Source: a virus. From it: a DNA stretch of 46,059 nt. Shown piece after piece: positions 1 to 46,059 of the stretch. The stretch spans positions 1 to 46,059 of the IMG/VR virus record IMGVR_UViG_3300043540_000318; one strand, 5' to 3'. How positions within the stretch are numbered: position 1 is the first letter of the stretch; each line of letters begins with the position of its first letter. Both the position numbers and the translations under genes were made by a program. A model generated the notes under the pieces. It saw only the letters and a list, made by a program, of their open reading frames with translations. It did not search any database and was not told the origin of the DNA.

Positions 1-1903
1 ATATATTAGTTATATTAATAGTACATCCTGTCCCAGTACCGCCGGTAGTAGTTTTAACTCCCTTAGAATAACCATAACCAGCATATCCAGACTTAACAGT
101 TACACCAGTAACTGCTCCACCAGTACCAACAGACGTGACTTGCACTACCCCCCCAAAACCGCCACTAACATTCAGTTCGTTGTTTATCTGGTAGTTAGAG
201 CCACCTGATGCAACTTCAACGATGTACATTGCTCCAACTGATCCGGCTCTATTCATGACGAAGAAATTATCATGACATTTCTTCTGCTTTTCTGTTGGAG
301 TCTGCCCATAGGTATTAACTCCAATCACATCAGCCAGATTCGCATCGAGAAAGTCTGAATTTCCGCTACCTCTTTGAACCGCTGCAACAACTTCAACTTT
401 GTATCCAGTAATATCTGTTACAGTCTTAATGCAATTCTTTCTGAGGTGATATATACGAGTTCCTGTAGGTTTATACGTGCCTGTGGATATACCCAACTGA
501 GTGTAGGCGTCATTTGATACCGGAAGAATCTGGAGAGCCTTGCCATTAGGAGCAGCTATCATAACCTGGCGAGTATCACTTTGTTGGCCAGCTATTCCAA
601 CTGGCTCACACATGAAACTGCTCTCAGTGTACCATGGTATTTGAGCAGAAATTTGAGAAACTAAATTAGTGGGGCTGATTGGATTAGTACCAGAGAATGT
701 TACTGTGTGCTCCTCGCCGTCTCCAAACATAAACTTGATTGATTTCCCACTTACATTAAACGGCCCGTTTGCTGTAACAACATAACCGCCGGTAGCCTGG
801 TATATGAATGCCTGTGCTCCATTTAGAATTTCGGTTGTCCTTGGTTTATTAACATCTATAGTCCTAGCAACTGGTATCACAACTTTATAACCATCCACAT
901 AGGCGCTACCTGGGCCAAATTTTACTCGGAATTTAGTAGAATCTGTGGGGTGTTCTATGACTTTTGTTTGGAAAGGATCAACTACACAGTCGCCCATAAT
1001 ATCTTTAGTGCGCTCGGCTAAAGTCCTCGTTAGAACAGTTCGCTCTATTGGAATCGGTCTAATTTTCTGAATACCATTCTCGAACTGATGTATTACAAGC
1101 GCAGAGGGGTCGTTCACTACCCACGTTACCTCAGTTGTAATACGGTCTGCCCCAGGTTGATTGTAATATTCAGGCTTTATATTATCATCTAGATTACGAA
1201 GTTTTGGATCGTCCAAGTACGATACAGTTTTTGACTCTACTATAATACCTATAGTCTCTTGCCCGTTTCCTGTTAGTGTGAGGACGTCAGACTCTGGAAC
1301 ATTTATAACAATGCCGTCAAAATAGCACCTACCAGCATCTACTTTGAACTGATAATTATCCGAGTCAACAACCTGAAGAGATAAACCAGACACAATATCG
1401 CCATTAGAAAATACAGTATCAGCAACAGCTTTTAATTGATCGTGACGAATAGCCTGCTCATCAATCAATTCCATACGTTGGAGAGGTCGATCCGTATAAT
1501 AGCCAATAAAATGATAATCTTCCCTACCGCTCGTATTTACAGTTGGGGGTTCCTCATCAGTATGATCCAACCCATTATCTATCAAAGCATTAATAGCAGT
1601 CGTTGTCGTTCCTATATAATTATATTTTTCTCCGACTTTCTTGAAATACTTTATTGTTCGTACTGCTGCAGGAACATTCGTAGCTACCAAACGAATGTAA
1701 TCGTTCTGATCCAAACTATCACAATTCTCAACTTTTACCACTTCTGAAGGAGTAGTCTCTCCATTAATAGTTACGTAAGTTGCTACATACTCATACGTGT
1801 TAGTCCCTGCACTGCCATAATACGTAGCAGTAAACTTTGGAGGGTCTAGATTATTAAAATATCTGAGATTATATTTATGAAGTGCGTCAGTAACAAGTCC
1901 CAT
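1..1903 (-). CDS. DUF4815-like baseplate/tail protein (3' end cut by window edge)
   Basis: The reading frame is open from an ATG at 1903 (AAGGAG 8 nt upstream) to the left edge, giving at least 634 residues. The central part, about residues 125-350, has the pattern of DUF4815 phage tail proteins: YTDRPLQRMELIDEQ, an LAERTKDIMGDCVVDPF segment and a GPGSAYVDGYKV motif. Such proteins sit at the distal end of contractile tails. Residues about 378-478 carry a module ending in PVSNDAYTQLGI that closely resembles three modules inside this phage's sheath protein. The last ~90 residues are Gly/Thr-rich and beta-like, as in fibre or receptor-binding parts. It is the last visible gene of the leftward operon, after the wedge genes. 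The family call is from motif recall; the receptor-side role is inferred. Confidence 0.72.
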   Translation of the reverse strand, partial: MGLVTDALHKYNLRYFNNLDPPKFTATYYGSAGTNTYEYVATYVTINGETTPSEVVKVENCDSLDQNDYIRLVATNVPAAVRTIKYFKKVGEKYNYIGTTTTAINALIDNGLDHTDEEPPTVNTSGREDYHFIGYYTDRPLQRMELIDEQAIRHDQLKAVADTVFSNGDIVSGLSLQVVDSDNYQFKVDAGRCYFDGIVINVPESDVLTLTGNGQETIGIIVESKTVSYLDDPKLRNLDDNIKPEYYNQPGADRITTEVTWVVNDPSALVIHQFENGIQKIRPIPIERTVLTRTLAERTKDIMGDCVVDPFQTKVIEHPTDSTKFRVKFGPGSAYVDGYKVVIPVARTIDVNKPRTTEILNGAQAFIYQATGGYVVTANGPFNVSGKSIKFMFGDGEEHTVTFSGTNPISPTNLVSQISAQIPWYTESSFMCEPVGIAGQQSDTRQVMIAAPNGKALQILPVSNDAYTQLGISTGTYKPTGTRIYHLRKNCIKTVTDITGYKVEVVAAVQRGSGNSDFLDANLADVIGVNTYGQTPTEKQKKCHDNFFVMNRAGSVGAMYIVEVASGGSNYQINNELNVSGGFGGVVQVTSVGTGGAVTGVTVKSGYAGYGYSKGVKTTTGGTGTGCTINITNI

Positions 1904-1920
1904 GGCAACTACTCCTTATA

Positions 1921-2451
1921 TTACTTGAATTCTGCTATAAATTGTTCCATCCGTATTTCACCGAAACTAAATGTTACAGGGCGTCTATACGATATATACT
2001 GTAATAGTCCGATATCAGCAACGTCCGCTGGAGCTAACCACGTATCATTTCCGTGCCCACTGGCCGGTACTAAATTAGAAAATATTCCCACCTGCCGAAA
2101 CGTTCCTGTTGGTATGCCTTGTATAGTTCCATCAAACGTAAAACGCGCATATAAAAATCTCGCCAACTTGTCCATGGCGTCATTGTCACTTGCATATTCG
2201 TAATAACTACCTGCTACCTCAACGTCAGCCTCTACGTCAGACCACGTACAAAGTGTGACAAAATCAGCCTTAACATACAGTATTGGAGTATCGATGTCAA
2301 TAACAATAGGACTCGGAGCCGGTGGATTATTTTCCTCCGCCCACTCATCCTGACCACCTATTCCGCACCATAGAGTATGATTATTTTTGAATGCGAGAAC
2401 TCTTTCAACTCTTCCTTTATATGTTGCTAATCCAAACGTCGCAGTACTCAT
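1921..2451 (-). CDS. gp8-like baseplate wedge protein
   Basis: 176 residues from the ATG at 2451; a GTG three codons upstream is also possible, but the ATG aligns better with T4 gp8. The N-terminal YKGRVERVLAFKNNHTLW followed by a Trp/Pro-rich stretch matches the start of gp8 (KFRTEKMLNFYN... EPW...PPYP). The C-terminus (FRQVGIFSNLVPASG ... LLQYISYRRPVTF) matches the gp8 tail (FRQISIITNPLEA ... MIYMENRPPI). It is about half the length of T4 gp8, so the middle of the protein is missing or reduced. It follows the gpI and gpJ genes, the expected place for a wedge component that connects to fibres. Confidence 0.65.
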   Translation of the reverse strand: MSTATFGLATYKGRVERVLAFKNNHTLWCGIGGQDEWAEENNPPAPSPIVIDIDTPILYVKADFVTLCTWSDVEADVEVAGSYYEYASDNDAMDKLARFLYARFTFDGTIQGIPTGTFRQVGIFSNLVPASGHGNDTWLAPADVADIGLLQYISYRRPVTFSFGEIRMEQFIAEFK

Positions 2452-2466
2452 ATTACCCACCCCATA

Positions 2467-3195
2467 TTATTGTGTAGCCTCTCCAGAAAAATCCCCATCA
2501 AATACACAAAAAGAATCACATGGATCAAGGAACATTGATCCTAGATACGGAGAACTTAAATCTTCACCAACCACAACATCATAAGCATAAGTAATCTGAT
2601 GTCCTATAACTTGTGGGTCTCCTAGAGTCAACTCTAACCCAAACGTTGAAGTGATTGTGGCCATATATGTTATAAACCATACATCGCCCGCTGGGCAGAG
2701 TTTCATAAACTCTTCCTCAAAACCAGTGCCATCAACAACAGCGTCAACAAAAAATTGATGGGCCCCTGAGTGATGCAGTATCGGACCAGTAAGATATGAA
2801 GAATCGTTCCCCAAAAATCCTTGATTTCCAGGAACAATTATCTGTGAGGCCATATCCACATGTTTCCAATAAGTTCCACCATAACGCTTTACTAAATTAT
2901 CAACTCGTGCAAGAGTTCCCTTGTAGCTATGAATGGTGATCGAATTATGTATCTCGCCCCTATTCCAAGAACTTCTGTAATCATCACGCCATGAATGACC
3001 GACTAGGTCAGATAACAGATACAAATAAAAATCATTTATTCGCTCCGATGATCGATTGTCAAACAAACTTGTAATCAAATCCTCCAACCGATCAAACTCA
3101 GAATCCACCACATCGAGGAATCTTTGCATCACACCCCGTGTGTCTAAACGGTGCCAGATTCTGGGGAGTCTATTATATAGATTACTTCTACTCAT
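2467..3195 (-). CDS. Baseplate protein gpI family (P2 tail protein I)
   Basis: 242 residues. The N-terminus (NLYNRLPRIWHRLD, then GVMQRFLDVVDSEFDRLEDLI) is the hallmark of P2 gpI / TIGR02242-type tail proteins, which cap the outer end of the wedge next to gpJ. The start ATG overlaps the stop of the gpJ gene (TAATG), so the two are translationally coupled. The C-terminal ~80 residues are beta-rich, with no recognisable motif. The order gpW, gpJ, gpI is the same as in P2-like baseplate operons. Confidence 0.8.
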   Translation of the reverse strand: MSRSNLYNRLPRIWHRLDTRGVMQRFLDVVDSEFDRLEDLITSLFDNRSSERINDFYLYLLSDLVGHSWRDDYRSSWNRGEIHNSITIHSYKGTLARVDNLVKRYGGTYWKHVDMASQIIVPGNQGFLGNDSSYLTGPILHHSGAHQFFVDAVVDGTGFEEEFMKLCPAGDVWFITYMATITSTFGLELTLGDPQVIGHQITYAYDVVVGEDLSSPYLGSMFLDPCDSFCVFDGDFSGEATQ

Positions 3196-4631
3196 TATGA
3201 CCTAAACGTAATATCTAAACTTCCGAGAACAAACGTCTCACCTGGCTCAGCAGACAAGGAAGTGGTTGGCGACAAAAACTGCACCCAATCAACACCAGCA
3301 ACTGATGATACAGATTTGTACAAATCCTCAAAACTCAACACTCTACCTAAAAGCACACTCTCTGGGGCGAAAAACTGCTGGAGCGAAGTCCTTATACCAC
3401 TTTCAACGACAGGTGTTTGAAAACCAAACTTCTTACCAGCATTAATTTTAATATCGATAACTCTCTGGATTGCATCTAACACAACATACCTGTCATCCCA
3501 ATCTCCAAAGTGCCCCCACCTCTTGCACTGACGAACAATGTATCTCTTAAGAGCACTGTGCAACTTGCCACCACCCTCTGGTAGCACATACAAAAATATA
3601 TACATATAAGGCCAGCTTACATCACTGGAACGAGAGACAGCATTACAGCAAAGCACGCCAGGTATGCTGTTGATTAACGCCTCATAGTCAGACTCAGTAA
3701 AACCCCTACGCTGTGTCTGAACAACCAGTGGAAGTCTCGCCCTAAAACGTTCGGTGCTCTCAGGGTCAGCGCCACCAGTAGCTGGGATTATATTGATCAC
3801 TGATATTCCAAGCGGTGCACTCTGATACGCAGAATCAATGACCCCTGCGCCACAATTACCATCAGCACCAGAGGTGGTGAAGTACACAATTTCCGAAGAA
3901 CGTGGTGGCTTATCTGACCCAAAAACCCCATCACCCAAAACCAGAAATACTGTATCTGGAACTCCATCATAAAGATCAGCGTAAAGCTCTAACATAAAAT
4001 GGGTATCCGTTGCCTGAGATCGAAAGAACGAATCTACCTCAGTCCAATACCACTCACTATCGACATCATAAAGAGTCGTCATACCTGAGACAACTCCCTG
4101 ACCAAGATTATATGTCATCCTTCTATAAAATGCGAAGTGTTCAAAGTCGTGATCAGTAATGGACAGCTGATGACGCTCTGCCTGGATCACATCAACATCA
4201 ATAGACATCTGATGAGGTGGTATTGTACATTTATCAAGCGTAATATACTGAAGACCATCAGACCTATAAAACTGGTGGTACGCGGGGATCACAATCTCCT
4301 CGCTGAGAGCATCCTCATGCGTATTAGTCCTTGTGATCCTCAAAGTAGTCATGGCGGGTGCTGACAATTTCGGGCGACAATCAACAAGAGTGCCCAAATC
4401 TATCAATGACTGCCTAAATTTGGCGGTCCTGACAAACCCCTCCATAAATACTTCATCAATGTAGAATGACAGCATATCAGTTTGACGCGCGAGTAGCCTA
4501 ATAAGCGCAATGCCTGCATCAGAATGATTCCTATCACTCAACTCTGGCACTTCGTACGTAAGAAGGTCCAAGAGGCGCTCGTAATTGGAAGTGAAATCTC
4601 TCTTAGTAAAGTCTTCGTAGATACTAGTCAT
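3195..4631 (-). CDS. Baseplate J-like wedge protein (P2 gpJ / T4 gp6)
   Basis: 478 residues from the ATG at 4631, one base after the stop of the upstream gene and with GGAG at 7-8 nt; an in-frame TTG at 4649 is less likely. Residues about 40-100 (LIRLLARQTDMLSFYIDEVFMEGFVRTAKFRQS in outline, then a GTLVDCRPKLSAPA segment) are typical of Baseplate_J. The middle contains the GGADPESTERFRAR motif and an ESDYEAL segment that mark the core fold. This wedge subunit forms the ring that couples receptor binding to sheath contraction. Length is in the usual range. Confidence 0.9.
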   Translation of the reverse strand: MTSIYEDFTKRDFTSNYERLLDLLTYEVPELSDRNHSDAGIALIRLLARQTDMLSFYIDEVFMEGFVRTAKFRQSLIDLGTLVDCRPKLSAPAMTTLRITRTNTHEDALSEEIVIPAYHQFYRSDGLQYITLDKCTIPPHQMSIDVDVIQAERHQLSITDHDFEHFAFYRRMTYNLGQGVVSGMTTLYDVDSEWYWTEVDSFFRSQATDTHFMLELYADLYDGVPDTVFLVLGDGVFGSDKPPRSSEIVYFTTSGADGNCGAGVIDSAYQSAPLGISVINIIPATGGADPESTERFRARLPLVVQTQRRGFTESDYEALINSIPGVLCCNAVSRSSDVSWPYMYIFLYVLPEGGGKLHSALKRYIVRQCKRWGHFGDWDDRYVVLDAIQRVIDIKINAGKKFGFQTPVVESGIRTSLQQFFAPESVLLGRVLSFEDLYKSVSSVAGVDWVQFLSPTTSLSAEPGETFVLGSLDITFRS

Positions 4632-4632
4632 T

Positions 4633-5544
4633 CTACAGCTCCATAACAATACGTTTCATCGGCGGAACTCTCAAAACGACTCCTGAAGGTGGATCAACCA
4701 ATGGGCTTATAATAGACCTGTCCAAGTACGAGTTGTCGTACACATAGCATCTCGCCAAAACGTACCAGTACCTCACATCCTTATAAAATTTCCAAGACAA
4801 TGTCAACCATGAATCGCCTTCAGACACTTTATAGTACGTGTCACCATCTCCAGGTGATAAGTACTCACATTTGTTTATTCTAGTATATATGAACTTTCCA
4901 AACCTCGCTTGAGGGTGGTTGAAATACCTACTCGTGTGATCATGACCAGAACTGTCCACGTTGCTTGACCTGTACTCCTGGAGCCTAGCTTCCCTATTGG
5001 TAACAAATGGAAGGACTAAGTTGCCGCTCACTTGGTTGGGAATAAAATCTATCGTGACCCAAACAGGCGCTATACCAAGATCAAAAGACCTGCCATCAGC
5101 TATCCATCTAACACCACTATATCTACCATAACGATACTCATTAACATCGTAACCAAAGGTGTCGAATTTGTCCGGCACAAACGCTCGTTTCTCCCACCTA
5201 ATTGTAGAATATTTGAAATACACCTCAGCAAGTTGCCTGAACTCATACGTATTAGGCTCAAAAAGAATAAAGAACAGATTCGATCCAAACTCTGGGAGCG
5301 TGTCGTGCTCACCTGGCATGGTGAGAAGTATATGTGCTATCGACTCTGCAATATGGTTTGAATTCTTCGGTACAGACTCTCTGATAGACCATCGTTCTTG
5401 AAGGTATTCCAACGCGACAGAAACCATATCTGTTGTGCCGGTTGTCACAACAACTCCACCAGTAGTTGGATTAATCCTAAATGGAAACCCGATCCCAGAG
5501 CCAAAAAAAGGCAGAGCTTCTGGATTTCTGTTGACGCTATTCAT
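4633..5544 (-). CDS. Baseplate wedge protein: gp25/gpW domain fused to LysM-like domain
   Basis: 303 residues. Residues about 10-130 are gp25/gpW-like: GIGFPFRINPTTGG, a SIAHILLTMPGEHDTLPEFGSNL core with the conserved PGE and LPEFG motifs. Residues about 225-300 form a LysM-like domain (YYKVSEGDSWLTLSWKFYKD, WYVLARCYVYDN). In T4 these two folds are separate proteins, gp25 and gp53, which touch each other in the wedge; here they appear fused. The spacer between them is unrecognised. The gene overlaps the spike gene by 4 nt at its start and abuts the gpJ gene at its end. Confidence 0.82.
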   Translation of the reverse strand: MNSVNRNPEALPFFGSGIGFPFRINPTTGGVVVTTGTTDMVSVALEYLQERWSIRESVPKNSNHIAESIAHILLTMPGEHDTLPEFGSNLFFILFEPNTYEFRQLAEVYFKYSTIRWEKRAFVPDKFDTFGYDVNEYRYGRYSGVRWIADGRSFDLGIAPVWVTIDFIPNQVSGNLVLPFVTNREARLQEYRSSNVDSSGHDHTSRYFNHPQARFGKFIYTRINKCEYLSPGDGDTYYKVSEGDSWLTLSWKFYKDVRYWYVLARCYVYDNSYLDRSIISPLVDPPSGVVLRVPPMKRIVMEL

Positions 5545-6518
5545 TTTGACCCACCGCCCAATAAATAATATGTAGCTGCTCTCATGAAATTTTTAACATA
5601 GTCCTTCAATTTCTGAGTGTACTTTGTCTCCACTTCTTCCTTTATCGCCTCTTGTACAATCTGTTTCGTAACCTTCACATCGCCTTTATTGCCACGAATC
5701 TGAAGTTGAGCTGAGCCGGCGGTAAGGAGAATGACCCCGCCTTCTTTAGTGCTCATATAAAATGACGGGCCTTGAGATGAACCATTTGAGTTATGCACAG
5801 AAATCAACAACGTGCCACCATCATCAGAATCCTGAATACAGATACCACTACCATTGAGTGATGCCAGTTGTACAATAGCATTTCCATCCTTCAACAGCTC
5901 ACCTGGGCTTTTCGATGTCTGACAACCAACACACTGATCGCCCCTACGCTCGGCAGTTCTTGGTTGTGTCTCCTTCCCCTCACTCTGGGTTGGCTCACTA
6001 CCCTTAAAACCACCAATCAGGTTAAGCCCAAACCCTGCGGCGTGTTTAATGCTCAACGCCTCTTTTCCAGTCTCATCACCCATGTAAATAGTGTGTCCTG
6101 CTGGGGTTTTGAGCATATAGACTAGATGCTCCTTGCCCTTTTTTTGTGCATTACTCACCTCAATAGGTACGTGACCGGTCTTGTCATCTACCGACTCCGC
6201 GACAGTACCAGATGGTATTGCAATCGGCTGGAGCATATCACCAGCAGCATATCCATATAACACAGTCTGTCGAGGTTGCATCGGCCAGTAAATGCCACAA
6301 TCCCCTTTATTGTAACCGCCACCAAGCGGGAGACCACAGACATCAACATAGTTTGTGTAATTCTCCTCACCAACACCGTGCAAATCTGGGCACTCCACCT
6401 GGATTCTACCCATGCCAAGTGGGTCTCCCTCAACTTTGCGCACTACCGCCTGATGGAAGGTTGTGAGCGCAACCACGTTCTGTATAGAAGGATCAAAGAC
6501 TAAAAAATCTGACCACAT
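5541..6518 (-). CDS. Central spike / gp5-VgrG-like OB-fold protein
   Basis: 325 residues. Residues about 20-110 show the OB-fold of gp5/gpV spikes (AVVRKVEGDPLGMGRIQVECP ... QPRQTVLYGYAAGDMLQPI). Residues about 130-160 (LKTPAGHTIYMGDETGKEAL) resemble the segment leading into the spike beta-helix. There is no lysozyme domain of the T4 gp5 type. The C-terminal ~60 residues are charged and probably helical, so a separate tip protein may be needed. It lies between the hub protein and gp25, as expected for the membrane-puncturing device. Confidence 0.8.
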   Translation of the reverse strand: MWSDFLVFDPSIQNVVALTTFHQAVVRKVEGDPLGMGRIQVECPDLHGVGEENYTNYVDVCGLPLGGGYNKGDCGIYWPMQPRQTVLYGYAAGDMLQPIAIPSGTVAESVDDKTGHVPIEVSNAQKKGKEHLVYMLKTPAGHTIYMGDETGKEALSIKHAAGFGLNLIGGFKGSEPTQSEGKETQPRTAERRGDQCVGCQTSKSPGELLKDGNAIVQLASLNGSGICIQDSDDGGTLLISVHNSNGSSQGPSFYMSTKEGGVILLTAGSAQLQIRGNKGDVKVTKQIVQEAIKEEVETKYTQKLKDYVKNFMRAATYYLLGGGSK

Positions 6519-6527
6519 AAATACCCC

Positions 6528-6809
6528 TTACTGCGCACCAGCTATCGAATTTGGGGCGCGCTCTTTTTTCACCCCACTACCAGTTACCTTCTCTGCCGCA
6601 CCCCTTGACCGAACTGGAGTGATTCTGAAATCTGCACGTATAATCTTACTACCAGGTTGACCGAACACGATCTCGCCTTGACTCTCTGCGCCATAATTAC
6701 GCGCCTCTACAGTGATACCACCACCACCATAAATATCATCATGTATGATAATCCTACCAGAACGTTTAGACCCAGTATTCCTAGGCCGACCAGGATTAGA
6801 CGTCGCCAT
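6528..6809 (-). CDS. Small baseplate-region protein, function unknown
   Basis: 93 residues, Gly-rich and basic, lying between the hub (gpD-like) and spike (gp5-like) genes. No family is recognised. Its last residues, PNSIAGAQ, are nearly the same as the last residues of the neighbouring hub protein, ANSIQGAQ. Position and size would suit a spike-tip or hub-accessory protein, but nothing in the sequence proves that; no PAAR-type motif is seen. Confidence 0.6.
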   Translation of the reverse strand: MATSNPGRPRNTGSKRSGRIIIHDDIYGGGGITVEARNYGAESQGEIVFGQPGSKIIRADFRITPVRSRGAAEKVTGSGVKKERAPNSIAGAQ

Positions 6810-6831
6810 AGATTAACAACACCTCAATATG

Positions 6832-7878
6832 TCACTGCGCACCCTGAATACTATTCGCAGCCTTGATTTTAGGAGCATTGCTTTTACTATCCTTCTGCTC
6901 TTGTTCTGGCTCATAACGACTCAACGTCAACCGCGTGCGTCCACCAGAAGCGACAGAAAAATGATGCTCGCACTTCTTAACATACCAATCGCCAGAATTC
7001 TCTGGACCGCAATTCACAACAGTAATACACTTTTTAGCCCTCAGTTCAGGAGACCACACCAATTCCACAACCCCAGTGACAGAAAAATCATTCGCATTGT
7101 TTTGCAGGTTATTTGCCCTGTTATTATCAACAGAGTTCGTGTCTGAAATCGACCCAGCATGATAAACTAAATCCTTATCATTTGTCTGCTTAGTGGGGCT
7201 CGGCGATTTCCCGTCTGCAGATTTTTTCCCATCCTGATCCTTACCTGGGTCTGGTGGGGTCTTACTTGGTTCAGACTTATTCACAGTAGGAAGATGTAAC
7301 CCAGTGACAGTCATCGGTTTCTGAAACACACTTGGTTGTCCCAAGCCAGCAGAAAAAAGACGATTATTCCGAAACGTAGCGGCGGTAGAGGGTTGACTCA
7401 TCAATGAGTAGAAACCTACAACTGAAAGATACGATCCGAAGGCCGGCAGTCGATGATTAGCTGACATCTTATCAAACTTCAGCTTACAATTTACGTTCTT
7501 CCCAGTCGAACTCCCAATAAGCGACGTTATAACATCGGATGGACTCGCGCCCTTCTTAGCCATAGCACGTATGGAATTTGGGTGTATTTTCCTCACATTA
7601 TCCTGGCAAAGAACCTCAATAAATAAACCATCAGCAGAATAAATCTCAGATACCCCCACTATATCCATAGAAACTCTATTTGAAAGATCGCCAGGGTAAC
7701 CAAATGCTATCTCGACCTCATTATCACACTGGAACAACCCAGAGAATAACATATCAACATTCACAATATTAACTCGCATTGAGGATATACCATTGTCAAC
7801 CTCTTCTATCCTCCACTCACGAACCAACTTTGTAATATCCTCGCCACAAACGGTTACTATAAAATCAACTTCGTACAT
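6832..7878 (-). CDS. Baseplate hub protein, phage late control gpD / gp27-like
   Basis: 348 residues. The N-terminus (DFIVTVCGEDITKLVREWRIEE, then FGYPGDLSNR) is typical of gpD/gp27 hub proteins, the trimeric adaptor between the tube and the spike. Residues about 195-235 are a Lys/Pro/Gly/Ser-rich linker, probably disordered. The C-terminal part (WYVKKCEHHFSV ... TRLTLSR) matches the closing strand of the hub fold. The start overlaps the stop of the preceding gene (TAATG). The last seven residues resemble those of the following 93-residue protein. Confidence 0.85.
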   Translation of the reverse strand: MYEVDFIVTVCGEDITKLVREWRIEEVDNGISSMRVNIVNVDMLFSGLFQCDNEVEIAFGYPGDLSNRVSMDIVGVSEIYSADGLFIEVLCQDNVRKIHPNSIRAMAKKGASPSDVITSLIGSSTGKNVNCKLKFDKMSANHRLPAFGSYLSVVGFYSLMSQPSTAATFRNNRLFSAGLGQPSVFQKPMTVTGLHLPTVNKSEPSKTPPDPGKDQDGKKSADGKSPSPTKQTNDKDLVYHAGSISDTNSVDNNRANNLQNNANDFSVTGVVELVWSPELRAKKCITVVNCGPENSGDWYVKKCEHHFSVASGGRTRLTLSRYEPEQEQKDSKSNAPKIKAANSIQGAQ

Positions 7879-8339
7879 TACGACTGCCCAGGGTGTAATC
7901 TTAGTATAACAACATGTATCTTTGCCCCATACGGAAGCAAGGTCTCTGGGTTTGACAACAACCCATAATCAACATCCACTTTATCAATGATGCCGAAAAT
8001 ATGGAGTGACGCTCCAGAAACAAAAACAATCTTAGGCGGTCTCTCTATATTTGACCCAGAGCTAGACACATCCGCCAACGACACCAGATCGGCTGCAAAA
8101 CCTCTCACAAAGAAATCTGAGTTATTCTCCCTCGATACATCAATGGTAAAACGTACGATGTGATTATTGCCACACGTGTACTGCAAGTACGGCTCGTTGT
8201 TTCCAGCAGCTCCGAGTGCATGCCAACGTGCGGCCCTGGAGTACTTAATTGTTGCAGGATTCCACTGGAATACAACCGGCGGCAACAAAGCATCAACCGG
8301 AATGATCATGCCTTTCGTAAATTGAGTACCACAAGCCAT
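7878..8339 (-). CDS. Tube-initiator / CIS tube-like LysM-type protein
   Basis: 153 residues. The segment VFQWNPATIKYSRAARW followed by EPYLQYTCGNNHIVRFTIDV matches the N-terminal pattern of contractile-injection-system tube-associated proteins (Afp7-like; CIS_tube family: hydrophobic strand, NP, then a 'p-l-q-y' strand). These join the tape measure end to the hub. The gene lies exactly between tape measure and hub. No terminal LysM repeat can be asserted by eye. The assignment is from pattern and position. Confidence 0.65.
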   Translation of the reverse strand: MACGTQFTKGMIIPVDALLPPVVFQWNPATIKYSRAARWHALGAAGNNEPYLQYTCGNNHIVRFTIDVSRENNSDFFVRGFAADLVSLADVSSSGSNIERPPKIVFVSGASLHIFGIIDKVDVDYGLLSNPETLLPYGAKIHVVILRLHPGQS

Positions 8340-8368
8340 TCACATCACCCCTAACACACCACAACAAT

Positions 8369-11300
8369 CTAAACGAGTCTAGGGCCACCTGGAACATGAG
8401 GCGACGGTGGAGTAAATCCGGTTGATTTTGAATTAGCAGTAATAGGTGAACTACCTAACATACTAGCAGCAAATTTTACTGCTTCTTGAAATGCCATAGC
8501 TGCGGCAGTAACAACGTCAGAAAAATTGTTTGCGGCGTACTGAACATTCTCTCTAAGGGTAGCACCAGCCTCGGAAATACTTTTAGATTTATTTTCATCA
8601 GTAGGGGGTACCTCATATAGTGGTATATTATCAGGAACATTGCCGCCAGTATAGCCAGGAACAAGGTCTTTGAACGGGTCATTAGGAATTCCTTCAGAAG
8701 CCTGAGGCTGTGGAATACCTGCCTTAGTTGTAGCTGGGGATATGGGAAATAACGTCTCCAACAACTTTGAATAACCGTAATGCGAAACCAAGTAAGTTAA
8801 AGCACCTCCAGCAGCTCCAACACCGCCACCAACAAACGTGCCAATTGGCCCTCCTATGGTACCGAGTGTAGCCCCAAGCTTAGCGCCAAGGACAGCAGAG
8901 GAACCCAAACCTGCAAGATTAGCTGCCGTCTCAGCGACACCAAGAACTGTATCCAACGTGTCACTATGTGGTGGGCTAACATTGGCACCCTTAGCAGATG
9001 ATGCCATAGGATCAAACGTGTCAATAATATTCTTTGAGTACCACTTTAACGCGCGACCCACACCTAACTTATCATACATATACTTAGAAATGTGATGGCC
9101 AAGTAATGCATTAGCCATCGTAAATTCTTTATAAGCTGCGACGTATGGGTCAGATGGGCGCTGGTAGTCTGCACGTGTTGGTTTTTTAATGTCCTCCTTC
9201 AATCTTTTCAACTCCTCTGGGCGATCACCAGTATTCAAAACATTGATAAACTGTTGAGTGAGAGCACTGTCACCCATCAATTCATGGACACCAGCTTCAC
9301 CATAATTCATGACAGCTAACGGGTAATAGTCCTGCACAAGCTCCGCAGCTCCCTCATACCCCCTCTCTTTAATGAGCGCGGTCACATACTCCAACGCGCT
9401 TTTACCATTAAACTCTTGCAGTGGCGCATGTATGGCATCCCTCCTCGCTTTTGCCAGTGCGCCTGGCATTATATCGCCCCTATCTAATGGTTTGATCTTC
9501 TTCCTAGCTGCATTTATCGCGCTACTGGAAAAAAAGTTATATGGTACCTTCAACATCCACGCAAACTGCTCGTCTGTAACCTGACCAGGAGTCTTAGGCA
9601 TCAAAAGCCCATGGGAAAGCTCTGCGCCTTTCCTGTTCCTACCCATTACATAAAGTTTCGCCAAAGTCTCTGCACCACCCAACAACGTCTGCCGAGTCAT
9701 TCTACCTGACGTTGCTGCCTTCATGCCCATTTCCTTAGCTTGCACAACCGATACCATCACATCCTCAAGTGGAATGCCCATGGTTGCTGCAGTCGCAAAC
9801 AAATGCTTTCCTGACTCAAGAATATCCTTTGCGTAAGCTGGAGAAACCCTAGAAATTACCTGCATTTGGGCCATAAAATGACTGAGCGCACCCTCTGGGT
9901 CATTCAGAGCCCTCTCACGAGTTTGTGGGTGCTTTTGGAGTACGGAAAGAACCTGTGGGGCGAAGTCGGCAGCCTCCTTCGGAGAGATTTTCCCATACGC
10001 AGCGAGAGACATAGTGCGCTCTACCATTCTCATCATTGCCTCTGGAGTCACAGGTGGCAAACCCTCCGCCTTTCGATATTCATCTGACAGTCCGCGCATA
10101 CTCTTCAGGTTTGCATAAACCGTCATGAAATCCTTGGCCTCTCCAAATAGACCACCTGCCCTCGCAGCAGCAGCCAAAGAAGCGTCTGTCACAAATTCAC
10201 GCTCCGCTGGCCCAATACCTGCAGCACCGAGTAGCAACTCGGCCGGAGCTAACTCAGTAGCCACTTTCTGCGTAAATATATCTGACACTCCCCTACTTGC
10301 GGAACTAACGGCCCCATACGCAGCGTGATAACCGGCAGCTATCCGCAATTTCGTTTTAGCACCGTGAGCAATATCCCTCAATTTCTCGCCTGCAGCGGTC
10401 ATAGCGGCTTCCCTGCGTTCAGTATCCTCCCAGCGCCCCTTCAAATTCCCCCACGCCCTGCCAAATGGGCCTCCACCATCCCCACCATCACCACCACCGC
10501 CAACGCCAAACAACGGCCCTGCAATACCACCATATAACCTACTGAAGAATCCTGGCTGAGGAGGTGGAGACGGTAGCGGCACCAACCTCCCTTCGCGCGC
10601 CATATGAGCACCCAGAGAAGCCCACGTATATGGTGCCTCGAATGGTGAAGGACCTGCTTTATAGGACGGATGATACATGCGCAACCCCATATCAGCCCAA
10701 GAAAATGGCCTATGATATGGGTATGCTGCAGTCCTACCAATGCCAATTGGACCCTTGTAGTGTAGGAAAGCGTATGGTACATAGGGCCCTACATCCTTGG
10801 ATGGCAATTCCGGCGGAGGGGGTGGTGGTGTCTCACCACCAGCACCAGCAGCGCCAGCAACTTGTGGTTTCCTCCTCCTTGGCCCACCGCTCGCAGGTCT
10901 AGCAACTTGTGGTCCCCCACTCTTTGAACCGCCACTCGCAGGTCTAGCAAATTGTTCCGCATCAGTATCGCCAGCAGTCTGTGCAACAACATTCTTAATA
11001 CTTTTAGATAAATCTTTGGATGCCCCCGCAGAATCCTTGGTTGCGACCTTCACATCCTCCAATTGCTTGGCAACATTTTTCAGAGATTCAGTATTCTCTT
11101 TCAGCGAAGCATTCTGGCGCGCAACAATCTCATCAACCTTTGACTGGACGTAATCACGACGATCTTCTGGTAACGATCCTAATATTGCAGCTACCTGCTT
11201 TGAGGTGAGTCTTTTTGATTTCGAAAGTTTGTCCAGCTCTAGATTCGCAGCCAATGTTTCTTGGCGAGTGCGCCAAGCCTCGGCTCTCTGTTGCGCACTC

Positions 11301-12826
11301 TGTAGTACAGCCTGATCTCCTGTGATAGTGTCGCGACGTCGCCTACTACCAGAAGACTTTTCTGCAATTATTGACGCCAGCCGATTGAGCTCGCGCATCT
11401 CCTCAAACTTAGCTATTGCTTCAGGAGACGCTTTCGGCGAAGGAGGAAGTTTGACAGGAGTATCTAACTCAGTGGGAAACCCTGACAGCCCTGTATAAGT
11501 ATGGCCCTCATCTGGAATATGTTGATAACTGAACGTGTCGCCTGCTGGTGTCCTACCAGAACTCCTAGTATGTCTTCCAGACACAGCACTACGAAAAACT
11601 TGAGCCGCATCAGCATACTTAGGCAATCCCTGCACATAGTGAAGTATCGAGGCGCGCTGATGAAAACCAAGTTGTGAACGAGCGGTAAACTGGTCTAATA
11701 ATCCCCTAAACGCCAAACTAGACTCGGTAGCCTGCGGACTAGTCAGTCTGAGAAGTACGGCCCTATCGAGATCAAGTTTCTGGGCCTCAGTAAGTTGAGT
11801 TGCTTTCAATCCAGAAGATTTAAGAAAGCGTTGCAACTCCTCCTTATACACATCGTCGTGCAATTGTTTCAGCTTATTTAGTACTGATACAGAATCACCC
11901 TTCTCCTTAAGTGTGCCAACAGCGCGGACAAAATCTTTGTTGCCATAACCAGCTATAGCCTCCACCCAAGACTTGGAAATCGGTTTCAGCCTATAAATCG
12001 ACTCCAAAGCCTCAAACAACCTATTCTCATCCCCAACATGTGGCAACAAAGCTTGGAATAAAGCTGGTCTTTTCTCGAACGATTTATATAAATCTTTGAT
12101 ATTCCTTGGCTGGTACTTATACCACGGGCTGGCAGAAAACTCGGCCGCGCTCTCAATCATTTTAATAGTGCTCTGAGAGGGACGTTTTGGAATTGGGTAA
12201 TTACCAGCCAAAACGCCAAGTCTTTCCGCATTAGCCCTCGCAGTAGCCTTCGCATTAGCCATCGCGTTAGCGATTCTCTGTTCTAACGCAACATCCTGAC
12301 TAGACACTTCTGCCTGACTCGCACCGAAAGAAGGAGAAGAAAGCTTTTTACTTAGACCAGCGATACCCGATCCCATGTTAGAGAATGTTTCCAAAATCTT
12401 CTCTATGTTGGCAACATTGGATTCAGCCTTCCTCCTTTTCTGGGACAAACCAACCGCACTCATGCTAGCGCCAGCGCGCTCCAGTGCGCCAGCTATCATG
12501 GACAATTGCTGAGTGAGATTTCCAGCAACCTTACTTACATCAGGTACGTTCTTCGGTATTGTGCTTGATACGACTGACTGGGCTTGTAATGACCCACTCT
12601 GAAGATGGCCAATCGCTTCATTGATCTTACTTGCGGACGCCTTACCAATACCTGGGGCAGAAGAAAGTTCCTTAAGACGATTTGAAACAGCGGCAATCTC
12701 AGCGTTAATTGACTTAACGAGGTCTTTTGCCTCTTTAACCATATTCTTCACACTGTTCAGCGCATCATCAACACCGACAGCAGTGGAGGTCACATTAACA
12801 TTAATGTTTATAGAATCGTCAGACAC
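8369..12826 (-). CDS. Tail tape measure protein
   Basis: 1485 residues starting with GTG at 12826 (AGGAGA upstream). This is the longest gene in the window, directly after the frameshifted chaperone pair. The N-terminal third is helical with heptad-like stretches (VKNMVKEAKDLVKSINAEIA). Around residues 630-680 lies a short direct repeat (RPASGG twice) followed by a PPPPPP run, a flexible hinge. Near residues 1330-1370 an Ala/Gly-rich hydrophobic stretch (GAKLGATLGTIGGPIGTF) could insert in the membrane during DNA ejection. It sets tail length and fills the tube before infection. Length predicts a tail of roughly 200 nm by the usual 1.5 angstrom per residue rule. Confidence 0.9.
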   Translation of the reverse strand: MSDDSININVNVTSTAVGVDDALNSVKNMVKEAKDLVKSINAEIAAVSNRLKELSSAPGIGKASASKINEAIGHLQSGSLQAQSVVSSTIPKNVPDVSKVAGNLTQQLSMIAGALERAGASMSAVGLSQKRRKAESNVANIEKILETFSNMGSGIAGLSKKLSSPSFGASQAEVSSQDVALEQRIANAMANAKATARANAERLGVLAGNYPIPKRPSQSTIKMIESAAEFSASPWYKYQPRNIKDLYKSFEKRPALFQALLPHVGDENRLFEALESIYRLKPISKSWVEAIAGYGNKDFVRAVGTLKEKGDSVSVLNKLKQLHDDVYKEELQRFLKSSGLKATQLTEAQKLDLDRAVLLRLTSPQATESSLAFRGLLDQFTARSQLGFHQRASILHYVQGLPKYADAAQVFRSAVSGRHTRSSGRTPAGDTFSYQHIPDEGHTYTGLSGFPTELDTPVKLPPSPKASPEAIAKFEEMRELNRLASIIAEKSSGSRRRRDTITGDQAVLQSAQQRAEAWRTRQETLAANLELDKLSKSKRLTSKQVAAILGSLPEDRRDYVQSKVDEIVARQNASLKENTESLKNVAKQLEDVKVATKDSAGASKDLSKSIKNVVAQTAGDTDAEQFARPASGGSKSGGPQVARPASGGPRRRKPQVAGAAGAGGETPPPPPPELPSKDVGPYVPYAFLHYKGPIGIGRTAAYPYHRPFSWADMGLRMYHPSYKAGPSPFEAPYTWASLGAHMAREGRLVPLPSPPPQPGFFSRLYGGIAGPLFGVGGGGDGGDGGGPFGRAWGNLKGRWEDTERREAAMTAAGEKLRDIAHGAKTKLRIAAGYHAAYGAVSSASRGVSDIFTQKVATELAPAELLLGAAGIGPAEREFVTDASLAAAARAGGLFGEAKDFMTVYANLKSMRGLSDEYRKAEGLPPVTPEAMMRMVERTMSLAAYGKISPKEAADFAPQVLSVLQKHPQTRERALNDPEGALSHFMAQMQVISRVSPAYAKDILESGKHLFATAATMGIPLEDVMVSVVQAKEMGMKAATSGRMTRQTLLGGAETLAKLYVMGRNRKGAELSHGLLMPKTPGQVTDEQFAWMLKVPYNFFSSSAINAARKKIKPLDRGDIMPGALAKARRDAIHAPLQEFNGKSALEYVTALIKERGYEGAAELVQDYYPLAVMNYGEAGVHELMGDSALTQQFINVLNTGDRPEELKRLKEDIKKPTRADYQRPSDPYVAAYKEFTMANALLGHHISKYMYDKLGVGRALKWYSKNIIDTFDPMASSAKGANVSPPHSDTLDTVLGVAETAANLAGLGSSAVLGAKLGATLGTIGGPIGTFVGGGVGAAGGALTYLVSHYGYSKLLETLFPISPATTKAGIPQPQASEGIPNDPFKDLVPGYTGGNVPDNIPLYEVPPTDENKSKSISEAGATLRENVQYAANNFSDVVTAAAMAFQEAVKFAASMLGSSPITANSKSTGFTPPSPHVPGGPRLV

Positions 12827-13066
12827 CTATGAGTTTCTCCTGAGTCTCTTAATAGCTTCTTCTTCCTCTTTGTGAAGTTTCAGAATCTCTTTGCGAAACG
12901 AAGACGGCCATGACAGAATCTCTGTGGCGGATAACCCCAAACTGCGCATCAAATAAAAAACCTCGCGATTAAATATATCCAAAGTCCTGGAAGACTCTGG
13001 GATGAAAAGTGAGCTATCACGATAACCCCAGTGAACAAAAGCTCCACCAAGGTTTATTCGGGCCAT
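12827..13066 (-). CDS. Tail assembly chaperone, frameshift extension (GT part)
   Basis: 79 codons counted from an ATG at 13066 that has no properly spaced ribosome site; GGTGG abuts the ATG. The frame is the -1 frame of the upstream 240-residue gene and overlaps its end. A ribosome slipping on T TTT TTA (13084-13078) would add ITWW and then this whole frame, giving a protein of about 316 residues. The C-terminus is a charged helix (KEEEEAIKRLRR). By analogy with lambda G/GT and P2 E/E', the long form would bind the tape measure. It is most likely expressed only as the fusion. Confidence 0.75.
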   Translation of the reverse strand: MARINLGGAFVHWGYRDSSLFIPESSRTLDIFNREVFYLMRSLGLSATEILSWPSSFRKEILKLHKEEEEAIKRLRRNS

Positions 13067-13776
13067 CCACCAGGTAATAAAAAATCTCTATGAGACACCA
13101 CATTCACCGTGTACCTAAAACCACAAGCGGGGCACAACACGCGAACATTCAGGTCATAACCACACGCAAGCTTTGCGCGCGCCTCCCTGAGAGCTTTGTG
13201 ATCCTTTGCTGGAAGCGCTATTATATCCTCATAGGAAAAATCTGCACTTCCATCCAATAGACGAATACTCTGAAACACGCTTTGGTTTGGATCAACCCCA
13301 GACGAACTGGCCTGATTTAACAACACAAGTTGCTGACTCCCTTTCAACAAACCCAAAGTCACAGAGACCTTTGTTTTTGGGAGCGTGATAGTAACGACTG
13401 GGTCCTCGCTATCAATGTCAGGCGACAACTTCATGAATGCAAGATCATTCAAATCGAATAGGTGCTCACCGCTCTCACCACAATTCAAACAAACATCAGT
13501 AAACTCGAACTCATTACCATGCTTAAGCTTATAATCCTCGATCTGAAGAGCCTCTATATCCTGGACAAACAAATCAAGGATATGAGCGGCGGTTATAGTG
13601 GTTGAGCTGCCAATAGAAACTACATTCGGCACGAGGGCATCAATAAATGCCTCAAACAACATCTTACCTCGGCGTAATAAAACTCGCTCGCTGTATCCGC
13701 TACCCTCCTGCAGAACAACAGTCTTCTTACTTATAGGCAACACTATCTCACGCCGCTCATAAACATAATCAATCAT
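13054..13776 (-). CDS. Tail assembly chaperone, short form (G-like), zinc-binding
   Basis: 240 residues with GGAGG well placed before the ATG at 13776. Two Cys pairs, CLNC (about residue 95) and CPAC (about residue 222), would bind one zinc. The position just upstream of the tape measure, the slippery heptamer eight codons before the stop and the overlapping -1 frame together identify a tail-assembly chaperone. T4 gp26/gp51-like hub assembly factors are the alternative family. It would keep the tape measure soluble and recruit tube subunits. It is not a virion component in known systems. Confidence 0.75.
   Translation of the reverse strand: MIDYVYERREIVLPISKKTVVLQEGSGYSERVLLRRGKMLFEAFIDALVPNVVSIGSSTTITAAHILDLFVQDIEALQIEDYKLKHGNEFEFTDVCLNCGESGEHLFDLNDLAFMKLSPDIDSEDPVVTITLPKTKVSVTLGLLKGSQQLVLLNQASSSGVDPNQSVFQSIRLLDGSADFSYEDIIALPAKDHKALREARAKLACGYDLNVRVLCPACGFRYTVNVVSHRDFLLPGGWPE
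13078..13084 (-). promoter_or_regulatory. Programmed -1 ribosomal frameshift site (T TTT TTA)
   Basis: Read on the minus strand in the zero frame as GAT TTT TTA, this is an exact X XXY YYZ slippery heptamer. Slippage by -1 gives ATT ACC TGG TGG and then the ATG codon of the 79-codon frame. The zero frame stops eight codons later. Confidence 0.8.
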
Positions 13777-13802
13777 AAATTACCTCCGTTAGTATAAAAA
13801 CA

Positions 13803-14285
13803 CTACCCAACGATCCTCATCTCACGCTTGGCGTATGTTATCTCCAGCGTTTCGATCAGATCAGTGCCATCGGCAAAAGCGCTGCGGTGCGCAATGGAGT
13901 GCTTGACAGGGAAACCCCGCTTGAACTCCCATACACGAGACGGTGAGCCTGTGGGGTCCAACTCATAAAGCGAGAAGTCCTTCATATACTTGGAAGGGAC
14001 TTCACCGTTTCCAGTAGCTGGGTCCTGACACAAATCCATCCAGTCGTTCAAGAACACACGACCAGGGCCGTCGAGCGGCACCACCATGTGCAACGTACAG
14101 TTGCCATAGCTAATCATGCCAACTTCTTTGCAAACATAATTCTGACCAGCTCCAGCATGAACAGAAACCCCATGAGTTCGATCACCAGGATCGAACTCTT
14201 GGATTAATGCAGCCGGAAGACCATTAATTTCCAACCTAAACTTGTAGGCTTTCATTCTACTAATGGAACAGGCTTCAACAGGCAT
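13803..14285 (-). CDS. Tail tube protein
   Basis: 160 residues from the ATG at 14285 (AAGGAG 9 nt upstream); a TTG three codons earlier is unlikely. The pattern AYKFRLEINGLPAALIQEFDPG near the start, a central region and the closing strand DLIETLEITYAKREM are typical of gp19/FII-type contractile tail tubes. The size and position immediately after the sheath fit. It forms the stacked hexameric rings of the inner tube. Confidence 0.88.
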   Translation of the reverse strand: MPVEACSISRMKAYKFRLEINGLPAALIQEFDPGDRTHGVSVHAGAGQNYVCKEVGMISYGNCTLHMVVPLDGPGRVFLNDWMDLCQDPATGNGEVPSKYMKDFSLYELDPTGSPSRVWEFKRGFPVKHSIAHRSAFADGTDLIETLEITYAKREMRIVG

Positions 14286-14337
14286 TTGTAACAACTCCTT
14301 GTGATATATTAATTGCTGTCAGGTTACCGCATACAAA

Positions 14338-16983
14338 TTACTGCTTAATCCAACCTGGAAGAGTCGTCATCTCAGTAAACTTCTCGAACGGCTCGCCAGT
14401 TCTCATGACACCCAATTCAAACTCTAGGTAGTAAATGGTCCTCGTGGGTTGGATCAAAGCTCTACAATGATATATGCCACGGTCCATATCAAGACCAGAG
14501 TTCAACACAGCATTCTTCAAGACCCCGCCATCAAACCAAGCGTCGCGGTCAGTCTGCAATGCATAATCATAGATTGAGTACTTGTTCTTCCAATCCTGGA
14601 ACGCTGGCTCAAGGGTGCGGTGAATCTCGCGCCACGTAACAGGATGGTTCGGCTCAAACAAGAATGTACGCAGGACTGGCAACAGCATACGATTCATAAC
14701 AGTAATGAAACGTACCACATTCAACTCACGAAGAGCAGATGGAGCTCGTTGCGTGGTTCGTTGCTCCCAAAACATTGCGCCTTCGATACCGGTGTAACGT
14801 GACATCATCAAATAATTGATACCATTCTCAGCAAACAGGTCGGCATAACCTGTGCTCCTATTGCTCTGAACATCAAAGTCAATACCTTCAACCAAAGTCA
14901 CCCTACCCCTACGAGGGCCAACTGGTGCGTAATGCGGGCCATAATCATTATCAGTCCTGCACAAACACGCTGCTAAATGCCCTAGACAACTGATGTACTT
15001 GCGCTGACCGTCCCGATCATCGTAAACCAACGGTCTGCCATAAAACAGACAGAATCTATGGCTATCAAACGCTGGATGTGTCCATGGCGCATTACCAAGC
15101 CTCCAATTAACCGCATCTTCTGGAGCTAGGAGTGGCGGGACTTGGCCGTACGCAATCATATCTGCCCGACTTTCGCAATACGCTATCATAGCCTGGAACA
15201 CCGTGGCGCTCGTCGTGCCTGGTATCATCAAATCCATACTCATGAACGCGCCGTCTGCGGCATACATTCCGGTCAAAGATGGTCCATCACCGATCCAATC
15301 TGAATCATTAAACCCGTCAAGACCATTATCACCACCAGACAATGCATAACCAAGCAACTCAGAAGTTGATGCAACATGATTGTACTCACCAACCGCAATA
15401 CCCAACGTTGCATAACAACTATTTGGAACAGGCATAATTTCAATATCATTACCAATCTCGGCTGCAGAAACAAACACATAGGTGTTACCAAGATTATCTG
15501 AAATCGCTCTCGAACTGATACCAGGCATGGAATCTATCTGCGCAGCGACTTGAGCCGCGGTGCGCTCACCACCTGCTGTTAATGTAATTGTGTGGATTGA
15601 ACCCCAAACTCCATCCTCACGAATACGGACAGAGAATTTGTCGTTTGACCCAGCCACAATGTTGTAAATCGATGACACATCACCCAAAACCTGCCCAGGC
15701 AAAGCATTCGATGCTGCTGGACGATTCACCCAACCTGTGCTTGAGTACACTGCATTCGTCGATCCCAAATCCTCGACTTGTATCAGTAGTGACCTCTCAT
15801 TAATCCAATGCTTAAAGTACCTATCACTACCAATATCCATACTAAGATTGGGGAACCACTCCGTCATCGTCCCCTGCCTGAGATATGCAACTTTCATGTC
15901 AAAAGCCTGCCTCGAATTGAGTGGGGAATCATAAATGAATATCCTGATGTCGTCTCCCCAATCTCCCTCATTGGCAGCAGTAACCAAGATTGTCGGTTGA
16001 GCAGGCCCAGAACAACCACGATGTAACTCGGTATCAAAACCAAGAACCGCATAAGCGGTAGAGGTATTCTTGATCTGAACTGAAGAAGATGATCCAGTGG
16101 TGTTTGACTGAATAGCAACCCTACCCTCAACGGTTGTCGCTACTCCGCCAGAAAGAGACGAGAGGATAGCAACTACCTCAGCAGAGGTGAGCATAAACAC
16201 AGCCTCCTCCTGACCGTCATCCAGTATGAACGACTGGTCAGCACCGCCATCGATACTCACAACAAGTTTGTCAGTCCCTCCTGTGTGGGAAAACACTCCT
16301 GGCTGAAACCCAAGCGTGCTGTACGCATCGTTCGAAACCGCAAGTATTTCAACATCATTCTGAGCTGATGCAGACTTGATTCGAACCCTCAACCCGTCAG
16401 CTATTGCAGAAACAAGAATGCCACTACCACTCGCAGCAAGCTGGTTGGCAACCTGTGTCGCGGTTTGACTTCCGGACGAAAGTGTTACCGTCACTGGGTC
16501 TCCCCATACACCATTTGAACCTACTCGATACTTGAACTTATCACCAGTACCCTCAACAATGGTATATGGACCATCAATCTGATTCGTAACAGTTCCAGGC
16601 AAAGCCCTGATTATCTTAAACGGCCCAACGTTCCCCTCAACATACCCAGAGGTTTCTGTATTTCCTCGGTCGTATAATGTAACGGAAGACTTCTTAGCCG
16701 TCAGCGTGGTGGGATCGGCTATTCTTGCGTAATGCGCAGTCCGTATAACATTCAACCTACCCCTCTGACGAAGAGCCATCTCGCATACCAAAGGATCATC
16801 AGTATAAGGTACTTTAAGACCGAAGATTCTTCTGTATTCCTCTAAGCTGGTCACTAGCCTAGGGACTCCAATCGGCCCCCGCTCAGCTTTTATTATCATT
16901 GTAACGTAACCAAGCGCGACATTATCAACATACAATGATAAATCATTAATTGTCCAGATTACACGCGCAGCTCCTAATGTCAT
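14338..16983 (-). CDS. Tail sheath protein with inserted repeat domains
   Basis: 881 residues, larger than T4 gp18 (659). The N-terminus (VDNVALGYVTMIIKAERGPIGVPRLVTS) and the C-terminus (RFITVMNRMLLPVLRTFLFEPN, TREIH-like helix, FEKFTEM) are the conserved contractile sheath parts. Inserted between them are three related ~95-residue modules, about residues 138-232, 234-316 and 436-535. Each runs through a TATQVANQL or TAAQVAAQI helix to a VSNDAYSTLGF-type ending. Such surface domains decorate the outside of the tail. GGAGG lies 8 nt before the ATG. The related module also occurs in the DUF4815-like protein. Confidence 0.92.
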   Translation of the reverse strand: MTLGAARVIWTINDLSLYVDNVALGYVTMIIKAERGPIGVPRLVTSLEEYRRIFGLKVPYTDDPLVCEMALRQRGRLNVIRTAHYARIADPTTLTAKKSSVTLYDRGNTETSGYVEGNVGPFKIIRALPGTVTNQIDGPYTIVEGTGDKFKYRVGSNGVWGDPVTVTLSSGSQTATQVANQLAASGSGILVSAIADGLRVRIKSASAQNDVEILAVSNDAYSTLGFQPGVFSHTGGTDKLVVSIDGGADQSFILDDGQEEAVFMLTSAEVVAILSSLSGGVATTVEGRVAIQSNTTGSSSSVQIKNTSTAYAVLGFDTELHRGCSGPAQPTILVTAANEGDWGDDIRIFIYDSPLNSRQAFDMKVAYLRQGTMTEWFPNLSMDIGSDRYFKHWINERSLLIQVEDLGSTNAVYSSTGWVNRPAASNALPGQVLGDVSSIYNIVAGSNDKFSVRIREDGVWGSIHTITLTAGGERTAAQVAAQIDSMPGISSRAISDNLGNTYVFVSAAEIGNDIEIMPVPNSCYATLGIAVGEYNHVASTSELLGYALSGGDNGLDGFNDSDWIGDGPSLTGMYAADGAFMSMDLMIPGTTSATVFQAMIAYCESRADMIAYGQVPPLLAPEDAVNWRLGNAPWTHPAFDSHRFCLFYGRPLVYDDRDGQRKYISCLGHLAACLCRTDNDYGPHYAPVGPRRGRVTLVEGIDFDVQSNRSTGYADLFAENGINYLMMSRYTGIEGAMFWEQRTTQRAPSALRELNVVRFITVMNRMLLPVLRTFLFEPNHPVTWREIHRTLEPAFQDWKNKYSIYDYALQTDRDAWFDGGVLKNAVLNSGLDMDRGIYHCRALIQPTRTIYYLEFELGVMRTGEPFEKFTEMTTLPGWIKQ

Positions 16984-17021
16984 CGTATATCCTCCAGTAC
17001 TAATTAGTTACATGTAAACAA

Positions 17022-17345
17022 TTACGAAACTATAACCTCACGAAACACGCCATTCTTGATGGCCTTAAACACATAAGGAGGTAGAAGTTTCCTCTGAACT
17101 GGCAAAGACCTGCCACACTTGTTGCCAATTCTGGTCGGTACAAAAAGATTCTTCCCGTTCACTAAAGTGATATCATAATCTGTGTACGTAAGATTTTCCA
17201 ATATCACACTACCAGGAGAATCTGAACCAGAGAAAATCTTGCTCGAAGCGTCAAACGTAGTGTTGGTTTGAGGCTGTGCAAGTTCAACTAGATCATCACT
17301 CAACGAAGGAGTAACTGTGGTATAAATTGTATCGTTATCGCTCAT
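17022..17345 (-). CDS. Conserved-position small tail protein, unknown
   Basis: 107 residues between the tail terminator and sheath genes. It is acidic at the N-terminus, with strand-like stretches (VILENLTYTDYDITLVNG) and a C-terminal helix (LPPYVFKAIKNGVF). No family is recognised. Its position in the head-tail to tail transition suggests a structural or assembly role, which is inference only. Confidence 0.6.
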   Translation of the reverse strand: MSDNDTIYTTVTPSLSDDLVELAQPQTNTTFDASSKIFSGSDSPGSVILENLTYTDYDITLVNGKNLFVPTRIGNKCGRSLPVQRKLLPPYVFKAIKNGVFREVIVS

Positions 17346-17369
17346 TTCAATAACACCCCGTCTATAATT

Positions 17370-17975
17370 TTATTGATCTATCTGTACAAAATCAGCACTG
17401 ATAGATGTAATCGAAGGAGAAGTATAATGCTCGACCCTGTCTAACCACAGGTCAAAGACACCAAGGACATAGGTGCTCCGAAAGACAGGTCTCACTAAAT
17501 CGTCCTCGCAGATAACCCTCTCAATATAAAAGGAGGCATACTGCTTATGTTCTAAATTTGGAACTGAAGCCTGCATACCAGGTGGGAACAACTGGTAAAC
17601 AGACTCGGTCAGCCAATTATGCATATCCACACTAGTGGATAATGTATCGATTTGATAGTATATGTCAACAGGAATGGGATGCGGCTTGCGTGTATAGGAA
17701 ACTGGCCCCGTTGCTACACCACCTCCCATTAAACCTGGAACCGCCACAGTAATTGTCGTTTCGCTAGGAATAAATATATCATAATCATATCTCTGATCAA
17801 ACTGCCTTACCTCAACATGCTGTCTGATCGCCACCAAAGACGGATACACGGTTTCTCCTTTTTCCCTATCTGGTTGGTATGTATAAACCTTTATTGGCGC
17901 GTAGCCAGTTGTCTTGTAGTTAAACTTTAACAGAGACAGCCGAGAAACTATATAAGAATCGACATGCGACAACAA
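17370..17975 (-). CDS. Putative tail terminator / tail completion protein
   Basis: 201 residues starting from TTG at 17975, the only start available after an in-frame stop; GGTGAT lies 5 nt upstream. The gene follows the neck protein and precedes the sheath, the usual place of the terminator. The sequence has a beta-rich core with aromatic strands (PIPVDIYYQIDTLSTS, ASFYIERVICEDD), compatible with the terminator fold. No signature was recognised with certainty. Confidence 0.55.
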   Translation of the reverse strand: MLSHVDSYIVSRLSLLKFNYKTTGYAPIKVYTYQPDREKGETVYPSLVAIRQHVEVRQFDQRYDYDIFIPSETTITVAVPGLMGGGVATGPVSYTRKPHPIPVDIYYQIDTLSTSVDMHNWLTESVYQLFPPGMQASVPNLEHKQYASFYIERVICEDDLVRPVFRSTYVLGVFDLWLDRVEHYTSPSITSISADFVQIDQ

Positions 17976-17989
17976 CTGACATCACCAAC

Positions 17990-19075
17990 CTAATCTATAT
18001 TGATCCTACCTGGTCTCTTAGGAATGTTTGCAGACATACGCTCAGAAATCCTCATCTCAGCCACACTCCTTACTCTCTCCGCAAATCCCTCTCTACTTCC
18101 TCCCTCACGCATCTGACTTATAACATACTCGTACTTCTCAATTCTAGTCCTTCTGCCCCAATCCGTCTTCGATATACTAGGTGCTTTTCTAAGCTCTGAG
18201 AACACTCCCTTTTCAGAGATTTGCTGTCTTAACTCTACTTGACGCTCGGCCAGCATTGTAATCTTTTTCGCGAAAGTATCTGGTCCGACCCTTACAGGTG
18301 TTCGCTCTGCCACCTTGCTAGCAATGACTTCCTTAACAGCACGCTCTCTAGGCGTAATGCCAAGCGACTCATAAGCCCTACGCCTCATATCAAGTTGCTC
18401 AGCCTTAGGCACAGTAATGCGTTGTCGCTCTAACCTATCAGCGAACTTCCTTCCTTTATACCCAATTTCCCTTATACGTTCCAGCCTACGCGCTCTGTAT
18501 TTACCTGCGGCAGTTTTGGAACTTGAATACTGAGCCAAGCTACGCTTGAAAAGGCCACCTACAGCCTCACTCACAGCAACCGCGTGTGGCGACTTCAAAC
18601 CCTTCAGCGCACTGAGCATATATGCGCGGATGATACGAAGCACCAACGGTCTAGCAAGTTTCGACACCGGTTTAATGTACGGACGAGGAGGCATGGCTGG
18701 TATTACCATCCCAGAAGATGTTGTAATCTCATCCCTACCATGCTCCTGAGCCATTGCATAAACAACGCCTCTTGGAGCGACACTAGCTGATAAACCACCA
18801 CGAGAAAACGACGGTGCTATAGACTCCACTAGAGCGCCAGATTCAATCAACTGCAGGTTTGTGGTTTTGGTGCGAAGAGACCATTCTGAGTGTGGAGGCC
18901 AACTACCAAGCTGATCAAGTATGTAATGTTTCAGCAGGTCAGTGACCTCAGAAGCAGCTGCTGCGACTCCTGCCTTCGCCCCTTCATTCAATGCGGAAAG
19001 TACGAGACTCACCGCTCGGGACATCCCCTCGTCAATATTGGAACTAGACACATTAATGCTTATATCGTTAGCCAT
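17990..19075 (-). CDS. HK97 gp10 / virion-morphogenesis-like neck protein with basic extension
   Basis: 361 residues. Residues about 60-150 (LIESGALVESIAPSF, YAMAQEHG, MPPRPYIKPV) carry the signature of gp10/virion morphogenesis proteins, which connect head and tail. The remaining ~200 residues are a strongly basic, Arg/Lys-rich helical extension (KTAAGKYRARRLERIREIGYK) that is not part of the usual ~130-residue family. The extension may bind packaged DNA or guide assembly. The gene starts two bases after the preceding stop. Confidence 0.72.
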   Translation of the reverse strand: MANDISINVSSSNIDEGMSRAVSLVLSALNEGAKAGVAAAASEVTDLLKHYILDQLGSWPPHSEWSLRTKTTNLQLIESGALVESIAPSFSRGGLSASVAPRGVVYAMAQEHGRDEITTSSGMVIPAMPPRPYIKPVSKLARPLVLRIIRAYMLSALKGLKSPHAVAVSEAVGGLFKRSLAQYSSSKTAAGKYRARRLERIREIGYKGRKFADRLERQRITVPKAEQLDMRRRAYESLGITPRERAVKEVIASKVAERTPVRVGPDTFAKKITMLAERQVELRQQISEKGVFSELRKAPSISKTDWGRRTRIEKYEYVISQMREGGSREGFAERVRSVAEMRISERMSANIPKRPGRINID

Positions 19076-19077
19076 AC

Positions 19078-19536
19078 TTACCAGTTCCCAATCTTAAAGG
19101 GAGGATCAGTAGCTCCGGCTTCGGTGCTCTCCTCCAACTCCATAGCCCTGCGGACAAAGCACACCGTAAATATATCCACTGCACCTATGAATGGAGTGTA
19201 CTCAGCCTCGACCCCAGTGAATTTCACAGCAAAATCATAGCGATTGCCATCGTAGAGAAAATAACACGATGGGTTGAATGTTTTTGAACCTGTCTTCGCC
19301 ACTATATCAGTTGTAAGAAAACAAAACCTTAAACTTTCCATCGGCTGTACGCCAGCAGAGTCAACAGAGTACGTGTCGCGGAACTGTCTTAAAATCTCTA
19401 TCGACACCACTGCTTGAAACTCATACCGTGAACCATCAGGATACACGCACGTAACAGTTGACGGAGCAACTCCCTTGAACACCGACTCAAACATTGACCT
19501 TATATCACTACCGACCTTTGACCAATTCATATGCAC
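19078..19536 (-). CDS. Head-closure / head-tail joining-like protein
   Basis: 152 residues from a GTG that overlaps the upstream stop (TAGTG); an ATG two codons later is equally possible, as neither has a clear SD. Strand-rich protein (STVTCVYPDGSRYEFQAVV, YFLYDGNRYDFAVKFTGV) in the position of a head-closure (stopper) protein between adaptor and gp10-like neck protein. No firm family match; the role is from gene order. Confidence 0.55.
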   Translation of the reverse strand: MHMNWSKVGSDIRSMFESVFKGVAPSTVTCVYPDGSRYEFQAVVSIEILRQFRDTYSVDSAGVQPMESLRFCFLTTDIVAKTGSKTFNPSCYFLYDGNRYDFAVKFTGVEAEYTPFIGAVDIFTVCFVRRAMELEESTEAGATDPPFKIGNW

Positions 19537-20129
19537 TAACCCGTGAAATCAGGAGACGGTAATAAAGTTACATTCTCGGAATCAGTAAGTCCACCTTTCA
19601 GCTGTGCTAGATACGGTCTCATTAACATCCATATAGGCGCTCCGTAAGCTTTCATAAGCTTCAGGAAGGCTGGCCTGAACTGAGACTGTGCTCGTATCGT
19701 TGATGCATCCAAGGTATGTTGCAAACGAACCTTCATCACTCCAACCACATCAACCTCTCGAACCAATGCATCGCTTAACAGACCACTCTCTGATGCATTG
19801 CTCGTAACGTCAGCCAAATTCCTATTAACTACCAGGTATGCTATCAAAGCCTGGGACGCCTTCACTGCGTCTGGTATAACATACACGTCAAGTTGGACGC
19901 TTCGTGGGAATGGGAGAGCTTGATACTCAAATACCCTATGCCCACGAAGCGGCAATAAACCAATCAACTGCGCGGCGGCCCTCAACCTCAGCTCCTTCGC
20001 ATCAGAAGACAGCGAAGCCCAAGCGGTAAGCTCATCAGTAGCAATTTCGGCTCCGCTAATTAACGAATCGGCCTCTGCTACCGTGATGAAACTATCTGAG
20101 TAAGCGCCTCCAACAGTTGTAGTAAGCAT
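19536..20129 (-). CDS. Head-tail adaptor, DnaT-like/gp6-type
   Basis: 197 residues. The pattern SDSFITVAEADSLIS, then WASLSSDAKELRLRAAAQLI and FEYQALPFPRSVQLD, is the standard core of phage head-tail connector proteins often labelled 'DnaT-like' (Y/F-x-S/T-V-x-E-A-D, W, A-L-x-x-A, Q-x-L-x-F/W-P-R). This adaptor binds beneath the portal. The start overlaps the upstream stop (TAATG). Confidence 0.78.
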   Translation of the reverse strand: MLTTTVGGAYSDSFITVAEADSLISGAEIATDELTAWASLSSDAKELRLRAAAQLIGLLPLRGHRVFEYQALPFPRSVQLDVYVIPDAVKASQALIAYLVVNRNLADVTSNASESGLLSDALVREVDVVGVMKVRLQHTLDASTIRAQSQFRPAFLKLMKAYGAPIWMLMRPYLAQLKGGLTDSENVTLLPSPDFTG

Positions 20130-20371
20130 TACGATTCAACTTTATCGCTAATATCATAAGTATTCGGAACTTCAGCCGATCCTGTTATTAAAAATGCAGG
20201 ATCGTCGCTGTATGGCCTCTTCCTCTCTCGTAGGATTTTGGCCACCTCCTTACTCACCTCAACAGGTTCCCTGTAAGGAAAGTCTATGAACTTGTGATCA
20301 TAGATCAACCTAAATTGAGTCCTCTCTGGTCCTAAAAAAGTAGCATAGAGCTTAACATTTTTATCAGCCAT
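20129..20371 (-). CDS. Small protein following the major capsid gene
   Basis: 80 residues from the ATG at 20371 (GGAG 10 nt upstream; a GTG at 20380 is possible). The sequence VKLYATFLGPERTQFRLIYDH followed by VEVSKEVAKILRERK resembles small head proteins commonly encoded after the capsid gene, with an 'E/V-x-K/P-E-V-A-x-x-L' helix. Function is not known; decoration or connector assembly are options. Confidence 0.6.
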   Translation of the reverse strand: MADKNVKLYATFLGPERTQFRLIYDHKFIDFPYREPVEVSKEVAKILRERKRPYSDDPAFLITGSAEVPNTYDISDKVES

Positions 20372-20394
20372 GACTAACACACTCCAAACTAATA

Positions 20395-21375
20395 CTAGTA
20401 AATTCCTGTCACCTTAACCACACCGAGCTTATCTTCGATCTGGATCGCGACTCTCATCGTCACCACAATGATGATCACACGGGCGGAAATATCCTTATCC
20501 GTCTCAATCATTATCTTCCTTTGAATACCCATGATGATATTCTGGGGATCGGTGAACAGGGTCGTGCCGTCGGGCATCAGCGCACATGGCCTTATTGTCG
20601 TACCATAAACCTGCAACGCATCATTGTAGGTCGCGGTCAGCCTAATGTCACCAAGACCGGTCAAGCGCTGACCAAGATACTTCGCGTAGTCGAACTCAAG
20701 ACGATGTGAAGTATAGATTCTCATCGCAGCTTTGTTACGCTGATACCTCGGCGGAAGCGTCTCAATGCTTGCAGCAAACACTGACTCATCAATCGTAGGA
20801 GGCGTTGCGAACGACACATCATACGCATTCGCGAGCTTGAGTACTCCATCCTGTGCGAGTCTCATATCAGTTGCAGGCCACCCCCCTGATGCAGGAAGAA
20901 GGGCATGATCCTTGTCGCCAGTAAGCAAAAGCTCCTCTAGCTCAAGGGAGATTTTCTCAGTCAAGAGTTCCATAACAGTCTGCTCGAAACGGCCACCCTC
21001 GATGTTATCTTCCAACACATCGTACGGGATTCTGACTTCTGCAACGAGCTCCTGTGTGTTCAGATCAATATAGCTGGTATCTGGAGCTGCATAATCACTC
21101 GGCGCAAGCGGAGTTATGCTGCCAGTCGGTTTATGCAAGACTCGATCAGTCATAACGATTTTGTTTAATCTCATCTGTGGACCATTCATAGGAACGGTTC
21201 TAATCTCATTGATCAAAGTTGGCTGATCGACAACCATACGAATAAACGTGTCGGACTGAATAGGATTCAAAAGACCGCCACCAGTTACGCCCCCATCCGA
21301 GCTCGTGAGGTCGGTTGTCATGAAAATTGAGCCAGCAGCACGTTCCACAATATCATTTATATTTGGCCTACCCAT
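20395..21375 (-). CDS. Major capsid protein (HK97 fold)
   Basis: 326 residues with GGAGG before the ATG. The features are those of a standard HK97-like capsid protein: a short helical N-terminus, residues 41-75 (IQSDTFIRMVVDQPTLINEIRTV in outline), an E-loop-like region, the helix EDNIEGGRFEQTVMELLTEKISLELEELLLTGD, and a C-terminal strand set (GTTLFTDPQNIIMGIQRKIMI). No separate delta domain is obvious; scaffolding is supplied by the upstream gene. It forms the icosahedral shell. Confidence 0.92.
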   Translation of the reverse strand: MGRPNINDIVERAAGSIFMTTDLTSSDGGVTGGGLLNPIQSDTFIRMVVDQPTLINEIRTVPMNGPQMRLNKIVMTDRVLHKPTGSITPLAPSDYAAPDTSYIDLNTQELVAEVRIPYDVLEDNIEGGRFEQTVMELLTEKISLELEELLLTGDKDHALLPASGGWPATDMRLAQDGVLKLANAYDVSFATPPTIDESVFAASIETLPPRYQRNKAAMRIYTSHRLEFDYAKYLGQRLTGLGDIRLTATYNDALQVYGTTIRPCALMPDGTTLFTDPQNIIMGIQRKIMIETDKDISARVIIIVVTMRVAIQIEDKLGVVKVTGIY

Positions 21376-21434
21376 CTTATATTATCCTCCAATAATTACT
21401 ATTTCGGTCGGCTTTTATTAAGCACAAACTCTTA

Positions 21435-22862
21435 TTACTTGAAGAACAAACCACTCCAAATGTTGGAGCCTGATTTATCCTTAGATGCACTCTCATCATC
21501 CTTCGAACTCACTGTAGCTGAAGCAAGTTGTGAATCCGCGGCCTCAAACTTCTCTAGCCTCTCTTCCAAAGACTTTATCTTGCTCAGCAAATCTTCGACA
21601 TGGTCTTTGCTCTCAACCTTCTCAACCTCTTCATCCTTGCGTTCCTCTGCCTTATCGTCAGTAGTTTTCACGAACGCTGGGCCGAGTTTCTCAAGAATTG
21701 ATCCAGTAAGCTTTTCGGTCATCACTTCCATCCTGAGCTCAATAGATTTATCAATCAAAGATGGAATCTGACTTTCAAGCGCGTCATTCACAACTTTGAG
21801 AATGTCGGGTGATTCATCATTTTTCTCTACAATATCTTTTCTCTCTTCAACAGCAGTATCACTCATCTCTCCTACCTCGTACAAATTTTTTGGCATAGGC
21901 AATTCCAGCCTTATCTCAGAGTTCGGGCCAGCATTATCCAATGCTATACCAACATAGGTCTTAAAAGAATCTAGAGCATTAGAAACGATCCTCTTCTTGC
22001 TCCGAACATCCAGGCCGGCCATAGCAAGAGAACCGAAGATAACGCCAATCATATTATTGAACTCTTGAAAGACAATGTCCTGAAGGGCCGTCATATAATC
22101 AGGCGACAAATCTGCAGTCTCTGGCGATGATTGGGGCCCCAACTCTGCGTCATCATCAACAACATCCAAACGCTCGTCGCTCTTCTTCCCCAGGTACTTA
22201 GCAGCGTATGGCGCAAGCGTGCGTTTTGCACGGGCGCGAAGCTCCTCAGCGGTATCATTACCTAGTACAGGCTTGATCTGATTAAGCCTAGCCAATGCAT
22301 TCCTCAAGTGAGGTAAATCAACCTTTCCGTTCGCATCCTTAAAAGGAAGATGACGAGCTGATTTTGGAGACTCGCCATCTTTGTAGCCAGTCTCGATTAC
22401 AGCAAAAGATGAATTTGGAAGGGAATTTACATAGGCAGTTGACCATGTGGCGCGCTCAAGAAGAGACTTCTGAAGTATGAACGCCTCCGGATCAGGCTCC
22501 AACAAAGTGCCAGACACAATCAACACACCACCATCCAACCTCCGTATCTTGAAGGAAGATTTATCAAACAATTTCTCATCCTTGTGACAAACCTTTCGAT
22601 AGCTATCAAATGTGTCTATACGTTCAACAGGCATGTCATGTAGCCACACAAAGTCTGACTTCAACGAATCAATGCTGATATCTGTAGGCACTAAGATGCT
22701 CTGTATCACATCATCAGCGCCAGAACCATCAGAACGTATAATCTTAAATGGAGCCCTGATTCCACCATGATCGACTAGAGATACAAATTCCACATCAAAA
22801 TCGGTAAGGAAATCAACGAACTTCCTTTCCTTGACCTCTTCTTTAGAAACAACTCCGCCCAT
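21435..22862 (-). CDS. Prohead scaffold protein with XkdF-like N-terminus
   Basis: 475 residues from the ATG at 22862 (AGGAG 6 nt upstream). The N-terminus contains VEFVSLVDHGGIRAPFKI, the entry strand seen in XkdF-type proteins. Residues about 170-225 (ARHLPFKDANGKVDLPHLRN followed by an Ala/Arg-rich helix) form a domain common in phage prohead proteins. The C-terminal ~130 residues are highly charged and coiled-coil (SLEERLEKFEAA), ending in GLFFK, typical of scaffolds that bind the capsid lattice. It lies between protease and capsid genes and is probably cleaved by the protease during maturation. Confidence 0.72.
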   Translation of the reverse strand: MGGVVSKEEVKERKFVDFLTDFDVEFVSLVDHGGIRAPFKIIRSDGSGADDVIQSILVPTDISIDSLKSDFVWLHDMPVERIDTFDSYRKVCHKDEKLFDKSSFKIRRLDGGVLIVSGTLLEPDPEAFILQKSLLERATWSTAYVNSLPNSSFAVIETGYKDGESPKSARHLPFKDANGKVDLPHLRNALARLNQIKPVLGNDTAEELRARAKRTLAPYAAKYLGKKSDERLDVVDDDAELGPQSSPETADLSPDYMTALQDIVFQEFNNMIGVIFGSLAMAGLDVRSKKRIVSNALDSFKTYVGIALDNAGPNSEIRLELPMPKNLYEVGEMSDTAVEERKDIVEKNDESPDILKVVNDALESQIPSLIDKSIELRMEVMTEKLTGSILEKLGPAFVKTTDDKAEERKDEEVEKVESKDHVEDLLSKIKSLEERLEKFEAADSQLASATVSSKDDESASKDKSGSNIWSGLFFK

Positions 22863-22889
22863 CACGAACTCCTTATATCATAAAAAGCG

Positions 22890-23477
22890 CTATGCAACCA
22901 CAAACCTGTGACTATGGTCCAATTCACGCTCAGTTGCAGTAGTATAGAGAACCTCATGCGCATGGTCTAACGCCGTATCTGTCCAAGTCGGAAAAATCCT
23001 ATGATCATCATTGAAAATCAAGTGAATACGGTGCACATGTGGCGGGAGTGGCCCGTCAAGGTTCTCCTCAGATTCAACCTCAAGCTCTTTTATTTTAGAA
23101 AGAGAAACATACGCACGCTGTTTATTCGACCTGCCAGCGATTGAATAGCCGTTATACTCGCCATTCAAAATCTTCTTCCACACTTCATCATTCTCTATCT
23201 TTGTTGCAATGACCCAAGACCCCTCAACAAAATCAGGGTCTCCCTTTCTCGCAATAAAAGACTCGACAACATAATTACCAGACTTTTGGTAGTTATGCAT
23301 CTCGTCTATATGGTCAAGCAAGCCCTTGCGCATAAAGTCATACGCGACCCTCTTGACTTCTTCTGGAGTCATTGTTGTACCAAATGTATCAACGAAATTC
23401 GGTATATAGACCTCTCCCATCACAATTCGTTCTTTTTCGTCTCTGAGAACAAGTCTTCTCTCGCCACTACTATACAT
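22890..23477 (-). CDS. Prohead protease, XkdF-like serine protease
   Basis: 195 residues, first gene of the leftward operon. Residues about 20-120 match XkdF: MGEVYIPNFVDTFGTTMTPEEV, then LLDHIDEMHN with the candidate catalytic His, GSWVIATKIENDEVWKKI, and GYSIAG with the candidate nucleophile Ser. The C-terminal ~50 residues are His-rich (HVHRIH, DHAHEV, DHSHRF) and may bind metal; they lie outside the protease core. It processes scaffold and capsid during head maturation. The ribosome site before the ATG is weak. Confidence 0.82.
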   Translation of the reverse strand: MYSSGERRLVLRDEKERIVMGEVYIPNFVDTFGTTMTPEEVKRVAYDFMRKGLLDHIDEMHNYQKSGNYVVESFIARKGDPDFVEGSWVIATKIENDEVWKKILNGEYNGYSIAGRSNKQRAYVSLSKIKELEVESEENLDGPLPPHVHRIHLIFNDDHRIFPTWTDTALDHAHEVLYTTATERELDHSHRFVVA

Positions 23478-23506
23478 AGCCTATTACTCTCAATTTTCAA
23501 CAACAA

Positions 23507-23512
23507 TGTCAA
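23507..23512 (-). promoter_or_regulatory. Possible -35 of leftward structural promoter
   Basis: On the minus strand TTGACA lies 30 nt before the protease ATG, but no good TATAAT-like box sits 16-18 nt downstream; AGTAAT is the nearest. The leftward operon needs a promoter here, and a phage-specific or activator-dependent one is likely. Confidence 0.25.
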
Positions 23513-23530
23513 GAAAAAAATGCACATTCC

Positions 23531-23544
23531 CAAGAAATTTCTTG
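23531..23544. repeat. 14-bp perfect palindrome CAAGAAATTTCTTG
   Basis: A perfect two-fold symmetric site about 55 bp upstream of the first leftward gene, suitable as a dimer-binding operator. Its location next to the only candidate leftward -35 box supports a regulatory role; there is no other evidence. Confidence 0.4.
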
Positions 23545-23697
23545 ACTATGGCATTCCTGCCTGCTAACAGTGGCCATATACCCACCGAATAACACGCCAG
23601 AAGGAGATGCACAGAAGGCGCTGTCAAAAAACCTCAGCCCCGCAATGGGGCAAAAATATACTTACGCTAAAAAGTTAAAGCATTCTGTTAAGAAATC

Positions 23698-23756
23698 TTC
23701 CCGTATATGGGAAAATTCTTCCCACATATGGGAAGAAATCTTCCCGCCTATGGGAA
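23698..23756. repeat. Three tandem TTCCC-N6-GGGAA palindromes
   Basis: Sites at 23698-23713, 23719-23734 and 23741-23756 each read TTCCC, six bases (mostly ending in TAT), GGGAA. Start-to-start distances are 21 and 22 bp, two helical turns, so all would face the same side of the DNA. They lie in the divergent control region between the leftward and rightward operons. They could be operators for a dimeric regulator or origin iterons bound by the O-like protein. Confidence 0.65.
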
Positions 23757-23835
23757 AATCCCAGACTTAAGTATTTGAAATTGTTTATGAAATAGATCGA
23801 GGCGTTTCTCACAGAATAGTAATATAAATATAATA

Positions 23836-23948
23836 ATAAATACCACTTCGTGGTATTTATCCTTATATTTAGTTTTTCTATTTCTTACGAAATAGAAAAA
23901 CGGCTTACCATTAGCAGCGCAGATGCTTCTTCGAAGCATCAACGCTGC
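23836..23948. repeat. Three consecutive strong hairpins
   Basis: 23836-23860 is an 11-bp stem with loop TTC. 23872-23901 is a 13-bp stem (GTTTTTCTATTTC) with loop TTAC. 23914-23948 has an 8-bp stem (GATGCTTC) with loop TTC inside an outer 6-bp GCAGCG stem. All are perfect inverted repeats about 12 bp apart. They occupy the middle of the control region and may mark an origin, a bidirectional terminator block or recombination-prone cruciforms. Confidence 0.55.
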
Positions 23949-24082
23949 GGGATTTCGCACCACGCTCACTCACCTCGCCACAGGTTCAAGCAGAAGAAAG
24001 ATGCCAACTTCCGAATACCAGTCCTTTGGGTTTTATAGGGGTTTTCTGGAAAATTGGAAGAAAAAGACCCTCCCCCCAGCCC

Positions 24083-24126
24083 CCCTCCCGCCGATTCGGG
24101 TGGATTTTGTGGGAGGGAGCATTTTT
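24083..24126 (+). terminator. Terminator-like stem upstream of the early promoter
   Basis: CCCTCCC (24083-24089) pairs with GGGAGGG (24111-24117), with a small inner CCG/CGG stem, followed after AGC by ATTTTT. It would stop rightward readthrough just before the -35 box at 24130 and so insulate the early promoter. Confidence 0.4.
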
Positions 24127-24129
24127 CGC

Positions 24130-24158
24130 TTGACATATCCCACCCGCTTTGCTATACT
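24130..24158 (+). promoter_or_regulatory. Sigma70 promoter for the replication operon
   Basis: TTGACA at 24130-24135, exactly 17 bp, then TATACT at 24153-24158: a consensus -35 with a near-consensus -10. The start site would be near 24165, giving a ~35-nt leader to the ATG at 24199. It should use host RNA polymerase and be active early. Confidence 0.85.
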
Positions 24159-24198
24159 TGTAGCAACAATGAGGAAGCCAGAGAACAAGGAGAGTCTC

Positions 24199-25182
24199 AT
24201 GTCTATAAAACAGGGTGGCAAATTAAGGTTGGTTAAACCATCTGATAACGTCGTGGAACGAAGGAATCCTCAGATCATGTTTCTGAGAGTCCTGCTGGGA
24301 CTGAGCCTCTCAAACGCTGCAATAAAAGTAGGGCTATTCCTAATGGACAGGACATTGAATTGGGGGAAGACTACTGAGCAAGTTACGGTCGATGAAGTAA
24401 TGAACGGCAGGAAGACCTATTACAATCTAGGCACCGGCCTAATGAAGTCATCTGCGCACAGGGGTATTCAAGAGCTCTCTCAGTCTGGACTGTTTAGTTT
24501 TGTGAGAATACCATCATCTTGGGACTACACTGTATCGCTCAACCTTGATAAGCTCAACGAAACCTATGACTTGCTATTCCACGGAGGAGCAATGAACGAT
24601 TCAGGAATTAAAGCTATTGAGAATATTGTAGAAACTGCGCAAAAGGCCTCTGAACAAAAAACGAAGAAAATAAGAAAAAAGTCTGCGGCAAGCAAACTGT
24701 CAGTTGACAACCTGAAACAGTACATAAACGACGCAATGAAAAAGAAACACGGAATTGTCATGAAATCATGGAGTCCAAAAACGTACGGACAAGCAAAACA
24801 TTTCCTCGCCGAATGCACGAAAAACGATTACAACCCGATAGAACTTATTGACAGTATCATGCAAGACTGGCACGACATTACTTCATACCTGTACGAAATC
24901 TCTGGTGCAATTTTCGTAAAGTCTGATAAATTTGACTTTGGTGTTTTCTACCCATACAGGGGCCATATCTACGATTTCCTGAAGGTAGCTCAAAAGTTGC
25001 AACATGGGTCAAAGTCTGCTAGAAATGTGTTGAACGAGTTGCAAAATCTAGGAGTTGATGTTATTGAAGGTAAAGATTTGAGATGCAAAGTGAAAAACCT
25101 GAGAAAGATAAAATCTGAACTGGCAGAGATGGAGAGGATAACTTCAGCAACAACAGACTATGAGGTAGAGGTTGTGCTATGA
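24199..25182 (+). CDS. Phage replication initiator, lambda O-like
   Basis: 327 residues from the ATG at 24199, chosen because AAGGAG lies 6 nt upstream and because the promoter at 24130-24158 would start transcripts after the longer upstream frame. Residues about 20-110 resemble the N-terminal winged-helix of Phage_rep_O proteins (RNPQIMFLRVLLGLSLSNAA, a YNLGTGLMKSSAHRGIQELS recognition region). Residues about 150-190 are basic and linker-like. It is the first gene of an operon that continues with helicase and primase, so it probably binds the origin and recruits the helicase. The palindromes at 23698-23756 are candidate binding sites. Confidence 0.65.
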   Translation: MSIKQGGKLRLVKPSDNVVERRNPQIMFLRVLLGLSLSNAAIKVGLFLMDRTLNWGKTTEQVTVDEVMNGRKTYYNLGTGLMKSSAHRGIQELSQSGLFSFVRIPSSWDYTVSLNLDKLNETYDLLFHGGAMNDSGIKAIENIVETAQKASEQKTKKIRKKSAASKLSVDNLKQYINDAMKKKHGIVMKSWSPKTYGQAKHFLAECTKNDYNPIELIDSIMQDWHDITSYLYEISGAIFVKSDKFDFGVFYPYRGHIYDFLKVAQKLQHGSKSARNVLNELQNLGVDVIEGKDLRCKVKNLRKIKSELAEMERITSATTDYEVEVVL

Positions 25183-25853
25183 CAGAAGTCAACTTTGACG
25201 TCTTCCCATGGGACTTGTCAAAGTTTAAGGGGAGTAGCCTTGACAAAAGAGTTGTGTTGGAGAAACTGTACGAGCGTGATTACGACATTGACCAGTACAA
25301 ATCATTAAGTTCAGATTCGAAGGAAGCAAAGATATCACACGCAATCTTACAATCGCTAGAGGTGAATCAGTGGGTCTTATTTCTCGCAAATGATGTCGAT
25401 CTAATCTATACCATATCACGACTTGTGCCAATAATATACGCACTATCTACAATGCGATCAGTGGTAAATGTGAGCAATGACTACCTCGAAAGAGTTTTCC
25501 AATATCCGTATGGTCAAGATGCGGTATTTGGAATACAAGCTGACTTACTTAGCACCATAAACAAGACAAGTCTCGTAGTTCACGAGAACATAAATGAAGG
25601 AAATTATAGACTTAGAACACTTAGGGGGAGCATACTTGAATTCATAAAATACCGCAGAAAACCAAATAACCGATACTTTATGACTGGTGTGTTTGCTGGA
25701 GAAATGAGCGATGATGTGAAAAGGGAGATATATAACTCAATAGGAGACGTGTTCGGGCCAACAGTTCTCAATTCAATCAGGCAGAAAGCATCTTTCATGT
25801 ATGCAAGTTTTCCACAGCCGCCGAAAAGATGGGAAAGTATAAAGGTTAAATAA
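25179..25853 (+). CDS. Unknown; candidate helicase-loader-like protein
   Basis: 224 residues, overlapping the initiator by ATGA and the helicase by TAATG. No Walker A is present. The second half has a layout like the ATPase core of loader proteins (hydrophobic strand TSLVVHENI, a helix with EFIKYRR, strand YFMTGVFAG). This resemblance and the position between initiator and DnaB-like helicase make a degenerate loader plausible, but the family is not recognised. Confidence 0.6.
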   Translation: MTEVNFDVFPWDLSKFKGSSLDKRVVLEKLYERDYDIDQYKSLSSDSKEAKISHAILQSLEVNQWVLFLANDVDLIYTISRLVPIIYALSTMRSVVNVSNDYLERVFQYPYGQDAVFGIQADLLSTINKTSLVVHENINEGNYRLRTLRGSILEFIKYRRKPNNRYFMTGVFAGEMSDDVKREIYNSIGDVFGPTVLNSIRQKASFMYASFPQPPKRWESIKVK

Positions 25854-27097
25854 TGAGTGTAGGTCTAGGGTATCTTAAGCAGGTACTGGCTAATAGTAGC
25901 AATATATCATTCCTTTCTGAAGACGGGCTCACTGAGAATGATTTCCTCGATGAGGAGATCGAAGTTCTTCGAATCATAATAAGATATGCAAAACATTACA
26001 ATAAGTTACCATCAATACATGTAGTAGAAGCAGAACTAGGAAAGGCGTTTCCGTTTTTTCCTGATGAACCATTAGCGTATTGGCGAGACTGCATTATACG
26101 CAGGACTGCGTCAAAGCTTATACTAGATAAAACCGAACAAATACGCAAAAGCATAGTAGAAACTGGTGATATAGAAAAGGCTGAAGAGAAGATACGATCT
26201 CTTTATACTGAACTCATCACTAAGCGCAAGACAGAAGAAGTAGTTCACATAAGCGTCGCCGGAAAAGAGGCCTTAAAGGTACACGATGAGAAGGCCAAAA
26301 GCGGTAGCGCTATCGAGGTGCCATTTGGGTTTCCATTTATCGACGAGGTGACTGGTGGAGCGCAGGGTGGCGATTTGATATCGGTCATAGGACGAACTGG
26401 TACAGGAAAAACTTACACACTCATCAAGATGGCTGGCGCAGCATACGACTTTGGGAAGACTCCAATGATCATCACTACAGAGATGTCTCCAGTACAAACT
26501 GCTCGTAGAATACTCGCTCTGAGGACTGGGATATCGCCTAGCAAAATGCGCGATGGAAAAATGTCTGTATTCGATGAGCGAGAAAAATTCATTAGTGAGA
26601 TAAAGGGTTTTGATAGACCATATTACATCATGAAAGGATCGTTAGCCACATCCCTTGAAAGCGTAATATTGCAAATAAGAGAAAAAGACCCAGATTGCAT
26701 ATATATCGATGGAACATATTTACTCAAGCCGTCTGACATTAGAGGAAAAAGCACATTCGAGCAAGTGTCTGCGGGCGTTACAATGCTGAAATCTATTGCG
26801 CAAGAGTTGAACAAACCAATAGTCACAACATATCAGATAAAACGTAAAACTTCTGGTGGTTTGGAAGATGTTTACCAAACAGATGTTGTCGCACAGCTCT
26901 CAAGTATAGTCCTGAGAGTGAGGAATGCTGAAGATGCTACAGGAGAGGAGGGTGCTTGGACTGCGCTTCAGTACAAAACTATCGAAATCCTGAAAGGAAG
27001 GGAGGGTGAACGAGGCGGTATTCTGGTAATGTTTGACATGGCAAATATGCGTATAGAGGAGGTTGAAGTTCTACGTGAGGCAAAGCGAAATAGTTAA
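25853..27097 (+). CDS. Replicative DNA helicase, DnaB-like (SF4)
   Basis: 414 residues. The N-terminal ~130 residues are helical and all different from DnaB's usual interaction domain. The RecA-like core begins near residue 155 (VPFGFPFIDEVTGG). Walker A is GRTGTGKT at about 180-187. A Walker B-type strand with IYIDGTYLL follows, and IVTTYQIKRKT corresponds to the motif-3 'Q' strand. It unwinds the fork in concert with the primase encoded next. Its 3' end overlaps the primase frame by about 20 nt. Confidence 0.9.
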   Translation: MSVGLGYLKQVLANSSNISFLSEDGLTENDFLDEEIEVLRIIIRYAKHYNKLPSIHVVEAELGKAFPFFPDEPLAYWRDCIIRRTASKLILDKTEQIRKSIVETGDIEKAEEKIRSLYTELITKRKTEEVVHISVAGKEALKVHDEKAKSGSAIEVPFGFPFIDEVTGGAQGGDLISVIGRTGTGKTYTLIKMAGAAYDFGKTPMIITTEMSPVQTARRILALRTGISPSKMRDGKMSVFDEREKFISEIKGFDRPYYIMKGSLATSLESVILQIREKDPDCIYIDGTYLLKPSDIRGKSTFEQVSAGVTMLKSIAQELNKPIVTTYQIKRKTSGGLEDVYQTDVVAQLSSIVLRVRNAEDATGEEGAWTALQYKTIEILKGREGERGGILVMFDMANMRIEEVEVLREAKRNS

Positions 27098-28103
27098 GAT
27101 GTTAAGCGATCTAGGCGTCGGTAGTGTGAATGTTCGTGATGGCTGGGTTTCATCATGTTGCCCGCTTGCGAAGTACACACATGTTTCTGGTTCTGACAAA
27201 CACCCAAGCTTTGGAATAAGCATAAATGATGATGGACAATCTGTATGGAAATGCTTTACGTGCTCAAATGATCCAAGAAACGTAATCAATCTGGTAGAAA
27301 CATATGCACATCTCTCTGGTAGGAAACCACTCATAGCCGGAAGAATAGCGCTCAACGAAGCTGACCAGACTCCACCGTGGGATGTTGTTGAGCCAAGCCT
27401 GTCCGCGTATAAGGACGTGTGGTCTTCTGCAGTAAAAAGACCAGAAGTTGTTTTACCCTATGAGATTTTATCTCTTTTCCCATTGCTTGATGACGTTAAA
27501 GATGAAGATTATGCAGCAGACATCATTGATTATTTAACTGATGAAAGGATGATATCACTAGATCAAATATTCCGGTATAAGGTGAGGGCGTCAAAAGCTG
27601 ATGACCTTATTGTGTTTCCGTTCACCGTACCACACAGAGATATAAGTGTGTTGAGGGTTAGAAAATCTAGAACTAAGAGTTTGTTTACCATTAATCCAGA
27701 GTATGTAGGACAGCCGTGGTTGAGGTTCCCAAATCTCTCTGAGTCTGGCGCAATATTCGGAGCCGATGTCACTGACTGGAGTAAACCAGTATTCATTGTT
27801 GAGGGCGAACTGGATGCGTTGCGCTTAGCATCTTTAGGGAACGATAATGTTGTTGCCGTTGGAACAAACACACCTACAGACATGCAGATAAAGAACCTAT
27901 GTGGGTTCCACTTCTTTGTTGGCATGGACTCTGACAAGGCTGGAAAAGAGGGTGCACAGAAAACCATAGGAAAGATAAAAAAATTCATACCAGGATCAAT
28001 AGTTGTGAACCTTGACTGGGGTGTTGTTAATTGCAAAGACCCAGGTGATTTACTGAACTTCGAACAGGTTGAACGTGTTGTAAGCATGGGGAGGATTGTT
28101 TGA
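27075..28103 (+). CDS. DNA primase, DnaG-type
   Basis: About 342 residues if started at GTG 27075 (AGGAGG 12 nt upstream); a TTG at 27063 abuts the AGGAGG too closely and an ATG at 27099 would clip the N-terminus. Residues about 19-60 are a zinc ribbon (CCPLAKYTHVSG, PSFGISI, WKCFTCSN). The TOPRIM core near residue 225 shows FIVEGELDALRLA and then VGMDSDKAGKEGA, the acidic metal-binding motifs of DnaG. It makes RNA primers for the helicase encoded just upstream. Confidence 0.88.
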   Translation: MRQSEIVKMLSDLGVGSVNVRDGWVSSCCPLAKYTHVSGSDKHPSFGISINDDGQSVWKCFTCSNDPRNVINLVETYAHLSGRKPLIAGRIALNEADQTPPWDVVEPSLSAYKDVWSSAVKRPEVVLPYEILSLFPLLDDVKDEDYAADIIDYLTDERMISLDQIFRYKVRASKADDLIVFPFTVPHRDISVLRVRKSRTKSLFTINPEYVGQPWLRFPNLSESGAIFGADVTDWSKPVFIVEGELDALRLASLGNDNVVAVGTNTPTDMQIKNLCGFHFFVGMDSDKAGKEGAQKTIGKIKKFIPGSIVVNLDWGVVNCKDPGDLLNFEQVERVVSMGRIV

Positions 28104-28474
28104 TAATTAATCGTAAGCCCACCGCTGTACCGCGCATGCTTGAGTACAATGGGAGAGTGCAGAGCTTGCGCGCTTGGGCAAAGGAGCTAGGAATATGCAG
28201 TAAAGGCCTTATCAGGAGACTTAGGTACACAGACGATAAAGAAAAGATTTTTAGGAAACGAGGTTCTTTTGAATACAATCATACCAACGAAAGGAAGGTA
28301 ATTAATTACTGTGGCGTTGATTATTCAGTGATGGATTTCTGCGTGGCGTATAAACTGCCAGTGGAATTAGTCATGTCATTAATACCATATGGATACACTG
28401 GGGAGGAAATAATGGCTGAAGTTGATGAGATGTATGAGGAAATATCACTTGACTTTAATTGTGAAATATGGTAA
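28100..28474 (+). CDS. Small DNA-binding protein with two HTH-like units
   Basis: 124 residues starting at TTG 28100, supported by GGGGAGG 5 nt upstream and overlap with the primase stop. Residues about 18-42 (YNGRVQSLRAWAKELGICSK) have the form of DNA-recognition repeats found in homing endonucleases and phage regulators ('G-x-x-x-S-L-x-x-W-A-x-x-L-G-I'). A second unit (YCGVDYSVMDFCVAYKLPVE) is similar in spacing. No nuclease motif is present. A regulator or accessory DNA-binding protein is likely. Confidence 0.65.
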   Translation: MIINRKPTAVPRMLEYNGRVQSLRAWAKELGICSKGLIRRLRYTDDKEKIFRKRGSFEYNHTNERKVINYCGVDYSVMDFCVAYKLPVELVMSLIPYGYTGEEIMAEVDEMYEEISLDFNCEIW

Positions 28475-28477
28475 GAT
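28449..28477 (+). promoter_or_regulatory. Candidate sigma70 promoter before the SSB gene
   Basis: TTGACT at 28449-28454, 17 bp, TAAGAT at 28472-28477, lying across the end of the preceding gene. It gives a ~30-nt leader containing GGAGGAG before the ATG at 28514. An extra promoter would raise production of the ssDNA-binding protein. Confidence 0.55.
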
Positions 28478-28513
28478 ATTTGACAATCAATAATACCTGT
28501 ATGGAGGAGCAAA

Positions 28514-29335
28514 ATGGACTTAACTAGACTAACTGGCCAAATGGCGATTAAAAAGGCAAAAGAGGAATTTGATCGAAAACAAAAGTTAGCTTCTTTGGGT
28601 GGGGGGGCAAGGAGATTTTTTCTGAAGGTTGGTGAATCTGCGAATGTAACTTTTCTTGATGTTCCAGAAACAAGCGCACATGAGCACACTATCAAAATTA
28701 ACGAAACAACTTACAGAACTGAACCATGCATAAACGATGAGTACGGGAGGGGCGATTGCCCGCATTGCCTTGCTGGAGTAAGAAGGGATAGGGTGATACT
28801 CGCAACGATCATTAACCACAATAAGTATGAGTCTAAAAGACACGAGGGTGTGATATACCAGAACCAGAAACAGTATATTGCGCTGAAGGGGCGCGCTTTT
28901 ATAGCAATGTGGGATTACATATGCGAAGACAGTGAAGATTATATGGACATACAGTATATGTTCTTTAACATTTCAAGACCAAATATAAAAACGTCTCTAA
29001 ATTGCGGTGAGATATTCAAACCACGTAAAAAGGTCAACGTGGCGCAACTTAAGCAATTGGCACCGCAGGGAGTTGACCCAGACGAGTTCATAAAACCATT
29101 CGATTATAGCCTATTCTATCCAATCGGTGCAAATGGTCCTCAACCCGCGATGGTAGAACCTGCCAACCCGTTCGAGAACGCCTTTCCGGAATTTGGTGGC
29201 GTTGATGATGCGGAGATAAAAGTGGTTAGTGAGATCGTGGCGCAACAAGATGACGTCAACACAGACGAGATTGCTGTCGAACAACCAAGCACCGGAAAAA
29301 AGAAGAAAAAAGAGAGGCTGAGCGATTTGCTCTAA
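28514..29335 (+). CDS. Single-stranded DNA-binding protein, gp32-like
   Basis: 273 residues. A basic N-terminal arm (AIKKAKEEFDRKQ) is followed by an OB-type region with zinc-type Cys/His residues (CINDEYGRGDCPHC at about residues 75-88). The C-terminus is acidic and ends after a Lys run in SDLL, like the protein-docking tails of SSBs. It lies between primase and helicase/RecA genes and has its own promoter and a strong RBS. The family assignment is from architecture; an exact homolog was not recognised. Confidence 0.65.
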   Translation: MDLTRLTGQMAIKKAKEEFDRKQKLASLGGGARRFFLKVGESANVTFLDVPETSAHEHTIKINETTYRTEPCINDEYGRGDCPHCLAGVRRDRVILATIINHNKYESKRHEGVIYQNQKQYIALKGRAFIAMWDYICEDSEDYMDIQYMFFNISRPNIKTSLNCGEIFKPRKKVNVAQLKQLAPQGVDPDEFIKPFDYSLFYPIGANGPQPAMVEPANPFENAFPEFGGVDDAEIKVVSEIVAQQDDVNTDEIAVEQPSTGKKKKKERLSDLL

Positions 29336-29343
29336 GGTTATCC

Positions 29344-30744
29344 GTGGCACTGTTCAGTAAATGTGTGATAGGTACACACCTCTTCTTTCCAAAAGAAGAA
29401 ATAGAAAATCTTGAGGAGTTGAGGGAGAATCTTACATTCATCAGCAGGTTCGATGATATGGTGAGAATTCAAACATATAAAGAAGATGATTCAATGTTTG
29501 GTGTACCTATCAACTTTTTTGGTTTTTGCGGCGATATAAGATCAAAGCTGTTGGACTCGAATATTGTTGACAAGGTTGTTGATCTCAGAACCGACGGGAA
29601 CATCGGTATAAATATTAAGTTAAAATCTAGGTTGTGGGACTATCAAGAAAACATTGTAAACAAAATTATGGAAAAGGTTAGGCAGGGAGTTACTGGATTC
29701 TTCTTGGAGGCAAAACCTGGGAGTGGGAAAACCATTATTGGCATTGCGCTTATGTGTCGTCTCAATCGTACCACCCTAGTCGTTGTACCTAAAATCGATC
29801 TCGTACATCAATGGATCGAGCGTTTGGTTGAACATAGTAGCATCACAAAAGATGAGATTGCAACGTGTTACAACGGAAAGCTGTCGGGCAATTTTGATGT
29901 TGCAAAGGTCACAATTGGCCTGGTGCACACATTGAGACTTGACCGGTTTGGGGAATCATTCAGGAAGAGATTCGGTGTGGTAGTGTATGATGAGGTTGAC
30001 TTTAGCATACCGCCATCTACATTTGCGCCTGTTGCATCTATGTTCTATGCCAGGTATCGTATAGGTATGACTGCCACGAGAGTGAGAAGCGACGGTCTTC
30101 ACAAGGTCTTTGACAAACATCTCGGGCAGTTCAAAATAGCTGCGGAGAGTTCACGTACAATGAAACCACATGTTGTGCAAGTATTTTACCCTGAGTCGTC
30201 TGGATATGTTGCAGAATCAATTGATTTCAAATACAGGCGTGGTCAGATACTATCAAGGATTGCTAATAATACAAATAGGAATCTGCTTGTTGCAAAATAT
30301 ACCTACATGGCGTACGAATCTGGAAGGGACACATTGGTGCTTTCCGACAGAAAAGATCAACTTATGGAGTTGTACTCGATACTCACTACTATCCACAATG
30401 TCCCAAAGAAACACATAGGATACTTTGTAAGTAGTATGAAAGACAGGGCGTTACGAAAGGAGGAACTAAAGAGGACGCTTGAAAAATGTAAGATAATACT
30501 CGGCACATACGGCATGGGTTCACGTGGAACTGATGTGCAGAGACTATCTGCGCTTATCTTAGCGACTCCACACTCCAATATGACACAAATATCTGGTCGT
30601 ATAGAAAGGTTCCTAGAGGGGAAACAACAACCCGTAATTATAGACTTTGTTGACACAGCATACTCTGATCTGGTAAAGAGTGGGCAATCAAGACTCAATT
30701 ATTACACCAGACAGAAACTACATGTGGAGAAGGTGTACGTGTAA
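29344..30744 (+). CDS. SF2 DNA helicase (UvsW-like / type III restriction-like)
   Basis: 466 residues from GTG at 29344. Motif Q region LWDYQENIVNKI, Walker A EAKPGSGKT (about 122-130), motif II VVYDEVDF, motif III GMTATR, then in the second RecA fold TYGMGSRGTDVQRL and motif VI QISGRIER. Motif II is DEVD rather than DEAD/DEAH. Such phage helicases remodel recombination intermediates and R-loops during the switch to recombination-dependent replication. The neighbour genes (SSB, RecA) fit this. Confidence 0.85.
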   Translation: MALFSKCVIGTHLFFPKEEIENLEELRENLTFISRFDDMVRIQTYKEDDSMFGVPINFFGFCGDIRSKLLDSNIVDKVVDLRTDGNIGINIKLKSRLWDYQENIVNKIMEKVRQGVTGFFLEAKPGSGKTIIGIALMCRLNRTTLVVVPKIDLVHQWIERLVEHSSITKDEIATCYNGKLSGNFDVAKVTIGLVHTLRLDRFGESFRKRFGVVVYDEVDFSIPPSTFAPVASMFYARYRIGMTATRVRSDGLHKVFDKHLGQFKIAAESSRTMKPHVVQVFYPESSGYVAESIDFKYRRGQILSRIANNTNRNLLVAKYTYMAYESGRDTLVLSDRKDQLMELYSILTTIHNVPKKHIGYFVSSMKDRALRKEELKRTLEKCKIILGTYGMGSRGTDVQRLSALILATPHSNMTQISGRIERFLEGKQQPVIIDFVDTAYSDLVKSGQSRLNYYTRQKLHVEKVYV

Positions 30745-30755
30745 GGGAGGCAACC

Positions 30756-31079
30756 ATGGCGAGAAAGAAAGCAGACAACAGCAGAATACTAGTAACTCGC
30801 ACAAAGGTGGGGCAGGAGGATGATGAGCGTCAATGTGAGGTTGTAAGAGATGAGCAGATTGCTGTTCGTGTGTTCCAGACGAACCCAGCGGAAGTGAGCA
30901 TAAAGTATGGTAGGACCGTTCAGTTGAGAGAGTTTGAAAGCTTTCGTGTGGATATTATGGTATCGTGTCCATGTTATGTTGAAGAGGTTGAGGATGTGTA
31001 TGGTCAACTGAAAGATTTGGTCGGTGATATGCTCTTTGAGCATCTTAATGCACTTAAACCATCAGATGGGGAACAATAG
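30756..31079 (+). CDS. Conserved small protein upstream of recA-like gene
   Basis: 107 residues. The pattern VSIKYGRTVQLREFESFRVDIMVSCPCY, followed by a helix, recurs in phage proteins encoded beside recombination genes. The function is not established. The last base of the stop is shared with the GTG start of the RecA-like gene, so the two are coupled. A recombination mediator (UvsY-type role) would suit the context but is inference. Confidence 0.6.
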   Translation: MARKKADNSRILVTRTKVGQEDDERQCEVVRDEQIAVRVFQTNPAEVSIKYGRTVQLREFESFRVDIMVSCPCYVEEVEDVYGQLKDLVGDMLFEHLNALKPSDGEQ

Positions 31080-32233
31080 TGGCTAGGTCAAAGGACAAAG
31101 AAGAAGTTCCGTCCATTGAAGAATATATGAGTGAGATAAACAAGCAATATGGCGACAATACCGCCGTGAGGGGTGTTGAGCTTGTCGTAAAGCGAAGGAG
31201 ATTGCCAACAGGGATATTCTCCGTGGATTTTGCTACATGTGGAGGAATACCCTTAAACCAGGTTACCTGCTTCAAAGGTCCAGAGTCTGGCGGTAAGTCA
31301 TCTGTCGCTATGAGCGTGGCGGCGACGCTGAGTAAGATGTGTTTAAGATGCATGTCATTTGAGTGCTCATGCTCGCTCCCAAAGCTCACAGCAAAGACTG
31401 CGTGGCTCGACGTTGAAGGTACATTTGATAGGGATTGGGCAGAAGCAATTGGGTTGGCTCCAGATGATTACTATATAGTGCACGCAGACGATGCTGAGCA
31501 GTACAGCTGGATTGCGTCAAACCTCGCAAAGTTGCCAGATTGTGGCCTTATAGTGGTTGACTCTGTTGGAGCTCTCGTTCCGTCGAAAATTTCTGAATCT
31601 GCTGTTTACGATCAGTTTATAGGAAATGAGGCAAAGCTGATCACAAGAATGATCAAGCTTATATCAAACAATCTTGCCAGAAGATCACAAGAACACCCAT
31701 GCGCTGCTATTGTAATCAATCAAGTAAGATATAAGATAGGTGAACTCTATGGAAACCCTGAGACAATGCCAGGCGGTCAGGCGTTGAAACATCTTTCGTC
31801 AATGATCGTACGCTTTAATAAGGTTGCGTTATTGGAGAAAGAAAAGAAAACTATGATCGACGACAACAGAAAACTTAACATAGCGCAACGACACAGCTTC
31901 ACCATTGAGAAACACAAAGTTTCAATCCTGTCTGGTGGTGGTTCTTTCTTGAGGTGCAAAGAGGATGTGTACGACAGCGAGACAGATGAGTTGCTTTATA
32001 GACGCGGGCAGGTTGTGGAGTATCAAACTGTAATGGAGTTGGCTAAAAGGTACGCTGTAGTCACACAAACTGTCGGCGGTAAGTGGGGCGCTCCATCTGT
32101 GAGCGATGAAACAGGTACACAAAAGGACTTGATTAAATATTGGAGGGAAAATGATGACGTGTTCTTGAAGGTGCAACGCGCAGTCATAAATGAAGGTATG
32201 AGGGCTGTATTTGGTGGAGGTGTTATATTTTGA
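31079..32233 (+). CDS. RecA/UvsX-like recombinase
   Basis: 384 residues from GTG 31079. Walker A is GPESGGKSS (about 67-75), Walker B GLIVVDSVGAL, and the loop region INQVRYKIGELYGNPE with GGQALKH matches the L1/L2 ssDNA-binding part of RecA. An insertion after the Walker A helix carries four Cys (88, 91, 96, 98), a likely zinc knuckle not found in ordinary RecA. It catalyses strand exchange and starts recombination-dependent replication. Confidence 0.9.
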   Translation: MARSKDKEEVPSIEEYMSEINKQYGDNTAVRGVELVVKRRRLPTGIFSVDFATCGGIPLNQVTCFKGPESGGKSSVAMSVAATLSKMCLRCMSFECSCSLPKLTAKTAWLDVEGTFDRDWAEAIGLAPDDYYIVHADDAEQYSWIASNLAKLPDCGLIVVDSVGALVPSKISESAVYDQFIGNEAKLITRMIKLISNNLARRSQEHPCAAIVINQVRYKIGELYGNPETMPGGQALKHLSSMIVRFNKVALLEKEKKTMIDDNRKLNIAQRHSFTIEKHKVSILSGGGSFLRCKEDVYDSETDELLYRRGQVVEYQTVMELAKRYAVVTQTVGGKWGAPSVSDETGTQKDLIKYWRENDDVFLKVQRAVINEGMRAVFGGGVIF

Positions 32234-32691
32234 AACTTATATGTGATGTATGTGGAAGTGCAATCAAGGTAAATCAGAAAAACAGGAACACAATAGACCC
32301 AACATCAAAGAATTTTTGTAGCAAAGGTTGCCTATTAGGTCTAATACGTATGTGTCATCCAATACCTCAATCAGAACTGATCCTAAACTACCCAGATACT
32401 GGAAATATCTGGTCTGTCGAGTTGCGGAGATTCTTCAGGTCATCATACGAGGTTGATGTAGCAAAATTCCTGGACGAATCAGATATAGAATATGAGTACG
32501 AACAGTACTTATTCCCCATAAAAAACACTGTGTATATACCTGACTTTTTCTTGCCTGAGTATGGGTGTTTTTTGGAGGTAAAGGGTCGCTTTGGAATAGG
32601 GAGTAAAGAAAAACTTAAGGTGTTCAGGGAAGTCTATGATTATAGTTTAATTACTATACCCTGGCACAGGAGAGGATTGTTTGAGTTGTGA
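32230..32691 (+). CDS. Zn-finger PD-(D/E)XK endonuclease
   Basis: 153 residues from TTG 32230, which overlaps the RecA stop and has GGAGG upstream. The N-terminal ~35 residues are a Cys4 zinc finger (CDVCGSA ... FCSKGC). The remainder is a restriction-type nuclease fold: SYEVDVAKFLDESDIEYEYEQ, YIPDFFLPEYG and LEVKGR give the E...PD...ExK catalytic set. A role in DNA junction cleavage or host DNA breakdown is likely from its place among recombination genes. Confidence 0.78.
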   Translation: MKLICDVCGSAIKVNQKNRNTIDPTSKNFCSKGCLLGLIRMCHPIPQSELILNYPDTGNIWSVELRRFFRSSYEVDVAKFLDESDIEYEYEQYLFPIKNTVYIPDFFLPEYGCFLEVKGRFGIGSKEKLKVFREVYDYSLITIPWHRRGLFEL

Positions 32692-33548
32692 GCACTGTAT
32701 TGGAAGAATTAGCCTCTGCCATTGACACTAATCAGGAAGTCGATAAAGTTGTACGGCAGGAGACGATACCCAGTAAAGTTGATCATAGGTTCCCAAGGGC
32801 GTCAACTTTATACGACGCATGTATGCGACAGTATGTCATAAGCAATGCACTGAACATTGTGCATAGGGATTTCATACCGCCGGCGAGACAGATGACCTTT
32901 GATATAGGATCATCCATACACGAATTTTTGCAAAACAAGGATAGGTACTTTGGTCAAAGTCGGAGGGGCACGTGGGAATGTGTGGCTTGTGGGATGACAA
33001 CAGATTTCGGCCCGCCTCCGAGCAAACCCTGTGGGTGTGGCGCTCGAATTGAATCTTTCAGGTACAAAGAACTAATGATAAAACTTGAGAACCCTATCTA
33101 TGTCAGCGGTCATCCTGACATGTTCATCGAGTTAAATGGTTGCAATCGTATTGTGGAAATAAAATCCATAAGCGGAGATAGGTTCCGCTCACTCAATGCG
33201 CCGCTAGTTCAGCACACATGGCAAGTACTCACATATGCATTCGTGTGCAAGACTACCAAATTGGTGCCTGCTTTCGACGAATCCGAATCTTATGTGGTAT
33301 ATGTAAGCAAACAAGAAATCAGGGGCGAGTTGCCTATGAAGTCATTCACTGTAAAGTATGATGAATTATTGCTTAGGGAGATTATAGCTAAACTCTTGGT
33401 GTTCAAGTGTGGCATTGAAAGGAGGGTATTGCCGGAGCCAGCTTTAGAGTGCATCGAAACAAAGTTTCAAGGGCAAGTTGCAAAGCGCTGTCATGTCTGG
33501 GATGCTTGTGTGAATGCATATAGGAGGAATACTGCGTGGCTGGAATAA
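32688..33548 (+). CDS. RecB/Cas4-like PD-(D/E)XK exonuclease
   Basis: 286 residues from GTG 32688. FDIGSSIHEFLQ, GHPDMFIEL, RIVEIKSI and QVLTYAFVC are the RecB-nuclease motifs (His, Asp, Glu-x-Lys and Gln-x3-Tyr). A zinc ribbon (CVACG ... CGCG) is inserted at about residues 97-117. Cys 45 and the C-terminal RCHVWDAC pair could ligate an iron-sulphur cluster as in Cas4/AddB. It probably resects DNA ends for the RecA-like protein. Confidence 0.8.
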   Translation: MSTVLEELASAIDTNQEVDKVVRQETIPSKVDHRFPRASTLYDACMRQYVISNALNIVHRDFIPPARQMTFDIGSSIHEFLQNKDRYFGQSRRGTWECVACGMTTDFGPPPSKPCGCGARIESFRYKELMIKLENPIYVSGHPDMFIELNGCNRIVEIKSISGDRFRSLNAPLVQHTWQVLTYAFVCKTTKLVPAFDESESYVVYVSKQEIRGELPMKSFTVKYDELLLREIIAKLLVFKCGIERRVLPEPALECIETKFQGQVAKRCHVWDACVNAYRRNTAWLE

Positions 33549-34063
33549 CGGTTATGGGTATCGATCCATCGCTCAGATCAACCGGTGTTGCAGTTTTGGG
33601 GTGTGATCCTGATAGGGTGTACTCAATAAAGACCTCCAGACTTAATCAAGCGGACGCTATCGGAATGGTAGCGGATAAAATACTAAAAGAAGCGCGAGAC
33701 GTCGATTTCACATTCATCGAAGGATATGCGTTTGGAAAGTTTGGCGGAAGTTCATCGGTATCAGTATTGATAGAATTAAGCGGCGTCATAAAGTATGAGC
33801 TTCGTAAGTTGGGTTACAAATTTATCGTTGTACCGCCAACAGTGGTGAAGAAGTACCTCACTGGCAGTGGAAATTCAAACAAAGACAAAATGATGCTTTC
33901 GTGCTACAGAAAGTTCGGGCTTGAGTTTGAAACATCAGACGAATGCGACGCCTATGCATTAGCTGATTTAGGTTATCACACAGTATCTCACGAACCGAGA
34001 CGGAATCTCACCAAAGCTGAACTTGAGGTTATACAGAGAGTGAGGGACGATGGACAATTTTAA
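33536..34063 (+). CDS. RuvC-like Holliday junction resolvase
   Basis: 175 residues from GTG 33536 with AGGAGG 8 nt upstream. RNase H-fold motifs: GIDPSLRSTG with Asp10, FIEGYAFG with Glu62, and SDECDAYALAD with Asp134/Asp137 near the C-terminus; VPPTVVKKYLTG is the RuvC-like DNA-contact segment. It resolves branched DNA before packaging by the terminase encoded further on. Length equals that of bacterial RuvC. Confidence 0.88.
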   Translation: MAGITVMGIDPSLRSTGVAVLGCDPDRVYSIKTSRLNQADAIGMVADKILKEARDVDFTFIEGYAFGKFGGSSSVSVLIELSGVIKYELRKLGYKFIVVPPTVVKKYLTGSGNSNKDKMMLSCYRKFGLEFETSDECDAYALADLGYHTVSHEPRRNLTKAELEVIQRVRDDGQF

Positions 34064-35570
34064 GCCTAGCGTAGTTCATTACCTCAAAGCTGGCAATCCA
34101 TGTTTGTTCATTCCAACAGTGGAGGATGAAACGACATTGGCCTGGGTGATCGACGCTGTGCGTGAAGTTGAACCAAACAGTAATGTGGTGAGTTTCTGTG
34201 TATGGAAAATAACTACTGGGCTTAGGTACTACTCATATAATGGATTCAAGTCAAGGAAACATTCATTACTCGGCGGTCGAGAGCTAGTCATAGCTTTGCA
34301 AGAAGTTGAGCGGTCTTCGAACCCATTGGTGGCAATATTCTTCCATGTCCGTCACTTTTTAGACCAACCAGTTGTGATACAGCAGATAATCGACACAGTC
34401 TCAAGCGCACGCGCAAATGGATCGACAATAGTATTTATTGGGTCTCATGTGGAACTACCGCCTGAGTTGCATGACATAGTAACTATATGTGAACCGCCGT
34501 TTCCAACAGTCGATTCACTATACAATCTATTCAAATCGATTGCAAAATCGTGTGAAGATGATATAAAGGATAAGCGCCTGAAAGGAAAGAGTCTGGACGC
34601 TATGATCAGGAGGGCTGCTATAGCTGCTATGGGACTCACATCGTGGTCTGCAGAAAATGCGTTTGCATTGTCTATTGCAAGCACAGGCACCATCAGTCTG
34701 CCTGTTATACAGCGTCAAAAGGAGCAGGAAATTAAAAAGAGCGACGTGCTTGAGTATGTTCTTGCTCTCGATCAAATTGACTCAGTGGGGGGATTTAGGG
34801 AGCTCAAGAAGTGGCTAGCCACTAGAAAGGTTGCCTTTCAAAAGAATGCTCGCGATGTTGGACTCCCCTGGCCGAAGGGTATCCTTCTATGTGGTCTATC
34901 TGGGTGTGGCAAGTCTCTGATTGCCAAGGCCGTAGCCAACTTCTTAGAGCTCCCGCTACTTCGTATGGATATGGGTCGAGTTTATAGGCAGTATGTGGGA
35001 ATGAGCGAGGCGTCCATGCGCACCGCTCTGCGGGTTGTTGAGGCGGTAAGCCCAGTCGTATTGCAAATAGATGAAATGGAGAAAGGTCTCGCTGGCGCGC
35101 AATCGTCTGGAGTGCTTGACTCAGGCGTCACCGCAAGAGTGTTAGCTACACTCCTCACATGGCGTCAGGAGACCTCATATCCTGTTTTCATAATTGGAAC
35201 CGTCAATGACCCAACCAGCATACCAGCAATGGTGTATAGAAAGGGGAGGTTTGATGAAATCTGGGCTGTCGGGCTCCCCAGTAGAACGATTAGGGAGGAG
35301 ATCGTACGAATACATCTTGAGAAACGAAATATCAACATCAGCAACATAGATGTCAACGCCATTGTTGACTCCACAGAAAAATTCACCGGCGCAGAGATTG
35401 AGTCATGCATCGAGGATAGTATGTTCTCTGCGTTTTTCGACGGCAAGGAGGTTGATACTAAATACATACTTGATTCAATAGCGAAAACAAATCCTCAGTA
35501 TAAGTCGTTGGCTGAGGAAGAGGACAATTTGACCGCATGGATGAAACTAAGAGCAAGACCAGTAGATTGA
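34050..35570 (+). CDS. AAA+ ATPase, Ycf46/FtsH-like
   Basis: 506 residues. The first ~200 residues resemble the Ycf46 N-terminal domain ('YLKAGNPCLFIPTVEDE'). The AAA+ module from about residue 245 has Walker A GLSGCGKS, Walker B VVLQIDEMEKG, sensor-1 IIGTVNDPTSIP and the RKGRFDE arginine box, then the lid with FTGAEIESCIED. No protease or helicase domain follows. Ycf46-like ATPases are found in large phages without a settled role; remodelling of replication or packaging complexes is possible. Confidence 0.82.
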   Translation: MDNFKPSVVHYLKAGNPCLFIPTVEDETTLAWVIDAVREVEPNSNVVSFCVWKITTGLRYYSYNGFKSRKHSLLGGRELVIALQEVERSSNPLVAIFFHVRHFLDQPVVIQQIIDTVSSARANGSTIVFIGSHVELPPELHDIVTICEPPFPTVDSLYNLFKSIAKSCEDDIKDKRLKGKSLDAMIRRAAIAAMGLTSWSAENAFALSIASTGTISLPVIQRQKEQEIKKSDVLEYVLALDQIDSVGGFRELKKWLATRKVAFQKNARDVGLPWPKGILLCGLSGCGKSLIAKAVANFLELPLLRMDMGRVYRQYVGMSEASMRTALRVVEAVSPVVLQIDEMEKGLAGAQSSGVLDSGVTARVLATLLTWRQETSYPVFIIGTVNDPTSIPAMVYRKGRFDEIWAVGLPSRTIREEIVRIHLEKRNINISNIDVNAIVDSTEKFTGAEIESCIEDSMFSAFFDGKEVDTKYILDSIAKTNPQYKSLAEEEDNLTAWMKLRARPVD

Positions 35571-35586
35571 GATAGGGAGGTGAAGC

Positions 35587-36387
35587 ATGCTTCGTAGTAT
35601 GAGGAGGAAGAAAGTCGGTTATGCTGTTGAGATAGATGAATCGATTGATCTCAGAGCGAGAGCAAACGAAGCAAAGGGGCAGATAGAGCACAACTTCCTC
35701 GTGCTCGCTGAATGTCTATTTATGATTGTACGATCTGCCTCCTACCGTAAGTGGGGCTACAAGTCATTTAAGGCGTACGTAGAAAATGAGCTCGACTTCC
35801 AGCCGCGCAAGGCCACATACCTCGTATCAGTGTGGAACATGGTTGTCTCATATGACCTTCCGCGTGATCGTATCGAGAAGATAAAGTGGTACAAAGCAGC
35901 GTTGCTTTTACCTGTTCTGCACGATGAGAATAAGGAATTGTGGCTCGAACGCGCTGAGCAGATGTCCACAGCCGAGCTTGAGAGGGCTGTGAAGGAACAA
36001 CAGGCAGAGATGTCTGGGTTTGAGCATGCCAGTCAGATAGTAAAACTGATGTTCAAGCTTGATACTTCCGATGCATCGCTTGTTGCTGACGCAGTGGAGA
36101 AATCAAAGGAGATCAATGAAACCGACAACGCAGGCGTTGCGCTTGCGCGTATATGCAGCGAGTGGCTGGTCATGAAGGGCGCGTCTCTGTCAGCAGCCTC
36201 GGCTGATTACTACATCGACTATATCAACAAAACATTCGGTCTCTCAATCGAATTGCCAAAGGAAACTCCCCCGCAGAAGAAGAGCAAATTGATTCCAAAC
36301 ATAATGGATGACGATAGGAAACCGAAGTTTGTTCCGATAACTGACGATGATATAGATAGCGTACTTGGGTTGAATAGCGATGGATGA
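35587..36387 (+). CDS. HTH-containing regulatory-type protein
   Basis: 266 residues with GGGAGGTG 5 nt before the ATG. Residues about 20-85 (IEHNFLVLAECLFMIVRSASYRKWGY, then SFKAYVENELDFQPRKATYL) match an HTH-like domain common in phage and plasmid regulators (DUF3102/ParB-HTH-like: 'Y-x-x-WGY-x-SF-x-x-Y'). The rest is helical and acidic at the end. It begins the last third of the operon, so it may control late or packaging genes. Confidence 0.62.
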   Translation: MLRSMRRKKVGYAVEIDESIDLRARANEAKGQIEHNFLVLAECLFMIVRSASYRKWGYKSFKAYVENELDFQPRKATYLVSVWNMVVSYDLPRDRIEKIKWYKAALLLPVLHDENKELWLERAEQMSTAELERAVKEQQAEMSGFEHASQIVKLMFKLDTSDASLVADAVEKSKEINETDNAGVALARICSEWLVMKGASLSAASADYYIDYINKTFGLSIELPKETPPQKKSKLIPNIMDDDRKPKFVPITDDDIDSVLGLNSDG

Positions 36388-37288
36388 GGTACAACTCTTT
36401 TCAGTCGGGCTGTACCGCGCCATACTCAGGGGGAATACATCTATAGCAAAGTACTGCCTTTCTTGTGTATGGAAGGCAGATGGGGGAAAAGCATACCTCG
36501 AATGGAGACTGCCGTTAATAACATGCAAAACAAATTTCTATCTCATTGATAAAGTCTTGGAAGTCACAAAGGATGGTCTTACTGGGGCGAGCGCATGGCA
36601 GATTGTATATGCGCTTGCATCGCTCCCAAAGGCAAGGGACGCCTATGCGCTTGCGCTTATGGCGCATGACAGGACGCTTCTCCCATCTGAGACGCCGTTT
36701 GAAGTCTCTGTGTTTCTAAATCCAGACTTGCAGTGGAACGACTTGGTTGTGCCTGACCTACTATTTGAAAAGACAGCAACCAAACTTGAGGCGCTCATCT
36801 ATCTCTCTGCATCGTTTCTCAAAAAAGTTCGTACCGCAGTGGATTACGAGCTGGCGACTCCGCAACAAGTCCCAGCTCCGTCAGAGTTGCCAAACTGGGT
36901 GTTTTTAACTGAGGACCTTATCGAAGTCACGATCAACAGAGCGCTCAGTAAACTTGTCTTCGATATCATGGTTCATGATTATTGTGAATTTGAAGAGAAA
37001 GAGTACAGCATATATGCACCAAGTGTGACTGATAACATTCTATGGCCAATATTATTGGAAAGGATGTGCAATAGACTCAGTGTGACATACAAAGATTGTA
37101 GGATTGTGTGGGAGGGGATTAATAGTGAGTGTAAAAGAGGAAGCGGAACAATGGCTGAAGAAGACAGAGGAGGAAGGGAATCTGGTGAATTGCAAACTGC
37201 TATCGGCCAAGATGCACAAGAAACACTGCCAGATAAGGAAGAGCATGTTCCTAGAAGACGACGAGGAGGAAAGGCCGCTGAAGTTTAG
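36380..37288 (+). CDS. Unknown protein of the pre-terminase region
   Basis: 302 residues, overlapping the preceding stop. The N-terminal ~240 residues look like a folded alpha-rich domain (KYCLSCVWKADGGKAYLEW, ARDAYALALMAHDRTLLP, LERMCNRLSVTYKDCRIVW). The last ~55 residues are low-complexity and end in RRRRGGK. They lie in the same DNA as another likely gene in a different frame (37125-37334), so the tail may be a translational by-product. No family is recognised. Confidence 0.65.
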   Translation: MDEVQLFSVGLYRAILRGNTSIAKYCLSCVWKADGGKAYLEWRLPLITCKTNFYLIDKVLEVTKDGLTGASAWQIVYALASLPKARDAYALALMAHDRTLLPSETPFEVSVFLNPDLQWNDLVVPDLLFEKTATKLEALIYLSASFLKKVRTAVDYELATPQQVPAPSELPNWVFLTEDLIEVTINRALSKLVFDIMVHDYCEFEEKEYSIYAPSVTDNILWPILLERMCNRLSVTYKDCRIVWEGINSECKRGSGTMAEEDRGGRESGELQTAIGQDAQETLPDKEEHVPRRRRGGKAAEV

Positions 37289-37334
37289 AGTTCGTATGTT
37301 CTGTAAAAATTGTGAGGCTATTAACGATGAGTGA
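37125..37334 (+). CDS. Small Cys/His zinc-binding protein overlapping its neighbour
   Basis: 69 residues from GTG 37125, supported by GGAGGGG 7 nt upstream. The Cys/His spacing (NCKLLSAKMHKKHCQIRK, then FCKNCE) fits a small zinc-binding phage protein family. It overlaps the end of the 302-residue frame by ~160 nt in another frame and its stop overlaps the next ATG (ATGAGTGA), so it is coupled to the following gene. Function unknown; a regulator of packaging genes is possible. Confidence 0.6.
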   Translation: MSVKEEAEQWLKKTEEEGNLVNCKLLSAKMHKKHCQIRKSMFLEDDEEERPLKFRVRMFCKNCEAINDE

Positions 37335-38013
37335 TGAATTGATACAGAAACTAAGGAAAGTTGCCGAATCATCGAAACTAGAACACAAATGGCTTTACAA
37401 GCTCACAGATTCTCAACTCGTTGATATATACAACTTGATACGTAGCGGAAAGTTGCTCGTTGAGATACCGGATACAGTGGTGGATAACTGGGGCATCGAT
37501 GTTGATATATCAAAGCAACAGATGGTATCAGACCTTGCAAACTTCAAGCTGAAGGCGCTCGACGATGTTGCGCTTGCAGTTGCACAGCAACGCGCCGGCG
37601 ATCCACGCGCGGGCGAGATCGCCAGTCGTCTCAACAAACTGAGTACCAAGGTTGATGCAATGGGGAGGCTTGGCTGGCTCATCGATCTGCAAACAGAGCG
37701 TGTCCAGTCGCTCACTGAATCCAAGGACTCTCGAACCATCCATCATGCATCAGAAGCGGTTCGTGAGCTCGGCCTACTCCTTGAAAAATACATCCGGCTC
37801 GAATCTGAGGTAGAATCGGGAAAGATCACCATGCGAACATCAGTCGCTGGTTCAATACTAGATGGTTTGCAGGAAGAAGGGAGGCTCATATCAGAAGCGG
37901 CAACAAAACTCCTTACAATGACAAAAGAGATCACCATTGAACAACCTCAATTGACATGCGACCTGCCTGAAGTCTCGCACAAGAGGTTAGAGGTTATCAA
38001 TGAAAAATCATAG
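37327..38013 (+). CDS. Probable terminase small subunit
   Basis: 228 residues from ATG 37327. The sequence is alpha-helical with a long coiled-coil-like middle (AIHH... ELGLLLEKYIRLESEVESGK) and an N-terminal part (LEHKWLYKLTDSQLVDIYNLIR) that could be a DNA-binding helix set. It precedes the large terminase with a 14-nt overlap, the standard order. No diagnostic motif; the call rests on position and fold type. Confidence 0.55.
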   Translation: MSDELIQKLRKVAESSKLEHKWLYKLTDSQLVDIYNLIRSGKLLVEIPDTVVDNWGIDVDISKQQMVSDLANFKLKALDDVALAVAQQRAGDPRAGEIASRLNKLSTKVDAMGRLGWLIDLQTERVQSLTESKDSRTIHHASEAVRELGLLLEKYIRLESEVESGKITMRTSVAGSILDGLQEEGRLISEAATKLLTMTKEITIEQPQLTCDLPEVSHKRLEVINEKS

Positions 38014-40003
38014 CAAGATCAAGCTTGACCATGCAATGGAGGTATTACTCGACGTCAGCAAGGGGCTGAATGCAAACGAGCGCATCCTCTTGGAGTCGTT
38101 AATCCTTGCGTGCAATCCTACTGAGGAAGATGGTCAGCTTGTGATCGATGCAAATCTCTTCTCAACATTTTGCAGGAATTATATCGATGCAGTCACCTCA
38201 AACGACCCTAATCTCCTCTTCAATGCAAAAGGGTATAAGGTTAAACCAGTCGATGTTGAGGAGTTCTTAGAATCAGAAGCCTACATGAATCAAAAGGGGC
38301 ACGTTCGCCCTGTTATCAAATATGAGCTTGATAGGCTTTTCAGCAATCGCGATAAATTCGTCGAAGTTGTCCTCTCCGGCGGCATCGGAATTGGGAAATC
38401 ATATTTCGCAGAGATGGCGGTTGCGTATATGGTTTATCTCAATTCATGCCTCATAAATCCACAGTCTGAGTATGACCTTGCTCCTGGGAGCAGCATTTAC
38501 TTTATTCTGCAATCTGTATCCCTCACCACCGCAAGGCGCGTCCTCTTCTCGCAGATGCTCGCAAGGATGGAACAGACGATCTACTTCACAAAAGTCTTCC
38601 CGTTTGATAAGAAGGTGAAATCAGAGTTGCGGTTCCCAAACCATATCTGTATCACACCAATCTCATCCTCAGAGATGTCAGCAATCGGTCTCAATATCTT
38701 CGGCGGCGTACTCTCCGAGGCGAACTTCCTCCAAGTGGTGGAAAGCAGCAAGCAGCTCAAAGGGAATGAAGCAGGCGGCATCTTCGATCAAGCAGAACGA
38801 AACTACAACACCGTCATGCAACGTATGAGGAGCCGTTTTGATAAAATGGGCAAACTCCCAGGCATGATGATACTCGACTCAGCGTCACATTACCCTGGGG
38901 ATTTCCTGAGCAGGAAGATCAAGGAGGCGGAAACCGACCCCACGATCTTTGTCATGAAATACGCACAGTGGGAGGCGCTCCCCAAAGACCGACTTAGCAG
39001 AGAGACGTTCCTTGTCGAAGTTGGAAACGAGGAGCGCGAATCAAGGATACTTCCAAAGCGTGAAATGGCGCACCCAGATGCAGAAGTGATCGAAGTCCCA
39101 ATGAACTACTTCAGAGACTTCCAGCGCAACTGTGAATCGGCGTTACGAGATTTCGCAGGCATCACAATAGGCACAGAAGGGGCTTTCATAAAGGATCGCG
39201 CTGCAGTTGTGGAGGCAGCCAACAAACACTCATTGCTCTTCAGCGACCTACAACTCTTCAAAAAGGATGAGATTATCATCGATAATGAACTCGACTTACA
39301 CATGCCTCGATATGACGACCTCATATGTCATGAATATCTCGATGATGTCTCATTTAATAAAGATGCAGAGTTTGCGCTTCATGCAGACCTCGGGCTATCA
39401 AAAGATGCAGTAGGATTAGTGATTGGTCATATCATTGACTACGTCAGTCTCCCATCATCAACATTCTACAGCGATCGAATTGGAGAATTCGTAGAACTGC
39501 AAGACCTGGTAGCGCCAGTAATTTGTCTTGACGGCATCCTTAGAATCATCCCACCTCATGGCGGAGAGGTTAGCCAAGAACTCACAAGAGGATTAATCAT
39601 ATACCTCTCACAGCTCGTAAACCTAAAGTTCGGCACCTTCGATCGATACGGCTCAGCAATATTCATCCAAGGGCTCAGAAAGCTCAGGGTAAGGAGCGGA
39701 TTAGTCTCCGTGGTGACAACCACTGTACCGTACAACGAACTTAAGGCTGCATACATAGAGCGAAGAATAATGCATCCACGACATGCACACTATATGGATG
39801 AGATTGTCGGACTGCAATATCTGCCAAAGAGGAATATGATTGATCACCTTCCTACCAAAACAAAGGATATTGCTGATGCGGCTGCTGCTGTTACACACAT
39901 TCTTACCCACAAATTAGCAAAAATACATCAGCATTCGAAGAAAGAGCAGAGCGACCAGCGTAAAACAATCATTAATAAACGTATTAGATTTAGAAGAAAA
40001 TAA
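38000..40003 (+). CDS. Terminase large subunit
   Basis: 667 residues. ATPase: Walker A SGGIGIGKS (126-134), a Walker B-like strand IFGGVLSEANF and a coupling motif LDSASHYPG. Nuclease (RNase H-like): HADLGLSKDAVGLVIGH, FDRYGSA, then KDIADAAAAVTH with the final acidic residue. This motor packages DNA into the prohead through the portal and cuts the concatemer. It is the last gene of the operon, on the opposite strand from the capsid genes, which is unusual. Confidence 0.88.
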   Translation: MKNHSKIKLDHAMEVLLDVSKGLNANERILLESLILACNPTEEDGQLVIDANLFSTFCRNYIDAVTSNDPNLLFNAKGYKVKPVDVEEFLESEAYMNQKGHVRPVIKYELDRLFSNRDKFVEVVLSGGIGIGKSYFAEMAVAYMVYLNSCLINPQSEYDLAPGSSIYFILQSVSLTTARRVLFSQMLARMEQTIYFTKVFPFDKKVKSELRFPNHICITPISSSEMSAIGLNIFGGVLSEANFLQVVESSKQLKGNEAGGIFDQAERNYNTVMQRMRSRFDKMGKLPGMMILDSASHYPGDFLSRKIKEAETDPTIFVMKYAQWEALPKDRLSRETFLVEVGNEERESRILPKREMAHPDAEVIEVPMNYFRDFQRNCESALRDFAGITIGTEGAFIKDRAAVVEAANKHSLLFSDLQLFKKDEIIIDNELDLHMPRYDDLICHEYLDDVSFNKDAEFALHADLGLSKDAVGLVIGHIIDYVSLPSSTFYSDRIGEFVELQDLVAPVICLDGILRIIPPHGGEVSQELTRGLIIYLSQLVNLKFGTFDRYGSAIFIQGLRKLRVRSGLVSVVTTTVPYNELKAAYIERRIMHPRHAHYMDEIVGLQYLPKRNMIDHLPTKTKDIADAAAAVTHILTHKLAKIHQHSKKEQSDQRKTIINKRIRFRRK

Positions 40004-40007
40004 CAGT

Positions 40008-40075
40008 TTGGGCCCCATTTCATCCTTCCTATGCGCCTTCCCGCATCAGCTTCCCCTATGTGGGGCCCAATTTTT
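40008..40075 (+). terminator. Terminator at the end of the replication/packaging operon
   Basis: TTGGGCCCCA (40008-40017) pairs perfectly with TGGGGCCCAA (40061-40070), followed by TTTTTA. The 43-nt interval contains a second hairpin, ATGCG/CGCAT. It starts 5 nt after the terL stop. Confidence 0.75.
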
Positions 40076-40111
40076 ACCCCAAAATTTTTTCCACTTTCCT
40101 GTTTTTCACAC

Positions 40112-40127
40112 CTTTTTCTAGAAAAAG
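40112..40127. repeat. 16-bp palindrome in AT-rich intergenic stretch
   Basis: CTTTTTCTAGAAAAAG is perfectly symmetric. It stands at the start of an AT-rich block (about 40128-40200) that holds TTATAAA-type repeats. From 40004 to 40504 no gene is seen: terminator, this palindrome, the AT-rich block, a promoter and hairpins. Confidence 0.4.
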
Positions 40128-40271
40128 ACCCCCGAATATTTCTTGTAATTATATCAATTATTTATAAATACTAACGATACCAACTACTTATAAACGCCAA
40201 AATATTGCTCTCTATCTATAGGGGTTTAAGTTGGCCGGCGGCGCGCTCCAGCGCTTTATGATTTGTGGGTC

Positions 40272-40300
40272 TTGACTCCGAGACCGCGGTATGCTAAGCT
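40272..40300 (+). promoter_or_regulatory. Promoter of the accessory region
   Basis: TTGACT at 40272-40277, 17 bp, TAAGCT at 40295-40300. The only promoter-like pair between the terL terminator and the first accessory gene. The ~200-nt leader behind it is structured: a long-range GC-rich stem (about 40307-40316 with 40391-40402) and the hairpins at 40409 and 40444. Confidence 0.5.
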
Positions 40301-40408
40301 ATACCTATACGCGCGAGGGGGGCGGGCGCACGGATACTACTATGCCTGTGCTGTCCCGAGCGTAAGTAGCTGTAATCACGCTTCTTTCGCCGCGCGGTAT
40401 CACATATA

Positions 40409-40433
40409 GCATATACATCAACCGTGTATATGC
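40409..40433 (+). promoter_or_regulatory. Leader hairpin GCATATACA/TGTATATGC
   Basis: A perfect 9-bp stem with a 7-nt loop in the leader of the accessory operon, just before a second, longer hairpin. Confidence 0.45.
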
Positions 40434-40443
40434 GCATCAAATA

Positions 40444-40491
40444 CTTCAAGCTTTACATCAGCATCGCATCGACTTAAAGTAAAGCTTGAAG
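40444..40491 (+). promoter_or_regulatory. Leader hairpin immediately before the RBS
   Basis: A perfect 13-bp stem CTTCAAGCTTTAC/GTAAAGCTTGAAG with a 22-nt loop that contains CATCAGCATCGCATCG, a sequence related to repeats further right. It ends 2 nt before the GGAGGG of the next gene, so it could control ribosome access. Confidence 0.55.
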
Positions 40492-40504
40492 GATGGAGGG
40501 CATC

Positions 40505-40975
40505 ATGTCGAACATGAGCCTTAAGTGGAGTGGCCAGACCTTAGCACTTGTGAGTGCAAAAGGTCGAGTGCTACTTGAAGGTATGGTTATGCTCACGCAT
40601 GATCATACTAGGTTTACGGCAATTGTTCGGGTTGCCGGTGGTACATCCGAACAATATTTTAAGTTAATCCGACCGCATAGCGCTGATTCCGCACTATGCG
40701 GTTCAGCGTTCGGAAGCGATTACATGCAGCGGCCAATGAGTCGCTGCCACAATGGGGTTGCAATAATGGGGTGGCCGGTCGAGGAAGTAGTGCGCGGCCG
40801 CACCAAGTATTCACTCTTAAAAACAGCGTTAAAGCGCTGTTTTTACGAAGGAAAAGTCTTTTCAAGTTATAGGGTGGCTCATTGGTTCCTAAGTGAGCTA
40901 CTCTGCAACGGTATAGGGAAAGCAGCAAGATTACAGGGACTTGCGCGTGCTTTCCAAAAGGAGCTTGAACAATGA
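40505..40975 (+). CDS. Unknown protein encoded by a hairpin-dense gene
   Basis: 156 residues from ATG 40505 (GGAGGG 5 nt upstream; an ATG at 40493 overlaps the RBS). The sequence looks protein-like (LKWSGQTLALVSAKGRVLLEG, RVAHWFLSELL) but no family is recognised. The nucleotide sequence is filled with consecutive inverted repeats, at 40542-40573, 40581-40608, 40622-40655, 40671-40703, 40726-40747, 40790-40803, 40818-40845, 40871-40904 and 40917-40955, several using G-U pairs. The DNA may therefore be under RNA-structure selection as well as, or instead of, coding selection. Its stop overlaps the next start (ATGA). Confidence 0.5.
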   Translation: MSNMSLKWSGQTLALVSAKGRVLLEGMVMLTHDHTRFTAIVRVAGGTSEQYFKLIRPHSADSALCGSAFGSDYMQRPMSRCHNGVAIMGWPVEEVVRGRTKYSLLKTALKRCFYEGKVFSSYRVAHWFLSELLCNGIGKAARLQGLARAFQKELEQ

Positions 40976-41193
40976 AGGAGCAGACCATGAGGAGGGTTGT
41001 GCTCAGGATAGCTGAGCACAACGAAAACAGAGTGTTTGTTGAGTACGTGAACGGTAAAGGCGAGTACAGCCGCCGCACCGTTCAAATTACAGGTCACAAT
41101 GATTCCCAATTTTGGGGATATTGTGAACTGAGACAAGACGAGAGAGTGTTTAGGTTCGACCGGTTAGTGTTTGCCGGTCAACCAAAACACTGA
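40972..41193 (+). CDS. Small WYL-like single-domain protein
   Basis: 73 residues, AAGGAG 8 nt upstream. The pattern VFVEYVNGKGEYSRRTVQI ... FWGYCELRQDERVFRFDRL resembles the SH3-like core of WYL domains ('I-x-Y ... R-x-V-x-P ... W-x-L-x-A-x-C-x-x-R-x-x-x-R-x-F-R-x-D-R'). A free-standing domain without an HTH is unusual; such ligand-sensing domains regulate defence systems. The gene also holds perfect hairpins (40996-41022, 41050-41082, 41094-41126, 41158-41179). Confidence 0.6.
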   Translation: MKEQTMRRVVLRIAEHNENRVFVEYVNGKGEYSRRTVQITGHNDSQFWGYCELRQDERVFRFDRLVFAGQPKH

Positions 41194-41202
41194 GGGGTTA
41201 AG

Positions 41203-41955
41203 GGGGGGCTCCAACAACTGCAGCCAAGTTGCTAATTTGACTGTAGTTGTTGGGGGAAAGAAAATAAAGTGGGTTGCGGTCAGTGGACTCACCTGCATAA
41301 AAAGCTACCCTTGCTGGTAACTCCCTGATGCAAAGTCCGACCGCAACGTCCAGCCCACCCGCAGAAGCGGGGCGACGCCAAGAGTACAGAGATGTTGAGG
41401 CGCGGGTGATGGTGGAAGGGGGCGGTGATCCTCAGGGGGGGAAGTACTGAGGATGCGTCACACCGCCCCGTCGCAACCCCTGGAACCCCACAGGGACACA
41501 CCACCTAGGTGCAGACACTCCAAAAGGGAGTGGAGCTCGCGATATGCAGCGACCGTCGGGATGACGGACGTGGGAGTCGTGGCAATGTCTGGAGCCACGG
41601 CAAGGCAAAAAGGCGGGTTACATGCACCGAAACCGGAAATCCCAGACAGGGGGTTGACGTCATCCCTAAGCTCCAATGAGGACAACGGGAAGATGAGCCG
41701 CCGCGACATAACGGGAAGTGAAAGTGAATCGTAAGTCAGGAGTCGCGGGGCGGTACTAAGCAAGGAGCAAGGGGATGACGTCCGACCTGCCCGCGATCTG
41801 CGAGGAGACTCGATCGCGTAATGATCCCCGCCCCTCGTGCCAACAACGACGACGGGCGACATGGGACCACTGATGTCAAGTTGGCGTGGAGACATCCTGG
41901 TTGCGGTCGAAAGGCAACGTTGCCAGCCAGACCAGATCGTGGGCATCCTCCTAAA
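41203..41955 (+). ncRNA. Candidate large structured non-coding RNA (~750 nt)
   Basis: A GC-rich stretch without a believable gene but with many stable helices. At 41211-41253 lies a 13-bp stem with one G-U. At 41273-41347 an arm carries nested stems GTTGCGGTC/GACCGCAAC, GGACT/AGTCC, TGCAT/ATGCA and TACC/GGTA. CCCGC/GCGGG with loop AGAA is at 41358-41371, and 41419-41469 has a 9-bp stem over a 7-bp stem. Hairpins follow at 41516-41532, 41553-41567 and 41578-41599. At 41792-41818 a stem is capped by a GAGA (GNRA) loop. GCCAAC/GTTGGC (41839-41885) encloses GACAT/ATGTC. GACGTCATCCC (41656-41666) and GGGATGACGTC (41772-41782) make an 11-bp long-range helix that crosses the 41747/41834 stem, a possible pseudoknot. 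Size, complexity and phage context recall GOLLD and ROOL RNAs; identity is not established. No own promoter or terminator is seen, so it may be processed from the operon transcript. Confidence 0.55.
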
Positions 41956-42005
41956 CAATAGACCTGAGTAGAAGGGATTGCTAACATGGAAAGGAGGTGA
42001 TAGCG

Positions 42006-42140
42006 GTGCTCACAGGTGAGGCTTGGACCGACCTGTGGGAGGACCTCGGAGCCATCGGCTTCGACGAGGCGTTCGACGATGATGACGCCTCCGAAGAGCC
42101 CGAGGGCTTCGAGGGCTTCGACCTCGACCTGCCTCTGTAA
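42006..42140 (+). CDS. 44-residue extremely acidic protein
   Basis: Start GTG 42006 with a full-consensus AAAGGAGGTGA ending 5 nt upstream. The product (MLTGEAWTDLWEDLGAIGFD..., ending EGFEGFDLDLPL) has 16 Asp/Glu and no Lys, Arg or His. Such composition occurs in DNA-mimic inhibitors of restriction or CRISPR enzymes and in small transcription modulators. It is immediately upstream of the AcrIII-1 gene. CCTCCT at 41947-41952, in the 3' part of the structured RNA, can pair with its AGGAGG. Function is inferred only from composition and context. Confidence 0.6.
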   Translation: MLTGEAWTDLWEDLGAIGFDEAFDDDDASEEPEGFEGFDLDLPL

Positions 42141-42161
42141 TGGGGGCGGGTTGAGGTTGAG

Positions 42162-42311
42162 GTGATCCGCGTCCCGAAGCGCGGCCATGACACACTCGCA
42201 TGGGTGGAACCGAGTGCAAACACGAATCAAAAAAGAAACGGAGGAGTTAAGAATGTTAATTATCAATGCAATCAGTGTAAACATGCTGCCCAAAGAAGGG
42301 GCGGCACTTAA
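42162..42311 (+). CDS. Possible 49-residue ORF overlapping the AcrIII-1 start
   Basis: GTG 42162 with GAGG 5 nt upstream opens a frame (IRVPKRGHDTLAWVEP..., with a CNQC pair) that runs 59 nt into the AcrIII-1 gene in another frame. The first 17 residues look protein-like, the rest less so. It may be a leader ORF coupling translation to the anti-CRISPR gene, or chance. Confidence 0.25.
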   Translation: MIRVPKRGHDTLAWVEPSANTNQKRNGGVKNVNYQCNQCKHAAQRRGGT

Positions 42312-42573
42312 GGTCCGACCGGTCTCCCTGGAGCAAGCCAGGGAAATACTGGAAGACGGGTTCGAATCAGCCATAGGTCACACCGAGACCGCGAATGTGG
42401 TCGGTGGGATGCTGGGCATGTCAGTACCCACGAACAGAGTCACGGTGCAACTGGGCTTCGGAGACGAGGCTCTGGTGGCACAGTATATAGGTCAGAGGCT
42501 GCCCGAAGGGGCAACCTCGCTGCCGGAAGGTGCAGAGATAAGGTTCTTCTACCTCACGGTGGAAGAACTCTAA
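42253..42573 (+). CDS. acrIII-1: AcrIII-1 family ring nuclease (DUF1874), anti-type III CRISPR
   Basis: 106 residues from ATG 42253 (GGAGGAG 6 nt upstream). The sequence follows the DUF1874 pattern closely: LIINAISVNML at the start, ESAIGHTETANVVGGML with the catalytic-type His43, NRVTVQLGFGDEALVAQ and YIGQRLPEG. In SIRV1 gp29 the corresponding elements are FSINML, SIGHDST and ISQRLEEG. The family cleaves cyclic tetra-adenylate, the second messenger made by type III CRISPR complexes, and so shuts off the ancillary nucleases. It is placed in the accessory operon after the acidic small protein. The leader hairpin of the next gene begins four bases after its stop. Confidence 0.9.
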   Translation: MLIINAISVNMLPKEGAALKVRPVSLEQAREILEDGFESAIGHTETANVVGGMLGMSVPTNRVTVQLGFGDEALVAQYIGQRLPEGATSLPEGAEIRFFYLTVEEL

Positions 42574-42577
42574 GACC

Positions 42578-42613
42578 TCCTCCTGGGCATGAGGTTAAAC
42601 TGCCCAGAAAGGA
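42578..42613 (+). promoter_or_regulatory. SD-sequestering leader hairpin, copy 1
   Basis: TCCT, C, CTGGGCA, loop TGAGGTTAAAC, TGCCCAG, AA, AGGA. The 7-bp stem is perfect and the outer TCCT/AGGA pairing covers the Shine-Dalgarno of the gene starting at 42621. The loop framework TGAG-N2-TAAAC is shared by all three copies. Confidence 0.8.
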
Positions 42614-42620
42614 AAGAACG

Positions 42621-42908
42621 ATGGCTGAAGAACGAAGTGGTATCGAGAGGGTAGTGAAGGTAAAACCATTGAGCATGTTGAACGAGAAACAGGCTGCATG
42701 GCTAGAAAGGTTCAAAGACTGGGACGAGGTTGATGAGTACTTCTTCAACCTCGTCGGAGATGGTGACTCCGCAATCCGCTTCTACGACAGAGTCGTGGAA
42801 GTAATGGAGGAATTGGAGAAGAAGTATGGAGGCAGGGTTCGGACATTCCCCGAGGACCCGCCATGGGTCTTCAGGTTGTATGTCCAGAAAGGAGGTAAGA
42901 GACAATGA
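42621..42908 (+). CDS. Paralog family P1, copy a (unknown)
   Basis: 95 residues. Shares the segments GIERVVKVKP, LNEKQAAWLERFKDWDEVDEYF, AIRFYDRVVEVME and FPEDPPWVFRLYVQKGGK with the gene at 44253-44531, so the two are clear paralogs. Predicted small alpha/beta protein ending in a basic strand. No known family. Both copies have the conserved SD-sequestering hairpin immediately upstream (AGGA 7 nt before the ATG), suggesting common translational control. Position after the anti-CRISPR gene suggests a host-takeover or counter-defence role, which is inference. Confidence 0.75.
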   Translation: MAEERSGIERVVKVKPLSMLNEKQAAWLERFKDWDEVDEYFFNLVGDGDSAIRFYDRVVEVMEELEKKYGGRVRTFPEDPPWVFRLYVQKGGKRQ

Positions 42909-43060
42909 TCGGAGTGTGGAAGAACGAGAAGGTGTGGGTGCCTGAGGCTTCGGTGAAGTCGAGGGAGTTCATGAGAGTCAACAGGGTCAACGGTGAAAAA
43001 CGAATCACCGTTGTGAAAGTGGTGGTTAAACCACCAAGAAAGGAGGTGGAGAAAGCGTAG
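42905..43060 (+). CDS. 51-residue basic protein
   Basis: ATG 42905 overlaps the P1a stop (ATGA); AAGGAGG lies 9 nt upstream. The product begins MIGVWKNEKVWVPEAS and is rich in Lys, Arg and Val (ITVVKVVVKPPRKEVEK), about 12 net positive charges less acidic residues. The region GTTAACGG-like codons form hairpins (AACGGTG/CACCGTT). Probably a small nucleic-acid-binding or inhibitor protein; no family is recognised. Absent from the second P1 copy. Confidence 0.6.
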   Translation: MIGVWKNEKVWVPEASVKSREFMRVNRVNGEKRITVVKVVVKPPRKEVEKA

Positions 43061-43065
43061 GGTCA

Positions 43066-43109
43066 GGCGGGGCATCGCCCCGCCAAAAATCACCTGAAAG
43101 GAGGTGATT
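43066..43109 (+). promoter_or_regulatory. GC-rich hairpin plus SD-sequestering hairpin
   Basis: GGCGGGGC/GCCCCGCC with loop ATC (43066-43084) is followed by AAAAAT and a second stem AATCACCT/AGGTGATT (43088-43109, loop GAAAGG) that encloses a perfect AGGAGGTGA ribosome site. The first is not a plus-strand terminator because no T-run follows. Confidence 0.65.
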
Positions 43110-43118
43110 CAAATGTTC

Positions 43119-43282
43119 CCACAATGGTCAGTTCTGTTGTGGGAGAGTATCCAGGGTCCCAGATGTAGGGGAGTCTGGACTCATTCGGAAAATGAGGAGG
43201 GACTCCCTAACCTCGGTGCAGGACTTGCATCGGGGGTGTTATCAACTCCGCATCGACATCAGCATCAGCATCGATGTTGGTG
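43119..43282 (+). repeat. Structured repeat element X, copy A
   Basis: Hairpins CCACAA/TTGTGG (43119-43142) and GGGTCCCAGA/TCTGGACTC (43154-43182, one bulged C) are followed by CATT/AATG and by a repeat ending CAGCATCGATGTTGGTG (to 43282). It aligns in the same order with copy B at 43675-43866, while the reading frames of the two copies are not conserved. A short ORF (ATG 43113) begins here but is probably a leader or nothing. From 43061 to 43377 no other gene is seen. Confidence 0.5.
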
Positions 43283-43329
43283 TTGATCTTGTATCAGCAT
43301 CGACATCAGCGCTGATGGCGCTGGACCCA

Positions 43330-43373
43330 CTGTCTGCAACATCGACAGCGGGTAAAATCGTATCGGAGGTTGT
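43330..43373 (+). promoter_or_regulatory. Second-type leader hairpin before P2a
   Basis: CTGTC/GACAG stem (43330-43348), then GGTAAAATCGTATCGGAGGT carrying the SD of the gene at 43378. The two other copies (43911 and 44561) have the tighter form stem, loop TTTCG, stem, then GGTAAAAAATCGGAGGT. Confidence 0.5.
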
Positions 43374-43377
43374 TGAA

Positions 43378-43617
43378 ATGACATTTGTAGAACTGCAAAC
43401 GAGGAGGGTGAGGGCGGCCAGGAAGGTGTTGGACGCGTTGTATCGCGACATCACGGAGTTCCGTATCATCCATTTCCCCGACGGGGATGTGGATGATGAT
43501 CGGGCCCCGATCCCAGAGGTCGTGGGATCGGAGGAAATCGCTGAGCTGATCGAACAGATCAGTCCACTGATCGGAGAGTTGCAGCATGAGGTTGACAACC
43601 TCATCGACTGCAGGTAG
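43378..43617 (+). CDS. Paralog family P2, copy a (unknown)
   Basis: 79 residues from ATG 43378 (GGAGG 7-8 nt upstream). Shares TF-E-Q-R-VR--RK-L--LYRDITE, PIP-VVGSEEIAELIEQISPL and a final DNL-DCR with the gene at 43951. The N-terminus is basic, the rest acidic; two long helices are likely. No family is recognised. The stop is followed directly by an SD-sequestering hairpin. Confidence 0.72.
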   Translation: MTFVELQTRRVRAARKVLDALYRDITEFRIIHFPDGDVDDDRAPIPEVVGSEEIAELIEQISPLIGELQHEVDNLIDCR

Positions 43618-43621
43618 AATT

Positions 43622-43657
43622 TCCTCCTGGGCATGAGGCTAAACTGCCCAGAAAGGA
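43622..43657 (+). promoter_or_regulatory. SD-sequestering leader hairpin, copy 2
   Basis: TCCT, C, CTGGGCA, loop TGAGGCTAAAC, TGCCCAG, AA, AGGA, GGG. An ATG at 43662 follows 4 nt after, opening an 89-codon frame through element X copy B. Because that frame is not conserved with copy A, the downstream target is uncertain. Confidence 0.75.
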
Positions 43658-43674
43658 GGGTATGAAGGTGAGCT

Positions 43675-43866
43675 CACAACGATGGCTGACGTTGTGGGTG
43701 AGTCAGAAGACCAGATGTACATGGGTGCGTCTGGTCTTCATCGGAAATCTGGATGGGGTGAGTCTAGCCTCGGTCATGAATTTGATTGGGGATAGCCTAA
43801 CTCTCGAACAGTCCAAAAAGATGGGCATCAGCAACAGCGGAAACAGCATCAGCATCGATGTTGGTG
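43675..43866 (+). repeat. Structured repeat element X, copy B
   Basis: CACAAC/GTTGTG (43675-43696), a perfect 10-bp stem GAAGACCAGA/TCTGGTCTTC (43706-43739), CATC/GATG, and the 23-nt repeat that ends CAGCATCGATGTTGGTG at 43866, identical to the one in copy A. The stems differ from copy A by paired changes (GGUC/GACC-type exchanges), which argues for RNA rather than protein conservation. From 43618 to 43950 no convincing gene is seen. Confidence 0.5.
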
Positions 43867-43910
43867 GTGATTGCACATCAGCATCAACATCGGTGTTGAT
43901 CATACATCGA

Positions 43911-43942
43911 ACCAGCGTTTCGCGCTGGTAAAAAATCGGAGG
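43911..43942 (+). promoter_or_regulatory. Second-type leader hairpin before P2b
   Basis: ACCAGCG, loop TTTCG, CGCTGGT, then AAAAAATCGGAGGT with the SD. Compared with the copy at 44561 (GCCGGCG/CGCCGGT) the fourth base pair changes A-U to G-C, a compensatory exchange, with loop and downstream segment identical. Confidence 0.65.
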
Positions 43943-43950
43943 TGATGGCG

Positions 43951-44205
43951 ATGAGAATGACATTCGAGGAATGGCAGGCAAGAAAGGTGAGGAAGATGAG
44001 GAAACTGTTGGAGTCGCTTTATCGCGACATAACTGAGCTACACATCACGTATTTTGAAGACGGCAGGTGGGAGCTCGATGACGAAGGTCGTCATCCTATC
44101 CCAGATATTGTTGGTTCCGAGGAGATTGCTGGGCTGGTCGAACAGATTAGCCCATTGTTGGGCAAACTCCAGAAAGCAACCGATAACCTCCAGGACTGCC
44201 GATAA
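43951..44205 (+). CDS. Paralog family P2, copy b (unknown)
   Basis: 84 residues from ATG 43951 (GGAGG 8 nt upstream); GTG/ATG codons at 43942-43947 overlap the SD. MTFEEWQARKVRKMRK, LYRDITELHITYFEDG, HPIPDIVGSEEIAGLVEQISPL and DNLQDCR match copy a with a small insertion (GRWELDDEGRH). A loosely similar element (VVDDEGREWPL) occurs in the gene at 45723. Unknown function. Confidence 0.72.
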   Translation: MRMTFEEWQARKVRKMRKLLESLYRDITELHITYFEDGRWELDDEGRHPIPDIVGSEEIAGLVEQISPLLGKLQKATDNLQDCR

Positions 44206-44209
44206 CACA

Positions 44210-44245
44210 TTCTCCTAGGCATGAGAATAAACTGCCTAGAAAGGA
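44210..44245 (+). promoter_or_regulatory. SD-sequestering leader hairpin, copy 3
   Basis: TTCT, C, CTAGGCA, loop TGAGAATAAAC, TGCCTAG, AA, AGGA. Relative to copies 1 and 2 one G-C pair of the stem became A-U (CTAGGCA/TGCCTAG), and the outer UUCU still pairs with AGGA through a G-U. AGGA lies 7 nt before the ATG at 44253. Confidence 0.8.
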
Positions 44246-44252
44246 AATGAAA

Positions 44253-44531
44253 ATGGAAAGAGAAGGAATTGAAAGAGTGGTGAAGGTTAGACCGTGGAGC
44301 ACACTGAACGATCGTCAGGCTGCATGGTTGAAGCAGTTCAAGGATTGGGACGAGGTTGATGAGTTTTTCTTCAACCTCACCGGAAACTACGAGGCAGCCA
44401 TTCGCTTCTACGACAGGGTCGTGGAAGTGATGGAGGGTCTCGGAAAGACATACGAAGGGGCGGTGAAGACATTCCCCGATGATCCGCCGTGGACCTTCAG
44501 GGTTTACGTCAGAAAGGGCGGGAAAAGGTAG
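44253..44531 (+). CDS. Paralog family P1, copy b (unknown)
   Basis: 92 residues from ATG 44253, the start equivalent to P1a and 7 nt after AGGA; an ATG at 44247 is too close to the SD. About two thirds of residues match P1a, including the invariant-looking WDEVDEFFFNL, FYDRVVEVMEGL and DDPPWTFRVYV. DNA hairpins inside the gene (GAGGTTGA/TCAACCTC; TTCTACGAC/GTCGTGGAA) are shared with P1a. Unknown function. Confidence 0.75.
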   Translation: MEREGIERVVKVRPWSTLNDRQAAWLKQFKDWDEVDEFFFNLTGNYEAAIRFYDRVVEVMEGLGKTYEGAVKTFPDDPPWTFRVYVRKGGKR

Positions 44532-44560
44532 TATGAGTTTAAGGGGGGGATTCACATCAA

Positions 44561-44590
44561 GCCGGCGTTTCGCGCCGGTAAAAAATCGGA
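44561..44590 (+). promoter_or_regulatory. Second-type leader hairpin before the 368-residue gene
   Basis: GCCGGCG, loop TTTCG, CGCCGGT, then AAAAAATCGGAGG with the SD of the gene at 44600. Same loop and spacer as the copy at 43911, with paired differences in the stem. Confidence 0.65.
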
Positions 44591-44599
44591 GGTAGAAAG

Positions 44600-45706
44600 A
44601 TGAAGTTGGTAGAAGTTATAGAGTTGGTTGCAAAAGAGTTTGGGTATAATGGTAAAGTCCAGAAGTTCGTGGATGAGCTTCTCAAACATCAGGAGGAGTT
44701 GAATCTGGAGTGGTCGAAGGATATCCCCACCCAGGTTGCATATTCGAAGGGTGGGAAGAGGATCAGGACAAAACTCGGACGGTTTGCAGTCCGAGTAATC
44801 GGTGTAGAGATTCCCGATGCATTCGTTGCATCGTGCATCGGGGAAGAGTTCGGTACTGATGAGTATGTCACTCTCCTGAAAGGCTATGAAATAGTAGAGG
44901 CCTATCAGGAGGGATTTGCTGCTGAGTCGTGCATGACTGGCGATGACTCGGATAAAGTCGAGTTGTATGCGCTCAATCCAAACAAGGTAAGGCTGATAAA
45001 GTTCGTGGCAGGTCCGGTATCTGCAAGGGCGCTGATCTGGGGAACAGATCAGGGAGTGCTAGTGGTTGATAGAGTGTATCCCAGCGATAACCGCACTGCG
45101 GTGGAGTGCATACATCGATGGGCAAAGAAGAAGGGGTATGTCTATCGGGTCAATCAGGACCCAGGGACGGCGGGATTTAGCGAAGGATATGCTCCAACGT
45201 ACACAGTGACGTTGCGTCACAATCACGTGTATCCGTACATGGATACGTTCATGTATGGATATCGGGTGATTGTGAAGGGGAAGGAGATGCTCCGAGTGAG
45301 CAATCAGACATGTGACCTCACAGAGTTTGAAATGCAGACCACTCGTGGGTATGCATATCAGACTAAGAACAATCGTTGCGTGTTATGCGGGAGCATGTAT
45401 GTGGATAATGAATCGTATATATGGTTAAATAATGAGGAAAGAGTTTGTTCGGAATGCATGCATAGAGTTCACAAGTGCTCCATTTGTGGCAACATCTTCA
45501 TCATGCCGGAGAAGGGAAGGAATGTAGAGATATGTGACTTCTGCATGAGGACCAGATATGTGGAATGCTGCATGTGTGGCGACCTGGTTCCACGTGCAGA
45601 GTATATATATCATAATGGCGCTCATTTCTGTGATGAGTGCTTTGGGGATATAGTCATGAAGAGAAAGTGGAAGTGTTACGAGTTGGAGTTCAACGCTAGT
45701 ATCTAA
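44600..45706 (+). CDS. Large zinc-ribbon protein, conserved phage unknown
   Basis: 368 residues from ATG 44600 (GGAGG 7 nt upstream). Residues about 110-200 (AAESCMTG, LYALNPNKVRLIKF, ARALIWGTDQGVLVVDRVYPSD) follow a pattern seen in uncharacterised proteins of large phages. The C-terminal third contains three pairs of CxxC knuckles (CVLCG/CSEC, CSICG/CDFC, CCMCGD/CDEC), probably three zinc ribbons or treble-clef units. Hairpin-forming DNA continues here (ACTCGGAC/GTCCGAGT, CCCGATGCA/TGCATCGGG, CTGATCTG/CAGATCAG). A nucleic-acid- or protein-binding role is likely; no catalytic motif is seen. Confidence 0.72.
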   Translation: MKLVEVIELVAKEFGYNGKVQKFVDELLKHQEELNLEWSKDIPTQVAYSKGGKRIRTKLGRFAVRVIGVEIPDAFVASCIGEEFGTDEYVTLLKGYEIVEAYQEGFAAESCMTGDDSDKVELYALNPNKVRLIKFVAGPVSARALIWGTDQGVLVVDRVYPSDNRTAVECIHRWAKKKGYVYRVNQDPGTAGFSEGYAPTYTVTLRHNHVYPYMDTFMYGYRVIVKGKEMLRVSNQTCDLTEFEMQTTRGYAYQTKNNRCVLCGSMYVDNESYIWLNNEERVCSECMHRVHKCSICGNIFIMPEKGRNVEICDFCMRTRYVECCMCGDLVPRAEYIYHNGAHFCDECFGDIVMKRKWKCYELEFNASI

Positions 45707-45722
45707 AGAAAGGAGAATTGAA

Positions 45723-45992
45723 ATGACTGATGAAAGGATCAAACAGGAGATGGAAGACTTCTACGAAGTCCTTGGTGATGCACTGCTAGTCCTAGTCAAA
45801 GCTAGGGATCGGCTGTGCAACTTCGATATCGTCGTTGACGATGAAGGACGGGAATGGCCTCTGTACAATCTCGGTCCGAGGACTGACATCCCGAATGCAG
45901 CCGAAGCGCATAGGAGACTGGTAGAGGCAATCCGCTGGTTGTCGTGGGCGAATGAGCTGTTCCGTCCGTCGCATGACGGAATGTCTGAATAA
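45723..45992 (+). CDS. Small acidic helical protein, unknown
   Basis: 89 residues; AAAGGAG lies 7 nt before ATG 45723. Mostly helical (RIKQEMEDFYEVLGDALLVLV, EAHRRLVEAIRWLSWANELF) with a VVDDEGREWPLYNLG turn that recalls part of paralog P2b. Possibly a distant member of the P2 group. Function unknown. Confidence 0.6.
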   Translation: MTDERIKQEMEDFYEVLGDALLVLVKARDRLCNFDIVVDDEGREWPLYNLGPRTDIPNAAEAHRRLVEAIRWLSWANELFRPSHDGMSE

Positions 45993-46014
45993 CAATTAAG
46001 ATTCCACATGTAGT

Positions 46015-46051
46015 CGATGCTGATATCAATCCTGTATTGGTATCAGCATCG
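46015..46051 (+). terminator. Long hairpin at the right edge, possible terminator
   Basis: A 16-bp stem (CGATGCTGATATCAAT with ATTGGTATCAGCATCG, one G-U) with loop CCTGT, followed by TCGTTTAT. The ATCAGCATCG core also occurs in the repeats at 43263 and 43847. The T-run is poor, and the window ends before the element can be judged. Confidence 0.4.
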
Positions 46052-46059
46052 TCGTTTAT

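Follow-up and report, generated by a model that had tools for sequence, protein, structure and literature searches.

Gene content of the locus and its relatives

The window, the whole stretch of 46,059 bases that was analysed, is a virus record and represents a fragment of a tailed double-stranded DNA phage with sheath, capsid, and terminase genes. The relatives of its terminase include two very similar contigs of 122 to 124 kb, G001 and G002, which are identical at one end, where 5.6 kb were compared. Positions 1 to 40003 of the window are collinear with 80.6 to 119.8 kb of G002, and a 368-amino-acid protein encoded at 44600 to 45706 matches G002 6500 to 7480, so that 40.0 to 44.6 kb of the window corresponds to both ends of the G002 contig. 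This part of the window, whose genes we infer to be early from their position and content, holds the following features.

40225-40504, + strand: structured leader of ORF1, with a 13-bp hairpin (40444-40491) immediately 5' of the Shine-Dalgarno (SD) sequence GGAGG
40505-40975, + strand: ORF1, 156 amino acids from the ATG at 40505 or 160 from 40493; about 10 internal hairpins; no known family
40972-41193, + strand: ORF2, 73 amino acids, with a putative WYL-like domain; ATGA overlap with ORF1
40996-41022, 41048-41084, 41090-41130, and 41145-41191, + strand: hairpins of ORF2
41200-41990, + strand: candidate large RNA, a strongly folded noncoding stretch; no Rfam family
42010-42141, + strand: possible gene for a small acidic protein; an open frame only, codon score not positive
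42253-42573, + strand: predicted DUF1874/AcrIII-1 family ring nuclease gene (PF08960 and PDB 6scf matches); hairpin-rich
42621-42908, + strand: early gene, paralogue of 44247-44531 (72% protein identity), with stem conservation
43378-43617, + strand: early gene, paralogue of 43951-44205, with a structured duplicated leader
43951-44205, + strand: early gene, paralogue of 43378-43617
44247-44531, + strand: early gene, paralogue of 42621-42908
44600-45706, + strand: gene for the 368-amino-acid cysteine-rich protein; hairpin-rich (z 4.8); synteny anchor with G002

No relatives of ORF1 and ORF2 were found in the viral contigs searched or in the terminase-relative contigs, nor any of ORF1 among the phages searched, and the duplicated small genes had none outside the window. 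The segment from 40.2 to 42.0 kb gave no blastn match among phages, and 41200 to 41990 had no match in the relatives.

ORF1 and ORF2 are packed with hairpins and look truly coding

The original prediction had counted about 15 inverted repeats between 40409 and 41193. We recovered that number with a scan that scores G-T and A-C mismatches alike and therefore has no strand bias; its 15 stems run from 40409 to 41191.

Stems 1-5, + strand, strand-symmetric scan: 40409-40433, 40444-40491, 40542-40573, 40581-40608, 40622-40655
Stems 6-10, + strand, strand-symmetric scan: 40672-40702, 40726-40747, 40767-40805, 40810-40853, 40866-40909
Stems 11-15, + strand, strand-symmetric scan: 40917-40955, 40996-41022, 41048-41084, 41090-41130, 41145-41191

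All four hairpins that had been named as examples are present in the sequence, at 40818-40845 (arms TAAAAACAGCG/CGCTGTTTTTA), 40917-40955 (GGAAAGCA+GCAAG/CTTGC+TGCTTTCC, with a GCG bulge), 40996-41022 (arms GTTGTGCTCAG/CTGAGCACAAC), and 41094-41126 (TCACAAT(G)ATTCCC/GGGGAT-ATTGTGA). The density of stems across 40225 to 41200 was 17.4 per kb versus 7.1 ± 1.5 in dinucleotide shuffles. The further statement that two of the hairpins (40581-40608 and 40871-40904) pair only through G-U was too strong, since the stems at 40581-40608 and 40866-40909 are mostly Watson-Crick with a few G-U pairs.

We then compared the folding of the two ORFs with that of shuffled copies encoding the same proteins, a check proposed with the prediction; had the copies folded equally well, this would have spoken against it. 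The minimum free energy (MFE) was -196.7 kcal/mol for ORF1 versus -150.8 ± 6.9 in codon-permuted copies (z -6.6) and -90.4 versus -61.7 ± 5.5 for ORF2 (z -5.3), z-scores that are inflated by plain permutation, which does not preserve dinucleotides. When dinucleotides were also kept, the z-score was -4.1 for ORF1 and, in shuffles that leave 96% of the letters unchanged, -2.1 for ORF2. The native energy was reached by none of 40 shuffles of any kind, so both genes fold better than every copy. Under codon shuffling the control genes gave z 0.0 (the upstream gene at 37312) and -1.4 (first 600 nt of the terminase gene).

The two ORFs look truly coding, and 40505 to 41193 is thus dual coding. Each has the best codon score of the six frames, ORF1 is preceded by GGAGG 5' of the ATG at 40505, and its end overlaps the start of ORF2 in ATGA. 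Two readings had been offered, that the genes are both coding and structural or that the first ORF is not translated and the folded RNA extends over about 1.5 kb; the codon shuffles and the coding evidence bear out the former, and the latter fails on the codon frame, the SD sequence, and the overlap. The ORFs within 41453 to 41958, for their part, have noncoding codon scores. A single untranslated RNA of about 1.5 kb was therefore rejected, and 41200 to 41990 is a separate downstream noncoding element. The product of ORF2 appears to be WYL-like, judging by several weak but concordant matches: to the WYL family PF13280 (E 0.0018; 18.6 bits, below the 21.8-bit cut-off), to the PADLOC model of CRISPR-associated WYL proteins (E 4.3e-5), and, again weakly, to YafY/WYL proteins.

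The noncoding element has a GC content of 0.58 and folds at about -0.41 kcal/mol/nt on both strands. None of the Rfam covariance models, ROOL and GOLLD among them, matched it at the gathering score, and below that score the matches were at chance level only. It may be a large phage RNA belonging to a family not yet described. As a long structured noncoding stretch adjoining ORFs it resembles the large ornate phage RNAs ROOL and GOLLD, but it differs from them in lacking an Rfam match and in that the adjacent 40505 to 41193 is coding.

Folding extends through the early region

The dense folding extends past 41193, as far as about 45.7 kb. A 120-nt scan found strongly folded plus-strand windows throughout 40.4 to 44.9 kb and only scattered points elsewhere. 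The hairpin excess of the ten early genes (ORF1 to 45992) over codon-permuted copies was 144.5 score units/kb (Z 7.7), or 84.7/kb (Z 5.8) with dinucleotides kept, compared with -0.4/kb for 17 co-directional core genes of the same genome; the opposite-strand structural genes had 29.5/kb. ORF1 and ORF2 are the most extreme part of the folded early region. Although energetically strong, the folding lowers the unpaired fraction only modestly, to 0.33 against 0.32 to 0.43 elsewhere.

Every gene start between 42.5 and 44.6 kb has a hairpin before its SD sequence. Leader modules made of a short hairpin, an A-rich spacer, and an SD sequence recur before the small genes (42571-42639, 43615-43683, and 44203-44271; 43904-43943 and 44554-44593), with compensated base pairs between copies (ACCAGCGTTTCGCGCTGGT versus GCCGGCGTTTCGCGCCGGT). 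At the record end, 46015-46051 forms a 16-bp near-perfect hairpin (CGATGCTGATATCAAT/ATTGGTATCAGCATCG) that resembles the GCATCGACATCAG repeats at 43250-43313 and 43835-43900.

The contig ends of G002, where its syntenic early region lies, are likewise more strongly folded than any other part of its 124 kb; neither ORF1 and ORF2 nor the large RNA has a counterpart there by sequence. G002 also has (at L004 15400-16220) a GC-rich (0.62), hairpin-laden ORF of 233 codons beside tandem repeats, possibly another structured RNA, which ends in a strong terminator-like hairpin and a T run. Following 17-bp tandem repeats, an apparently noncoding structured stretch of G002 (L009 240-835) corresponds in position to the RNA at 41200 to 41990, with no similarity detected; another stretch, at L009 2311-2500, is closed by a long inverted repeat (AGTCTCCACTGAGATAAT / ATTATCTCAGTGGAGACT; folding z -7.7).

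Selection appears to act on the plus-strand RNA

Palindromes that are nearly perfect occur in coding as well as noncoding early DNA, and tandem repeats adjoin the folded ORF of the relative. These could point to a cause at the level of DNA, the palindromes being binding sites or a replication origin or having arisen from template switching, with RNA folding as a side effect. Were the stems decaying DNA palindromes, roughly as many A-C as G-T mismatches would be expected. In the stems of the early region the ratio of G-U to A-C was 73:33 versus 35:28 in shuffles, and in the ten early coding sequences it was 48:24 versus 33:23. The plus strand of 40400 to 41200 also folds better than the minus strand (-327 versus -272 kcal/mol), and no common binding-site consensus was seen among the 15 stems. 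These observations leave a DNA-level cause very improbable in our judgement.

The duplicated genes provided a further comparison. The paralogue pairs 42621/44247 and 43378/43951 showed, at conserved amino acids, a third-position identity of 0.71 within stems and 0.49 outside; rotating the stem mask 300 times never gave so large a difference. The duplicated leader-plus-gene unit has a common fold in which 20 of the 126 predicted pairs are kept through two-sided changes between the two sequences. Selection thus appears to act on plus-strand RNA rather than on DNA; the codon shuffles, the excess of G-U over A-C, and the stem-linked synonymous conservation in the duplicates all agree with the early suggestion that the transcript is what is selected.

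Hairpin excess peaks in DUF1874 genes

The gene at 42253-42573, 1.1 kb downstream of the hairpin-packed ORFs, belongs to PF08960 (E 4.7e-15; 56 bits against a curated cut-off of 26). Its product also matches the AcrIII-1 structure PDB 6scf, and the GH and R.P.G motifs (G42 H43; R82 P84 G86) are invariant in six viruses. The gene is therefore predicted, from its sequence, to encode a ring nuclease of the AcrIII-1 family that degrades cA4; the viral ring nucleases of this family destroy that second messenger of type III CRISPR (PMC7293037).

Prompted by the window, we surveyed 33 other dereplicated loci with a called DUF1874 gene, taken from IMG/VR plus the Thermoanaerobacterium phage THSA-485A, picked through a DNA pattern and a simple ORF caller, with kinship among them reduced by clustering only. 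A two-sequence alignment led to two viral loci and a back-translated motif to 46 stretches; an alignment of six sequences was too divergent for a pattern search, and a single-protein query gave no matches. The excess over codon-permuted copies was 85/kb for the DUF1874 gene and fell to 31 within two genes of it, 27 in the next ring, and 14 farther out; preserving dinucleotides gave 57, 17, 13, and 5/kb in that order, with Z 6.8 for the DUF1874 genes. The latter figure and the Z of 5.8 for the ten early genes of the window, both from shuffles that preserve dinucleotides and codons, lead us to give next to no credence to chance or an artefact of composition.

The immediate same-strand neighbours of the DUF1874 gene had 41/kb upstream and 23/kb downstream (dinucleotides preserved), and the gene itself exceeded them (P 0.005). 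Within their own loci the DUF1874 genes ranked at a mean percentile of 0.74 (P 6e-5), and 23 of the 24 protein clusters (below 55% identity; three are plasmid copies) were positive (Wilcoxon 1e-7). The MFE Z was -13.0 for the sense and -9.6 for the antisense strand. Compared with shuffles, G-T pairs numbered 127 versus 85 and A-C pairs 81 versus 74 in the DUF1874 genes, and 181 versus 134 and 140 versus 143 in the genes near them. A six-gene window test found no peak at the DUF1874 gene of AFV7 and a weak one in HP1, and we do not rely on that test alone. In THSA-485A (L018 18373-22300) hairpin-rich accessory genes surround the DUF1874 gene, with hairpins such as CCTGCTGCAATAGCAGCAGG inside a coding sequence. 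No description of folding in AcrIII-1 coding RNA was found in the open literature searched.

The stems themselves hardly keep their positions. Third-position identity in the DUF1874 genes was 0.496 in stems versus 0.471 outside (P 0.09), and stem positions largely turn over between homologues apart from a mild common bump near nt 211 to 270, as expected if the density of stems, not one element, is selected. This turnover, and the spread of hairpins over whole coding sequences, are unlike a discrete regulatory element, and we think it improbable that the hairpins serve transcriptional or translational regulation by blocking Rho loading, aiding put-like processive antitermination, or tuning the translation of overlapping early genes. 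Such a role would accord with the repeated hairpin-SD leaders and their compensated pairs, with the large noncoding RNA lying within the early unit, and with the put RNA of HK022 as a precedent for structured RNA in phage early operons (PMC9378689); against it also stands the lack of an Rfam match. The put element is short and discrete and acts on RNA polymerase, whereas the window has kilobases of dual-coding hairpins.

Early genes of other phages and the phiFa test

The mean excess for small genes of lambda, SPO1, P23-45, and a Vibrio phage was 19.6/kb. The top folded windows of lambda and SPO1 were early genes, which suggested a general early-gene effect. This was rejected for lambdoid early genes: 62 annotated early genes of lambdoid and related phages gave -8.7/kb, and eight ninB genes, from a control set that omits one record, a Stx-converting phage, gave -28/kb. 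Early expression alone is therefore insufficient as an explanation.

The same controls bear on whether the folding stabilises mRNA in general, against host RNases (RNase E, J, or Y) or against RNA-degrading defences other than CRISPR, such as toxins and HEPN abortive systems, with AcrIII-1 merely marking mobile regions rich in counter-defence. Folding that sits in RNA and in early genes would suit such a role, as would the hairpins before the SD sequences, which are like known 5' stabilisers, and the early region of G002, which is folded but has no known DUF1874 gene. The lambdoid early genes, however, face the same kinds of host RNases and show no excess. General stabilisation is likewise at odds with an excess that peaks in the DUF1874 gene and is greater there than in the neighbouring genes on the same strand, and we therefore consider it unlikely.

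For the Thermus phage phiFa, protection by type III spacers is limited to those that target genes of the long terminal repeat and, in part, those against its direct neighbour (PMC7515739). The excess in the terminal-repeat genes was 83.8/kb (Z 5.3), or 59/kb (Z 3.7) with dinucleotides preserved, most of it carried by two of the ten genes; the next early genes had 26, the middle genes 31, and the late genes 13/kb. Gene 49 and the RNA polymerase gene (L088 424-885 and 2564-4669), both in the terminal repeat, had the strongest hairpin excess of the early genes. The counts of G-T and A-C pairs in phiFa showed no absolute rise of G-T. Despite the folding, phiFa is still restricted by type III spacers against the terminal repeat (PMC7515739).

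In vitro, structure in the target RNA lowers type III detection, the drop reaching two orders of magnitude with the worst guide, and the authors of that work caution that this influence may be smaller at the high temperatures at which type III systems are common (PMC8682760). The targeting of E. coli phages by Cas13a has been reported to be consistent across targets and timing (PMC9712115), and this uniformity implies that shielding is not general to phage transcripts.

A possible role in withstanding RNA-level defence

The pattern of folding is computed from the sequences; as its cause we propose that folding lets the early mRNAs withstand defences that act on RNA, with type III CRISPR as the leading candidate, and we hold this about as probable as its opposite. 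The early region (about 40.2 to 45.7 kb, plus strand) would be under selection for dense short mRNA hairpins while coding for protein. The first phage transcripts would need to be translated before counter-defence proteins accumulate, the putative AcrIII-1 ring nuclease of the same region included. Folding might lower the access of type III guide RNAs to the early transcripts, make these transcripts poorer substrates for the single-strand RNases switched on by type III signalling, or both. Once the ring nuclease had destroyed cA4, later genes would need no folding, and the absence of folding in the core genes is proposed to follow from the loss of that signal. Since no DUF1874 gene is known in G002, with its folded early region, folding may not depend on such a gene.

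The idea that folding shields transcripts from type III pairing, raised with the original prediction, gained indirect support from the AcrIII-1 gene nearby, the peak of the excess in DUF1874 genes, and the phiFa maximum where type III spacers work; early expression, type III as the selecting force, and the step blocked are all three what we infer. More broadly, mRNA shielding may be a counter-CRISPR strategy in which the first transcripts of phages and plasmids, and most of all that of the anti-type III gene, are recoded as chains of hairpins that block guide RNAs or cA4-activated RNases until the inhibitor is made. We advance this generalisation tentatively and judge its chances to fall somewhat short of even.

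The genome-scale ordered RNA structure (GORS) of RNA viruses is a dense local folding across coding sequence, beyond what codons and dinucleotides lead one to expect, and has been proposed to evade RNA-sensing immunity. The coding RNA of the window is similar in folding better than codon- and dinucleotide-preserving shuffles; it differs in that the folding is confined to the early region, the 17 co-directional core genes having no excess, in that it concerns the mRNA of a double-stranded DNA phage, not an RNA genome, and in its statistical link to an anti-type III gene. The window also encodes a predicted member of the AcrIII-1 family (DUF1874, PF08960; ring nucleases of the SIRV1 gp29 type), but the known function of that family is the protein's, and here it is the coding RNA that is folded.

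Even if type III CRISPR is not the cause, several kilobases of dual-coding, plus-strand-biased hairpins in early genes only are unusual for a double-stranded DNA phage. If the proposal is true, synonymous codon choice in early genes would be a counter-defence trait, and anti-CRISPR activity could lie in the message no less than in its protein product. The proposal would be relevant to the question why only certain early transcripts make effective targets for type III spacers and would offer a protein-independent signature for locating anti-type III loci. Recoding would then provide a direct test of how the message for an anti-CRISPR persists until the protein exists.

Follow-up and report, generated by a model that had tools for sequence, protein, structure and literature searches.

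Among the large structured RNAs of bacteria and phages, phage-borne GOLLD often adjoins or overlaps tRNA genes, and OLE RNA neighbours the gene for an OapA-type membrane protein. RNA structure can also reside in coding sequence: RNA viruses show genome-scale ordered RNA structure, with pervasive sense-strand structure in coding sequence achieved by synonymous choice. On a much smaller scale, the leader of phage T4 gene 32 contains an H-type pseudoknot next to a phage gene. Here we analyze a gene-free stretch of ~0.8 kb in a single virus record from IMG/VR (46,059 bases), which is probably a fragment; this whole stretch of DNA is called the window below. An earlier note had proposed that the gene-free stretch may be a giant ornate RNA of the GOLLD/ROOL line or of a new class. 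We find that the stretch is non-coding and folds modestly above chance, and that the surrounding coding sequences do so strongly, through synonymous codon choice. The stretch is more plausibly one part of an operon transcript packed with hairpins than a giant RNA of its own.

Genome setting and coding content

The core genes of the window end with the terminase gene (38000-40003). After a gap of 0.48 kb that holds no genes, small genes on the same strand form an accessory operon (~40,400-46,059). The order is a 160-aa gene, a 73-aa WYL-like gene, the gene-free stretch, an acidic 47-aa gene, an AcrIII-1 gene, and several genes for paralogous small proteins (Table 1). Base composition shifts at ~40.2 kb, with a GC3 of 0.57 in the accessory part versus 0.45 in the core and a higher overall GC as well; given this shift, the contig may be chimeric. 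The stretch is GC-rich, as claimed earlier, but this character is common to the downstream module (51-57% over 42001-44000). Over their best segments, relatives of the terminase are 43-72% identical to it at the amino-acid level, and a related phage (record L002) encodes other small proteins 3′ of its terminase. The end of the L002 contig (15680-15966) consists of repeated GACCCAGGTCGACCCCGCGACCCTC units, possibly an assembly artefact.

The reported AcrIII-1 neighbour is supported by a Pfam scan, in which the gene matches the STIV B116-like family PF08960 (E 4.7e-15, 56 bits, cut-off 26); its best phage match is from Thermoanaerobacterium phage THSA-485A (43%). The AcrIII-1 family degrades cyclic tetra-adenylate, the signal used by type III CRISPR, a CRISPR type that is triggered by transcript recognition. 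The WYL-like call for the 73-aa gene is weak, lying under the Pfam cut-off but matching phrog_6785 with an E of 7e-7. No relatives of the 160-aa upstream protein were found. Further downstream, two pairs of small genes, 42621-42908/44247-44531 and 43378-43617/43951-44205, are 72% and ~60% identical, representing a gene set duplicated within the accessory module. The 368-aa protein (44600-45706) has a Cys-rich C-terminal half, and its distant relatives include proteins from Thermus phages, Cellulophaga phages, and huge uncultured phages. A leader hairpin is repeated at 43904-43943 and 44554-44593 (CCAGCGTTTCGCGCTGG / GCCGGCGTTTCGCGCCGGT), with a compensatory pair change between the copies, and both copies precede a GGAGGT ribosome-binding site.

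All six frames of the stretch have negative codon scores (-0.26 to -0.44), whereas neighbouring genes read in frame score about +0.02 to +0.14. Its three-base periodicity equals that of shuffles, although this test is imperfect here, as the adjacent 160- and 73-aa genes are also aperiodic despite normal in-frame codon scores. The single Shine-Dalgarno-preceded open reading frame (start 41775, 32 codons) is non-coding-like, with a score of -0.49. The scores and the periodicity thus bear out the earlier statement that no frame is protein-like, and no homologous protein was found across the stretch.

Table 1 Features of the accessory operon and of the gene-free stretch within it
Feature	Position	Strand	Basis or remark
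Two upstream genes (160 aa; 73 aa, WYL-like)	40493..41193	+	Coding sequence hairpin-saturated; 700-nt window z -12.95; synonymous shuffle z -7.2 and -6.2
Gene-free stretch between the 73-aa WYL-like and acidic 47-aa genes	41194..41996	+	Codon scores, periodicity, fold z
Strong hairpin, 15 + 6 bp, ~15 nt past the stop codon of the 73-aa gene	41209..41255	+	Three G-T and one A-C mismatch
Layered arm GTTGCGGTCAG/CCGACCGCAAC	41273..41347	+	Fold of 41263-41350
CCCGC-AGAA-GCGGG hairpin, loop not GNRA	41358..41371	+	Read from sequence
Stacked 9 + 8 bp stems (41419-41427/41461-41469 and 41428-41435/41447-41454)	41419..41469	+	
Long-range helix 41656-41666/41772-41782, 11 bp perfect, +5 bp past an internal loop	41656..41782	+	Nested in the MFE fold
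Long-range helix 41788-41800/41933-41945	41788..41945	+	Competes with the GAGA-loop hairpin at ~41793-41818
Acidic small gene, 47 aa (44 aa if GTG 42006 is the start)	41997..42140	+	
AcrIII-1 family gene (STIV B116-like, DUF1874)	42253..42573	+	Pfam PF08960
Predicted 26-nt pseudoknot, copy 1	42580..42605	+	6 nt past the AcrIII-1 stop codon
Remaining structured accessory module (95/94-aa paralogues, 141/87-aa paralogues, 368-aa gene, others), synonymous shuffle z -0.9 to -5.2	42621..45706	+	
Predicted 26-nt pseudoknot, copy 2	43624..43649	+	6 nt past a stop codon
Predicted 26-nt pseudoknot, copy 3	44212..44237	+	6 nt past a stop codon

Folding of the stretch and of its neighbours

The MFE of 41263-41960 is -281 kcal/mol (z -3.3), lower than that of all 60 dinucleotide shuffles, so the structure claimed for the stretch is better than expected for shuffled sequence. 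Folding of the minus strand is just as significant (z -4.5), and therefore fold energy does not resolve the strand. A strand-neutral count gives 5 strong helices in the stretch versus 2.0 expected, a number reached in 1 of 100 shuffles. In 150-nt windows over 41300-41970, folding is near chance (z ~0), unlike in the flanking coding windows (-3 to -7), which suggests that the stretch may be a different kind of sequence. When folded alike, a control tRNA cluster of similar length from a related phage reaches z -6.7, which is what dense real RNA looks like by the fold test.

The helices named earlier are present, including the layered arm, the CCCGC-AGAA-GCGGG hairpin, the GAGA hairpin, and the perfect 11-bp pair. 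The segment 41203-41262 folds with z -4.7, and 41263-41350 with z -3.9 on the plus strand and -6.8 on the minus strand. Two loops had been described as GNRA-type: the GAGA loop at 41805-41808, within CGAG-GAGA-CTCG, is one, but AGAA is not a GNRA tetraloop. The pseudoknot thought to follow from the 11-bp helix is not required, as this helix is nested in the MFE fold, despite a rival partner for one of its strands (41551-41566 with 41658-41673). Nearly all pairs in the helices of the stretch are Watson-Crick, and the mismatches in its imperfect helices (two counted) are too few to show a strand bias. The A-rich unpaired bases show a loop composition no better than that of shuffles.

The coding sequences on both sides fold far more strongly. 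The 700-nt coding windows 40491-41190, 42181-42880, and 44601-45300 have z values of -12.95, -6.2, and -5.6, versus +0.3 to -0.75 for four core windows of the same length. We also permuted the synonymous codons of each gene, keeping protein and codon usage. In this synonymous shuffle, the accessory genes score, in order, -7.2, -6.2, -2.9, -2.7, -2.9, -0.9, -4.9, -2.4, -4.7, -5.2, and -0.8, the 89-aa and 51-aa genes showing little excess structure, and the core genes mostly lie between about +0.8 and -2.0, with the exception of the terminase (-3.2). Several accessory genes score equally strongly in antisense, and therefore the synonymous shuffle alone does not fix the strand. The mismatches are more informative: in a strand-neutral helix search, the imperfect helices of the flanking module contain G-T and A-C mismatches at 37:12, and since an inverted repeat at the DNA level predicts about equal numbers, sense RNA is favoured as the selected molecule. 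The upstream genes hold 13 helices versus 2.4 expected. The module at 42-45 kb has a mean of -2.81, and no 3-kb mean at 55 other loci falls below -2.42; the normalisation for those loci was slightly different and more conservative, so the two values are not strictly comparable. One related phage contig (107 kb) was scanned, and no comparable hairpin-saturated stretch was seen. These results show that the fold signal of the stretch is not specific, the flanking coding DNA being far more structured. Because neighbouring protein genes fold far harder, fold energy weighs little in favour of a separate RNA.

RNA families, homologues and a predicted 26-nt pseudoknot

A cmscan of the whole window against Rfam 15 at gathering score found no family. 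For 41100-42100, hits at E<=10 were at chance level, the best-noted being malK-III (19.8 bits, cut-off 50) with others weaker, and no GOLLD, ROOL, OLE, or intron model was among them. The proposed membership in the GOLLD/ROOL line is thus not borne out, with no Rfam match, no tRNA in the window, and no homologue. GOLLD and ROOL were each rejected on their Rfam covariance models, unmatched at gathering score and at E<=10, and for GOLLD the 46 kb, itself a fragment, also contain no tRNA. OLE was rejected on its covariance model at the same two thresholds; the ten neighbouring proteins scanned gave 0 OapA-type Pfam matches. Group I and II introns were rejected on the Rfam intron models and by eye, neither a GUGYG start nor a domain V being seen.

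In homologue searches, blastn of the stretch against 50,697 phage and 72,556 plasmid records returned only chance matches of 22-46 nt, and the DNA of 40200-42200 had no match in five terminase-related virus records. Homologues were also sought by way of the neighbouring genes in viral_contigs: the 160-aa, AcrIII-1, and 95/94-aa queries found no relatives there, the terminase query six, and the 368-aa gene two distant ones. A long ORF-poor gap in the relative G001, the only one examined there, proved to be a tRNA cluster. A 16-mer probe for an A-rich loop matched viral_contigs 16 times, never past ~20 nt, and these matches were judged to be chance.

The repeats of the operon led to a 26-nt element with the consensus N-UC-CU-R-GGCA-N-GA-N′-NN-UAAAC-UGCC-Y. 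It occurs in 47 IMG/VR stretches by exact scan, in at least 120 by a looser pattern, and in 81 cellular stretches (viral records are labelled L010-L166 and cellular ones L167-L246). Among the 132 distinct viral instances listed, the free pair N-N′ is G-C in 67, C-G in 54, A-T in 5, T-G in 3, T-A in 2, and non-pairing in 1, and column frequencies among these matches predict ~63 pairings by chance. The base 5′ of CC, left free by the looser pattern, is U in 132 of 132. As N-N′ pairing is far above chance and this U is invariant, the alignment supports an H-type pseudoknot, predicted to pair NUC with GAN′ and RGGCA with UGCCY, with strong covariation in the first stem.

In 67 of the 135 viral instances listed, the stop codon of a frame of at least 60 codons lies 5-8 nt upstream (38 at exactly 6), compared with 1.6% of random positions. 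Copies often lie 3-5 nt 5′ of a tRNA gene, as in several phages, or shortly before a ribosome-binding site. In Omnitrophota, Desulfobacterota, some Firmicutes, Desulfotomaculia, and others, a conserved ORF of ~20-30 codons ends before the element or within it. This tiny ORF carries the motif ...RYMLRPVAHCKEGC... / ...YMLRPVAHCKEGC..., often extended to ...SWA or SWARR (e.g., L168, L184, L225, and L228), and its frame usually closes at a TGA or TAA that the element itself contains. The gene that comes next encodes, in many Omnitrophota, a shared protein of ~130-146 aa. Rfam searches of the window copy and of six other source contigs gave no match to the element, and a search of open-access papers by sequence and description found nothing relevant. 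A readthrough role was rejected, as reading on past the stop would add no long extension at any of the three window copies and the distance from the stop codon differs by one or two bases between copies, so that frame is not kept. The element may be a 3′-end stabiliser or a ribosome-termination element.

Readings of the stretch and comparison with known systems

With moderate confidence, we read the stretch as an untranslated structured segment within the polycistronic transcript of the accessory operon, most of which, including its coding sequence, has excess RNA structure. This reading is based on the close same-strand flanking genes, the strong folding of the flanks against about zero in the core, synonymous-shuffle z values of -2.4 to -7.2 in most accessory genes, the G-T excess, and the helix counts in the stretch and the upstream genes. 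It is also consistent with the five terminase-related contigs lacking a DNA match and the scanned one lacking comparable hairpin saturation. Against it stand the equal folding of both strands within the stretch, the few imperfect helices, the near-chance local folding, the low values of the 89- and 51-aa genes, the terminase value, and the strong antisense scores of several accessory genes. The stretch would be transcribed with its neighbours on the plus strand, and its helices would act in cis, keeping the accessory mRNA folded; this may slow ribonucleases, space cistrons, or make the transcript hard to target by RNA-guided defences, for instance type III CRISPR. The enzyme encoded by the adjacent AcrIII-1 gene should counteract type III CRISPR signalling, and because that system is triggered by transcripts, a folded transcript could plausibly partner it. 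As a role, slower decay is no less likely than CRISPR evasion.

Alternatively, and more tentatively, the stretch may be a large structured non-coding RNA in its own right, belonging to a class with no described relatives. It would be transcribed as part of the operon or processed out of it, and would act in trans or form an RNA-only particle, as may be the case for GOLLD and ROOL. Its length, lack of coding signal, significant mid-range helices of 11-16 bp, GNRA-capped hairpin, and advantage over every shuffle agree with this possibility, but the lack of an Rfam match or homologue, the near-chance local folding beside more structured mRNA, and the much stronger z of the control tRNA cluster argue against it. 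It is unlikely that the stretch is a decayed or recently acquired sequence (a dead gene or insertion) without function, whose helices are left over from a structured module. The stretch does lack an open frame and relatives and folds more weakly than its neighbours, but long perfect or near-perfect helices persist beyond the expected number, a dead stretch of 0.8 kb is unusual in a compact phage genome, and no parent gene was identified. We also find it quite improbable that the operon transcript, folded almost end to end, is an evolved RNA-level shield against ribonucleases and type III CRISPR; such a shield would comprise the 0.8-kb non-coding segment and the stop-codon pseudoknots, protecting the anti-CRISPR and other accessory mRNAs until their proteins are made. 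A DNA-level element, such as an inverted-repeat-rich origin, recombination, or packaging site, would fit the almost pure Watson-Crick helices and equal strands of the stretch, but is very improbable, given that the surrounding helices prefer G-U on the plus strand and are built by synonymous choice in genes, and that the stretch is GC-rich. A coding region missed through frameshift or non-standard decoding is scarcely credible and largely refuted by the codon scores and periodicity, even though the minus strand has an open frame of 166 codons.

Should the excess structure prove real and under selection, a DNA phage would be moulding spacers and synonymous sites in one operon related to defence so that its transcript is folded, with the core genes left alone, which would make a link between mRNA structure and escape from RNA-targeting defence or decay testable. 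The case also calls for caution in discovering non-coding RNAs, as a spacer can stand out from its shuffles in fold energy and yet be less folded than its coding neighbours. The covarying 26-nt pseudoknot, found in phages and several bacterial phyla without an Rfam match among the copies searched, may outweigh the original finding.

Compared with known systems, the stretch resembles GOLLD and ROOL (Rfam; cryo-EM study PMC12286853) in being long, multi-helix, non-coding, and phage-borne, but differs in having no covariance-model match, tRNA neighbour, or homologues and in folding no more strongly than adjacent mRNAs. OLE, raiA, HEARO, and other large bacterial RNAs in Rfam 15 are alike only in length and GC-rich multi-helix character, with no match at E<=10. 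The genome-scale structure of RNA viruses is similar in pervading coding sequence on the sense strand by way of synonymous choice, but the structure here belongs to one accessory module of a DNA phage and not to its core genes. The 26-nt element, like the T4 gene 32 pseudoknot, appears to be H-type and lies by phage genes; its sequence is different, and it is placed ~6 nt past stop codons and ahead of tRNAs or many genes that are unrelated to one another.

Follow-up and report, generated by a model that had tools for sequence, protein, structure and literature searches.

The window analysed here, the whole 46,059-nt stretch of virus record IMGVR_UViG_3300043540_000318, carries three copies of a repeated unit that covariation identifies as an H-type RNA pseudoknot of 28 nt, on which selection acts in many unrelated phages. 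Its placement marks the family as a gene-end (3'UTR) element, set very close behind the stop codon of the upstream gene. From this position we infer, with about even odds (roughly 50%), that the pseudoknot serves the upstream mRNA as a 3'-end cap.

Structure and covariation

The three units of the original prediction are present with the sequences and at the places given for them, and the idea of a selected RNA element with paired changes holds, since both helices, S1 and S2, covary. The fold is a different one. What had been drawn as a plain hairpin has a 'loop', GAGG or GAGA, which pairs with CCUC or UCUC immediately upstream to form a pseudoknot; the outer 'UCCU, C' element is mostly helix S1 instead, and the conserved 'loop' is half of the second helix. 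A perfect 7-bp stem does exist in the window, though its seventh pair, C-G, is local: elsewhere the base that follows the motif is G in only 27 of the 460 copies listed. The family consensus is NNNC-C-UrrGCA-U-GNNN-nUAAAC-UGCyyA, that is, S1 of 4 bp, a one-base L1 (C), S2 of about 6 bp, a one-base linker (U) and L3 (nUAAAC). The helix strands follow each other in the A-B-A'-B' order of an H-type pseudoknot with covariation in support, and the plain hairpin is superseded by the S1 covariation.

IMG/VR was first scanned with GCATGAGNNTAAACTGC, which matched at least 120 stretches. Nearly all matches listed had CTCC upstream, although it is absent from the pattern, and changes in the base preceding CTC were accompanied by changes in the one that follows the loop GAG, which suggested a second helix. 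With most of S2 left free, matches fell into two distinct classes, true copies having 5–6 of 6 S2 pairs and chance matches. Scans with S1 free yielded two sets of 73 and 95 distinct copies among the matches listed, C3-G12 being fixed by the patterns. Of the pairs left free, S1 pair 2 (U-A, A-U, C-G or G-C) was formed in 73/73 and 95/95 listed copies, pair 1 (C-G, G-C, A-U or U-A) in 71/73 and 93/95, and pair 0 in 50/73 and 70/95. All three outer S1 pairs were formed together in 48/73 and 70/95 listed copies versus shuffle means of 6.4 and 8.6, and in at most 9 copies when the strands were slid. For S2, which was not used for selecting, all five inner pairs were present in 105 of 152 listed copies against a shuffle maximum of 50. 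In an alignment of 51 sequences 97.1% of S1 and S2 cells are paired and the covariation score is 0.673 (0.209 shuffled, at most 0.137 slid); these rows were picked by a finder that favours pairing, and the unbiased tests are the free-S1 and free-S2 scans. G-U pairs are present in the helices, which suits RNA.

C3-G12, the L1 C, A10 and AAAC are almost invariant among the matches listed, and such strong conservation of L3 and L1 could be a sign of a binding partner. A dedicated phage protein, among the possible binders suggested originally, is unlikely as a general rule: an ssDNA microvirus with five genes carries a copy, which argues that no phage protein partner is generally required and makes a common one implausible. 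The pseudoknot might instead serve regulation, as the operator or handle that a conserved RNA-binding protein of the host recognises, since the near-invariant bases exceed the needs of a plain stable fold. They fit intrinsic pseudoknot triples as well, which conserved bases of this kind serve in luteoviral pseudoknots, and we regard the host-protein reading as very improbable.

Distribution among phages

The expectation of more copies in other phages was borne out. With a generic finder we collected at least 547 copies (at least 462 distinct 40-mers), and a covariance model matches all three copies of the window; at its cut-off the finder gave 0 matches in a reversed-sequence control of about 4 Mb. 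All family counts are lower bounds, with copies deduplicated by sequence and kinship ignored, and gene calls in contigs are simple ORFs. Carriers are phages whose hosts belong to at least four bacterial phyla, plus a single ssDNA microvirus. Isolates among them include phages of Roseobacter, Lentibacter, Paracoccus, Vibrio, Synechococcus, Nostoc, Microcystis, Mycobacterium, Corynebacterium, Cellulosimicrobium, Moorella, Lactobacillus, Streptococcus and Staphylococcus, while Escherichia and Erwinia Chaseviridae have a pseudoknot form with one mismatched S1 pair. Carriers with a laboratory host include Corynebacterium glutamicum phi673, Lentibacter vB_LenP_ICBM1, Mycobacterium smegmatis Labelle and an E. 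coli Carltongylesvirus. Ten contigs searched whole held 5–9 copies each, most of them on the same strand and grouped within one region, and in multicopy contigs the S1 sequences differ between copies yet still pair. One common motif version was met only 7 times across 257 Gb of bacterial genomes, and bacterial genomes searched whole had at most one copy each.

Rfam 15 gave no family at the gathering threshold and no match over the motif up to E 10. No published account of the motif or of gene-end phage pseudoknots was found in a search limited to journal papers and to a minority of the subscription journals. Two arrangements may be mentioned separately. In contig L105 (4418–5110) four near-identical copies share a stretch of some 700 nt that appears to be noncoding, and in the 6-kb, five-gene microvirus L454 a copy (5802–5829) stands after the last gene and before TTTTT, the sequence next to it being TTTTTCTG.

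Association with stop codons

Among the 444 listed copies with enough upstream sequence, 337 lie at most 60 nt after a same-strand stop codon (stops of ORFs of at least 50 codons were considered), versus 64 for the opposite strand, and 217 lie 4–10 nt past the stop, as do 1.9% of random positions. The distance has a sharp onset at 4–5 nt and a mode of 5 (79 copies at exactly 5, two below 4). Where no same-strand start occurs within 100 nt downstream, 111 of 218 listed copies are still found 4–20 nt after a stop; since the motif stays near the stop even without a close downstream start, it is a gene-end element. The upstream genes are of many kinds, including those for phrog_1221/DUF932 proteins (19 of 72), Hsp20 (7), HNH nucleases and ssDNA-binding proteins, and in roseophages ribonucleotide reductase. 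Streptomyces phage Bmoc has no motif near its DUF932 gene; the motif is thus not a mere companion of this gene. Stimulation of stop-codon readthrough was considered and rejected: 67% of upstream stops among the matches listed are UAA, and in-frame extensions of at least 30 codons (37/195) compare with 26 and 39 in the other frames.

The tight spacing might point to the ribosome itself, with a pseudoknot at the mRNA entry of the terminating ribosome that would stop sliding or re-initiation into the next gene or tRNA by post-termination ribosomes and so insulate neighbouring cistrons. This is the chief alternative to the 3' cap. Sites between adjacent cistrons and before tRNAs agree with such a barrier, as does the next ribosome-binding site (RBS) directly after the motif in the window, and the mode of 5 nt is about where the ribosomal helicase site would meet the fold. 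The barrier appears unlikely, however, given copies at gene ends without a close same-strand gene and before U-runs, and the tolerance of distances up to tens of nucleotides.

The element could also act on the message that follows, as a 5'-end protector that would block 5'-to-3' decay by RNase J in the manner of exoribonuclease-resistant RNAs (xrRNAs). In several Bacillota phages (those of Staphylococcus, Streptococcus and Lactobacillus, and D6E) a copy stands just before scaffold-capsid genes, and an RBS is often next. The anchoring, however, is to the upstream stop and not to the downstream start, an RNase P cut 2–12 nt downstream would detach the pseudoknot from the tRNA, and the motif also occurs in phages of Vibrio and Escherichia, hosts which to our knowledge generally lack RNase J. 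We consider this reading very unlikely.

Copies in the window and the Shine-Dalgarno question

Copies 1–3 are found at one end of the 46-kb record, among clustered small genes (Table 1), with the upstream stop codons (42571–42573, 43615–43617 and 44203–44205) exactly 5 nt before copies 1, 2 and 3. TGAGNNTAAAC occurs 5 times in the window versus 0.37 expected, and a stem-containing pattern with at most 3 mismatches matches only the three reported places. Because copies 1 and 3 are followed, and copies 2 and 3 preceded, by paralogous genes, the copies probably spread partly through duplication. No relatives of genes A and B were found in IMG/VR. The gene before copy 1 belongs to PF08960, the family that includes the AcrIII-1 anti-CRISPR ring nuclease.

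Table 1. Pseudoknot copies and neighbouring genes in the window
Feature	Position	Strand	Description
STIV_B116-like protein gene	42253–42573	+	PF08960, E 3.5e-15; phrog_5063; ends before copy 1
Pseudoknot copy 1	42579–42606	+	covariance model E 8e-10
Copy 1, S1	42579–42582 / 42591–42594		CCUC / GAGG
Copy 1, S2	42584–42589 / 42601–42606		UGGGCA / UGCCCA
Copy 1, L1	42583		C
Copy 1, linker	42590		U
Copy 1, L3	42595–42600		UUAAAC
Gene A	42621–42908	+	starts 14 nt after copy 1; no confident family
Gene B	43378–43617	+	ends 5 nt before copy 2
Pseudoknot copy 2	43623–43650	+	covariance model E 2.5e-9
Copy 2, S1	43623–43626 / 43635–43638		CCUC / GAGG
Copy 2, S2	43628–43633 / 43645–43650		UGGGCA / UGCCCA
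Copy 2, L3			CUAAAC
ORF after copy 2	43662–43931	+	weak as a gene; no family
Gene B'	43945–44205	+	paralogue of B (65%); ends 5 nt before copy 3
Pseudoknot copy 3	44211–44238	+	covariance model E 2.5e-8
Copy 3, S1	44211–44214 / 44223–44226		UCUC / GAGA
Copy 3, S2	44216–44221 / 44233–44238		UAGGCA / UGCCUA
Copy 3, L3			AUAAAC
Gene A'	44253–44531	+	paralogue of A (74% identical); next after copy 3

The function first proposed was sequestration of the Shine-Dalgarno (SD) sequence: pairing of UCCU with AGGA would hide it, and a protein or an RNA would open it and so coordinate the gene set. When copies 1 and 2 are folded in isolation, the extended hairpin does come out as the calculated minimum (–14.5 kcal/mol versus –10.2 for the 7-bp hairpin, in a calculation that does not model pseudoknots). 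It pairs S1 bases with AGGA and thereby excludes S1, so that a local two-state SD switch is conceivable and, by this calculation, possible in the window for copies 1 and 2 only. In copy 3 the UUCU/AGGA pairing can be drawn, but it is absent from the minimum-energy fold of the isolated unit. Across the family an SD core lies within 12 nt in only 31 of 462 listed copies, and it does so equally often for CUCC-type S1 (9/139) and other S1 (22/323), which indicates no link between the anti-SD-like CUCC and the SD. Most copies have no overlap with an RBS, and it is the stop codon that fixes the position of the element; such a translational switch is thus extremely unlikely as the role of the family.

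Other features of this region are recorded here in their own right. A pair of hairpins, ACCAGCGTTTCGCGCTGGTAAAAAATCGGAGGT and GCCGGCGTTTCGCGCCGGTAAAAAATCGGAGGT (43911–43943 and 44561–44593), precedes RBSs and has a paired stem change. At 43024–43046 hairpin GGTGGTTAAACCACC is followed by AAGAAAGGAGG, with the TTAAAC and AAAGGA surroundings common to pseudoknot copies; the pseudoknot finder did not call it. CATCGACATCAGCATC-type repeats, also forming inverted repeats, are found at 43230–43315, 43835–43900 and 46014–46050. The stretch 41200–41990 is GC-rich, holds several inverted repeats and has neither a convincing gene nor an Rfam match; it may represent a structured noncoding RNA.

Sequences that follow the pseudoknot

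In at least 33 copies a same-strand tRNA starts 2–12 nt after the pseudoknot; near listed copies no opposite-strand tRNA was found within 100 nt and none ended within 18 nt upstream. Type III hammerhead cores lie about 10 nt after the motif in contigs L032 (motif at 2035, + strand) and L038 (2727, – strand), both positions being counted on the strand of the motif, with cleavage expected about 18–19 nt after the pseudoknot; one of the two is also matched by the Rfam model, at 42.4 bits, below its cut-off. U-runs occur within 14 nt after the motif in 51 of 462 listed copies (11%), versus 1 and 8 in control stretches, and T-runs follow the copies of the microvirus and of an S. aureus phage. G content in the 8 nt after the motif is 7.6% versus 23% further on (listed copies). 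A sigma-70 promoter as a general downstream feature was rejected (12/431 versus 89/3707, no enrichment).

The U-runs might suggest a pseudoknotted transcription terminator or pause element. A stem followed by a U-run, as in an intrinsic terminator, is indeed a property of the subset just given and not of the family: about 89% of listed copies have no U-run, U-runs are little commoner ahead of an opposite-strand gene (8/62 versus 40/368 listed), and the tRNA-flanked copies need continued transcription. Such a terminator or pause role is clearly unlikely.

The tRNA, hammerhead and U-run classes lead us to expect an RNA end just after the pseudoknot, as the 3'-cap reading has it. Transcription or processing would leave an RNA that ends shortly 3' of the pseudoknot, its end being made by RNase P where a tRNA follows, by a hammerhead or at a U-run, and for the remaining copies by a putative host endonuclease cut in the G-poor tail. 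The compact fold, probably with its A-rich strand in the S1 groove, would then block 3'-to-5' exonucleases, a property that we infer from its position. A 5-nt spacing is about the smallest that leaves a fold intact beside a terminating ribosome, judging from ribosome footprints. Phages would in this way be able to tune the mRNA lifetime of each gene individually and to keep neighbouring genes or tRNAs apart; within the window, the pseudoknots would isolate the anti-CRISPR-like gene and the small cassettes of genes A, B, B' and A' from one another. It should be noted, however, that about 80% of listed copies have neither a tRNA nor a U-run next, that over a quarter have a start codon with an SD within 45 nt downstream, and that Synechococcus phage S-CRM01 has a copy which follows a tRNA at 3 nt and does not precede one, all of which counts against a 3' cap. 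So do the Bacillota phage copies just before scaffold-capsid genes, for which a 5'-end role would account equally well, and the conservation of L3 and L1 with its hint of a binding partner.

Comparison with known RNA elements

The –1 frameshift pseudoknots of luteoviruses (BWYV, PLRV) have a short S1 and S2, a tiny C-containing L1 and an A-rich L3, as does the phage motif. Unlike them it is placed in 3' UTRs, mostly after UAA, and no reading frame through the fold is preferred. Viral xrRNAs and 3' triple-helix (ENE) elements block exonucleases by a compact tertiary fold. The likeness to these is an analogy of working only, exonuclease blocking by the phage motif being predicted; they belong to eukaryotic or plant virus RNAs, are larger and are unrelated in sequence.

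PeSL cassettes of T4-type phages are reportedly stem-loops between an upstream stop codon and an early promoter. They resemble the present family in a structure directly after the stop, small accessory gene clusters and swappable cassettes, but they are plain hairpins in one phage group, whereas the phage motif has no overall sigma-70 enrichment downstream. The motif is therefore not a PeSL cassette overall, although individual cases with TTGACA exist (5–14 nt downstream of a few copies).

The T4-type gene 32 mRNA pseudoknot is, like ours, a compact H-type pseudoknot in phage mRNA. It serves a single gene, lies in the leader 67 nt upstream of the start and is bound by gp32 in translational autorepression, and in 2010 it was called perhaps the only viral pseudoknot in translational autoregulation (PMC3014915). 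In contrast, the present family is multicopy, differs in sequence and is placed after stop codons in phages of four phyla; the motif follows the stops of many kinds of genes and is not the gene 32 operator.

Implications

The pseudoknots form a large, clearly covarying phage RNA family that is absent from Rfam 15 and reaches up to 9 copies per contig. 'Hairpins' beside RBSs are to be reread, since the conserved partner of the loop sits upstream. More tentatively, and with odds that we would put below even, the pseudoknot may be a phage-wide RNA punctuation, capping mRNA 3' ends made by different routes (RNase P, ribozyme or terminator) against host exonucleases. If so, unrelated phages of four bacterial phyla, with dsDNA and even ssDNA genomes, would have exchanged or retained it, and it would give them a host-independent, self-sufficient way to stabilise chosen transcripts. 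If it is a stabiliser or insulator from Synechococcus to Staphylococcus to Mycobacterium, the family would offer a direct test of how phage mRNA escapes decay, as well as a portable expression part.
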